Positions 1 to 34,714 of a stretch of DNA of 34,714 nucleotides are shown piece by piece (positions within the stretch are counted from its first letter, which is position 1; each line of letters opens with the position of its first letter). The notes beneath the pieces were generated by a model. That model was not told where the DNA came from. It searched no databases and was given only the letters and a program-made list of their open reading frames with translations. The stretch is from Oscillospiraceae bacterium (GTDB lineage Bacteria > Bacillota > Clostridia > Oscillospirales > Oscillospiraceae). The stretch is from positions 1 to 34,714 of the forward strand of contig SVLV01000014.1 of assembly GCA_015067765.1 (NCBI GenBank), written 5' to 3'. A program made the translations under genes and the position numbers.

Positions 1-21
1 CTATAACCACGAGCGCATCCA

Positions 22-60
22 GAATAAAACTGGAGTGGCGCCGCTGACGCTGCGCCACTC
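22..60 (-). terminator. Terminator hairpin, probably of the racemase gene
   Basis: A 9-bp stem (GAGTGGCGC at 33-41 with GCGCCACTC at 52-60) is followed, read on the minus strand, by a TTTTATT tract. It lies about 90 bases past the stop of the minus-strand racemase gene. It could also belong to a gene left of the window. Bases 61-152 contain nothing else that I recognise. Confidence 0.6.
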
Positions 61-152
61 TGCATAAACTAAATATTTCCTACATAGGTGCTTTTTTGTG
101 CTGTCCGCACAAATTGGGGCAGTTCACTTTCCCCTCGCTTTTTGGTATGATA

Positions 153-845
153 TCAGTTTTCCAGTGCCAGCTCCGCTGCCCGAAGGGCGTGAATGGCGGT
201 GGTGTCGTAGACGGGGAGGGAGGAGTGTTCCTGCTGAATCAGCATACCGATCTCCGTGCAGCCCAAAATGACGGCCTGAGCGCCCCGGTCCTTCAGCTGG
301 TCAATGACCCGCCGGAACAGCTGGCGGGAATCTTCTCGGATCTGCCCCATACACAGCTGATGAAAGATGATCTCGTTGATGGGTTCAATGTCCTCTTCCT
401 GCGGGATCATAACCTCAAAACCACGGTCGATCAGCCGCTGCTTGTAGAAGTCCTGCGTCATGGTGTACTTGGTGCCCAGCAGTGCCACCCGACGGATCCC
501 GTCCCGCTCCAACGCATCAGCAGTGGCATCAGCGATATGGAGCAGAGGAACATGGACCATGGCGGCCACCTGCGGGGCCACCTTGTGCATGGTGTTGGTG
601 CAGATCAAAATGAAATCTGCCCCGGCGGCCTCAAGACCCTGTGCGGCGTGGCCCAGAATTTTTCCGCTCTTCTCCCAGTTGCCGGAGGTCTGGCACTTTT
701 CGATCTCATCGAACTCCACACTGTGGAGGATCAGCTTGGCCGAATGGAGGCCGCCCAAACGGTCCCGCACTGCCTCATTGATGATTTGATAATAGGGAAT
801 GGTGCTCTCCCAGCTCATGCCGCCAATCAGTCCGATGGTTTTCAT
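153..845 (-). CDS. ygeA: Broad-specificity amino acid racemase (Asp/Glu racemase family, YgeA-like)
   Basis: A 230-aa cytosolic, cofactor-independent racemase of the aspartate/glutamate racemase superfamily. Family members use two cysteines as acid/base pair to invert the alpha carbon of an amino acid. Both are visible: Cys82 in ICTNTMH and Cys196 in LGCTEIG. The N-terminal GLIGGMSWEST motif and the HIADAT and TKYTM segments match the YgeA subgroup, known for racemising homoserine and other non-protein or branched amino acids rather than only Asp or Glu. The start is the ATG at 845, six bases after GGAGGT (852-857); the in-frame codons upstream lie before that site. The gene is monocistronic, divergent from pgi, with its own promoter. 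Exact substrate cannot be read from sequence. Confidence 0.9.
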   Translation of the reverse strand: MKTIGLIGGMSWESTIPYYQIINEAVRDRLGGLHSAKLILHSVEFDEIEKCQTSGNWEKSGKILGHAAQGLEAAGADFILICTNTMHKVAPQVAAMVHVPLLHIADATADALERDGIRRVALLGTKYTMTQDFYKQRLIDRGFEVMIPQEEDIEPINEIIFHQLCMGQIREDSRQLFRRVIDQLKDRGAQAVILGCTEIGMLIQQEHSSLPVYDTTAIHALRAAELALEN

Positions 846-874
846 CGCGGTACCTCCCAAACATTGCTGAAAAG

Positions 875-902
875 ATTATACCGCAGCTTTTTGTAAATAC
901 AA
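875..902 (-). promoter_or_regulatory. Sigma-A-type promoter of the racemase gene
   Basis: On the minus strand TTGTAT (902-897) and TATAAT (880-875) are separated by 16 bases, about 30 bases ahead of the racemase start. Confidence 0.7.
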
Positions 903-927
903 GAGAGCAAGAAAAAATAGTTGTTTC

Positions 928-945
928 GCCGACAGGAGCCGACAG
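928..945. repeat. Tandem GCCGACAG direct repeat between divergent genes
   Basis: GCCGACAG occurs at 928-935 and again at 938-945, a 10-bp period (one helical turn), inside the divergent racemase/pgi promoter region. The placement suggests a regulator site. No known regulator is recognised. Confidence 0.4.
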
Positions 946-952
946 AAACCTC

Positions 953-981
953 TTGTTTTTCCCCCCAATCTGTTGTACCAT
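953..981 (+). promoter_or_regulatory. Probable pgi promoter
   Basis: TTGTTT (953-958) and TACCAT (976-981) are 17 bases apart, about 50 bases ahead of the pgi start. Confidence 0.5.
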
Positions 982-1032
982 ACAAACAATAGAGACACAG
1001 AATACAGAAACTGTACACAGGAGGAATGTTTC

Positions 1033-2370
1033 ATGATTCGAGTAGATTTGACCAACATCCAGTCTGCATTGGGTCTGCCCTATGAGGCTGCTTTGGCCCC
1101 CCGGCTGAAGATCGCACATAAACATTTGCAGAATGGCGATGGCGTCGGCGGTGAGTTTACCGGATGGGTGCATCTGCCCAGCCAGTACGATAAAGAGGAG
1201 TTTGCCCGCATTCAGGCTGCCGCCAAGAAGATCCAGCAGGATTCTCAGGCCTTGGTGGTGGTGGGTATCGGCGGTTCCTATCTGGGCGCCCGCGGCGTGA
1301 TTGAGTGCCTGTGCTCCCCCAACTATAATCTGAAAAAGAAGGATACCCCCAATATCTATTTTGTGGGCAACAGCCTGGATTCCGACCACCTGACCGAGGT
1401 GATGGAACTGCTGGAGGGTGTGGATTTCTCCGTCAACGTGATCTCCAAGTCCGGCACCACCACAGAGCCCGCCGTGGCCTTCCGCTTCTTCCGTCGTCTG
1501 CTGGAGGAGCGCTACGGCAAGGAAGAGGCTGCCCGCCGTACATATGCCACGACGGACCGCGCCCGTGGTGCACTGAAGTCTCTGGCAGATCAGGCCGGAT
1601 ATGAGAGCTTTGTGGTGCCGGATGAGATCGGCGGCCGCTACAGCGTGCTGACGGCTGTGGGTCTGCTGCCCATCGCCGTGGCCGGTGTGGATATTGAGCA
1701 GTTGATGGCCGGTGCCGCCTCCATGATGGAGGTCTGCGCACAGGAGGGGACGGAGAATAACCCCGCCTGGCAGTATGCCGGCGCCCGGTATGAGATGTAT
1801 CGCTCCGGCAAGAAGATCGAGATCCTGGCCGCCTATTCCCCCGCGTTTCGTTTTATGACCGAGTGGTGGAAGCAGCTCTATGGTGAGTCCGAGGGCAAGG
1901 AGAACAAGGGCCTGTTCCCCGCCAGCGTGGAATTCACGGCGGATCTGCACTCCATGGGCCAGTATATCCAGCAGGGTGAGCGTCATCTGCTGGAGACGGT
2001 GGTGCGTTTTGGCCCCTCCGACTTTGAAAACCCCGTGCCCTTCGAGGAGGAGAACGGTGACGGTCTGAACTTCCTGGCCGGCCGCAGCATGGACTTCATT
2101 AAGACCCAGGCCATGGACGGTACACTGCTGGCCCATGTGGAGGGCGGTGTGCCCAACATCATCGTGCAGGCAGATAAGAACAATGCCTTTACGCTGGGTG
2201 AGATCATCTACTTCTTTGAATATTCCTGCGGCCTGTCTGGTTATCTGCTGGATGTCAATCCCTTTGATCAGCCCGGTGTGGAGGACTATAAGAAGAACAT
2301 GTTTGCCCTGCTGGGCAAGCCCGGTTATGAGGAACTGGGTGAGCAGCTGCGTGCCAAGCTGAACCGTTAA
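1033..2370 (+). CDS. pgi: Glucose-6-phosphate isomerase
   Basis: A 445-aa phosphoglucose isomerase that interconverts glucose 6-phosphate and fructose 6-phosphate in glycolysis and gluconeogenesis. The family signature SKSGTTTEP is present near residues 138-146. The sugar-phosphate SIS fold is also shown by [12 protein letters not shown] near residues 78-89, [15 protein letters not shown], and the C-terminal [14 protein letters not shown]. Length fits the short bacterial (Bacillus-type) enzymes, shorter than the about 550-aa E. coli form. The start is the ATG at 1033, eight bases after AGGAGG (1019-1024); an upstream in-frame ATG at 973 lies before this site and overlaps the promoter. It appears to be transcribed alone; the next gene has its own promoter-like sequence. 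Confidence 0.97.
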
Positions 2371-2391
2371 AATTTGCCGGAATACGACATT

Positions 2392-2421
2392 TTGGCATTG
2401 CCATTTTAGCGGCGATATGGT
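2392..2421 (+). promoter_or_regulatory. Possible promoter of the small P-loop gene
   Basis: TTGGCA (2392-2397) and TATGGT (2416-2421) are 18 bases apart, in the gap between pgi and the next gene. The match is moderate. Confidence 0.4.
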
Positions 2422-2472
2422 ATGTTAGGAACAGCAAACTGGATCGCCATTACATCAAAGGAGTGATTTTCT

Positions 2473-2883
2473 ATGGTTAGATTGATTATGGGTGCTGCAG
2501 GCGCCGGCAAAACCAAGCAGCTGATTGAGCTGATCAACGGTTCCGTTGCCTCTGAGAACGGTAGTGTTGTCTGCATCGAGCCCGGTAAGGACATGACTTA
2601 CGACATCAGCCACAGCGTTCGTCTGGTGAATGCTGCGGAGTATGAGGTGGTTTCTTACGACCGTCTGCGCGGTTTCGTCAGCGGTCTGTATGCAGGCAAT
2701 TATGATATTTCCCATGTGTTTGTGGATAACCTCTGCAAGATCAGCGGCAACACCGATCTGCATGAGGTGGAGAGCTTCCTGACCTGGCTGGAGAAGTTCA
2801 GCGAGAAGAATTCTGTGAAGTTCACCGTCACCATCGGTATGGATGAGAGCGTAGCCACCGAGGGTATGCGCAACTACCTGTAA
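2473..2883 (+). CDS. Small P-loop protein of unknown function
   Basis: A 136-aa protein that starts almost directly with a Walker A loop, GAAGAGKT at residues 7-14, so nucleotide binding is likely. After it come an alternating beta/alpha pattern and an aspartate in HVFVDNL (near residues 78-84) that could serve as a Walker B residue. No transmembrane segment or further domain is seen. It is too short for a full AAA, kinase or PilT ATPase. Similar short P-loop proteins in Clostridia are sometimes labelled PilT-like without support. The start is the ATG at 2473, preceded by AAAGGAGTG. A strong terminator follows, so it is probably transcribed alone. Function is not known. Confidence 0.75.
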   Translation: MVRLIMGAAGAGKTKQLIELINGSVASENGSVVCIEPGKDMTYDISHSVRLVNAAEYEVVSYDRLRGFVSGLYAGNYDISHVFVDNLCKISGNTDLHEVESFLTWLEKFSEKNSVKFTVTIGMDESVATEGMRNYL

Positions 2884-2907
2884 GAAACAGGAAAACAGAA
2901 AAAACAG

Positions 2908-2938
2908 CCGGCCTGGGAATACCGGGCCGGTTCTTTTT
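2908..2938 (+). terminator. Intrinsic terminator after the P-loop gene
   Basis: CCGGCC/GGCCGG stem extended by inner pairs (2908-2930), followed by TTCTTTTT. The T-run directly adjoins the ribosome site of the next gene, so read-through probably supplies the thioesterase message. Confidence 0.8.
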
Positions 2939-2948
2939 GGAGGGAAGC

Positions 2949-3368
2949 ATGGAACAGCGGAAGAAGGAACTGCTGCGGGTAGTCAATACGCCGGGAACCT
3001 TTGCCGTCAACAACGGGATTCTCTGCACCGATGTGGGTGAGGATTGGGCAGAAGTGGAACTGCAGGCGGGGGAGGACTGCCTGAACCCCATCGGCATTGT
3101 CCACGGCGGCTGCATTTTGACCATGATGGATCAGGCCACCGGCTTTTTGGCCAACAGCAGAGAGATTTCCAGCCTGACGCTCAGCTGTCAGGCGAAGTTC
3201 CTGCGTCCGACACAGCCGGGGCTGGTGAAAGCCCGGTCCCGGGTGATCCATTGGGGAGAGGACCAGATCCTGCTGCAGGTAGAGGTGAGGGACCGGACGG
3301 GAGAGGTTACCGCAGAGGGTACTTATATCTATCAGAGAATGAAGCGTGCCTCCTCCGAAAAAGCATAA
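2949..3368 (+). CDS. PaaI-family hotdog thioesterase
   Basis: A 139-aa single hotdog-fold protein of the PaaI/YbgC-like acyl-CoA thioesterase group, which hydrolyses acyl- or aryl-CoA thioesters. The helix-start motif GIVHGGCILTMMDQATGF (near residues 52-69) holds the conserved HGG and the acidic residue used in catalysis in this family; LSCQAKFLRP is the following strand. It acts in the cytosol as a dimer or tetramer. The ATG at 2949 is five bases after GGAGG (2939-2943); a TTG at 2937 is in frame but overlaps the terminator T-run. The physiological acyl-CoA cannot be told from sequence. It is followed by a perfect bidirectional terminator. Confidence 0.88.
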   Translation: MEQRKKELLRVVNTPGTFAVNNGILCTDVGEDWAEVELQAGEDCLNPIGIVHGGCILTMMDQATGFLANSREISSLTLSCQAKFLRPTQPGLVKARSRVIHWGEDQILLQVEVRDRTGEVTAEGTYIYQRMKRASSEKA

Positions 3369-3405
3369 AAAAGCGCCCCATGCCGCGGCATGGGGCGCTG
3401 TTCTT
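3366..3405. terminator. Bidirectional terminator (thioesterase / 64-aa gene)
   Basis: A perfect palindrome at 3372-3399 forms a 14-bp stem. It has an A-run on its left and TTCTTTT on its right, so it can end both converging transcripts. Confidence 0.9.
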
Positions 3406-3600
3406 TTAGCGGTAGAGGGGAGAATCAAAATCCCGCACGATCTCATTGCGCTGGGTATCCTGCACATAGACATCGTTGCCCTCCAAAAAGGCCAGACGCA
3501 TGGCGAAATCCTTCACCTCTACGATATCATTGCTCTCAAAAAAGGGCATATAGGCATCCTTGCTCTGGGTAGACTTCTTATACATCACCTGAAAACGCAC
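3406..3600 (-). CDS. Small conserved-looking protein of unknown function (64 aa)
   Basis: A 64-aa soluble protein with no membrane segment. The middle is mixed charged and hydrophobic (FFESNDIVEVKDFAMRLAFL) and the C-terminus is rich in D, R and N. I do not recognise a family. The start is taken as GTG at 3600 because AGGAGG lies seven bases upstream; the longer frame would place the start before the ribosome site, and the later ATG lacks one. It has its own good promoter and shares a bidirectional terminator with the thioesterase. Good signals at both ends support a real gene. Confidence 0.7.
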   Translation of the reverse strand: MRFQVMYKKSTQSKDAYMPFFESNDIVEVKDFAMRLAFLEGNDVYVQDTQRNEIVRDFDSPLYR

Positions 3601-3635
3601 GGTACGGCCTCCTGTCACATAGTGGGGTATTATTC

Positions 3636-3664
3636 AGTATAGCCCAAGGGCTGATAGAATACAA
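3636..3664 (-). promoter_or_regulatory. Promoter of the 64-aa gene, with a palindrome in the spacer
   Basis: On the minus strand TTGTAT (3664-3659) and TATACT (3641-3636) are exactly 17 bases apart. The spacer contains the palindrome AGCCCAAGGGCT (3641-3652), which could be an operator. Confidence 0.75.
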
Positions 3665-3733
3665 GGGTAGCTTTTGCCAAAAAAGCAGGAGATATTCTGT
3701 GGATTTTTTCGGAAAGAAAATAGGGAAAAAGGC

Positions 3734-3762
3734 TTTCCCGCGGCGGTCGGGTGATGTATAAT
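3734..3762 (+). promoter_or_regulatory. Probable promoter of the DUF1846 gene
   Basis: A consensus TATAAT at 3757-3762 sits 17 bases after a weak -35 (TTTCCC, 3734-3739), about 42 bases before the start codon. Confidence 0.5.
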
Positions 3763-3804
3763 GAGTCTTGATTATGAAGTGCGTTTTCGAAGAGGGAGGC
3801 GGCT

Positions 3805-5286
3805 ATGAAAATCGGGTTTAACAATGAAAAATATCTGCAGCTGCAGGCGCGCCACATCCGGGAGCGGGTGGGGCAGTTCGGCGGCAAGCTGTATTTGGAG
3901 TTTGGCGGCAAACTGTTTGATGATTTCCACGCCTCCCGGGTCCTGCCGGGCTTTGAACCGGACAGTAAGATCCGCATGCTGGCCACCATGAAGGACGAGG
4001 TGGAGATCGTGCTGGTGATCAGCGCGGGGGACATCGAGAAGAATAAGATGCGCGGCGATCTGGGCATCAGCTATGATGACGAGGTGCTGCGCCTGCTGGA
4101 TATTTTCCACGGGATGGATTTCTATGCCAGCTCCGTGGTCATCACACAGTATGCCGGTCAGCCTGGGGCGGATGCCTTTGCCCAGCGGCTGGAGAACCTG
4201 GGTGTGCGCTGCTATCGCCATTATCCTATCGCCGGCTACCCCTCGGATGTGGCCCATATTGTCTCTGACGAAGGGCTGGGAAAGAACGATTATATCGAGA
4301 CCAGCCGCCCCATCGTTGTGATCACCGCACCGGGTCCCGGCAGCGGTAAAATGGCCACCTGCCTGAGCCAGCTGTATCATGAGAACAAGCGAGGCATCCG
4401 GGCCGGCTATGCTAAGTATGAGACTTTCCCCATCTGGAATCTGCCCCTGAAGCACCCGGTGAATCTGGCTTATGAGGCCGCCACGGCAGATCTGAAGGAT
4501 GTCAATATGATCGACCCCTTCCATCTGGAAAAGTACGGGCAGACCACGGTCAACTACAACCGGGATGTGGAAATCTTCCCGGTGCTCAACGCTATGTTTG
4601 AGAAGATCCAGGGTGAGTCTCCCTACTACTCTCCCACGGATATGGGTGTAAATATGGCGGGCTTTGCCATTGAGGATGATGAGGCCTGCTGCGAGGCCTC
4701 CCGTATGGAGATCCTGCGCCGATATTACACGGCGCTGAAGGATCGGGTCAAGGGCAAGTGCGATGATGAGGTAGTCCGCAAGCTGGAACTGGTGATGAAG
4801 CAGGCTTCCGTCAGTGAGGAGCTGTGTCCTGCTATTGCGGCGGCGCTGCAAAAGGCGGAGGAGACCGGTGCACCTGCCGGGGCCATGCAGCTGACAGACG
4901 GACGGGTCATCACCGGTAAGACATCGTCCCTGCTGGGTGCTTCCGCGGCCCTGCTGGTGAACACGCTGAAGGCCATGGCCGGCATCGATGCGAAGTTGGA
5001 TCTGATCCCGGCCTCCGTGATCGCCCCCATCAGCAAGCTGAAGACGGACCATCTGGGTCACCGGAATCCCCGCCTGCATTCCGATGAGGTGCTGATCGCT
5101 CTGGCCATCTCGGGCCTGACCAACCCGCTGGCCGCGCTGGTGCAGCAGCAGCTGAGTAATCTGCGGGGCTGCAATGCCCACTTCTCTGTGATCCTGTCGG
5201 AGGAGGATGAGCGGCTGTATAAGAGGTTGGGAATCCAGGTCACCTGCGAGCCCAAGTACGAGATCAAGAAGCGCTGCGAAAAATAA
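3805..5286 (+). CDS. DUF1846 / UPF0371 family protein
   Basis: A 493-aa soluble protein matching the DUF1846 (UPF0371) family along its whole length, from MKIGFNNEKYLQLQ with FGGKLYLEFGGKLFDDFHASRVLPGF downstream to the C-terminal region. The central segment ITAPGPGSGKMATCLSQLYH (from about residue 173) is a P-loop-like GPGSGK element typical of the family. Structures of family members are known, but as far as I know the biochemical function is not established. The start is the ATG at 3805 after GAGGGAGGCGG. A terminator separates it from tex. Length matches family members. Confidence 0.9.
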   Translation: MKIGFNNEKYLQLQARHIRERVGQFGGKLYLEFGGKLFDDFHASRVLPGFEPDSKIRMLATMKDEVEIVLVISAGDIEKNKMRGDLGISYDDEVLRLLDIFHGMDFYASSVVITQYAGQPGADAFAQRLENLGVRCYRHYPIAGYPSDVAHIVSDEGLGKNDYIETSRPIVVITAPGPGSGKMATCLSQLYHENKRGIRAGYAKYETFPIWNLPLKHPVNLAYEAATADLKDVNMIDPFHLEKYGQTTVNYNRDVEIFPVLNAMFEKIQGESPYYSPTDMGVNMAGFAIEDDEACCEASRMEILRRYYTALKDRVKGKCDDEVVRKLELVMKQASVSEELCPAIAAALQKAEETGAPAGAMQLTDGRVITGKTSSLLGASAALLVNTLKAMAGIDAKLDLIPASVIAPISKLKTDHLGHRNPRLHSDEVLIALAISGLTNPLAALVQQQLSNLRGCNAHFSVILSEEDERLYKRLGIQVTCEPKYEIKKRCEK

Positions 5287-5303
5287 GAATGTGTCTATCG
5301 CAG

Positions 5304-5332
5304 AAAACCGACCGTCACAGACGGCCGGTTTT
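5304..5332 (+). terminator. Intrinsic terminator after the DUF1846 gene
   Basis: Stem CCGACCGTC/GACGGCCGG (5308-5328, one mismatch, ACA loop), flanked by AAAA and TTTT. Confidence 0.8.
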
Positions 5333-5360
5333 CTGTCCCCATATGATAAAGGAGAAGGAT

Positions 5361-7526
5361 ATGCAAACCATTTCAGAATTGTTGGCGCAACAGCTGCAGC
5401 AGCCGCTGCAGTATGTGGAGAATGTGATTGCCCTGTTGGATGAGGGGAATACCATCCCCTTCATTGCCCGGTATCGCAAAGAACTGCATGGCAGCATGGA
5501 TGACACCACCCTGCGCCAGCTGGAGGAGAAACTGGGCTATCTGCGCAATCTGGCAGCCCGGCGGGAGGAGGTCAAAAACGCCATCGCCGGCCAGGGGAAG
5601 CTGACGGAGGAACTGGCGGCCGCCATTGATGCTGCCCGCACGCTGGCAGAGGTGGAGGATCTGTACCGCCCCTATAAGCAAAAGCGCCGTACCCGTGCCA
5701 CCGTGGCCAAGGAGAAGGGACTGGAACCTCTTGCCCTCCTGCTGCTGGAGCAGGGGAGAGATTGTCCTGCTCCGGAGGAGGCTGCCAAGGCATATGTGGA
5801 CGCGGAGAAAGGCGTAGAGACGGTGGAGGAAGCGCTGCAGGGTGCCGGCGACATTGTGGCAGAGATCCTGTCGGACGATGCCAACATCCGCAAGGTCCTG
5901 CGGCAGCTGCTGCAGAAGCAGGGCCGTCTGCGCTCTGTGTCCGCCACGGAGGAGGATACGGTGTACCGTCTGTATTACGATTTTGAGATGCCGATTCCCA
6001 AGCTGGCCGGCCACCAGATCCTGGCCATCAACCGGGGTGAGAAGGAGGAGATCCTGAAGGTCTCCGTGCTGCTGGATCGGGACACGGCACTGCCGGCCCT
6101 GCGCCGCTGCGTGGTGAAGCCGGGATCTGCCTCTATGGAGTTTATCAAGGCCGTCTGTGAGGACAGCTATGACCGCCTGATTTTCCCCTCTCTGGAGCGG
6201 GAGGCCCGTTCGGACCTGACGGATGGCGCCTGTGAGAGTGCCATTGCCACCTTCGCGCTGAATCTGCGGCCTCTTTTGATGCAGCCCCCGGTGAAGGGTC
6301 ATGTGACCATGGGTCTGGACCCCGGTTATGCCCATGGCTGCAAGGTGGCGGTGATTGACGGCACCGGCAAAGTGCTGGACACGGCTGTAGTATACCCCAC
6401 CTACGGGCCGCGGCAGAAGCAAGAGGCCATCAGCAAGCTGTCTGTTCTGTGCCGCAAGCACCGGGTGGAACACATCGCCATTGGCAACGGCACCGCCTCC
6501 CGGGAGACGGAGCAGATGGCGGTGGAACTGATCCGGGAGCTGGGCGGCAAGGTCAGTTATATGATGGTGAATGAGGCCGGCGCTTCGGTCTATTCGGCCA
6601 GCAAGCTGGCTGCAGAGGAGTTTCCGCAGTTTGATGTGAATCTGCGTTCGGCGGTGTCCATCGCCCGACGGATGCAGGATCCGCTGGCGGAACTGGTCAA
6701 AATCGATCCCAAGGCTATCGGTGTGGGACAGTATCAGCACGATATGCCCCCCAAGCGGTTGGATGAGACCCTCTCCGGTGTGGTGGAGGACTGCGTCAAC
6801 GCGGTGGGTGTGGATGTGAACACGGCCTCCGCCAGTCTGCTGAGCCGTGTCTCCGGTTTGACGGCGGCCACCGCAAAGAATGTGGTCAAGTACCGGGAAG
6901 AGAACGGTGCCTTTACCGATCGGCGTCAGCTGCTGAAGGTGTCTAAGCTGGGTCCCAAAGCCTTCCAGCAGTGTGCCGGATTTCTGCGGGTGCCGGAGAG
7001 CAGCAAGATGCTGGATCATACCGGTGTCCATCCGGAGAGCTACGCGGCGGCAGAGCAGCTGCTGCACCTGTGCGGCTATCAGTTGAAGGATGTGACGGCG
7101 GGCCAGCTGCAGCAGCTTCCGGAGCAGGTGAAGGGGATGGGAGAGCAGCAGGTTGCTCAGCAGCTGGGCATCGGTCTGCCCACCCTGCAGGACGTGGTGA
7201 AGGAACTCAGCAAGCCCGGTCGGGATGTGCGTGATGACCTGCCCGCCCCCATTCTGCGGACGGATGTGCTGGACATCAAGGATCTGCAGCCCGGCATGGA
7301 ACTGACCGGCACGGTCCGCAATGTGGTGGATTTCGGTGTGTTTGTGGATATCGGCGTCCATCAGGATGGATTGGTCCACATCTCGCAGGTGTGTGACCGC
7401 TTCATCAAGCATCCCTCCCAGGCGGTTTCTGTGGGAGATGTGGTGCAGGTGGTGGTGCTGGAAGTGGATGCGAAAAAGCACCGGATCGGCCTGTCCATGA
7501 AGCAGGCAGTCAAAAAGCAGAAATAG
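5361..7526 (+). CDS. tex: Tex family RNA-binding transcription accessory protein
   Basis: A 721-aa Tex protein, a nucleic-acid-binding factor implicated in transcription elongation and RNA-related repair. Domains in order are: a helical N-terminal Tex region (about 1-300); a YqgF/RuvC-like fold starting at MGLDPGYAHGCKVAVIDG (about 314-440); helix-hairpin-helix repeats around VNTASASLLSRVSGL and VVKYREENGAF (about 485-550); and a C-terminal S1 RNA-binding domain with GTVRNVVDFGVFVDIG (about 640-716). Its length is near the usual 720-780 aa. The start is the ATG at 5361, directly after AAAGGAGAAGG; an in-frame ATG at 5289 lies in the terminator of the previous gene. A 15-bp terminator hairpin follows, so it is a single-gene unit. 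Confidence 0.96.
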   Translation: MQTISELLAQQLQQPLQYVENVIALLDEGNTIPFIARYRKELHGSMDDTTLRQLEEKLGYLRNLAARREEVKNAIAGQGKLTEELAAAIDAARTLAEVEDLYRPYKQKRRTRATVAKEKGLEPLALLLLEQGRDCPAPEEAAKAYVDAEKGVETVEEALQGAGDIVAEILSDDANIRKVLRQLLQKQGRLRSVSATEEDTVYRLYYDFEMPIPKLAGHQILAINRGEKEEILKVSVLLDRDTALPALRRCVVKPGSASMEFIKAVCEDSYDRLIFPSLEREARSDLTDGACESAIATFALNLRPLLMQPPVKGHVTMGLDPGYAHGCKVAVIDGTGKVLDTAVVYPTYGPRQKQEAISKLSVLCRKHRVEHIAIGNGTASRETEQMAVELIRELGGKVSYMMVNEAGASVYSASKLAAEEFPQFDVNLRSAVSIARRMQDPLAELVKIDPKAIGVGQYQHDMPPKRLDETLSGVVEDCVNAVGVDVNTASASLLSRVSGLTAATAKNVVKYREENGAFTDRRQLLKVSKLGPKAFQQCAGFLRVPESSKMLDHTGVHPESYAAAEQLLHLCGYQLKDVTAGQLQQLPEQVKGMGEQQVAQQLGIGLPTLQDVVKELSKPGRDVRDDLPAPILRTDVLDIKDLQPGMELTGTVRNVVDFGVFVDIGVHQDGLVHISQVCDRFIKHPSQAVSVGDVVQVVVLEVDAKKHRIGLSMKQAVKKQK

Positions 7527-7528
7527 AG

Positions 7529-7567
7529 AACAGGCCCTTCCGCCTTGCGCGGAAGGGCCTGTTTTGC
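7529..7567 (+). terminator. Strong terminator after tex
   Basis: Perfect 15-bp stem (7529-7543 with 7549-7563), 5-base loop, TTTT at the end of the right arm. It probably also stops the convergent minus-strand gene. Confidence 0.9.
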
Positions 7568-7581
7568 TTGGTAAGGATGGA

Positions 7582-7914
7582 TTACTTCTTCTTTTTGGGA
7601 CGGTCAAAACGGTAGCCGTGGCCGGTAAAGAGATTCACCCGATTTTCACCTGCCAGCAGGATATCCTCCGTGCCGGCCGGAATATCATAAAAGTCGTGGG
7701 CGTAGTTTCTGCTGAACATCTCGTGCAGCGCAAAGATCCGGACGGCCTCCTCCCCAATGGAGAAAGTAACGGTCTGACCGTTTTTGACCTCACCCAGCTT
7801 GCGGCAGCGGGTTTTGCGGATCACCACATCGCCGCTGGGATCCTCCGCAAAGATCTGCACCACTGCCAGCATGGCGACCATACTCTTTCTGCGCTGAATC
7901 GTCAAATTTCGCAT
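7582..7914 (-). CDS. Basic 110-aa protein of unknown function
   Basis: A 110-aa protein beginning MRNLTIQRRKSMVAML and ending in a lysine run (PKKKK). The composition suggests a beta-rich fold (VVIRKTRCRKLGEVKNGQTV, TFSIGEEAVRIFAL). I do not recognise a named family; proteins of this pattern occur in Clostridia as conserved unknowns. There is no signal peptide or transmembrane helix. The ATG at 7914 is six bases after GGAGGT, which decides against the longer frame from 7956. It lies 51 bases downstream of spoIIID on the same strand, but a hairpin intervenes, so co-expression in sporulation is only possible, not shown. Confidence 0.75.
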   Translation of the reverse strand: MRNLTIQRRKSMVAMLAVVQIFAEDPSGDVVIRKTRCRKLGEVKNGQTVTFSIGEEAVRIFALHEMFSRNYAHDFYDIPAGTEDILLAGENRVNLFTGHGYRFDRPKKKK

Positions 7915-7950
7915 AAATTCACCTCCCGCAGGCAGTATACCACGGAAGAA

Positions 7951-7975
7951 GGGCATCTGACAAGGTCAGATGCCC
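7951..7975 (-). terminator. Hairpin at the spoIIID stop codon
   Basis: Perfect 11-bp stem GGGCATCTGAC/GTCAGATGCCC with a 3-base loop. It includes the spoIIID stop and is followed on the minus strand by TTCTTCC. It is probably a leaky terminator between spoIIID and the next gene. Confidence 0.6.
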
Positions 7976-8232
7976 AGATACTTTTTTCGCGTGGCCATAC
8001 CACCCCGGATATGGCGCTGCGCCTTGTTTTCTTCCAGAATTTCCTTCACCTGCAGGTAGAGCCCGTGGTTATACAGGGGCAGCCGCTCAGCCAGATCCTT
8101 ATGTACGGTGGATTTGCTGATGCCGAATTTTCCGGCGGCAGAGCGAACGGTTCCCCGGTTTTCAATCAGGTAGATGGCAAGCTCTTCGGCCCGCTGTTCC
8201 AGATTTTCTTTGATAGCGCACCACTCCCACAT
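7966..8232 (-). CDS. spoIIID: Sporulation transcription regulator SpoIIID
   Basis: An 88-aa DNA-binding protein. SpoIIID acts in the mother cell, adjusting the sigma-E regulon and helping to activate sigma-K genes. The helix-turn-helix GTVRSAAGKFGISKSTVHKD and the C-terminal basic helix with RHIRGGMATRKKYLG are near-diagnostic for the family. The first in-frame ATG is 8232, giving an N-terminus of MWEWCAIKENLEQ, a few residues longer than usual; relatives begin around the KENLEQ segment. The only upstream site there is a weak GGAAAG, while GGGAGTGG lies inside the extra codons (see findings). This gene is direct evidence that the organism forms endospores. Confidence 0.95.
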   Translation of the reverse strand: MWEWCAIKENLEQRAEELAIYLIENRGTVRSAAGKFGISKSTVHKDLAERLPLYNHGLYLQVKEILEENKAQRHIRGGMATRKKYLGI

Positions 8233-8280
8233 TTGTACTTTCCATGTGATATATATGCATGTGTTCCCGGAAAAAGTACG

Positions 8281-8318
8281 AAAAAACCGCCCTGCAGAGG
8301 AATTTCTGCAGGGCGGTT
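8281..8318 (-). terminator. Terminator of the HpcH/HpaI aldolase gene
   Basis: Near-perfect 14-bp stem (8285-8298 with 8305-8318), followed on the minus strand by six T. It separates the aldolase gene from spoIIID. Confidence 0.9.
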
Positions 8319-8374
8319 GGAAATGCTGTGGATTATACGGGCCGTGTCAGCAAACGGCTGCGGTGCAAACCGGC

Positions 8375-9163
8375 TTATGCCCGGAAGGCGGCGATGTCCG
8401 CCTTGGCGGCATTCATGAAAATGCAGGTATCGCAGGAGTAGCCGATAAATTTGATGCCCATGTCACGCCATTTGCGGGCCATCTGGGGATGGTCGGCAAA
8501 GCAACCCACCTTCACGCCGTAGGCGGCGGCCCGCTCCACCAGCTGGCGGATCAGCTTTTCCACCTCGGGATGCTCGATCTGACCGATAAGGCCCAGCGAG
8601 CTGGACAGATCATAGGGGCCGACAAATACGATGTCGATGCCGGGGACGGAGAGCATCTCATCCAGATTCTCCAAAAAGCGTTTGCCCTCGGCCTGAATGA
8701 TAACCATGGTATCCTGTGCCTGCTGGAAATACTCGCTGCCGGGCACTGCGCTGTAAGCGGCGGAGCGGACGAAACGGTTGGTGCCGCGGTTACCCAGGGG
8801 AGAGAACTTGGCGGCGGCAATGGCGGCCTTTACCTGCTCGGGGGTATCCACCTGCGGGATCATCACAGCGCCGGCGCCCACATCCAGGGCACGGTCGATC
8901 CAGATGTCGCTGCCGCGGGGGACGCGTACTACCGGCATAACGCCCGCCACATTGGCGGCGCGGATCAAATTCTGCAGCCCTTCGAAGGTGCCGGGGCCGT
9001 GCTCCATATCCAGCAGCACAAAATCAAAGCCGGCATATCCGGCGGACTCCACGAAAGCGGGATCACCGGTGATCATGAAGGGACCGAATGCGCCCTGAGG
9101 AGAGTCCAAAGCGGTCCGGAAGCGGGCGATGCTGTCCATTGTGGGCATAGACACCTTGTTCAT
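8375..9163 (-). CDS. HpcH/HpaI family class II (metal-dependent) aldolase
   Basis: A 262-aa TIM-barrel aldolase of the HpcH/HpaI/citrate lyase beta family. Members cleave 2-keto-3-deoxy sugar acids or 4-hydroxy-2-oxo acids to pyruvate plus an aldehyde, using a divalent metal. Seen motifs are FDFVLLDMEHGP with Glu54-His55 (near residues 47-57), PVVRVP, VMIPQVDTPEQV, and FVGPYDLSSSLG. In the usual MIPxVE segment an aspartate-containing variant is present. The start is the ATG at 9163, nine bases after AGGAG (9173-9177); an earlier ATG at 9170 is in another frame. It is monocistronic with its own promoter and terminator. No sugar-acid catabolic neighbours are present, so the substrate is unknown. 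Confidence 0.9.
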   Translation of the reverse strand: MNKVSMPTMDSIARFRTALDSPQGAFGPFMITGDPAFVESAGYAGFDFVLLDMEHGPGTFEGLQNLIRAANVAGVMPVVRVPRGSDIWIDRALDVGAGAVMIPQVDTPEQVKAAIAAAKFSPLGNRGTNRFVRSAAYSAVPGSEYFQQAQDTMVIIQAEGKRFLENLDEMLSVPGIDIVFVGPYDLSSSLGLIGQIEHPEVEKLIRQLVERAAAYGVKVGCFADHPQMARKWRDMGIKFIGYSCDTCIFMNAAKADIAAFRA

Positions 9164-9194
9164 AGCACATAACTCCTTTTGGTTCATTTTCCTC

Positions 9195-9223
9195 ATTATT
9201 GGAGAGAAATGGACGCTTGTCAA
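9195..9223 (-). promoter_or_regulatory. Promoter of the aldolase gene
   Basis: Minus strand TTGACA (9223-9218) and AATAAT (9200-9195), 17-base spacing, 32 bases before the start codon. Confidence 0.75.
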
Positions 9224-9343
9224 GAACACAAAAAGAAAATCGGCAAACTGCTGAAAAAATACAGGAAAATTTGGTGTGCCGTGCCAATAATTCCTGCCAT
9301 AGAGAAGGAGGATGCAGGACAAACTATGGCAGGAGGTGATAGA

Positions 9344-9568
9344 GTGCGCAAGAAAAGAGATCCGGGACTGCCGGACGACGCAACACCGGATGTCCACGCC
9401 TTCTCCGGACCTCCGGAGAATTGCTTTGATCTGATCAATCGGTACGGAACTTATAATGTGCAGGACACCTGTGACACGGAAAATCTGTTTCCGCTGATCG
9501 GGCATCGGCTGCCCAGACAGTGGGAGGGGATGGTCCTGGATAAGTACGATCTGGAGCAGGAACAGTAA
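9344..9568 (+). CDS. Small conserved protein of unknown function (74 aa)
   Basis: A 74-aa soluble acidic protein with a central segment FDLINRYGTYNVQDTCDTEN followed by LFPLIGHRLPRQW. The pattern YGTYxxQxTxDTxNxFPxIxxxLP recurs, from memory, in short Firmicutes proteins of unknown role. The start is taken as GTG at 9344 because a full AGGAGGTGAT ribosome site ends four bases before it; an ATG at 9326 (six residues longer) precedes that site and has AGGAGG farther upstream. A perfect 13-bp terminator starts at the stop codon. Function is unknown. Confidence 0.75.
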   Translation: MRKKRDPGLPDDATPDVHAFSGPPENCFDLINRYGTYNVQDTCDTENLFPLIGHRLPRQWEGMVLDKYDLEQEQ

Positions 9569-9616
9569 ACATTGCCCCCGACAGTCTCGCAGACCAATCG
9601 GGGGCAATGTTTCTTT
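9569..9616 (+). terminator. Terminator after the 74-aa gene
   Basis: Perfect 13-bp stem (9569-9581 with 9598-9610), followed by TTCTTTT. Confidence 0.9.
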
Positions 9617-9675
9617 TCACGATGTAAAAACAGGCGAAATTTTCGGTTAAATGGAAATATTTGGCGAAAAAATGC

Positions 9676-9704
9676 TTGACTTTGTGGTGGGGTCATGATA
9701 TAAA
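9676..9704 (+). promoter_or_regulatory. Strong promoter of the T-box RNA
   Basis: TTGACT (9676-9681) and TATAAA (9699-9704) are exactly 17 bases apart, predicting a transcript start near 9711, just ahead of the T-box stem I. Confidence 0.85.
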
Positions 9705-9710
9705 ACAAAT

Positions 9711-9980
9711 TAAAAAAACGCAAAGATGCAGAATAGTAAGCGGGAAGCCCCTCTCAGAGAAGTGCCGGTTGGTGCAAGGCACAGGGTGGGTGACCGGCCC
9801 AACTGGCTGTAGAGTGGCCGCGCTGAATCACAGTAGGTGCGGACGGGATGCTCCCGTTACAGGGCGTGGGAATGGGTGCATTTCCTTGAGAGATCTCCCG
9901 GGAGGGAGATAAGAAGAGTGGTACCGCGGGATTCTTTCCGTCTCTTCTGCCAACGGCAGAGGGGGCGGATTGTGCTTTTC
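9711..9980 (+). promoter_or_regulatory. T-box leader RNA without a same-strand target gene
   Basis: A tRNA-sensing T-box leader. Seen in order are: the specifier-loop 5' side AGTA (9735-9738); the AGAGA element and distal loop GGTTGGTGCAAGGC near 9756-9780; the specifier-loop 3' side GAA (9825-9827), flanked by pairing AGCG/CGCT; a CCCGTTAC segment near 9852-9859; and the T-box TGGTACCGCG (9919-9928). AAGAA/TTCTT and GAGA/TCTC can close the antiterminator. The specifier reads ATC (Ile, 9827-9829) or TCA (Ser, 9828-9830) depending on register. The TGGT bulge pairs with a discriminator A, which fits tRNA-Ile and not the G73 usual in tRNA-Ser. No same-strand gene follows until abrB at 11191; spmB lies on the opposite strand. 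Confidence 0.92.
9937..9979 (+). terminator. T-box leader terminator
   Basis: A 15-bp stem (9937-9951 with 9955-9969, several G-T pairs, AAC loop), then TTGTGCTTTT. Its 5' arm shares TCTC (9941-9944) with the base of the antiterminator, so the two structures exclude each other. It ends exactly at the spmB stop codon. Confidence 0.8.
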
Positions 9981-10503
9981 AGGCCCCAAAAAAGAGACGG
10001 ACCAGAAGGGATGCCGTGAAAAACGCGGTGAAATCCGCCGTCAGTGCGGCGGGGATCGTATAGCGGGTCCTGTGGATGCCGGCGGCTCCGAAGTAGACGG
10101 CGATGGTATAGAAGGTGGTTTCACTGGCCCCCAGCATGACAGCTGCGGTGCGGCCCAGGTAGGAATCCGGACCATACTGCTGCATCAGATCGCTGCCTGC
10201 CGCCAGAGCGCCGGAGCCGCTGAGGGGGCGGATCAGCAGCAGGGATACAGTCTCCGGTGGGATCCCCAACTGCAGCAGCAGCGGGCGGAGCAGGTCGGTC
10301 AGGGCATCCATTGCCCCGGAGGCACGAAACATATAGATGGCGGAGAGCAGGGCCACCAAAGCGGGAAAGATCCGCAGAAGGATGGTAAGCCCCTCTCCGG
10401 CGCCGGCGGTCAGGGCGCTGTAGACATCTACCTTCCGGCTCAGTGCGTAGAAGGCCACTGCGGCCAGCAGCAGAGGGACGATGACGTCCGTAAGATGGCT
10501 CAT
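9979..10503 (-). CDS. spmB: Spore maturation protein B
   Basis: A 174-aa membrane protein of the SpmB type (nucleoside-recognition/Gate domain). With SpmA it is needed for normal spore core dehydration and heat resistance in Bacillus and Clostridium; the molecular mechanism is unresolved. Hydrophobic segments alternate with loops: VIVPLLLAAVAFYAL, ILLRIFPALVALLSAIYMF, TVSLLLIRPLSGSGALAAG, MLGASETTFYTIAVYFGA, and a last helix near ALTADFTAFFTASLLVRLFF. RPLSGSGA and GASETTFY are conserved in the family. Its ATG overlaps the spmA stop by four bases (ATGA), so the two are translationally coupled. The stop adjoins the oppositely transcribed T-box terminator. Confidence 0.93.
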   Translation of the reverse strand: MSHLTDVIVPLLLAAVAFYALSRKVDVYSALTAGAGEGLTILLRIFPALVALLSAIYMFRASGAMDALTDLLRPLLLQLGIPPETVSLLLIRPLSGSGALAAGSDLMQQYGPDSYLGRTAAVMLGASETTFYTIAVYFGAAGIHRTRYTIPAALTADFTAFFTASLLVRLFFGA

Positions 10504-11084
10504 GCGCGATCCCTCCCGATCAGACTCAATAATTTAGCCATGGTCAGCCCTGCCGTAACCGACAGCAGGGAGGAGAGCCATACGGCAGGAAGAATATCAA
10601 AGGGTGCAGAGGCACCCAGTGCGCTGCGCAGCCCCGCCACGGTCGTGGGCAGCAGCTGGATGGAGGCGGTGTTGAGCACCACCAGCCGGCACAGTTCGTC
10701 TGTGGCGACACCCTCCGCTCCGCGGGCCATGCGCCGTGCGGCACGGATGCCCAACGGTGTGGCCGCGTTGCCCAGTCCCAGCAGATTGGCGCTGACATTG
10801 GCGGAAAGTGCGCTCAGGGTCTCCGGATCCCGGCAGGCCCGGGGAAAGATGCGCCGCAGCAGTGGATGAAACAGGCGGGCAAGTCTGTCTGCCAGTCCGC
10901 AGCGGGTCATGACCTCCATGACCCCGCTCCAAAGACACAGGAGCCCGGCCATGGACAGGCATAGCTCCACTGCCGCTGCAGCACCTTCGATCGCTGCCGT
11001 GCCCACCGCATCCATAGAGCCGGTGGTCAGGCCAAACACACAGGACAGGACGACCATTCCTGTCCAGACCCAAGCCATTGCCAT
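10500..11084 (-). CDS. spmA: Spore maturation protein A
   Basis: A 194-aa integral membrane protein of the SpmA family, partner of SpmB in spore maturation. Features are the N-terminal hydrophobic segment WVWTGMVVLSCVFGL, a second in AAAAVELCLSMAGLLCLWSG, the conserved LSANVSANLLGLGNAATPLG stretch (Gate domain), and FDILPAVWLSSLLSVTAGL at the C-terminus. The ATG at 11084 follows GAGGTGATC. It is the first gene of the spmA-spmB operon and faces away from abrB, whose start is about 100 bases to the right. Sporulation-specific transcription is expected from the family, but I did not identify a convincing sporulation sigma-factor promoter. Confidence 0.93.
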   Translation of the reverse strand: MAMAWVWTGMVVLSCVFGLTTGSMDAVGTAAIEGAAAAVELCLSMAGLLCLWSGVMEVMTRCGLADRLARLFHPLLRRIFPRACRDPETLSALSANVSANLLGLGNAATPLGIRAARRMARGAEGVATDELCRLVVLNTASIQLLPTTVAGLRSALGASAPFDILPAVWLSSLLSVTAGLTMAKLLSLIGRDRA

Positions 11085-11190
11085 ACGATCACCTCAACCA
11101 TATATATGCAGGGGTATACGTGGGTTATCCCCTTGGATAGAGGCTGTTTCTACAGAGATGGCCACCGGACAATGAAGAGGAGAAAGAAAG

Positions 11191-11436
11191 ATGAAAGCAA
11201 TCGGTATTGTACGAAAGATGGATGAGTTGGGCCGCATTGTGCTCCCGGTGGAGCTGCGCCGCACTCTGGATATCGCCGAGCGCGATACGCTGGAGATCTA
11301 TGTGGAGGGGTCCGCTATCGTCTTGAAGAAGTATCGGCCCACCTGCATTTTCTGCAATGGGAACAAGGACATTCAGGAGTTCCGGGGCAAGAATGTCTGC
11401 GGCAAGTGCCGGAAGGAACTGGCTGCGGATGAGTGA
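11191..11436 (+). CDS. abrB: AbrB-family transition-state regulator with C-terminal zinc-ribbon-like motif
   Basis: An 81-aa regulator. The N-terminal half, GIVRKMDELGRIVLPVELRR (residues 5-24), is the swapped-hairpin AbrB DNA-binding domain, which represses stationary-phase and sporulation genes in Firmicutes. The C-terminal half has two Cys-X2-Cys pairs (Cys52/Cys55 in CIFC and Cys70/Cys73 in CGKC), a zinc-ribbon-like module common in clostridial AbrB proteins and different from the B. subtilis C-terminus. The ATG at 11191 follows GAGGAGAAAG. It is monocistronic, ended by a 17-bp terminator. Its position next to spmAB fits a role in the sporulation decision, but that link is inferred. Confidence 0.9.
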   Translation: MKAIGIVRKMDELGRIVLPVELRRTLDIAERDTLEIYVEGSAIVLKKYRPTCIFCNGNKDIQEFRGKNVCGKCRKELAADE

Positions 11437-11454
11437 GCAGCCTCATGCTTGCAT

Positions 11455-11505
11455 GACAAAACAGAAGCCTGTGCCGCTTGTGCGGCACAGGCTTCTGTGC
11501 GTTGT
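11455..11505. terminator. Shared terminator of abrB and rsmI
   Basis: Perfect 17-bp stem (11461-11477 with 11482-11498), TTGT loop. On the minus strand the right arm runs into TTTTG, making it a good terminator for rsmI; on the plus strand the T-tract is weak. Confidence 0.85.
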
Positions 11506-11512
11506 GAGAGTA

Positions 11513-12346
11513 TTATTCCTGTGCCTGCAGCACAGCGTCATACAGGTCATTTTTGTTAAGGCCGGTGTCAGCGGCCACCTGCCGTACGGCATCCTTCATC
11601 CGCTGGCCCTGTTCCCGCAGGCGGAGCACCCGCGCAACGCCCTCCTCCATGGTCAGGCCGGCCTCCTCGCAGGGCTGGGCACCCGCCACCACCAGCACAT
11701 ATTCTCCCCGGGGGTCGTGGCTCTGATAGTGCTCCACCGCATCCTGCAGAGTGGTTCGCTGGGTGTCCTCATGGAGTTTGGTCAGCTCACGGCACAGGGC
11801 GATGGGACGGTCACCAAAAATCTCCAGCATATCTGCCAGTGTGGCCCGCAGCTTGTGGGGTGCCTCATGGAACACCATGGTGCGTTCCTCTGCGCACAGG
11901 CGCTGCAGCTGGCTGCGGCGCTCCTTCTTCTGAGCGGAGAGGAATCCTTCGAAAGTGAAGCGGCCGGTGGGAAGCCCGGATACCGCCAGAGCGGTGATGG
12001 CTGCGCAGCAGCCGGGAATGGACTGCACCGTCACATCCTGTTGGGCACACAGGCGCACCAGATCCTCACCGGGATCACTGATAGCGGGAGTGCCGGCATC
12101 CGTCACCAGAGCACAGGTCTCGCCGCTGAGCAGGCGATCCAGGATCATCTGTCCGGCGGAGGCGCGGTTGTGCTCATGGTAACTGACCAGAGGCTTGTGG
12201 ATGTCAAAATGGTTCAGCAGCTTCAGGGATACACGGGTATCCTCGGCGGCGATGAAATCCGCCTCCTGCAGGGTGCGGACGGCGCGAGGGGAGAAGTCCC
12301 CCAGATTGCCGATGGGGGTGGCTACCAAATATAAGATGCCGGCCAT
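11513..12346 (-). CDS. rsmI: 16S rRNA (cytidine1402-2'-O)-methyltransferase
   Basis: A 277-aa SAM-dependent methyltransferase that adds the 2'-O-methyl group at C1402 of 16S rRNA, helping decoding fidelity. The N-terminal LYLVATPIGNLGD, the AAEDTRVSLKLLNHF segment, SYHEHN, ALVTDAGTPAISDPG and FEGFLSAQKKER are all RsmI signatures of the tetrapyrrole-methylase-like fold. The usual IPGPSA loop reads IPGCCA here. The ATG at 12346 lies six bases from the end of trmN6, and its AAGGAGT ribosome site is within the last codons of that gene, so the two form an operon. Length is as usual for the family. Confidence 0.96.
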   Translation of the reverse strand: MAGILYLVATPIGNLGDFSPRAVRTLQEADFIAAEDTRVSLKLLNHFDIHKPLVSYHEHNRASAGQMILDRLLSGETCALVTDAGTPAISDPGEDLVRLCAQQDVTVQSIPGCCAAITALAVSGLPTGRFTFEGFLSAQKKERRSQLQRLCAEERTMVFHEAPHKLRATLADMLEIFGDRPIALCRELTKLHEDTQRTTLQDAVEHYQSHDPRGEYVLVVAGAQPCEEAGLTMEEGVARVLRLREQGQRMKDAVRQVAADTGLNKNDLYDAVLQAQE

Positions 12347-12351
12347 GATAC

Positions 12352-13077
12352 TTACTCCTTGTTTCGAAAATAGATGGCATTGTATTCCTCAGAGGGCGTC
12401 CCCTCCGGGTCCTGCAAAAGCAGCGGAGCCTCCACCGTCAAACCGGGATGGCCGCCCTTTCGGGCTTCCAGCAGCAGAAGGGAAGGGGCGGCGTGGGCCG
12501 TGTGCTGCACAAAGCGGAGACGCTTGGGCTCCAGCCGGTACTGGCGCAGGGTTTCCAAAAGCTCTGCCAGCCGTTCGGTGCGGAACACCAGCGCAAACCG
12601 ACCTCCATAGGTGAGAAGACGGGCAGCGGCGGCGCACAGTTCCTGCAGCGTGCAGGTCGCCTCGCTGCGGGCGGCAGCCCGCGCCGGGTGAGGGGAGCTG
12701 ACACCGGTTCCCTGCTCGAAATAGGGGGGATTGGAGATCACCAGATCAAAACTGCCGGCCTGGGGCAGCTGTGCGCTGTCCCGCAGATCCGCCTGCAGGC
12801 AGGTGACGGAGAGTTCATTCAACTGGGCATTACGGCGGGCCAATTCCACCGCAGCAGACTGCAACTCTACATTGGTGACCAGCAGGGAGGGCTCTCTTGC
12901 CAGCAGCAAGAGCCCCAACAGCCCCGTGCCCGCCCCCAGGTCGCAGACCCGCAGACGGGGCTTGAGACGGGGGAAGGCCCCCAAAAGGAAGGAGTCAGTG
13001 CCCGGCTGAAAGAGGGTATCATCAAAGAAAAACCGATAGCCGCCCGGCCACAGCTGATCCATCTTTTCCACAGGCAC
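12352..13077 (-). CDS. trmN6: tRNA1(Val) A37 N6-methyltransferase family protein
   Basis: A 241-aa class I SAM-dependent methyltransferase of the TrmN6/YfiC family, which methylates N6 of A37 in tRNA-Val in E. coli. The N-terminal segment FFFDDTLFQPGTDSFLLGAF is typical. CDLGAGTGLLGL (near residues 45-56) is the SAM-binding loop, and the catalytic N6-adenine motif NPPYFE follows near residues 116-121. The start is set at GTG 13077, nine bases after GAGG (13087-13090). GTG 13071 and ATG 13062 are alternatives. It is the upstream gene of the trmN6-rsmI pair, which is commonly conserved in Firmicutes. The precise tRNA target in this organism is inferred. Confidence 0.9.
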   Translation of the reverse strand: MPVEKMDQLWPGGYRFFFDDTLFQPGTDSFLLGAFPRLKPRLRVCDLGAGTGLLGLLLLAREPSLLVTNVELQSAAVELARRNAQLNELSVTCLQADLRDSAQLPQAGSFDLVISNPPYFEQGTGVSSPHPARAAARSEATCTLQELCAAAARLLTYGGRFALVFRTERLAELLETLRQYRLEPKRLRFVQHTAHAAPSLLLLEARKGGHPGLTVEAPLLLQDPEGTPSEEYNAIYFRNKE

Positions 13078-13133
13078 ACCCCCTTTCCTCTGTTGAAAAC
13101 TATTCTACCGAAAAAACGCAGCAGTGGCAAGAC

Positions 13134-13168
13134 AAAAAAGCACCGAGGCACAGGCCTCGGTGCTTTTA
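13134..13168. terminator. Terminator of the ferredoxin gene
   Basis: Perfect 10-bp stem GCACCGAGGC/GCCTCGGTGC (13140-13163), with six A on the left (TTTTTT for the minus-strand ferredoxin transcript) and TTTT on the right. Confidence 0.9.
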
Positions 13169-13182
13169 TGCTCACTATGTAA

Positions 13183-13356
13183 TTAGTCAGCGGGGTTGAT
13201 AGCGCCATTGGGGCAGGTATCTGCGCAAGAACCGCAGTCCAGGCAAGCACCGGCATCGATGACATACTGGCTGTCACCCATGGAAATAGCACCAACGGGG
13301 CAAGCATCTGCGCAAGCGCCGCAGCTAACGCAAGCGGAACTGATCTGATAAGCCAT
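13183..13356 (-). CDS. 2[4Fe-4S] ferredoxin
   Basis: A 57-aa clostridial-type ferredoxin, a low-potential electron carrier for pyruvate:ferredoxin oxidoreductase, hydrogenase and similar anaerobic enzymes. Two complete C-X2-C-X2-C-X3-CP motifs are seen: CVSCGACADACPVG and CLDCGSCADTCPNG, each binding one [4Fe-4S] cluster, related by the usual internal duplication. The ATG at 13356 is six bases after GGAGGT. It has its own promoter and terminator. Full length for the family; an abundant housekeeping protein in anaerobes. Confidence 0.97.
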   Translation of the reverse strand: MAYQISSACVSCGACADACPVGAISMGDSQYVIDAGACLDCGSCADTCPNGAINPAD

Positions 13357-13387
13357 AAGAGCACCTCCATTTAGATTTGGTATGCCT

Positions 13388-13415
13388 ATTGTAACATGAA
13401 ATCCGAAAAATGCAA
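13388..13415 (-). promoter_or_regulatory. Ferredoxin promoter
   Basis: Minus strand TTGCAT (13415-13410) and TACAAT (13393-13388), 16-base spacing. Confidence 0.75.
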
Positions 13416-13460
13416 GACCTTGCCGTGCGAAAAATGTTGGAAAGAGGATTTTGTTGAGTA

Positions 13461-13484
13461 TCCTCGCTGGATGGATGGCGAGGA
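13461..13484. repeat. Inverted repeat upstream of the nucleoside-salvage operon
   Basis: TCCTCGC (13461-13467) and GCGAGGA (13478-13484) form a 7-bp inverted repeat just upstream of the operon -35. It could be an operator; it is not a convincing terminator for any neighbouring gene. Confidence 0.4.
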
Positions 13485-13490
13485 AAAAAG

Positions 13491-13519
13491 ATGACAGAGG
13501 GAGAAAAGAAGTATATAAT
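13491..13519 (+). promoter_or_regulatory. Promoter of the PNP-isomerase-aldolase operon
   Basis: ATGACA (13491-13496) and consensus TATAAT (13514-13519), 17-base spacing; the -10 is part of an AT-only palindrome (TAATATATATTA). Confidence 0.75.
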
Positions 13520-13554
13520 ATATATTATCTCAAGAGGAAAAGGAGAACCTGCTC

Positions 13555-14376
13555 ATGGAATATACCTACGATTTTTTTAAGACCAGCGCAGACTATGTGC
13601 GGGAAAAGATCGGTTTCGAGCCGGAGATCGGCATCATTCTGGGCTCCTCTCTGGGCCCCTTGGCCGATGAGGTGGAGGATCCGGTGGTGATCCCCTATGA
13701 GGAGATCCCCAATTTCCTGCGCTCCACCGTGTCCACCCATGCCGGCAAGCTGATCTGCGGTAAGCTGGCAGGCCGCAAGGTGGTTTGCATGTCCGGCCGC
13801 TTCCATTACTATGAGGGATATGAATTTGAACAGCTGACGGCCCCGGTGCGGCTGTTTCATCTGCTGGGCTGCCGCGCCTGCATTCTCACCAATGCTGCCG
13901 GCGGAGTCAATCTGGACTACAAGCCCGGCGATATTATGCTGATCCGGGATCAGATCGTACTCAACGGCGCCTCTCCGCTGCGGGGAAAGAACCTGCCGGA
14001 GTTCGGCCCCCGGTTCTTCGATGTGCAGAAGATGTATACCCCCAGCCTGCGCCAACTGGCGCTGGAGTGCGGTGAGGGCAGCGGACTGACCTTCCATGAG
14101 GGCACCTATTTCTATATGACCGGCCCCCACTTTGAGACGCCGGCCGAGATCCGCGCCATCCGCATTCTGGGCGGCGATGCGGTGGGCATGTCCACCGTCA
14201 CCGAGGCGCTGACGGCGGCTCACTGCGGTATGCCCTGCCTGGCCTTCTCCGTTATCACCAACATGGCGGCCGGCGTACTGGATCAGGCCCTGACGGACGA
14301 GGAGGTCAACGAGACCGGTAAGACCGTGTCGGAGCGCCTGTGCCGCTACTTGAAAAAGGTTTTGGAGAGGATGTAA
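13555..14376 (+). CDS. punA: Purine nucleoside phosphorylase (trimeric PNP family)
   Basis: A 273-aa PNP that cleaves purine nucleosides with phosphate to the base and (deoxy)ribose 1-phosphate. Seen are the phosphate loop LGSSLGPLAD (near 30-39), SGRFHYYEGY (near 80-89), LTNAAGGVN, and the purine-site residues Glu194 (HFETPAE) and Asn236 (ITNMAAG), equivalent to Glu201/Asn243 of the human enzyme. It is PNP-type rather than MTA-phosphorylase-type by its HYYEGY motif. It is the first gene of a three-gene operon with a sugar-1-phosphate isomerase and a class II aldolase, so the released pentose 1-phosphate is probably processed by those partners. The next start codon is three bases past its stop. 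Confidence 0.93.
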   Translation: MEYTYDFFKTSADYVREKIGFEPEIGIILGSSLGPLADEVEDPVVIPYEEIPNFLRSTVSTHAGKLICGKLAGRKVVCMSGRFHYYEGYEFEQLTAPVRLFHLLGCRACILTNAAGGVNLDYKPGDIMLIRDQIVLNGASPLRGKNLPEFGPRFFDVQKMYTPSLRQLALECGEGSGLTFHEGTYFYMTGPHFETPAEIRAIRILGGDAVGMSTVTEALTAAHCGMPCLAFSVITNMAAGVLDQALTDEEVNETGKTVSERLCRYLKKVLERM

Positions 14377-14378
14377 TC

Positions 14379-15449
14379 ATGACGATGCGAGCAGACCACG
14401 ATCTGGCATTCATGCTGCAATACGAAAATGTCTCCTGGTATGAAGCGGGGCAGGTCCGGATTCTGGACCGCCGGGTCTATCCCGGCCGGGTGGAGTTTGT
14501 CACCTGCCGCAGCCATCAGGAGGTGGCCCGTGCCCTGACGGATATGGTGACCCAGTCCACCGGCCCTTACACTGCGGCCGGCATGGGCATGGCGCTGGCG
14601 GCCTGGGAGTGCCGGGGCAAGACGGCGGCAGAGCAGATGGCCTATCTGCGCGCGGCGGCGGACACCATCAGTAACGCCCGTCCCACCACCGCCGGCCGGA
14701 TGCGGCTCATCACCGGCGGCTGCCTGGCAGCGGCGGAGCAGTACCTGGCAGAGGGGAAGAGTGATCTGCCCGACCTGCTGCGGGAATTCACGGTGCAGAC
14801 CAACAACCGCCGCTACGGCAAGGTGGCACAGATCGCCAAATATCTGGTGGATATGTTTCCTGACCACGGCACGGTGATGACCCAGTGCTTTGCCGAGACC
14901 ATCGTGGGCATGATGCTGCGGGAATGCCGGCAGCGGGGAAAGGAGATCCGTATTTTCTGTCCGGAGACCCGTCCCTATTTCCAGGGTGCTCGCCTGACGG
15001 CCACCGTCTGTCGGGACATGGGGTTTGATGTGACAGTCATCACCGACAATATGCCCGCCTATGTGATGCAGCGGGAGAAGGTGGATGTGTTCACCTGCGC
15101 CGCCGACGCCATCTGCTGTGACGGTCATGTGGTCAACAAGATCGGTACTCTCCAGATCGGTATTGCCGCCAAGTACATGGGTATCCCCATGTTTGTCACC
15201 GGCATCCCCGATGTGGGCCACCCCGACAAGGACTCTGTCCACATCGAGCTGCGGGATCCCGCCTTCACCCTGCAGGCTATGGGGGTGCAGACGGCAGTGG
15301 AGGGTGTGAAGGGATATTATCCTGCCTTTGATATGACGCCGCCCAGCCTCATCTCCGGTATTGTGACGGACCTGGGCATCTATTCTCCCTATGATCTGCA
15401 CCGGTATCTGGCCGAGAGCGATCTGGGGCCCTACGAGATGGTGATCTGA
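14379..15449 (+). CDS. MtnA/eIF2B-family sugar-1-phosphate isomerase
   Basis: A 356-aa isomerase related to methylthioribose-1-phosphate isomerase, which converts an aldose 1-phosphate to a ketose 1-phosphate. Conserved parts are ARPTT (near 106-110), the catalytic Cys170 in VMTQCFAE, ETRPYFQGARLTA (near 192-204), and the catalytic Asp243 in AADAICCDGHVVNKIGT. The usual N-terminal RGAPAIG signature is replaced by QSTGPYTAAG, so the substrate may differ from methylthioribose 1-phosphate; 5-deoxyribose 1-phosphate and ribose 1-phosphate are candidates. The ATG at 14379 follows GGAGAGG by eight bases. Its TGA overlaps the aldolase ATG (TGATG), indicating coupled translation. Confidence 0.88.
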   Translation: MTMRADHDLAFMLQYENVSWYEAGQVRILDRRVYPGRVEFVTCRSHQEVARALTDMVTQSTGPYTAAGMGMALAAWECRGKTAAEQMAYLRAAADTISNARPTTAGRMRLITGGCLAAAEQYLAEGKSDLPDLLREFTVQTNNRRYGKVAQIAKYLVDMFPDHGTVMTQCFAETIVGMMLRECRQRGKEIRIFCPETRPYFQGARLTATVCRDMGFDVTVITDNMPAYVMQREKVDVFTCAADAICCDGHVVNKIGTLQIGIAAKYMGIPMFVTGIPDVGHPDKDSVHIELRDPAFTLQAMGVQTAVEGVKGYYPAFDMTPPSLISGIVTDLGIYSPYDLHRYLAESDLGPYEMVI

Positions 15450-16054
15450 TGGAAATGAAGGAAAAAGAGCTGCGCCGCCGGATGGTGGAGATCTGCCGGG
15501 AGAGCTTCCGGCAGGGCCTGTTTACCGGTACCAGCGGCAATCTGAGCGTATATCTGGAGGCGGGTGAGATGCTCATCACCCCCACCTCCCTGCGGTATGA
15601 CCAAATGGAGCCGGAGGACATCGTTCGCTGCGACCTGGAGGGGAAGGTCCTTGCCGGTGCGCGGCAGCCCTCCTCCGAATGGCGGATGCATGCGGAGGTC
15701 TATCGGGCCTGCCCGCAGCACAAAGCCCTGTTTCATACCCATTCCCCCTATGCCACGGCTTTCGCGGTGGTGCATCGCTCCATTCCGGCGGTGCTCATTG
15801 AGATGCAGCTGTTTTTGGGGGGAGAGATCCCCTGCGCCGCCTATGCCACACCCGGCACCCGGGAGGTGGGTCTCCACGCGGTCACCTGTCTGCAGGAGGG
15901 GGCGGGGGCCTGCCTGCTGGCCAACCACGGTGTGCTGGCTGTAGGCGAAGATCTGGAGCAGGCCCGTCTGCGGGCGGAATATGTGGAGGATGCCGCACGG
16001 ATCTACCACTATGCCGCGGCGCTGGGTGAGCCGGTGACCATCGACCGTTTATAA
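15449..16054 (+). CDS. Class II aldolase (fuculose-1-phosphate aldolase-like)
   Basis: A 201-aa zinc-dependent aldolase of the class II aldolase/adducin family, which cleaves ketose 1-phosphates to DHAP and an aldehyde. The zinc ligands His96, His98 (HTHSPYAT) and His160 (ANHGVLAVG) and the catalytic Glu77 (SSEWRMH) match the E. coli fuculose aldolase pattern (Glu73, His92, His94, His155). The phosphate-binding GTSGNLS near residues 27-33 is also present. It is the last gene of the operon, so the ketose 1-phosphate made by the isomerase is the likely substrate. Products would be DHAP plus acetaldehyde, methylthioacetaldehyde or glycolaldehyde, depending on the nucleoside. A terminator follows. 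Confidence 0.92.
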   Translation: MEMKEKELRRRMVEICRESFRQGLFTGTSGNLSVYLEAGEMLITPTSLRYDQMEPEDIVRCDLEGKVLAGARQPSSEWRMHAEVYRACPQHKALFHTHSPYATAFAVVHRSIPAVLIEMQLFLGGEIPCAAYATPGTREVGLHAVTCLQEGAGACLLANHGVLAVGEDLEQARLRAEYVEDAARIYHYAAALGEPVTIDRL

Positions 16055-16056
16055 AG

Positions 16057-16090
16057 ACAAATGGGATAGCTGCGGCTATCCCATTTTTAA
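16057..16090 (+). terminator. Terminator of the nucleoside-salvage operon
   Basis: Perfect 12-bp stem AAATGGGATAGC/GCTATCCCATTT (16059-16086), TGCG loop, TT after the stem. Confidence 0.85.
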
Positions 16091-16162
16091 AAAAGTGCCT
16101 GTTTTGACACAGAGAATACAAATGCCCGTGGTACGATAGGGCCAAAGAAAGGAGGGGTACAG

Positions 16163-16840
16163 ATGGAAAATCGGATTCTCATGGTGGAGGATGAGCCTAA
16201 GCTGCGGGAGGTGGTCTGCGACTATTTCCGCAGCAAGGGCGATCAGCCGGTGGAGGCACCGGACGGCGTCCGGGCGTTGGAACTGGCGCAGGAGGAGCAC
16301 TTTGATGCGGTACTGCTGGATATTATGATGCCGGGACTGGACGGATTTTCCGTGTGCCGCGCCCTGCGCCGGGAGAGCGATGTGCCCATCGTCTTTCTGA
16401 CTGCCCTCTCCGATGAGGAGGATAAACTGCTGGGCTACGAGCTGGGCGCGGACGATTATGTGACCAAGCCCTTCAGTCTCTCGGTCCTGTATGCCAAAAC
16501 ATCAGCGCTGATCCGCCGCAGCCGCGGCAATCTCCGCTGCGGTGACCGGCTGACGGTAGGGAAGATCACGCTGGAACTCTCCTCTCAGCGGGCCTTTTTG
16601 GGTGGGCGGCAGCTGATGCTGACCCCCAAGGAATTTGCCCTGCTGCGCTGCCTGATGCAGAACCGGGATGTGGTCATGAGTCGGGAGCAGCTGCTGGTGA
16701 AGTGCTGGGGCTATGACTATGAGGGCGAGTCCCGGGCGGTGGACACCCACATCAAGCGCCTGCGGGAAAAGCTGGGGCCGGAGGCGGAGCGCATCCGGAC
16801 GGTCATCAAGGCCGGCTACCGATTGGAGGGATCGCCATGA
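16163..16840 (+). CDS. OmpR/PhoB-family response regulator
   Basis: A 225-aa two-component response regulator. The receiver domain (about 1-115) has acidic residues Glu9-Asp10, the phospho-acceptor Asp53 (LLDIMMPG), Thr80 and Lys102 (YVTKPF). The C-terminal winged helix (about 130-222) has LTPKEFALLRCLM, VMSREQLLVKCWG and the recognition segment VDTHIKRLREKL. The ATG at 16163 follows AAAGGAGGGG. It overlaps the histidine kinase gene by four bases, so the pair is a unit. A TTGACA lies at 16104-16109 but no good -10 is at the right distance. Its target genes cannot be told; the MATE transporter downstream is a candidate. Confidence 0.95.
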   Translation: MENRILMVEDEPKLREVVCDYFRSKGDQPVEAPDGVRALELAQEEHFDAVLLDIMMPGLDGFSVCRALRRESDVPIVFLTALSDEEDKLLGYELGADDYVTKPFSLSVLYAKTSALIRRSRGNLRCGDRLTVGKITLELSSQRAFLGGRQLMLTPKEFALLRCLMQNRDVVMSREQLLVKCWGYDYEGESRAVDTHIKRLREKLGPEAERIRTVIKAGYRLEGSP

Positions 16841-18894
16841 GAAAGAGGAAACCGCCCCAGACACTGGAGGCCGTCACCTTCCGGGTCGGCGCGCTGCTGC
16901 TGGCGATCTGGCTGCTGTGCATGACCGCTCTGACGCTGCTGTTGGCCCAGTACCTGTTTGACGATCTGGCCCAAAGTGGACTCAATTATGCAGAGGATGT
17001 GGTGCGCAACAGCGGGCTGGAGGAACTTTTCGATGAGACGCCGGATTGGCCGGGTATGGCGGAATCCGGTATCAGCCGGGCCATCGCCGAAACGGGAAGA
17101 TACATCTCCGTGCCCTACTATCACACCTATCCCGGCATGGAAAAAACCCCCACCGTCTTCGGCAATGTGATCACCCATGATCAATGCGACACCGCGATTG
17201 TGGTGATAGACCGTCAGACGGGAAACGTGCTCCGCAGCAGCGGAGATTTCCTCTACTTCAACTATGTGACCGAGGAGGAATGGAAGGCCGGCACGGAGAA
17301 GTCCACCGGCCATTGCTGGATCTCCCTGGAGGATCCGCGGTTTGATGGGCTGAAAAAGGACTATCCCATCAGCGGTTATATGGACTATATGGATGTGGAG
17401 GCCATCCGGGTCACCGGCTGGTGGGCAGGCTCCCGGTTTGAGCCGGTCTCGCTGGCACTGATGACCTGGGAGGAGTATTACGCAGCGCTGAACCGTGTCG
17501 ATCCCGATTGGGAGCAAGGAGAGATGGAAGCGGATAGCGCGGCAGACTCTGATTGGGAGGAAGGGTCGACCAGCGATTCCGGTGGCAGCAGCGAACCACC
17601 CTACACCCGCAGCCAGTTGGACAGCATGGGAGTGGTAAAGTGGGATGTGCAGCTGGAGGAGACCGCACCGCCCGGCCGGGAACTGGTGACCCTGTACGGA
17701 TCCTATCCCCGGACCAGCTACTATCAGGAACTGGACCCGGTGACCTATGGCGGACAGACCTACAACAACCTGCGGGATCTGCTGCTGACCAAGGCGGATC
17801 GGTTCGGTGCGGGTCGGAACAATATTTATATGGAGGATTCTCAGTTCGATCTCTGGGAGTCGATCATTTTCAGCAGCTGGGGCGCCTGGGAGGAGGGAAA
17901 CCTCTTTGAGGGCTATACGGTTCTGACCGCCCTGCGGGCCAGTCCGCTGGATCTGGCCATGCGCTTTTTGAAGGAGGCCTATTTCGCCACATTCCTGCTG
18001 GCGGTGATTGGCCTGCTGCTGGTGCGCAGGAGCATCCGGAAAAATTTGACGGATCCGCTGCGGGAACTGGTGATGGCCGGAGAGAAAAACTGGCATCCCA
18101 CCAGTTCGGAGTTTGCCCTCCGCTGGCAGGAGCCCCGGAAGCTGCAGCAACAGTACAAGAAAACCATAGATCAACTGCGGGCCGATAAAAATGAAATCAG
18201 CCGCCTGCAGACGGCGCTGGACTATGCCCGGCATGCCGAGCGCAACCGCCGGCAGATGACCTCCCACATTGCCCACGAGCTGAAAACGCCGCTGGCGGTG
18301 ATCCACAGCTATGCTGAGGGCCTGCAGGAGCATATCGCCGAGGGAAAGCGGGAGAAATATCTGCAGGTGATTCTGTCGGAGGCGGAGCGCACCGATGCCA
18401 TGGTGCTGGAACTGCTGGACCTCAGCCGGCTGGAGGCCGGTAAGGTGAAGCTGGCGCGGGAGGAGTTTTCTCTTCCGCGGCTGACCCGCAGCATCTTCGA
18501 AAAGCTGGAGCGGCCCATGCAGGAAAAGCAGCTGCAGCTGCAGCTTCAACTGCCGGAGGAGTGCACCGTCAACTGGGACGAGGGACGCATCGGACAGGTC
18601 ATTGAGAATTTTGCCACCAATGCCGTCAAGTACACGCCGGTGGGCGGCAATATTCTGGTGAAGATCGAGACCGATCACCGGGGTACGATCTTTACGGTAG
18701 AAAATGACAGTGTCCCCTTCACCAAAGAACAACTGCAGAAGGTGTGGGAGACCTTCTACCGCACCGATGAGGCCCGCTCCGGCGGAGGAACCGGCCTGGG
18801 GCTGGCCATTGCCAAGAGCATCGTGGAACTCCACGGCGGCAAATGCGCCGTGCGCAATACCCGGACGGGGGTGGCCTTCTCCTTTACCATCTGA
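16837..18894 (+). CDS. Membrane sensor histidine kinase with a large extracellular domain
   Basis: A 685-aa kinase. TM1 is near residues 15-40 (VGALLLAIWLLCMTALTLLL) and TM2 near 380-400 (TFLLAVIGLLLV), so about 340 residues face outside, far longer than in most kinases. That domain has an acidic/serine-rich stretch around residues 222-255 and no family I recognise. A HAMP-like/coiled linker precedes the HisKA helix with phospho-acceptor His480 (AHELKTPLAVIHSYAEGL). The HATPase domain has an N-box (ENFATNAVKYTP) and GGGTGLGLAIAKSIVELHGG; the D-box is unusual (VENDSVPF in place of DxGxG). It is encoded with the response regulator. The signal is unknown. Confidence 0.93.
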   Translation: MRKRKPPQTLEAVTFRVGALLLAIWLLCMTALTLLLAQYLFDDLAQSGLNYAEDVVRNSGLEELFDETPDWPGMAESGISRAIAETGRYISVPYYHTYPGMEKTPTVFGNVITHDQCDTAIVVIDRQTGNVLRSSGDFLYFNYVTEEEWKAGTEKSTGHCWISLEDPRFDGLKKDYPISGYMDYMDVEAIRVTGWWAGSRFEPVSLALMTWEEYYAALNRVDPDWEQGEMEADSAADSDWEEGSTSDSGGSSEPPYTRSQLDSMGVVKWDVQLEETAPPGRELVTLYGSYPRTSYYQELDPVTYGGQTYNNLRDLLLTKADRFGAGRNNIYMEDSQFDLWESIIFSSWGAWEEGNLFEGYTVLTALRASPLDLAMRFLKEAYFATFLLAVIGLLLVRRSIRKNLTDPLRELVMAGEKNWHPTSSEFALRWQEPRKLQQQYKKTIDQLRADKNEISRLQTALDYARHAERNRRQMTSHIAHELKTPLAVIHSYAEGLQEHIAEGKREKYLQVILSEAERTDAMVLELLDLSRLEAGKVKLAREEFSLPRLTRSIFEKLERPMQEKQLQLQLQLPEECTVNWDEGRIGQVIENFATNAVKYTPVGGNILVKIETDHRGTIFTVENDSVPFTKEQLQKVWETFYRTDEARSGGGTGLGLAIAKSIVELHGGKCAVRNTRTGVAFSFTI

Positions 18895-18903
18895 ATCCAA
18901 CGA

Positions 18904-18937
18904 AAAACCTGTCGGGCCAGGCGGCCCGGCAGGTTTT
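18904..18937 (+). terminator. Terminator of the two-component operon
   Basis: 15-bp stem (18904-18918 with 18923-18937, one G-T pair), AGGC loop, A-run and T-run at the stem base. Confidence 0.85.
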
Positions 18938-18986
18938 GCCATGGGGAGAGAATTCCCCTGCAGAACATTTTTAACGACAGGAAAAC

Positions 18987-19015
18987 TTGACATTCTGCTG
19001 GGATAAGACTATCCT
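18987..19015 (+). promoter_or_regulatory. Promoter of the MATE gene
   Basis: TTGACA (18987-18992) and TATCCT (19010-19015), 17-base spacing; transcript start predicted near 19022. Confidence 0.7.
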
Positions 19016-19026
19016 GTGGAGGAAAC

Positions 19027-19063
19027 CGCCCGCTGCAAGGCAGCCGGGCGCTGTCATTTTTCT
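19027..19063 (+). promoter_or_regulatory. Terminator-like hairpin in the MATE leader
   Basis: A stem GCCCGCTGC/GCAGCCGGGC (19028-19049, one bulged base, 3-base loop) is followed seven bases later by five T. It lies between the promoter and the start codon and could attenuate transcription or block the ribosome site. Confidence 0.45.
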
Positions 19064-19081
19064 GAAGAAGAGGGAACCGCG

Positions 19082-20413
19082 TTGAAGATTCAGTTATCCG
19101 ATCATTTTACCTATCAGCACCTGATGCGCTTTAGTCTGCCCTCCATCGTCATGGTGGTGATGGTGTTCCTCTACACCATTGTGGATGGCCTGTTTGTGGC
19201 CAATCTGGTCAGCGAAAATGCCTTTGCGGCGGTGAATGTGGCCTCCCCGGGCATCTATATTTTCACCTCCATCGGCCATCTGATCGGCACCGGCGGCAGC
19301 GCTGTGGTGGCCCGGACGCTGGGGGAGGGAAAGCGGCAGGATGCCTGTCGTTACTTCACCATGATCACCGTGACCGGTTACCTGCTGGCTGCCCTGCTGG
19401 GTGTGTTCGGCTTTTGTATGGTGGAGCATGTGATGCGTCTGGCCGGTGCCAGTCCGGAGATTTGGGAGGAGTGTGTGGAGTACAGCTCCATCCTCTATGC
19501 GGGCGTGCCCTTCTGCGTGATGCAAAGTTCCTTCTCCAAGCTGATGGTGGCCATGGAGAAACCCAAGTTCGGCCTGGGGGTCAGCATTGCGGCCGGCGCC
19601 ACCAATGTGGTGCTGGACTATGTGTTCATCGCCCTGTTTGACTGGGGCGTGGCCGGTGCGGCGTGGGCCACGGTGGCCGGATTCATGGTGGGTGGCTGCA
19701 TCCCTCTGATTTATGTGCTGACCAGCAAGAAGCTGACGCTGCGGTTTGTCAGGACAAAATGGGAGTGGCGGATCCTGCGGCAGACGGCCTCCTACGGTAT
19801 CTCCGCCATGTTTACCAACAGTCTGGCCACTTATGTCTGCATGATGGTATTCAATCATCACATCATCCAGCTGGCCGGCGAGACCGGTGCGGCGGCCTAT
19901 GGAGTGATCACCTATGTGGACTATGTCTTCATTGCGGTGTTCAACGGCTTCTCTCTGGGCGTGGCTCCGGTGATCAGCTACCATTTTGGCGCCCGCAATC
20001 AGGGAGAACTGAAGTCCCTGCTGAAAAAGAGCTTTGTGCTGACGGCGGCGCTCTCGGTAGGCTCGGTGCTGCTGGCCCAACTGGGTGCCGGTGCGGCATC
20101 GGCGGCCTTTGTCACCAATCCCGAGACCATGCGTCTGTCGGTGGAGGGGATTCGGCTCTACTCCCTGATGTATCTGTTCTGCGGTGTCAGCATCTTCATC
20201 ACCAACTACTTTGCCGCCGTATCCAACGGGACGGCCTCCTTTGTGCTGGCGGTGCTGCGCACAGCACTACGGATCGCCTTTGTCTACCTGTTGGCCCCCC
20301 TCTGGGGCCTGACCGGTGTGTGGCTGTGCGTGGTGTTCGCCGATCTGGTCACTGCAGCGGCTGCCTCCGTTTGGCTGCGCGCCGACCGCAGAAGACCTCT
20401 GCTTTCCATGTGA
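19082..20413 (+). CDS. MATE family multidrug/metabolite efflux transporter
   Basis: A 443-aa, roughly 12-helix inner-membrane antiporter of the MATE family, which exports cationic drugs or metabolites using Na+ or H+ gradients. The N-terminal KIQLSDHFTYQHLMRFSLPSI, then VDGLFVANLV and IGTGGSAVVARTLGEG are typical for the DinF/NorM-like clostridial group; the two-fold repeat is seen again around ITYVDYVFIAVFNGFSLGVAPV. The start is taken as TTG at 19082, seven bases after GAGGG, because family members begin at the KIQLS segment; a GTG at 19016 in the same frame would give 22 more residues through the leader hairpin. It has its own promoter, leader and terminator. Confidence 0.92.
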   Translation: MKIQLSDHFTYQHLMRFSLPSIVMVVMVFLYTIVDGLFVANLVSENAFAAVNVASPGIYIFTSIGHLIGTGGSAVVARTLGEGKRQDACRYFTMITVTGYLLAALLGVFGFCMVEHVMRLAGASPEIWEECVEYSSILYAGVPFCVMQSSFSKLMVAMEKPKFGLGVSIAAGATNVVLDYVFIALFDWGVAGAAWATVAGFMVGGCIPLIYVLTSKKLTLRFVRTKWEWRILRQTASYGISAMFTNSLATYVCMMVFNHHIIQLAGETGAAAYGVITYVDYVFIAVFNGFSLGVAPVISYHFGARNQGELKSLLKKSFVLTAALSVGSVLLAQLGAGAASAAFVTNPETMRLSVEGIRLYSLMYLFCGVSIFITNYFAAVSNGTASFVLAVLRTALRIAFVYLLAPLWGLTGVWLCVVFADLVTAAAASVWLRADRRRPLLSM

Positions 20414-20417
20414 ATCT

Positions 20418-20457
20418 GAAAAATGCCTTCCGCTTCCCGGCGGAGGGTATTTTTTTG
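20418..20457 (+). terminator. Terminator of the MATE gene
   Basis: Stem AAATGCCTTCCGC/GCGGAGGGTATTT (20421-20452, some G-T pairs), with a long T-run. Confidence 0.85.
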
Positions 20458-20493
20458 CCTGCGGAGGCGTTGTTCACAAATTGTTTTCAAAAA

Positions 20494-20510
20494 GGTCAAA
20501 GAAAGTCAAA
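20494..20510 (+). promoter_or_regulatory. CtsR operator, upstream copy
   Basis: GGTCAAAGAAAGTCAAA: two GTCAAA heptads with a 3-base spacer, the known CtsR box. It lies just upstream of the ctsR -35. Confidence 0.92.
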
Positions 20511-20519
20511 ATTCACCTC

Positions 20520-20547
20520 TTGCTTTTTGGAATGCCGGTGCTATACT
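20520..20547 (+). promoter_or_regulatory. ctsR operon promoter
   Basis: TTGCTT (20520-20525) and TATACT (20542-20547), 16-base spacing, lying between the two CtsR boxes. Confidence 0.75.
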
Positions 20548-20549
20548 AA

Positions 20550-20566
20550 GGTCAAAGAAAGTCAAA
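20550..20566 (+). promoter_or_regulatory. CtsR operator, downstream copy
   Basis: An exact second copy of the 17-base CtsR box, 56 bp from the first, covering the predicted transcript start. Binding here would block initiation. Confidence 0.92.
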
Positions 20567-20601
20567 GACAAACAGACGAAGGAAACGGGAGGAATGCAAT
20601 T

Positions 20602-21051
20602 ATGGGTATTACCGATTTGATCGCCGGATTCATTCAGGCAGAACTGGAGGGAGCGGACGGTGTGCTGGAACTGCAGCGCAGCGATCTGGCTCAGCGTTTT
20701 GGCTGCGTGCCCAGCCAGATCAACTATGTGATGTCCACCAGATTCTCTCCCGAGCGGGGCTATCTGGTGGAGAGTCGGCGGGGAGGCGGAGGATACATCC
20801 GCATTACGCGGGTGCGAATGGACCGCCAGACCCTTTTGATGCATGTGATCAATTCCGTGGGAGAGGAGCTGGATCTGCCCAGTGCACGGGCGATCCTCAG
20901 CAATCTGGCGGAGTCCGAGGCATTGGACCCCACACTGGCCAGAAGTTTGCTGGCGGCCCTGTCGGACCGGGCGCTGGCGGCAGCGCCCAGAATGCTGCGG
21001 GATCAGCTGCGGGCGGATATCTTCAAGCAGGTATTGATCCATTTGGTTTGA
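20602..21051 (+). CDS. ctsR: Transcriptional repressor of class III heat-shock genes CtsR
   Basis: A 149-aa dimeric repressor that binds the heptad operators in front of its own operon and releases them on heat or protein stress. The N-terminal MGITDLIAGFIQAEL, the winged helix-turn-helix (LAQRFGCVPSQINYVMSTRF) and the conserved beta-wing YLVESRRGGGGYIRI with its glycine-rich thermosensing tip are clear. The C-terminal region is the four-helix dimerisation domain. The ATG at 20602 is nine bases after GGGAGG. It is the first gene of ctsR-mcsA-clpC and is preceded by two identical CtsR boxes, so it autoregulates. Confidence 0.97.
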   Translation: MGITDLIAGFIQAELEGADGVLELQRSDLAQRFGCVPSQINYVMSTRFSPERGYLVESRRGGGGYIRITRVRMDRQTLLMHVINSVGEELDLPSARAILSNLAESEALDPTLARSLLAALSDRALAAAPRMLRDQLRADIFKQVLIHLV

Positions 21052-21072
21052 TGAGGAAGTAAGGAGGTTACA

Positions 21073-21504
21073 ATGATGAAGTGTGAACATTGTGGTAAGA
21101 AGGATGCCAGTTTCTACTATAAGAGCAATATCAACGGCAAGGTGACCCAGCTGCACCTGTGCGCGGACTGCGCCGAAGCGCTGGGCTATACGGACACTCT
21201 GCGCAAGACCATGCGCCCCATGCGTCTGTTTGACGATGACTTTTTCACCCGCCCCTTTGGCATGCTGGAGGACATGATGGGTCGTTTCGGCAGCCGGATG
21301 CTGACGGAATATCCCGCCCCGGCAGAAACCGGTGCGGAGGAGGATGCGTCCCGGCAGCAGCTGCTGTCGGAGGAGGAGCGTCGGCAGCTGCAGGGCCAGC
21401 GGCAGAGAAATGCGCTGGAGCACCAGCTGCAGACGGCGATCCGGGAGGAGCGCTATGAGGATGCGGCCCGGCTGCGGGATGAGATTCGCGGCCTGGCACA
21501 GTAA
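21073..21504 (+). CDS. mcsA: McsA-like zinc-finger/UVR-domain protein
   Basis: A 143-aa protein: an N-terminal treble Cys-X2-Cys pair (CEHC at residues 4-7 and CADC around 31-34), then a linker, then a C-terminal UVR (UvrB/UvrC) helix pair near 107-143 (LEHQLQTAIREERYEDAARLRDEIRGL). In Bacillus, McsA activates the arginine kinase McsB and modulates ClpC and CtsR. Here it has one zinc site rather than the two of the longer (185-aa) B. subtilis protein, and no mcsB gene follows. It may therefore act directly on ClpC or CtsR. The ATG at 21073 follows AAGGAGG; the second Met codon is also possible. Confidence 0.9.
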   Translation: MMKCEHCGKKDASFYYKSNINGKVTQLHLCADCAEALGYTDTLRKTMRPMRLFDDDFFTRPFGMLEDMMGRFGSRMLTEYPAPAETGAEEDASRQQLLSEEERRQLQGQRQRNALEHQLQTAIREERYEDAARLRDEIRGLAQ

Positions 21505-21550
21505 GACAGCCGAAAAACAGATCGGCCACAGAAAGGATGTGTAACAACAG

Positions 21551-24004
21551 ATGATGGAGAATAGATTCAGTCCCCGGGCCGAGGAGGCCCTGCGCCTGGC
21601 CCAGGAGGCCGCTGAGGAGATGGGTCACGGCTATGTAGGCAGCGAACACCTGCTGCTGGGTCTGCTGCGGGAAGAGGAAGGCATGGCTCATCGGGTACTG
21701 ACGGAGTTCGGTCTTACCGATGAGATGCTGCTGTCCGTACTGCGCCGCAGTGTGGGAACCGGATTGACCGGGACGGCCCCGTCTCAGGGATTGACGCCCC
21801 GGGCCAAGAGTGCGGTGGAACTGGCCGTGTCGGAGTCCATGCGGGTTTCGGCCGGTTATATCGGCACGGAGCACCTGCTGATGGGCATTCTCCGGGAGGG
21901 CAGCAACATGGCCCTGCGGGTCCTGCAGACGCTGGGTGTGGATCCCAAGAAACTCTACAGTGCGCTGGTACAAAAGACCAATGCGGCCCCGCGGCCTGCA
22001 GCGGCTACTGCGGCAGCGGCAACGGCCAACCGGGACGAGAAGAAGGGGAAGACCCTGTCCGAATTTACCCGGGATCTGACCGAAGCTGCCCGGATGGGCA
22101 AGCTGGACCCGGTGATCGGCCGGGATCAGGAGATCCAGAGGGTGATTCAGATCCTGTCCCGCCGCACCAAGAATAACCCTGTGTTGATCGGCGAGCCCGG
22201 TGTGGGCAAGACCGCTATTGCGGAAGGCTTGGCCAGCCGCATTGCGGCTGCTGATGTGCCGGAGGAGCTGCTGGACAAGAAGATCCTGTCGCTGGATCTG
22301 TCCGGTATGGTGGCCGGCACCAAGTACCGCGGCGAATTTGAAGAGCGCATCAAGAAGACGCTGGAGGAGGTCCGCAAAGCGGGCAATGTGATCCTCTTTA
22401 TTGATGAATTGCACACCATCGTGGGAGCGGGTTCCGCTGAGGGTGCCGTGGATGCGGCCAATATCCTCAAGCCCGCCCTGTCCCGAGGTGAGATCCGGGT
22501 GGTGGGGGCTACTACTCTCAATGAGTATCGCAAGAATATTGAAAAGGATGCCGCGCTGGAGCGTCGCTTCCAGCCGGTGACGGTGGGAGAGCCCACTCCC
22601 GAGGCAGCTTTGGAAATTCTGCGGGGTCTGCGGGATCGGTATGAGGCCCACCACAAGCTGACCATCACCGATGAGGCGCTGGAGGCGGCAGTATCCCTCT
22701 CTCAGCGGTACATCAACGACCGCTTCCTGCCGGATAAGGCCATCGACCTGATGGATGAGGCCGCCAGCCAGGTGCGCATGGAGGCGGAGACCGCCTCCCC
22801 GGACCTGAAGAGTCTGGAGGAGAAGATTGCCACCCTTCAGCGGGAGAAGGCGGAGGCCATTGCTGCGCAGGACTATGAGAAGGCGGCTCAGCTGCGGGAC
22901 ATCGAGCAGAATTACACCGAGCAGGTGGAGATCGAGCGGGACAACTGGCGCCGCCAGATGGCGGTCAGCCGGGGTACGGTGGATGCCGATGACATCGCCC
23001 GCGTAGTGGCCGGCTGGACGGGGATCCCCGTCACCCGTCTGACGGAGGATGAGAGTCAGCGGATGCTGAAACTGGAGGACACCCTCCATGCCCGTGTGGT
23101 GGGACAGGATGAGGCGGTCACCGCCGTGGCCAAGGCCATCCGCCGCAGCCGTGTGGGTCTGAAAGATCCCAAGCGGCCCATCGGATCCTTCCTGTTCCTG
23201 GGCCCCACCGGCGTGGGTAAGACGGAGCTGTGCAAGACGCTGGCTGAGGCCATGTTCGGGGATGAGAATGCCATGATCCGGGTGGATATGTCCGAGTACA
23301 TGGAGAAACACACCGTGTCCCGCCTGGTAGGTTCGCCTCCCGGCTATGTGGGTCACGAGGAGGGCGGCCAGCTGACGGAGAAGGTACGCCGCAAGCCCTA
23401 CTCCGTGGTGCTTTTCGATGAGATTGAGAAGGCCCACGAGGATGTGTGGAACATCCTGCTGCAGATTCTGGAGGATGGTATCGTCACGGATTCTCAGGGT
23501 CGCCGGGTGGACTTCAAGAACACCGTCATTGTGATGACCAGCAATGTGGGCGCCCGGAACATCACGGCGGCGGAAAGTGCTCCCATGGGATTTGACGGCG
23601 GGGAGAAGGATACCGACGAGGCGGCCCGCTTTGCCCGGATCCGCCAGTCGGTGATGGAGGAGCTGAAGCGCACCTTCCGCCCGGAATTTCTCAACCGTAT
23701 CGATGAGACCATCGTGTTCCGTCAGCTGACGCAGGAGAATATCACCTGCATCGCCCGCAAGATGCTGCAGGTTACCGCCGGCCGCATGGCACAGCAGGGG
23801 ATCACCCTGGAGGTGGAGGATGCGGCGCTGGAACTGCTGGCGAAGGACGGCTTTGATCCCCAGTACGGTGCCCGTCCCCTGCGCCGCACGCTGCAAAGTG
23901 TGGTGGAGGATGCGGTGGCCGAGCAGATGCTGGAGGGAAAACTGACAGCCGGCGATACGGCCCATGTCCGTCTGCATGAGGGCCGGATTCTGGTGGAGAA
24001 GTAA
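21551..24004 (+). CDS. clpC: ATP-dependent Clp protease ATP-binding subunit ClpC
   Basis: An 817-aa Hsp100 unfoldase that delivers substrates to ClpP. The N-domain is a double Clp repeat ([18 protein letters not shown] and [18 protein letters not shown]). AAA-1 has Walker A GEPGVGKT (214-221). The middle domain holds a UVR motif ([20 protein letters not shown]). AAA-2 has Walker A GPTGVGKT (551-558). The Clp C-terminal domain ends at about residue 815. These features identify ClpC rather than ClpB (short middle domain) or ClpA. It is last in the CtsR-controlled operon, directly after mcsA. Initiation is at one of two ATGs (21551 or 21554); the nearest purine-rich site, AAAGG, is a little far upstream. 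Confidence 0.96.
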
Positions 24005-24026
24005 GGAGTTTGTTTCTCCCAAAGAA

Positions 24027-24070
24027 CAGGATCATTCCGCACGGAGAAAGCTCCGCGCGGAATGATCCTG
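24027..24070 (+). terminator. Long hairpin after clpC without a T-tract
   Basis: A 14-bp perfect outer stem (24027-24040 with 24057-24070) encloses a 5-bp inner stem CGGAG/CTCCG. It is followed by AAGAACTTCC rather than T, so it may protect the 3' end of the clpC message or act as a Rho-dependent or weak terminator. The rest of the 24071-24240 gap holds a TACAAT (24188-24193) that could be a -10; I see no clear -35. Confidence 0.6.
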
Positions 24071-24240
24071 AAGAACTTCCTTACCTCAAACCCATTGCTG
24101 ATGGAAAATGATTGCGCCGCAACTTCAGGTTGCGCAAAAAAGCAGTGATGGAAAGAAAAAGTAGGTGGAAAATTCCGCAAATTGTGCTACAATAAAGCAA
24201 AATAAAGAAAACCTGTGGAATGACGCAGAAAGGAGCACCT

Positions 24241-25995
24241 ATGAATATCAACTGGAATGATCCCGGCTTTGAGGGTTTCCCCAAAGAAAATCCCTTCGCA
24301 AAAAAGGAGGGCGCGCCGAAAAAGCCCCGTAAGGCTATCGGCACGCCTCTGACCCGTACCCTGCTGAATCTGGCGGTGACGCTGGTGGTGGGCGCGGTGT
24401 ATTTCTATGTGGCCCTGCCGGCCATCAACCTGAAGGCTGAGGAGTTCTACGGCTGGATTCTGCTGATGTGCCTGGTGTACTGCGGCATGGCACTGCTGAC
24501 CTCCGGCTTTCAGGGGACCGGTGCAAAGGGTTACTTTGGCTTTGTGAAAAAGCAGTGCAAGATCCCGGCGATTCTTGTGGCGGCACTGGTGGTGACCTCT
24601 TTGGTGGGCAGCCTTCTGTCCTGGGAAGTGATCCGTGCCTCTTCCTACCGTGATCTGCTGACCGTGGAAGATGGCGACTTTGCCGCCGAGGTCAAGGAGA
24701 TCAGCTATGATCAGATCCCTATGCTGGATGCCGACTCCGCCGAGAAGCTGGGTAACCGCAAACTGGGCGAGCTGGCGGACATGGTCTCCCAGTTTGAGGT
24801 GGCTGACGACTATACCCAGATCAACTACAAGGGCCGTCCCGTCCGTGTGACGCCCCTGCGTTACGGCGATCTGATCAAGTGGTTCAACAACCGCGCAGAC
24901 GGTCTGCCGGCCTATCTGGTGATCGACATGGTGACCCAGAATGTGGAAGTGGTGCGCCTGGAAGAGGGGATCCGTTATACCACGGCGGAGCACTTCAGCC
25001 GCAATCTGTACCGCCATCTGCGTTTCCAGTATCCCACCTATATCTTTGATGATCCCGCCTTCGAGATCGACGAGCAGGGCAATCCCTACTGGGTCTGTCC
25101 CCGCATTGACAAGACCATCGGCCTCTTCGGCGGTCAGGACATCGTGGGTGCGGTGCTGGTCAATGCCATCACCGGTGAGAGCCAGTACTGTGCAGTGGAT
25201 GAGGTGCCCGATTGGGTGGACCATGTGTTCACTGCCGAACTGATCATCCAGCAGTATGACTACCACGGCACCTATATCAACGGTTTCCTCAACTCCATCT
25301 TCGGTCAGCGGGATGTGACGGTGACCACGGACGGTTACAACTATATCGCCATCGGCAATGACGTGTATATGTATACCGGCATCACCTCTGTGGTCAGCGA
25401 TGAGTCCAATATCGGCTTTATCCTGTCCAACCAGCGCACCAAGGAGACCCGTTTCTACTCCGTGGCCGGCGCGGAGGAGTACTCTGCCATGGATTCTGCC
25501 GAGGGCGAACTGCAGCAGATGAAGTATAAGGCCACTTTCCCGCTGCTGCTGAATATCTCCGAGCAGCCCACCTACTTCATGGCCATGAAGGATGCCGCCG
25601 GCCTGGTGAAGTCCTATGCCATGGTCAATGTCAGCCAGTACCAGATCGTGGCCACCGGCGACAGTGTGGCCGAGTGCGAGAGCAATTACCGCGTTCTGTT
25701 GGCTCGCAACGGTCTGATCTCCGATGAGGACACCGATGTGGTGGCCGGCGATCAGAAGGAGGTCTCTGGCAAGGTGGCAGATCTGCGCACGGCCGTGATC
25801 GACGGCAATACCACCTTCTATCTGATGCTGGATGGCAGCAGTGCCTGGTATTCCGCCGCGGCGAAGGATGTGCCGCAGCTGATCCTTGTCAACCGCGGCG
25901 ATGCGGTGGAGATGAAGATCGGCGAACAGCTGAAGGGTATCGCCCATCCCATCTATTCCCTTGTGCCGGCTGCCGCAACCAACCCTGCAGCCTGA
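24241..25995 (+). CDS. Large membrane-anchored protein of unknown function
   Basis: A 584-aa protein I cannot assign. Residues 1-35 are a charged cytosolic tail (proline/lysine-rich KKEGAPKKPRK). Three hydrophobic segments follow: near 38-58 (LNLAVTLVVGAVYFYVALPA), 70-90 (GWILLMCLVYCGMALLTSGF) and 108-130 (IPAILVAALVVTSLVGSLLS). The remaining 450 residues form a soluble domain, presumably extracytoplasmic, with many tyrosines and aromatic-rich beta-type segments and few cysteines. No catalytic motif stands out. The ATG at 24241 is preceded by AGGAGCACCT. It has a strong terminator and no operon partner. Codon use is like its neighbours, so recent transfer is unlikely. Confidence 0.75.
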   Translation: MNINWNDPGFEGFPKENPFAKKEGAPKKPRKAIGTPLTRTLLNLAVTLVVGAVYFYVALPAINLKAEEFYGWILLMCLVYCGMALLTSGFQGTGAKGYFGFVKKQCKIPAILVAALVVTSLVGSLLSWEVIRASSYRDLLTVEDGDFAAEVKEISYDQIPMLDADSAEKLGNRKLGELADMVSQFEVADDYTQINYKGRPVRVTPLRYGDLIKWFNNRADGLPAYLVIDMVTQNVEVVRLEEGIRYTTAEHFSRNLYRHLRFQYPTYIFDDPAFEIDEQGNPYWVCPRIDKTIGLFGGQDIVGAVLVNAITGESQYCAVDEVPDWVDHVFTAELIIQQYDYHGTYINGFLNSIFGQRDVTVTTDGYNYIAIGNDVYMYTGITSVVSDESNIGFILSNQRTKETRFYSVAGAEEYSAMDSAEGELQQMKYKATFPLLLNISEQPTYFMAMKDAAGLVKSYAMVNVSQYQIVATGDSVAECESNYRVLLARNGLISDEDTDVVAGDQKEVSGKVADLRTAVIDGNTTFYLMLDGSSAWYSAAAKDVPQLILVNRGDAVEMKIGEQLKGIAHPIYSLVPAAATNPAA

Positions 25996-26004
25996 TTGCC
26001 TGTT

Positions 26005-26037
26005 AAAAAATCACCGCCTCCGGGCGGTGATTTTTTT
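26005..26037 (+). terminator. Strong terminator after the membrane protein gene
   Basis: Perfect 14-bp stem (26005-26018 with 26023-26036), TCCG loop, seven T in and after the right arm. Confidence 0.95.
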
Positions 26038-26097
26038 GCTTGAGTGGCAGCTGCGGTGGGGCGGCATAGAATGATAAAAAAGAGGAGGATCCGTTCT

Positions 26098-26844
26098 ATG
26101 CCAACCATCTATCTCAGCCCGTCCACCCAGCAGTACAACCCCTATGTGACCGGTGCCGGCAGCGAGGAATACTTCATGAATCTGCTGGCCGATGCCATGG
26201 AGCCCTATTTGCTGACCAACGGGATCCAATATGGCCGCAATACACCGGACATGACGGCGGCCAGCTCCATCCGGCAGGCCAACAGCGGCAGCTATGACTT
26301 CTATCTGGCGCTGCATTCCAATGCCTCCGGACCGGGCAGCGAGGGGCAGAATCGGGGGATTCTGGCTTTCTACTATCCCACCAGCAGCAATGGCCGCCGC
26401 GCAGCGGAGCTCTTTGTGAAAAACCTGAGGACCATCTATCCGCTGCCGGACCGGGTCACTATCCGGGAGACTACGGCATTGGGGGAGGTGCGTCAGCCCC
26501 GGATGCCGGCAGTGTTGCTGGAGATCGGCTATCACGACAATCGGGAGGATGCCCTGTGGGTGGAGGAGAATATTGAGCGGATTGCCGGGGAACTGGTGCG
26601 CTCCATGACCGAATATTTCGGCCTGCCCTACACGCCGCCAGGCCCGGTGCGGCGGGGTGTCGTGCAGACATCCTCCGGAGGGCCGCTGAACCTTCGGCCC
26701 GGCCCGGCACTATCCGGCGCGGTGCTGGCCCGGATTCCGGACGGCACACAGCTGCCGGTATACGGGGAGTATCGGGGATGGCTGGTGGTTCGCTACGCCG
26801 GGAAACTGGGGTATGTCAGTGGTCGCTATGTTACCTATATTTAA
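26098..26844 (+). CDS. N-acetylmuramoyl-L-alanine amidase-like protein with C-terminal SH3 domain
   Basis: A 248-aa protein. Residues 1-185 resemble Amidase_3 zinc amidases, which cut the muramic acid-peptide bond of peptidoglycan. Seen are Glu23/Glu24 (GSEEYFMN), His73 (LALHSNASG) and the catalytic-type Glu142 (VLLEIGYHDN). The usual N-terminal DPGHGG, whose His is the first zinc ligand, is instead LSPSTQQ, a substitution found in a clostridial subgroup as far as I recall. Residues 190-248 are a bacterial SH3-type wall-binding domain (LNLRPGP, GWLVVRYAGKLGYVSGRYV). There is no signal peptide, so export or release by lysis is unclear. The ATG at 26098 is nine bases after AGGAGG; two upstream in-frame ATGs precede that site. 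Confidence 0.82.
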   Translation: MPTIYLSPSTQQYNPYVTGAGSEEYFMNLLADAMEPYLLTNGIQYGRNTPDMTAASSIRQANSGSYDFYLALHSNASGPGSEGQNRGILAFYYPTSSNGRRAAELFVKNLRTIYPLPDRVTIRETTALGEVRQPRMPAVLLEIGYHDNREDALWVEENIERIAGELVRSMTEYFGLPYTPPGPVRRGVVQTSSGGPLNLRPGPALSGAVLARIPDGTQLPVYGEYRGWLVVRYAGKLGYVSGRYVTYI

Positions 26845-26876
26845 TAAGGAAATGTTATCGTAAGCGGGATTTTCCC

Positions 26877-26905
26877 TTGACATGAGTTTGTATTGCGTAT
26901 AAAAT
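26877..26905 (+). promoter_or_regulatory. rny promoter
   Basis: TTGACA (26877-26882) and TAAAAT (26900-26905), 17-base spacing. It leaves an untranslated leader of about 100 bases that holds a small AACGGA/TCCGTT hairpin. Confidence 0.8.
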
Positions 26906-27010
26906 TAGAAAGGATTATTATTGGGAGAATAGGGGTATCTTCCGATTATTTTCTGCTTCTGAACGGAGTATCCGTTTTCATACACAAAACTTTATAGGAG
27001 GTAGACCCGG

Positions 27011-28561
27011 ATGACTACGATGGGATATATCGTAGCTGTGGCCGCGTTCCTGGTGGCCGCAGTGGTCTTTTTCCTCCTCGGTATTCGCTATCGCAAGAGC
27101 GTAGCGGAAAAAGAAATCTCCAGTGCGGAGGAAGAGGCCACCCGTATTATCAACGAGGCCATTAAGAACTCTGAGAATAAGAAGCGGGAAGCGCTTCTGG
27201 AAGCCAAAGAAGAGATTTTGAAAAACCGCAGCGACTACGAGAAGGAAGTCAAGGAAGGCCGCGCCAATCTGCAGAAGCAGGAGCGCCGGCTGCAGCAGAA
27301 GGAAGAGAACATCGATCATAAGACCGAGGTTCTGGAGAAGAAAGAGGAGGCTCTGGCCGCCAAGCACGCCGCTCTGGATAAGGAGCTGGAGGAAGTGCGG
27401 ATTGTCAAGCGCAGCCAGACCGAGATGCTGGAGCGGATCTCCGGCTTTACCGCCGATCAGGCCAAGGAGTATCTGATTGCGCAGGTGGAGTCTGAGGTCA
27501 CCCATGAGACGGCTCTGAAGATCAAGGAGCTGGAAGCCCGCGCTAAGGAAGAGGCCGACAGCCGCGCCCGTGAGATCGTGGCTTCCGCCATTCAGCGCTG
27601 TGCCGCAGACCATGTGGCCGAAATCACCGTCAGTGTGGTTCCCCTGCCCAATGACGAGATGAAGGGCCGCATCATCGGCCGTGAGGGCCGCAATATCCGC
27701 ACCCTGGAGACCTTGACCGGTGCGGATCTGATCATTGACGATACGCCTGAAGCCATTACGGTCTCCTGCTTTGAGCCTGTCCGCCGCGAGATCGCCCGTC
27801 TGGCTCTGGAGAAGCTGATTGCCGATGGCCGTATCCATCCCACCCACATCGAGGAGATGGTGGAGAAGGCCCGCCGCGAGGTGGATGCCGTCATCCGCTC
27901 CGAGGGTGAGCGCGCCGTGCTGGAGACCGGTATCCGCGGTCTGCATCCCGAGCTGCAGAAGCTGCTGGGCCGCCTGCACTACCGCACCAGCTATGGTCAG
28001 AATGTGCTGCAGCACTCCATTGAGGTGTCCCACATTGCGGGCCTGATGGCCGCTGAACTGGGCGCCGATGTCCATGCCGCCAAGCGCGCAGGTCTGCTGC
28101 ACGATCTGGGCAAGGCCATTGACCATGAGATGGAAGGTACCCATGTGGCGCTGGGCGTGGAGTTCTGCCGCAAGTACAAGGAGAAGGAAGAGATCATCCA
28201 TGCCATCCAGGCACACCACGGCGATGTGGAGTGCAAGACGCTGGTGGCCTGCCTGGTTCAGGCAGCCGATGCCATTTCCGCTGCACGCCCCGGTGCCCGC
28301 CGCGAGAATCTGGAGAACTACATCAAGCGTCTGGAGAAGCTGGAAGAGATCACCGGCACCTATCCCGGTGTGGATAAGAGCTATGCCATCCAGGCCGGCC
28401 GCGAGGTCCGCGTGATGGTCAAGCCCGAGCAGGTGTCCGAGGATCAGATGGTGATCCTGGCCCGTGAGCTGGCCAAGCGCATTGAGGATGAGCTGGAGTA
28501 TCCCGGCCAGATCAAGGTTCACGTGCTGCGTGAGACCAAGGTCGTGGATTACGCCAAATAA
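27011..28561 (+). CDS. rny: Ribonuclease Y
   Basis: A 516-aa membrane-anchored endoribonuclease that starts mRNA decay in Firmicutes. Parts in order are: a single N-terminal transmembrane helix (about 5-25, [18 protein letters not shown]); a long charged coiled coil (about 30-200); a KH RNA-binding domain with [10 protein letters not shown] (219-228); and an HD phosphohydrolase domain with the metal-binding His364-Asp365 ([12 protein letters not shown]). Length matches the family (about 520 aa). The ATG at 27011 follows ATAGGAGGT. It is followed by a terminator and then ymdB, the same gene order as in Bacillus. Confidence 0.97.
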
Positions 28562-28572
28562 GTGTTCCGCCG

Positions 28573-28603
28573 GAGCGGCGTGCTGTTGGCACGCCGCTCT
28601 TTT
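28573..28603 (+). terminator. Terminator between rny and ymdB
   Basis: Perfect 11-bp stem GAGCGGCGTGC/GCACGCCGCTC (28573-28599), then TTTT. No strong promoter is visible before ymdB, so partial read-through is likely. Confidence 0.8.
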
Positions 28604-28630
28604 CCCATATAGCAGAGGAGGGATTCAACT

Positions 28631-29407
28631 ATGGAATATCATATTCTGGCCATCGGCGATGTGACCAGCGAAACCGGTGTGCAACATATGGCGCGCCATC
28701 TGCGCACCCTGAAGAAGCTGCGCAGTATCGATTTCGTAGTGGTCAACGGGGAGAATGTATCCGGCGTGGGTCTGACTCCCCAGCAGGCGGAGGATCTGTT
28801 TGCTGCCGGTGCCGATGTGATCACCCTGGGCAACCACACCTGGGGCAAAATGCAGATCGCTGACTATTTGGAGGAGTGTCCCTACATTCTGCGGCCCGCC
28901 AATTATACGGGCCGGGCGCCCGGCCGGGGCTGGGGGATCTATGAGTGCGGAAGAGTGCGCATCGGTGTGATGAATCTGATCGGCCGCTGCGATCTGGACT
29001 TCCATGCCGAGAATCCCTTCACTACGGCAGACCGTCTGCTGAGTGGGGCGGACAAGCCCGATTTTGTGCTGGTGGATTTCCATGCCGAGGCCACCAGTGA
29101 GAAACTGGCCATGGCCTATTATCTGGATGGCCGGGTCAGCGCCCTGTGGGGCACCCATACCCATGTGCCCACCGCGGACGAGGAGGTATTCCCCAAAGGA
29201 ACCGGTTATATCACGGATCTGGGCATGACCGGCCCGGTCCGGTCTGTACTGGGGATTCGTCCGGAACAGTCGGTGGAAACCTTTTTGGGTGGTCTGCCGG
29301 GTCGTTACCGGGCAGCAGAGGGACCCTGTAAGCTGCAGGGTGCCATTTTTACACTGGAAAGTGACACCGGGCTGTGTACCGGTGTGGAACGGATCGATAT
29401 TCGATAA
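28631..29407 (+). CDS. ymdB: YmdB-family (TIGR00282) metallophosphoesterase
   Basis: A 258-aa calcineurin-like phosphoesterase. YmdB hydrolyses 2',3'-cyclic nucleotides and influences RNase Y-dependent RNA levels and biofilm choice in Bacillus. Metal-binding motifs are seen: GDVTSETG at residues 9-16 (GDVVGxxG in most relatives), VNGENVSGVGLT, LGNHTWG, VDFHAE and GTHTHVPTADEEVFPKGTGYITDLGMTGP. It directly follows rny, as in many Firmicutes. It appears to lead a close-packed set with the deacylase, SbcD-like and asparaginase genes. The ATG at 28631 follows AGAGGAGGG. Confidence 0.94.
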   Translation: MEYHILAIGDVTSETGVQHMARHLRTLKKLRSIDFVVVNGENVSGVGLTPQQAEDLFAAGADVITLGNHTWGKMQIADYLEECPYILRPANYTGRAPGRGWGIYECGRVRIGVMNLIGRCDLDFHAENPFTTADRLLSGADKPDFVLVDFHAEATSEKLAMAYYLDGRVSALWGTHTHVPTADEEVFPKGTGYITDLGMTGPVRSVLGIRPEQSVETFLGGLPGRYRAAEGPCKLQGAIFTLESDTGLCTGVERIDIR

Positions 29408-29425
29408 CGCAGGAGGATACAAGTC

Positions 29426-29911
29426 ATGTCTGTCGAAAAAGTGAGAGCCTATCTGGAACCCTTCGGTGTGGCGGACCGGATGCGGGAGTTTGAGATTTCC
29501 AGCGCCACGGTGGAGCTGGCGGCCATTGCCGTGGGTGTGGAGGGTGCCCGGATCGCCAAGACCCTCAGCTTCAAGGTGGGAGAGGATCCCATTTTGATTG
29601 TTGCTGCCGGTGATGCCAAGATCGACAACAGCAAATATAAGCATTTCTATGGCGCGAAGGCCAAGATGCTGACCCACGAGGAGGCGGTGGAGCGCACCGG
29701 CCATGCGGTGGGCGGCGTGTGCCCCTTCGCTCTGCCGAAGGATGTGAAGACCTATCTGGATGTGTCCCTGCAGCGGTTTGAGACGGTGTTTCCCGCTGTG
29801 GGCAGCGATGCCAGCGCCATTGAACTGACCTGCCAGGAACTGGAGCGCTGCTGCGGCAGCAACTTCGTGGCATGGGTGGATGTGTGCAAGGGCTGGCAGG
29901 AAGAGGCTTGA
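29426..29911 (+). CDS. YbaK/EbsC family aminoacyl-tRNA deacylase
   Basis: A 161-aa trans-editing protein of the YbaK/ProX superfamily, which hydrolyses mischarged tRNAs such as Cys-tRNA(Pro). The conserved lysine in IAKTLSFKV (near residue 45), GHAVGGVCPFAL (near 92-103) and the FPAVGSDASAIELT segment are typical. The subgroup substrate (Cys, Ala or other on tRNA-Pro) cannot be told. The ATG at 29426 follows AGGAGG by nine bases, 18 bases after ymdB, and only one base separates its stop from the next start. Confidence 0.88.
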   Translation: MSVEKVRAYLEPFGVADRMREFEISSATVELAAIAVGVEGARIAKTLSFKVGEDPILIVAAGDAKIDNSKYKHFYGAKAKMLTHEEAVERTGHAVGGVCPFALPKDVKTYLDVSLQRFETVFPAVGSDASAIELTCQELERCCGSNFVAWVDVCKGWQEEA

Positions 29912-29912
29912 T

Positions 29913-30995
29913 ATGGTAAGAGTGCTGCATGCGGCGGACTTCCATCTGGACAGCGCGTTTCGCGCCCTGCCGGAGGAGAAGGCCCGTCAGCGCCGCCGGG
30001 AGAGCCGACAGCTGGTGGAGCGGATGGTGGACTACGCCAACGACCACGATGTGCAGCTTCTGCTGCTGGCCGGCGACCTCTTTGATTCGGCGGATATCTA
30101 TAGTCAAACGGGGCGGGAACTGGCCACAGTGCTGAAGCGCTTTGCCGGTCACACGGTGATTGCCCCCGGCAATCACGACTGCTATTCCGCCTCCAGTCCC
30201 TATGCCCTGCTGGATTGGCCGGAGAATGTGCATATTTTCCGAGGCGAGTCATTGGAGCGACTGGATTTTCCTCAGTATAACTGTAGTGTCTGGGGAGCGG
30301 CTTTTGTCGAGCCGGAGTGTCATGTGGATCTGTCCGGCTGGCAGGCTCCGGAGGATGGCAATGTCCATCTGATGGTGCTGCACGGAGATTTGAGCAGCGG
30401 CGAGGGCAATTACCGACCCATCACCCCGGCGCAAATCGCCGGTACGGGGCTGGACTATCTGGCGCTGGGTCATGTGCACAGCTGCAGCGGTCTGCTGCAG
30501 GCGGGGCGGACGGTATACGCCTATCCCGGCTGCCCGGAGGGCCGCGGCTTTGATGAGCTGGGGGAGAAGGGTTTTCTCACGGGAACGGTGGGTCGCGGCG
30601 CAGTCCGGCTGGATTTTGTCCCGTTTGCCCGGCGCCGCTATCAGGTGTTTTCTGTGGATGTGTCCGAAGGGGATGCGGAGGAGCTGATCCGCCGCAGCCT
30701 GCCCATGGGCAGCCAGGAGGATATCTGCCGGGTGCTGCTGACCGGTGAGCGGGAGGCCCCTGTTCCGCTGGAGCGGCTGACCCGCCAGCTGGCGGATTGC
30801 TGCTATCACCTGGAATTGCGGGACAAGACCCGCCCTCGGGAGGATCTGTGGCAGCGGCAGGAGGAGGATTCCCTGCGGGGTTTGTTCCTGAGGAATCTGA
30901 AAGAGCAGATGGAGGGTTGTTCGGAGGAGGAGCGGCAGCGGTTGATTGAGGCAGCCCGCTTCGGCCTGGCGGCTCTGGACAATCGGGAGTTATAA
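29913..30995 (+). CDS. SbcD/Mre11-like metallophosphoesterase (YhaO-type)
   Basis: A 360-aa predicted nuclease of the SbcD/Mre11/YhaO group, acting on DNA ends or hairpins. All phosphoesterase motifs are present: HAADFHLD (6-13), LLAGDLFD (near 50-57), APGNHD (near 87-92), LHGD (near 161-164) and LGHVHS (near 188-193). The C-terminal third is a capping region with basic and acidic helices. Such enzymes normally work with an SbcC/Rad50/YhaN ATPase coded next door; here the next gene is asparaginase, so a partner must be elsewhere or missing. The ATG at 29913 follows AGGAAGAGG inside the end of the previous gene. Confidence 0.9.
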   Translation: MVRVLHAADFHLDSAFRALPEEKARQRRRESRQLVERMVDYANDHDVQLLLLAGDLFDSADIYSQTGRELATVLKRFAGHTVIAPGNHDCYSASSPYALLDWPENVHIFRGESLERLDFPQYNCSVWGAAFVEPECHVDLSGWQAPEDGNVHLMVLHGDLSSGEGNYRPITPAQIAGTGLDYLALGHVHSCSGLLQAGRTVYAYPGCPEGRGFDELGEKGFLTGTVGRGAVRLDFVPFARRRYQVFSVDVSEGDAEELIRRSLPMGSQEDICRVLLTGEREAPVPLERLTRQLADCCYHLELRDKTRPREDLWQRQEEDSLRGLFLRNLKEQMEGCSEEERQRLIEAARFGLAALDNREL

Positions 30996-30996
30996 T

Positions 30997-32001
30997 ATGG
31001 GATCGAAACAAATTTTGATGATCGGTACCGGCGGCACCATCGCCTCGGAGATGAGCGGCACGGGCCTGACTCCGGAACTGACCAGCCGTCAGCTGCTGGA
31101 GGCGGTGCCCAAGATCGGTCAGCTGTGTCAGGTGGACTGTGTGCAGCTGTTCAGTTTGGACAGCACCAATGTGCGGCCGGAGCACTGGCTGCAGATGGCC
31201 CGGACCATCCGGGAAAACTATGATCGGTATGACGGTTTCGTCATTAGCCACGGCACAGATACCATGGCCTATACGGCAGCAGCCCTCAGCTATCTGATCC
31301 AGAACAGTCCTAAACCCATTGTGTTGACCGGCGCCCAGAAGCCCATCTGGTTTGACGGCACCGATTCCAAGCGCAATTTGACAGATGCCTTTCTGTATGC
31401 CTGCGGCGGCTGCGGCGGTGTGCAGATCGTGTTCAATGGAAAGGTGATTTTGGGCACCCGTGCCCGCAAGACCTACTCCAAGAGCTTTCAGGCATTTTCC
31501 AGCGTCAACTATCCGGATCTGGCTGTGCTGCAGGATGAGCGCCTGCTGCAGTATATCCGCAATGATTGCGAAGCGCAGCCCACCTTCTATGACCGGCTGG
31601 AGACCAATGTGGGTCTTTTGAAGCTGATTCCCGGCATGGGCTCAGAGGTGTTGGAGTATTTTGTGGATCGTTTTGACGGCATCGTTGTGGAGAGCTTCGG
31701 CGTGGGCGGCCTGCCCACCCATGAGGATGCGGACTTCTATGCGGTAGTCCGCCGCGCAGTGCAGCAGGGTAAGGTGGTGCTGATGACCACACAGGTGCCC
31801 AATGAGGGCAGCGATCTGTCAGTGTACCATGTGGGCGGCCATCTGAAGCACACGCTGGATCTGCTGGAGGCCTATGACATGACCACGGAGGCGGCAGTGG
31901 CCAAGCTGATGTGGATCATGGGCCAGACGCGGGACTTCCGTGAGGTGGAGAGATTGTTCTACACCCCGGTGGCCCGGGATATTCTGTATAGCGGAGAATA
32001 A
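30997..32001 (+). CDS. ansA: Type I (cytoplasmic) L-asparaginase
   Basis: A 334-aa asparaginase that hydrolyses asparagine to aspartate and ammonia. The nucleophile loop MIGTGGTIASEM with Thr14 and the second active-site motif ISHGTDTMAYTA (near residues 82-93, Thr-Asp pair) are conserved; VLTGAQKP and the later lysine-containing segment complete the fold. No signal peptide is present, which points to the cytoplasmic AnsA type. The ATG at 30997 follows GGGAG, one base after the SbcD stop. It is last in the ymdB-led gene set and ends in a GAAA-tetraloop terminator. Confidence 0.95.
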   Translation: MGSKQILMIGTGGTIASEMSGTGLTPELTSRQLLEAVPKIGQLCQVDCVQLFSLDSTNVRPEHWLQMARTIRENYDRYDGFVISHGTDTMAYTAAALSYLIQNSPKPIVLTGAQKPIWFDGTDSKRNLTDAFLYACGGCGGVQIVFNGKVILGTRARKTYSKSFQAFSSVNYPDLAVLQDERLLQYIRNDCEAQPTFYDRLETNVGLLKLIPGMGSEVLEYFVDRFDGIVVESFGVGGLPTHEDADFYAVVRRAVQQGKVVLMTTQVPNEGSDLSVYHVGGHLKHTLDLLEAYDMTTEAAVAKLMWIMGQTRDFREVERLFYTPVARDILYSGE

Positions 32002-32029
32002 GAAAAGGACGGCGAAAGCCGTCCTTTTT
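31996..32029 (+). terminator. Terminator of ansA; first copy of a flanking repeat
   Basis: Perfect 11-bp stem AAAAGGACGGC/GCCGTCCTTTT with a GAAA tetraloop (32003-32028), then T. It overlaps the stop of the minus-strand 50-aa gene and is nearly identical to the element at 32446-32478. Confidence 0.93.
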
Positions 32030-32180
32030 ATTCTTCTGCTGCACACAGGAACAGTTCTTCTGTTTCCTGCTGGGCGGTCCTCAAAAGATATGCAGCACGG
32101 CGATAGGCCTGTTGATCCATAGCTTGCAGCGCATCAGTGATTGCGTTGAACAGATGGAAATACAGCTTTTGATAATCCAT
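32028..32180 (-). CDS. 50-aa protein of unknown function, divergent from an RHH regulator
   Basis: A 50-aa acidic, helix-prone protein beginning MDYQKLYFHLFNAITDALQ and ending EELFLCAAEE. Heptad-like hydrophobic spacing suggests a helical hairpin or coiled coil. Short proteins of this look are common near mobile elements of Clostridia, but no function is known to me. Support for a real gene is strong: AGGAGG seven bases before the ATG, a near-consensus promoter (TTGACA, 17 bases, TATGAT) and a terminator at the stop. It is divergent from the ribbon-helix-helix gene and shares the repeated GCGTCA sites with it. AT content is higher than in the flanking genes. Confidence 0.75.
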   Translation of the reverse strand: MDYQKLYFHLFNAITDALQAMDQQAYRRAAYLLRTAQQETEELFLCAAEE

Positions 32181-32198
32181 TAAAATTCCTCCTAATGT

Positions 32199-32266
32199 GC
32201 GTCACAATTGCGTCATTTTCGCAAATCATCATAATATGACGCTAAAATTTTGTCAATACTTCGTCA
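32199..32266. promoter_or_regulatory. Divergent promoter region with repeated GCGTCA half-sites
   Basis: Half-sites lie at 32199-32204 (GCGTCA), 32210-32215 (GCGTCA), 32237-32242 (TGACGC, inverted), 32250-32255 (TTGTCA) and 32261-32266 (TCGTCA). The first two and the last two are each 11 bp apart. They overlap a minus-strand promoter, TTGACA (32256-32251) and TATGAT (32233-32228), 17-base spacing, and a possible plus-strand one, TTGCGT (32208-32213) and TAATAT (32232-32237). This is the layout expected for a ribbon-helix-helix autorepressor. Confidence 0.65.
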
Positions 32267-32280
32267 TGGAGGATTGGCAT

Positions 32281-32451
32281 ATGAGTGATCATTTGAGTCG
32301 TTATACCCTGCGGATTGGCAGTGAGCTGCTGGATAAGCTGGGGTATATTGCGGAATATGAGGGTCGCACCAAAAACAAAGAGTTGGAACAGATGATCAAG
32401 AAGCGGATTCGTGAATTTGAAGCCGAACACGGAACGATTGAAGTGGAATAA
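32281..32451 (+). CDS. Arc/MetJ-type ribbon-helix-helix DNA-binding protein
   Basis: A 56-aa protein with the complete ribbon-helix-helix layout: beta-strand SRYTLRI (residues 6-12), helix A SELLDKLGYIAEYEG (14-28), and RTKNKELEQMIKKRIREFE (29-47) as turn and helix B. These proteins bind DNA as dimers, usually cooperatively on short direct or inverted repeats. Such repeats (GCGTCA) lie directly upstream, so it probably represses itself and the divergent 50-aa gene. The ATG at 32281 follows GGAGG; the longer frame begins inside the operator region. No toxin-like partner of known type is adjacent. A terminator follows at once. Confidence 0.85.
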   Translation: MSDHLSRYTLRIGSELLDKLGYIAEYEGRTKNKELEQMIKKRIREFEAEHGTIEVE

Positions 32452-32478
32452 AAAGGACGGCGAAAGCCGTCCCTTTTC
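32446..32478 (+). terminator. Terminator of the RHH gene; second copy of the flanking repeat
   Basis: GAATAA-AAA-GGACGGC-GAAA-GCCGTCC (32446-32472), then CTTTTCC. It repeats, with one small indel, the element that ends ansA at 31996-32024. Confidence 0.9.
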
Positions 32479-32509
32479 CTCTATTATAATAAGGAAAACC
32501 TGCCGAGGG

Positions 32510-32538
32510 TTGACATTTTCGCCGCGGAAAGATACAAT
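32510..32538 (+). promoter_or_regulatory. proS promoter
   Basis: TTGACA (32510-32515) and TACAAT (32533-32538), 17-base spacing. No T-box or other riboswitch lies between this promoter and proS. Confidence 0.85.
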
Positions 32539-32596
32539 ATCAATTCAGCAAGTAATTTGTGAAAAACACACTACGATATAAAGGATTGAAACGATT

Positions 32597-34036
32597 ATGG
32601 CAAAAGATCAGAGAAATGTGGAAGCCATCACCTCCATGGAGGTGGACTTTACCCAGTGGTATACCGATGTCTGCAAGAAGGCGGAGCTGATTGACTACTC
32701 CTCCATCAAGGGCATGTTCGTCTATCGCCCCTATGGCTATGCCATCTGGGAGAATATTCAGAACGCCATGGATGCCATGTTCAAGGCCACCGGCCATGAG
32801 AATGTGATGATGCCCATGCTGCTGCCTGAGTCCCTGCTGCAGAAGGAGAAGGATCATGTGGAGGGCTTTGCTCCCGAGTGCGCCTGGGTCACCTTCGGCG
32901 GCAGCGAGGAGCTGGAGGAGCGCTATGCCATCCGCCCCACCTCTGAGACCATCTTCTGCGAGCACTTTAAGAATGTGATCCAGTCCCACCGTGACCTGCC
33001 CAAGCTGTATAACCAGTGGTGCAGCGTGATCCGTTGGGAGAAGACCTCCCGTCCCTTCCTGCGCCACCGCGAGTTCCTGTGGCAGGAGGGCCACACCATG
33101 CACGCCACCGAGGAGGAGGCACGGCAGGAGACCATGCAGATGCTGGAGATCTATGCCCGCTTCTTCGAGGATGTGCTGGCCATGCCCGTTATCCGTGGCC
33201 GCAAGACCGATAAGGAGAAGTTCAACGGCGCTGAGGAGACCTACACCGTGGAGTGCATGATGCACGACGGTAAGGCACTGCAGTCCGGCACCAGTCACTA
33301 CTTCGGTGATGGCTTTGCCAAGGCTTTCGATATCACCTTCGCCGGCAAGGATAACCAGCTGCACAATCCCCATCAGACCTCCTGGGGTTGCTCTACCCGT
33401 ATGATCGGCGGCATCATCATGACCCACGGTGACGACAACGGTCTGGTGCTGCCTCCCCGTATCGCCCCCATCCAGGTGGTGGTCCTGCCCATCGCCCAGC
33501 ACAAACCCGGCGTCCTGGATGCCGCCGCTCAGCTGCGTGACCGCCTGAAGGCTGCCGGCCTGCGGGTGAAGATGGATGACAGCGATCAGTCCCCCGGCTG
33601 GAAGTTCGCCCAGTATGAGATGAAGGGCGTACCTCTGCGCGTGGAAATCGGTCCCAAGGATATGGAGAAGGAGCAGTGCTGCATCGCCCGCCGCGATACC
33701 GGCGAGAAGATGTTTGTGCCTCTGGCTCAGCTGGAGGAGACGGTCAAGCAGCTGCTGGACGCCATCCACGACAATATGTATGCCATGGCCCTGAAGAACC
33801 GTCAGGAGAACACTTTCGACATCTCCACCATGGAGGAGGCCAAGCAGATCATCTCCACCAAGAGCGGTTTCCTGAAGTCCAAGTGGTGCGGCGCACTGGA
33901 GTGCGAGATGGCCATGAAGGAGCAGGTGGGTGTCACCTCCCGCTGCATGCCTCTGCAGCAGAGCCGCAGCACCGGCAAGTGCCCTGTGTGTGGCAAGGAG
34001 TGCGAGACGGACATCTACTGGGGCGTCGCCTATTAA
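32597..34036 (+). CDS. proS: Prolyl-tRNA synthetase (short, archaeal/eukaryal type)
   Basis: A 479-aa class II synthetase that charges tRNA-Pro. It is the short type 3 form, which lacks the editing insertion of the about 570-aa bacterial type. Motif 2 is in SVIRWEKTSRPFLRHREFLWQEGHTMH (from about residue 142), with RPTSETIFCEHF ahead of it and the SGTSHYFGDGFAKAFDI segment after it. The anticodon-binding domain begins near PIQVVVLPIAQ (about 292). The C-terminal domain has the zinc-like cysteines CPVCGKEC and ends in the Tyr typical of this type. Lack of editing fits the presence of a free-standing YbaK-type deacylase at 29426. The ATG at 32597 follows AAGGA. Confidence 0.97.
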   Translation: MAKDQRNVEAITSMEVDFTQWYTDVCKKAELIDYSSIKGMFVYRPYGYAIWENIQNAMDAMFKATGHENVMMPMLLPESLLQKEKDHVEGFAPECAWVTFGGSEELEERYAIRPTSETIFCEHFKNVIQSHRDLPKLYNQWCSVIRWEKTSRPFLRHREFLWQEGHTMHATEEEARQETMQMLEIYARFFEDVLAMPVIRGRKTDKEKFNGAEETYTVECMMHDGKALQSGTSHYFGDGFAKAFDITFAGKDNQLHNPHQTSWGCSTRMIGGIIMTHGDDNGLVLPPRIAPIQVVVLPIAQHKPGVLDAAAQLRDRLKAAGLRVKMDDSDQSPGWKFAQYEMKGVPLRVEIGPKDMEKEQCCIARRDTGEKMFVPLAQLEETVKQLLDAIHDNMYAMALKNRQENTFDISTMEEAKQIISTKSGFLKSKWCGALECEMAMKEQVGVTSRCMPLQQSRSTGKCPVCGKECETDIYWGVAY

Positions 34037-34055
34037 TCCGATCCTGTGAAATGAT

Positions 34056-34087
34056 ACAGAGCCGACCGTTCGGTCGGCTCTGTTGTT
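34056..34087 (+). terminator. proS terminator
   Basis: Perfect 12-bp stem ACAGAGCCGACC/GGTCGGCTCTGT (34056-34083), GTTC loop, then TGTTATA. Confidence 0.85.
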
Positions 34088-34118
34088 ATATTTATATAAG
34101 GTAAAAGGCGAGGGGAGG

Positions 34119-34164
34119 CCCCTAGATATTGTGCTCAAAAACAGCCAAAAAACTAGATATTCCG
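34119..34164. promoter_or_regulatory. Pair of NrdR-box-like repeats 31 bp apart
   Basis: CTAGATATT occurs at 34122-34130 and 34153-34161. The first, in context CCCTAGATATTGTGC, fits most of the NrdR box pattern (acaCwAtATaTwGtgt); the second keeps the left and middle part. A 31-bp offset (three helical turns) is typical of paired NrdR boxes. No ribonucleotide reductase gene is adjacent, so the assignment is tentative. Confidence 0.4.
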
Positions 34165-34189
34165 CCGGTCAGGTGTCTTGTCATACCTC

Positions 34190-34262
34190 ACAAAATTTTC
34201 TAAAAATTTTCATAAAAAACGCAGAAATTCTACTTGACATACGGGAAGTTATCCATTATTAT
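34190..34262 (+). promoter_or_regulatory. rpsJ operon promoter with A/T-tract UP-like element
   Basis: TTGACA (34234-34239) and TATTAT (34257-34262), 17-base spacing. Phased A and T tracts lie upstream at 34190-34230, resembling an UP element of a strong ribosomal promoter. The predicted start is near 34269. Confidence 0.8.
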
Positions 34263-34268
34263 ATGAGG

Positions 34269-34450
34269 GTACGCGCGAAAGGGTGGTGCACACCCGGCCG
34301 CGTTTACATTGCGATGAACCGGGAGATTGCTCCGAGAGGAGGTAACTTCCGGGGAGTATGTCCGATCATCGGGCGGCTGAGAAGTTCTGTACGCTAGCGT
34401 AGATCGCTGCGCCAGAAGCACACCGGCCGGATTATGCGCCGGTGTTTCTT
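34269..34450 (+). promoter_or_regulatory. Structured leader RNA of the S10 ribosomal protein operon with attenuator hairpin
   Basis: About 290 untranslated bases separate the promoter from rpsJ. Visible helices are: GGGTG/CACCC inside a GTACGCG/CGCG helix; CGGGAG/CTCCG; AACTTC/GAAGTT enclosing CCGAT/ATCGG; and a 12-base palindrome TACGCTAGCGTA (34390-34401). The last hairpin, ACACCGGC/GCCGGTGT (34420-34445), is followed by TTCTT and looks like a terminator, suggesting regulated attenuation, perhaps by a ribosomal protein. I cannot assign a known leader family. Bases 34451-34541 show no further element. Confidence 0.6.
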
Positions 34451-34556
34451 ATGAGCTGGAATGATACGCATGGAACAGTGTATAAGAAATCTTCTCACCG
34501 TACGGGAGTTGGTCCGCAGAAAACAAACCGTACAAATTTATGGAGGAACAAACCAA

Positions 34557-34714
34557 ATGGCAAAAGAAATGATTCGCATTCGTCTGAAGGCCTATGACCA
34601 TCAGGTCATCGACCAGAGCGCAGAGAAGATCGTTGAGACCGCCAAGCGCACCGGCGCTTCCGTGTCCGGCCCCATCCCTCTGCCCACCAAGAAGGAGATC
34701 GTCACCATCCTGCG
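34557..34714 (+). CDS. rpsJ: 30S ribosomal protein S10 (5' part, cut by the window end)
   Basis: The first 52 codons of S10, a small-subunit protein also used in transcription antitermination with Nus[21 protein letters not shown], then [27 protein letters not shown] are clear S10 sequence. The ATG at 34557 follows GGAGG (34542-34546) by ten bases. It begins the S10-spc ribosomal protein operon expected to continue to the right. It is not broken; the window simply ends. Confidence 0.97.

Follow-up and report, generated by a model that had tools for sequence, protein, structure and literature searches.

A complete leucine T-box leader facing the 3' end of spmB in an Oscillospiraceae genome, probably displaced from a permease cassette

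In an Oscillospiraceae genome (GCA_015067765.1), a complete T-box leader locates 3' of the spmB gene and faces it. The window analysed here is the whole 34,714-nt stretch of contig SVLV01000014.1. We put the chance at about three in four that this element is the leucine T-box leader of a former leader-permease cassette and that a rearrangement or deletion displaced it to where it now abuts spmB. Read from the sequence, the case consists of the T-box anatomy, a leucine specifier, a matching tRNA-Leu(CAG), relatives that are still attached to a permease, and a synteny break at the element. The loss event itself we infer.

The leader occupies positions 9714–9948 of the plus strand. It covers the Rfam T-box model RF00230 from end to end (positions 1–219 of 219) and scores 112.3 bits (E 2.7e-24), above the curated gathering score of 93. 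All domains are present. The AGAGA motif of stem I lies at 9756–9760 by sequence and Rfam alignment, and the T-box sequence at 9919–9928 reads TGGTACCGCG. According to the Rfam alignment and folding, the antiterminator (9915–9945) keeps 9/9 pairs. Terminator scans place the terminator at 9937–9978, comprising a hairpin of 15 pairs at 9937–9969 and a weakened U-tract, with 5 U in 9970–9977. The terminator and the antiterminator are mutually exclusive and have one strand in common. The folding z-score of 9714–9990 is -2.91.

Upstream of the leader, the plus-strand segment 9676–9704 contains an extended -10 promoter, TTGACT-17-TATAAA, with a TG one base ahead of the -10 element. A search with the pattern TTGACW-15..19-TATAAA returned two matches in the window against 0.01 expected; the other promoter-like match, TTGACA-15-TATAAA, is found at 26877–26903. 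The promoter at 9676–9704 is absent from the lists of the consensus promoter scans because these accept only T as the sixth base of the -10 element. The initial annotation, made from the letters of the window, had described a near-consensus promoter, a complete T-box leader and a terminator that meets the stop codon of the convergent spmB gene. The promoter, the Rfam match and the 15-pair hairpin bear out this description, as does the geometry at the 3' end, where the hairpin ends at 9969, the spmB stop codon occupies 9979–9981 of the minus strand, and the terminator tail meets it.

To read the specifier, we calibrated its register on two leaders of the same genome, one with AUC (L001) and one with UGG (L005). 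The ORF at L001 resembles isoleucyl-tRNA synthetase by eye and has a class I domain. At L005, the Trp-specifier (UGG) T-box stands upstream of a TrpB-like PALP enzyme. By the calibrated register and the Rfam alignment, the specifier of the window leader at 9803–9805 is CUG, a leucine codon, and the genome contains two tRNA-Leu(CAG) genes, both with an ACCA end. The T-box sequence at 9919–9928, UGGUACCGCG, includes UGGU complementary to this end, so its bulge requires a tRNA ending in ACCA. Among the other tRNAs listed for the genome, those for Ser and Thr end in GCCA or TCCA. Those for Tyr and Met end in ACCA too, and leucine is therefore singled out by the codon, not by the bulge. Together, specifier and bulge both fit one tRNA encoded in the genome, tRNA-Leu(CAG). 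A leucine specifier is at odds with ileS, which the initial annotation had named as one gene that the leader might once have preceded.

The genome encodes 12 T-boxes, and the expectation that such leaders sit upstream of a synthetase or amino-acid gene holds for 11 of them; the window copy alone is without a fitting gene. The 11 targets are nine ORFs with tRNA-synthetase domains (in L012, the anticodon-binding domain is the only one found), one TrpB-like enzyme, and one permease on contig C6. As a control, we asked for an ORF within 400 nt at 29 T-box loci of the genus. It was passed by 28/29, the sole miss being L074, which ends 303 nt after its T-box. This control was dropped as undiscriminating because the spurious ORF at 9970 in the window would pass as well. 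We also notice a T-box match in G001 (L077) that is missing the GG.[AG]CC motif from its last 70 bases and is followed by an ORF with a lipoprotein-like start.

The closest relatives of the window leader all belong to one cassette. DNA searches gave long matches at the own C6 contig and in G025 among 32 genus genomes, and four further ones (L160–L163), in other genera, among 400 family genomes. All six near-full-length matches (approximately 237 bases or more) stand upstream of the same permease, with 102–114 nt between the T-box motif and the start codon, and their specifiers are CUG or CUC, all for leucine. The window leader is 71–75% identical to these leaders across the aligned part. C6, at 72%, is its only own-genome match in the DNA search. 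Weaker, partial matches lie upstream of other genes (L164, L166, L171 and L184), of which, by eye, two are like valyl-tRNA synthetases, one is like acetolactate synthase, and one is without clear likeness.

The permease itself occurs in 7/400 family genomes at E<=1e-80, and the leader is present in five of the seven (C6 and four others). At the other two loci, L228 and L229, no leader was found by a motif search. The permease has a sub-threshold match only to the Pfam sodium:solute symporter family, and the specifier of its leader suggests that leucine would be its substrate. The cassette of leucine T-box and permease (L002, L014, L160–L163) is rare and patchy and may move between lineages. 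The leader has no match in phage records, and segment 9569–10120 has none in plasmid records.

Superimposing the window on the loci of relatives places the T-box at a joint. On one side stands spmB (9979–10503, minus strand), convergent with the T-box and identified from the ORF list, domain search and homologues, which are found in 32/32 genus genomes, our own included. It is followed on the minus strand by spmA (10500–11084; ORF list and domain search). Both are named by resemblance, and both carry a Gate domain. Divergent from spmA is a plus-strand AbrB-family gene (11191–11436; TIGR01439, 31.7 bits, cut-off 28.3) with a product of 81 aa. The divergent pair spmA-abrB recurs in 26/29 genus loci and 74/80 GTDB loci, and the interval 11085–11190 between the two genes may contain conserved promoters.

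On the other side of the break lie a small plus-strand ORF (9344–9568) and a minus-strand HpcH/HpaI aldolase gene (8375–9163, from domain searches). The small ORF is without a Pfam or NCBIfam match and has matches in 30/32 genus genomes, the own genome included. Neither it nor the HpaI gene was found in the spmB stretches of relatives (0/29 genus, 0/80 GTDB), and its homologues in the genus lie on contigs other than that of spmB, or far from spmB. Two pieces that lie apart in relatives are thus adjacent in the window, and the synteny break falls at their joint, where the T-box sits.

In the loci scanned, no relative was found to keep a T-box in this position. An Rfam scan found none at spmB in 29 genus loci, which represent all 31 other genomes of the genus except G011 and G013, and a sequence-profile scan found none facing spmB in 80 GTDB loci. 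The profile, built from 29 genus T-boxes, recovers 11/12 of the own T-boxes at E<=0.01, and the own 12 were then added for the 80-locus scan. At least 300 nt beyond spmB is present in 29/29 genus loci and in 77/80 GTDB loci; the two sets partly overlap and are not independent (L021 and L079 share a flank). The genes beyond spmB were viewed for part of the loci.

The profile scan did reveal T-boxes in three GTDB loci, each approximately 1 kb past spmB and sharing its strand: L084 (7535–7750) and L091 (7504–7717), both also found by Rfam, and L111 (7595–7789), found by the profile. At L084, the ORF after the T-box resembles threonyl-tRNA synthetase (thrS) by eye. The motif search, which recovers only 9/12 of the own T-boxes, gave matches in 6/80 loci (L084, L091, L098, L108, L115 and L130). 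When Rfam was run on these six, it placed T-boxes in L084 and L091 only, and elsewhere than the motif matches. The L115 match lies approximately 460 nt past spmB on the facing strand; we rejected it as a T-box facing spmB, as it is a motif match only and Rfam finds none there. Another spmB locus, L098, carries a yjdF (azaaromatic) riboswitch at 3821–3939 (75.4 bits).

Downstream of the window leader, the absence of a plus-strand gene for 1.2 kb, as initially annotated, is upheld. No credible sense-strand amino-acid gene lies before abrB, approximately 1.2 kb on, which is the first credible plus-strand gene beyond the T-box. Between the terminator and abrB, the plus strand has two ORFs of at least 70 aa, at 9970–10869 and 10909–11175, which are almost wholly antisense to spmB and spmA (spmBA) and have no Pfam hit at E<=1. 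A hidden sense gene at 9970–10869 was rejected on these grounds, the family match being absent and the opposite strand being occupied by the genus-wide spmBA. Our scan found no intrinsic terminator on the plus strand between 9978 and 11190, so read-through RNA could reach abrB.

On the upstream side, a repeat search detected a 15-bp perfect inverted repeat at 9567–9612 with T-rich flanks. It likely terminates the upstream plus-strand ORF and may do the same for spmBA from the opposite side. Since no minus-strand terminator was found by scan between spmB and this repeat, spmBA transcripts may end in a 3' tail that is antisense to the entire T-box. Near the contig end, at 34306–34376 of the window, we observed an S10-Clostridia ribosomal protein leader (RF03136, 41.7 bits).

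By comparing the window leader with the six permease-linked leaders, we assessed its state of preservation. It keeps 44/47 structural pairs versus 37 to 42 of 46–47 in the linked leaders, on a pair list taken from the Rfam alignment of the window leader itself, which favours the window in this comparison. The terminator keeps 15/15 pairs. Relative to the six, two pairs (9819/9841 and 9938/9968) show two-sided changes with pairing retained, and the strand common to terminator and antiterminator still fits both. On the other hand, pair 9742/9796 is broken in the window leader only, and its U-tract has 5 U among the first 8 positions, counted by hand from 9970–9977, versus 7/8 in each of the six. 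On the tree, the orphan branch is the longest, at 0.66 versus 0.21–0.31 for C6, G025, L160 and L163. The deep nodes, on which the source of the leader depends, have a support of only 35–44. A recent copying of the C6 leader is unlikely, as the two are 72% identical and are not grouped on the tree, though with weak support.

Weighing against a displaced leader, the kept pairs and the compensatory changes argue that selection preserved its structure during much of its evolution. In our reading, the leader would have served long beside a gene and would have lost its target recently. With its fold intact, it probably still responds to uncharged tRNA-Leu. The initial annotation had disfavoured a relic with a deleted target on the ground that preserved elements speak against long decay. 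The preservation stands, but a recent loss of the target is still compatible with it, and a relic fits better, given that all six of the closest T-boxes lie ahead of one and the same permease and that synteny breaks at the leader.

We propose that a rearrangement or deletion severed the leader from its permease and placed it against the spmB 3' end. A tblastn search (E<=1e-4) found no remnant of the permease in the window, so such a deletion must have been clean. The promoter at 9676–9704 would still fire. With charged tRNA-Leu, most transcripts would end near 9975. Uncharged tRNA-Leu would still stabilise the antiterminator; the polymerase would then continue across spmB and spmA in antisense, and the antisense RNA may extend to abrB. 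Owing to the weaker U-tract, some read-through may occur even with plentiful leucine. Most likely, the antisense spmBA RNA arises as a by-product instead of being an output under selection, and regulation of spmBA by the T-box is possible but unsupported.

The arrangement could instead have been selected. Leucine starvation would then cause read-through, lower spmBA and maybe add abrB mRNA, an excludon-like coupling of leucine to sporulation. The intact fold with compensatory changes, the promoter, the encoded ligand tRNA, the convergent and abutting spmB, the plus strand from 9978 to 11190 in which no intrinsic terminator was found, and a Spo0A gene in the genome all agree with this. Part of the initial proposal is accordingly plausible, namely that starvation read-through runs antisense to spmB-spmA and maybe into abrB, as the leader is complete, points into spmBA and meets no terminator found by scan; nothing shows selection, however. 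The further step, which ties amino acid starvation to sporulation genes, loses its comparative ground at the spmB loci of relatives, where a T-box kept without a sense gene had been looked for and none faces spmB (0/29 genus, 0/80 GTDB). In addition, among the T-boxes tallied in a survey of riboswitches in antisense position, 107 are antisense and 15,851 are sense, and antisense placement is not enriched (P 1.00; PMC9943018). Starvation would moreover repress a starvation-induced programme, presumably the reverse of what is expected, and SpoIVA was not found in the incomplete genome (79% complete), which leaves sporulation itself unproven. Overall, we regard a selected antisense T-box as unlikely. 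Distinctly unlikely, too, is a capture of the leader after the permease was lost, in which starvation would gate it as an antisense promoter opposing spmA-spmB and, conditionally, as an additional promoter of abrB. A shortage of charged tRNA-Leu would in that case bias the cell away from spore maturation, and transcription of spmBA would run antisense through the T-box.

Other roles for the element have a slimmer chance. The promoter and terminator do form a free-standing transcription unit, and the terminated RNA of approximately 260 nt might itself act as a small RNA or as a tRNA-Leu sponge, but its placement is not conserved and its closest relatives are ordinary leaders, which makes such a role very improbable. 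Least credible is abrB as a very distant sense target reached via a 1.2-kb leader. Although no credible plus-strand gene comes between the T-box and abrB, and the scan detected no intrinsic terminator along the way, the pair spmA-abrB is common without such a T-box, so abrB presumably has its own promoter, and the six linked leaders have their gene 102–114 nt past the motif. The source is a metagenome assembly of 58 contigs, 79% complete and 3.8% contaminated, and might have fused two unrelated pieces near 9978. Yet the sole other match to the leader that a DNA search gives in the genome is 72% identical, which provides no long shared repeat to cause a false join, and the join adjoins an intact spmB stop codon; we give an assembly artefact very little weight.

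Displacement of T-boxes has precedents. The survey explains T-boxes that face transposases and pseudogenes as chance products, and it describes a tryptophan-transporter T-box of B. thuringiensis that now faces a transposase (PMC9943018). The T-box of cstA1 in B. methanolicus has been proposed to be what remained when a rearrangement split a unit (PMC4342826). Compared with the leucine T-box of the permease cassette, which belongs to the same family (RF00230), the window leader has likewise all domains, a leucine specifier, a UGGU bulge and the promoter/attenuator layout. It differs by having no sense gene, a weaker U-tract and a convergent gene directly after it. The displaced or antisense T-boxes described in the survey (PMC9943018) resemble it in that they have been parted from an amino-acid transporter and now point at the 3' end of a different gene, whereas the gene faced in the window is an intact spmB.

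The antisense riboswitches of C. acetobutylicum ubiG (SAM) and L. monocytogenes pocR (cobalamin) are likewise located at a gene 3' end and transcribed against the gene. In those cases, which have been described (PMC9943018), the ligand fits the function of the target; the window arrangement is known from the DNA alone, and its functional fit is not obvious. As in an excludon (PMC9943018), a long antisense RNA could run on into the neighbouring sense gene, here abrB, but the arrangement in the window is not conserved. The window thus holds a further antisense-placed or displaced T-box of a kind that is already catalogued, with the twist that the facing genes are sporulation genes.

To our knowledge, leucine has no established link to the spore maturation proteins. 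At the level of titles and abstract openings, the literature yields no T-box facing spmA or spmB. An intact riboswitch that faces a gene is by itself not evidence of regulation, and this caution applies here. The window offers a clean example, in a gut-type bacterium, of an amino-acid sensing leader that would have outlived its gene and is now aimed at a neighbour. Antisense regulation could evolve from such stranded leaders as its raw material.
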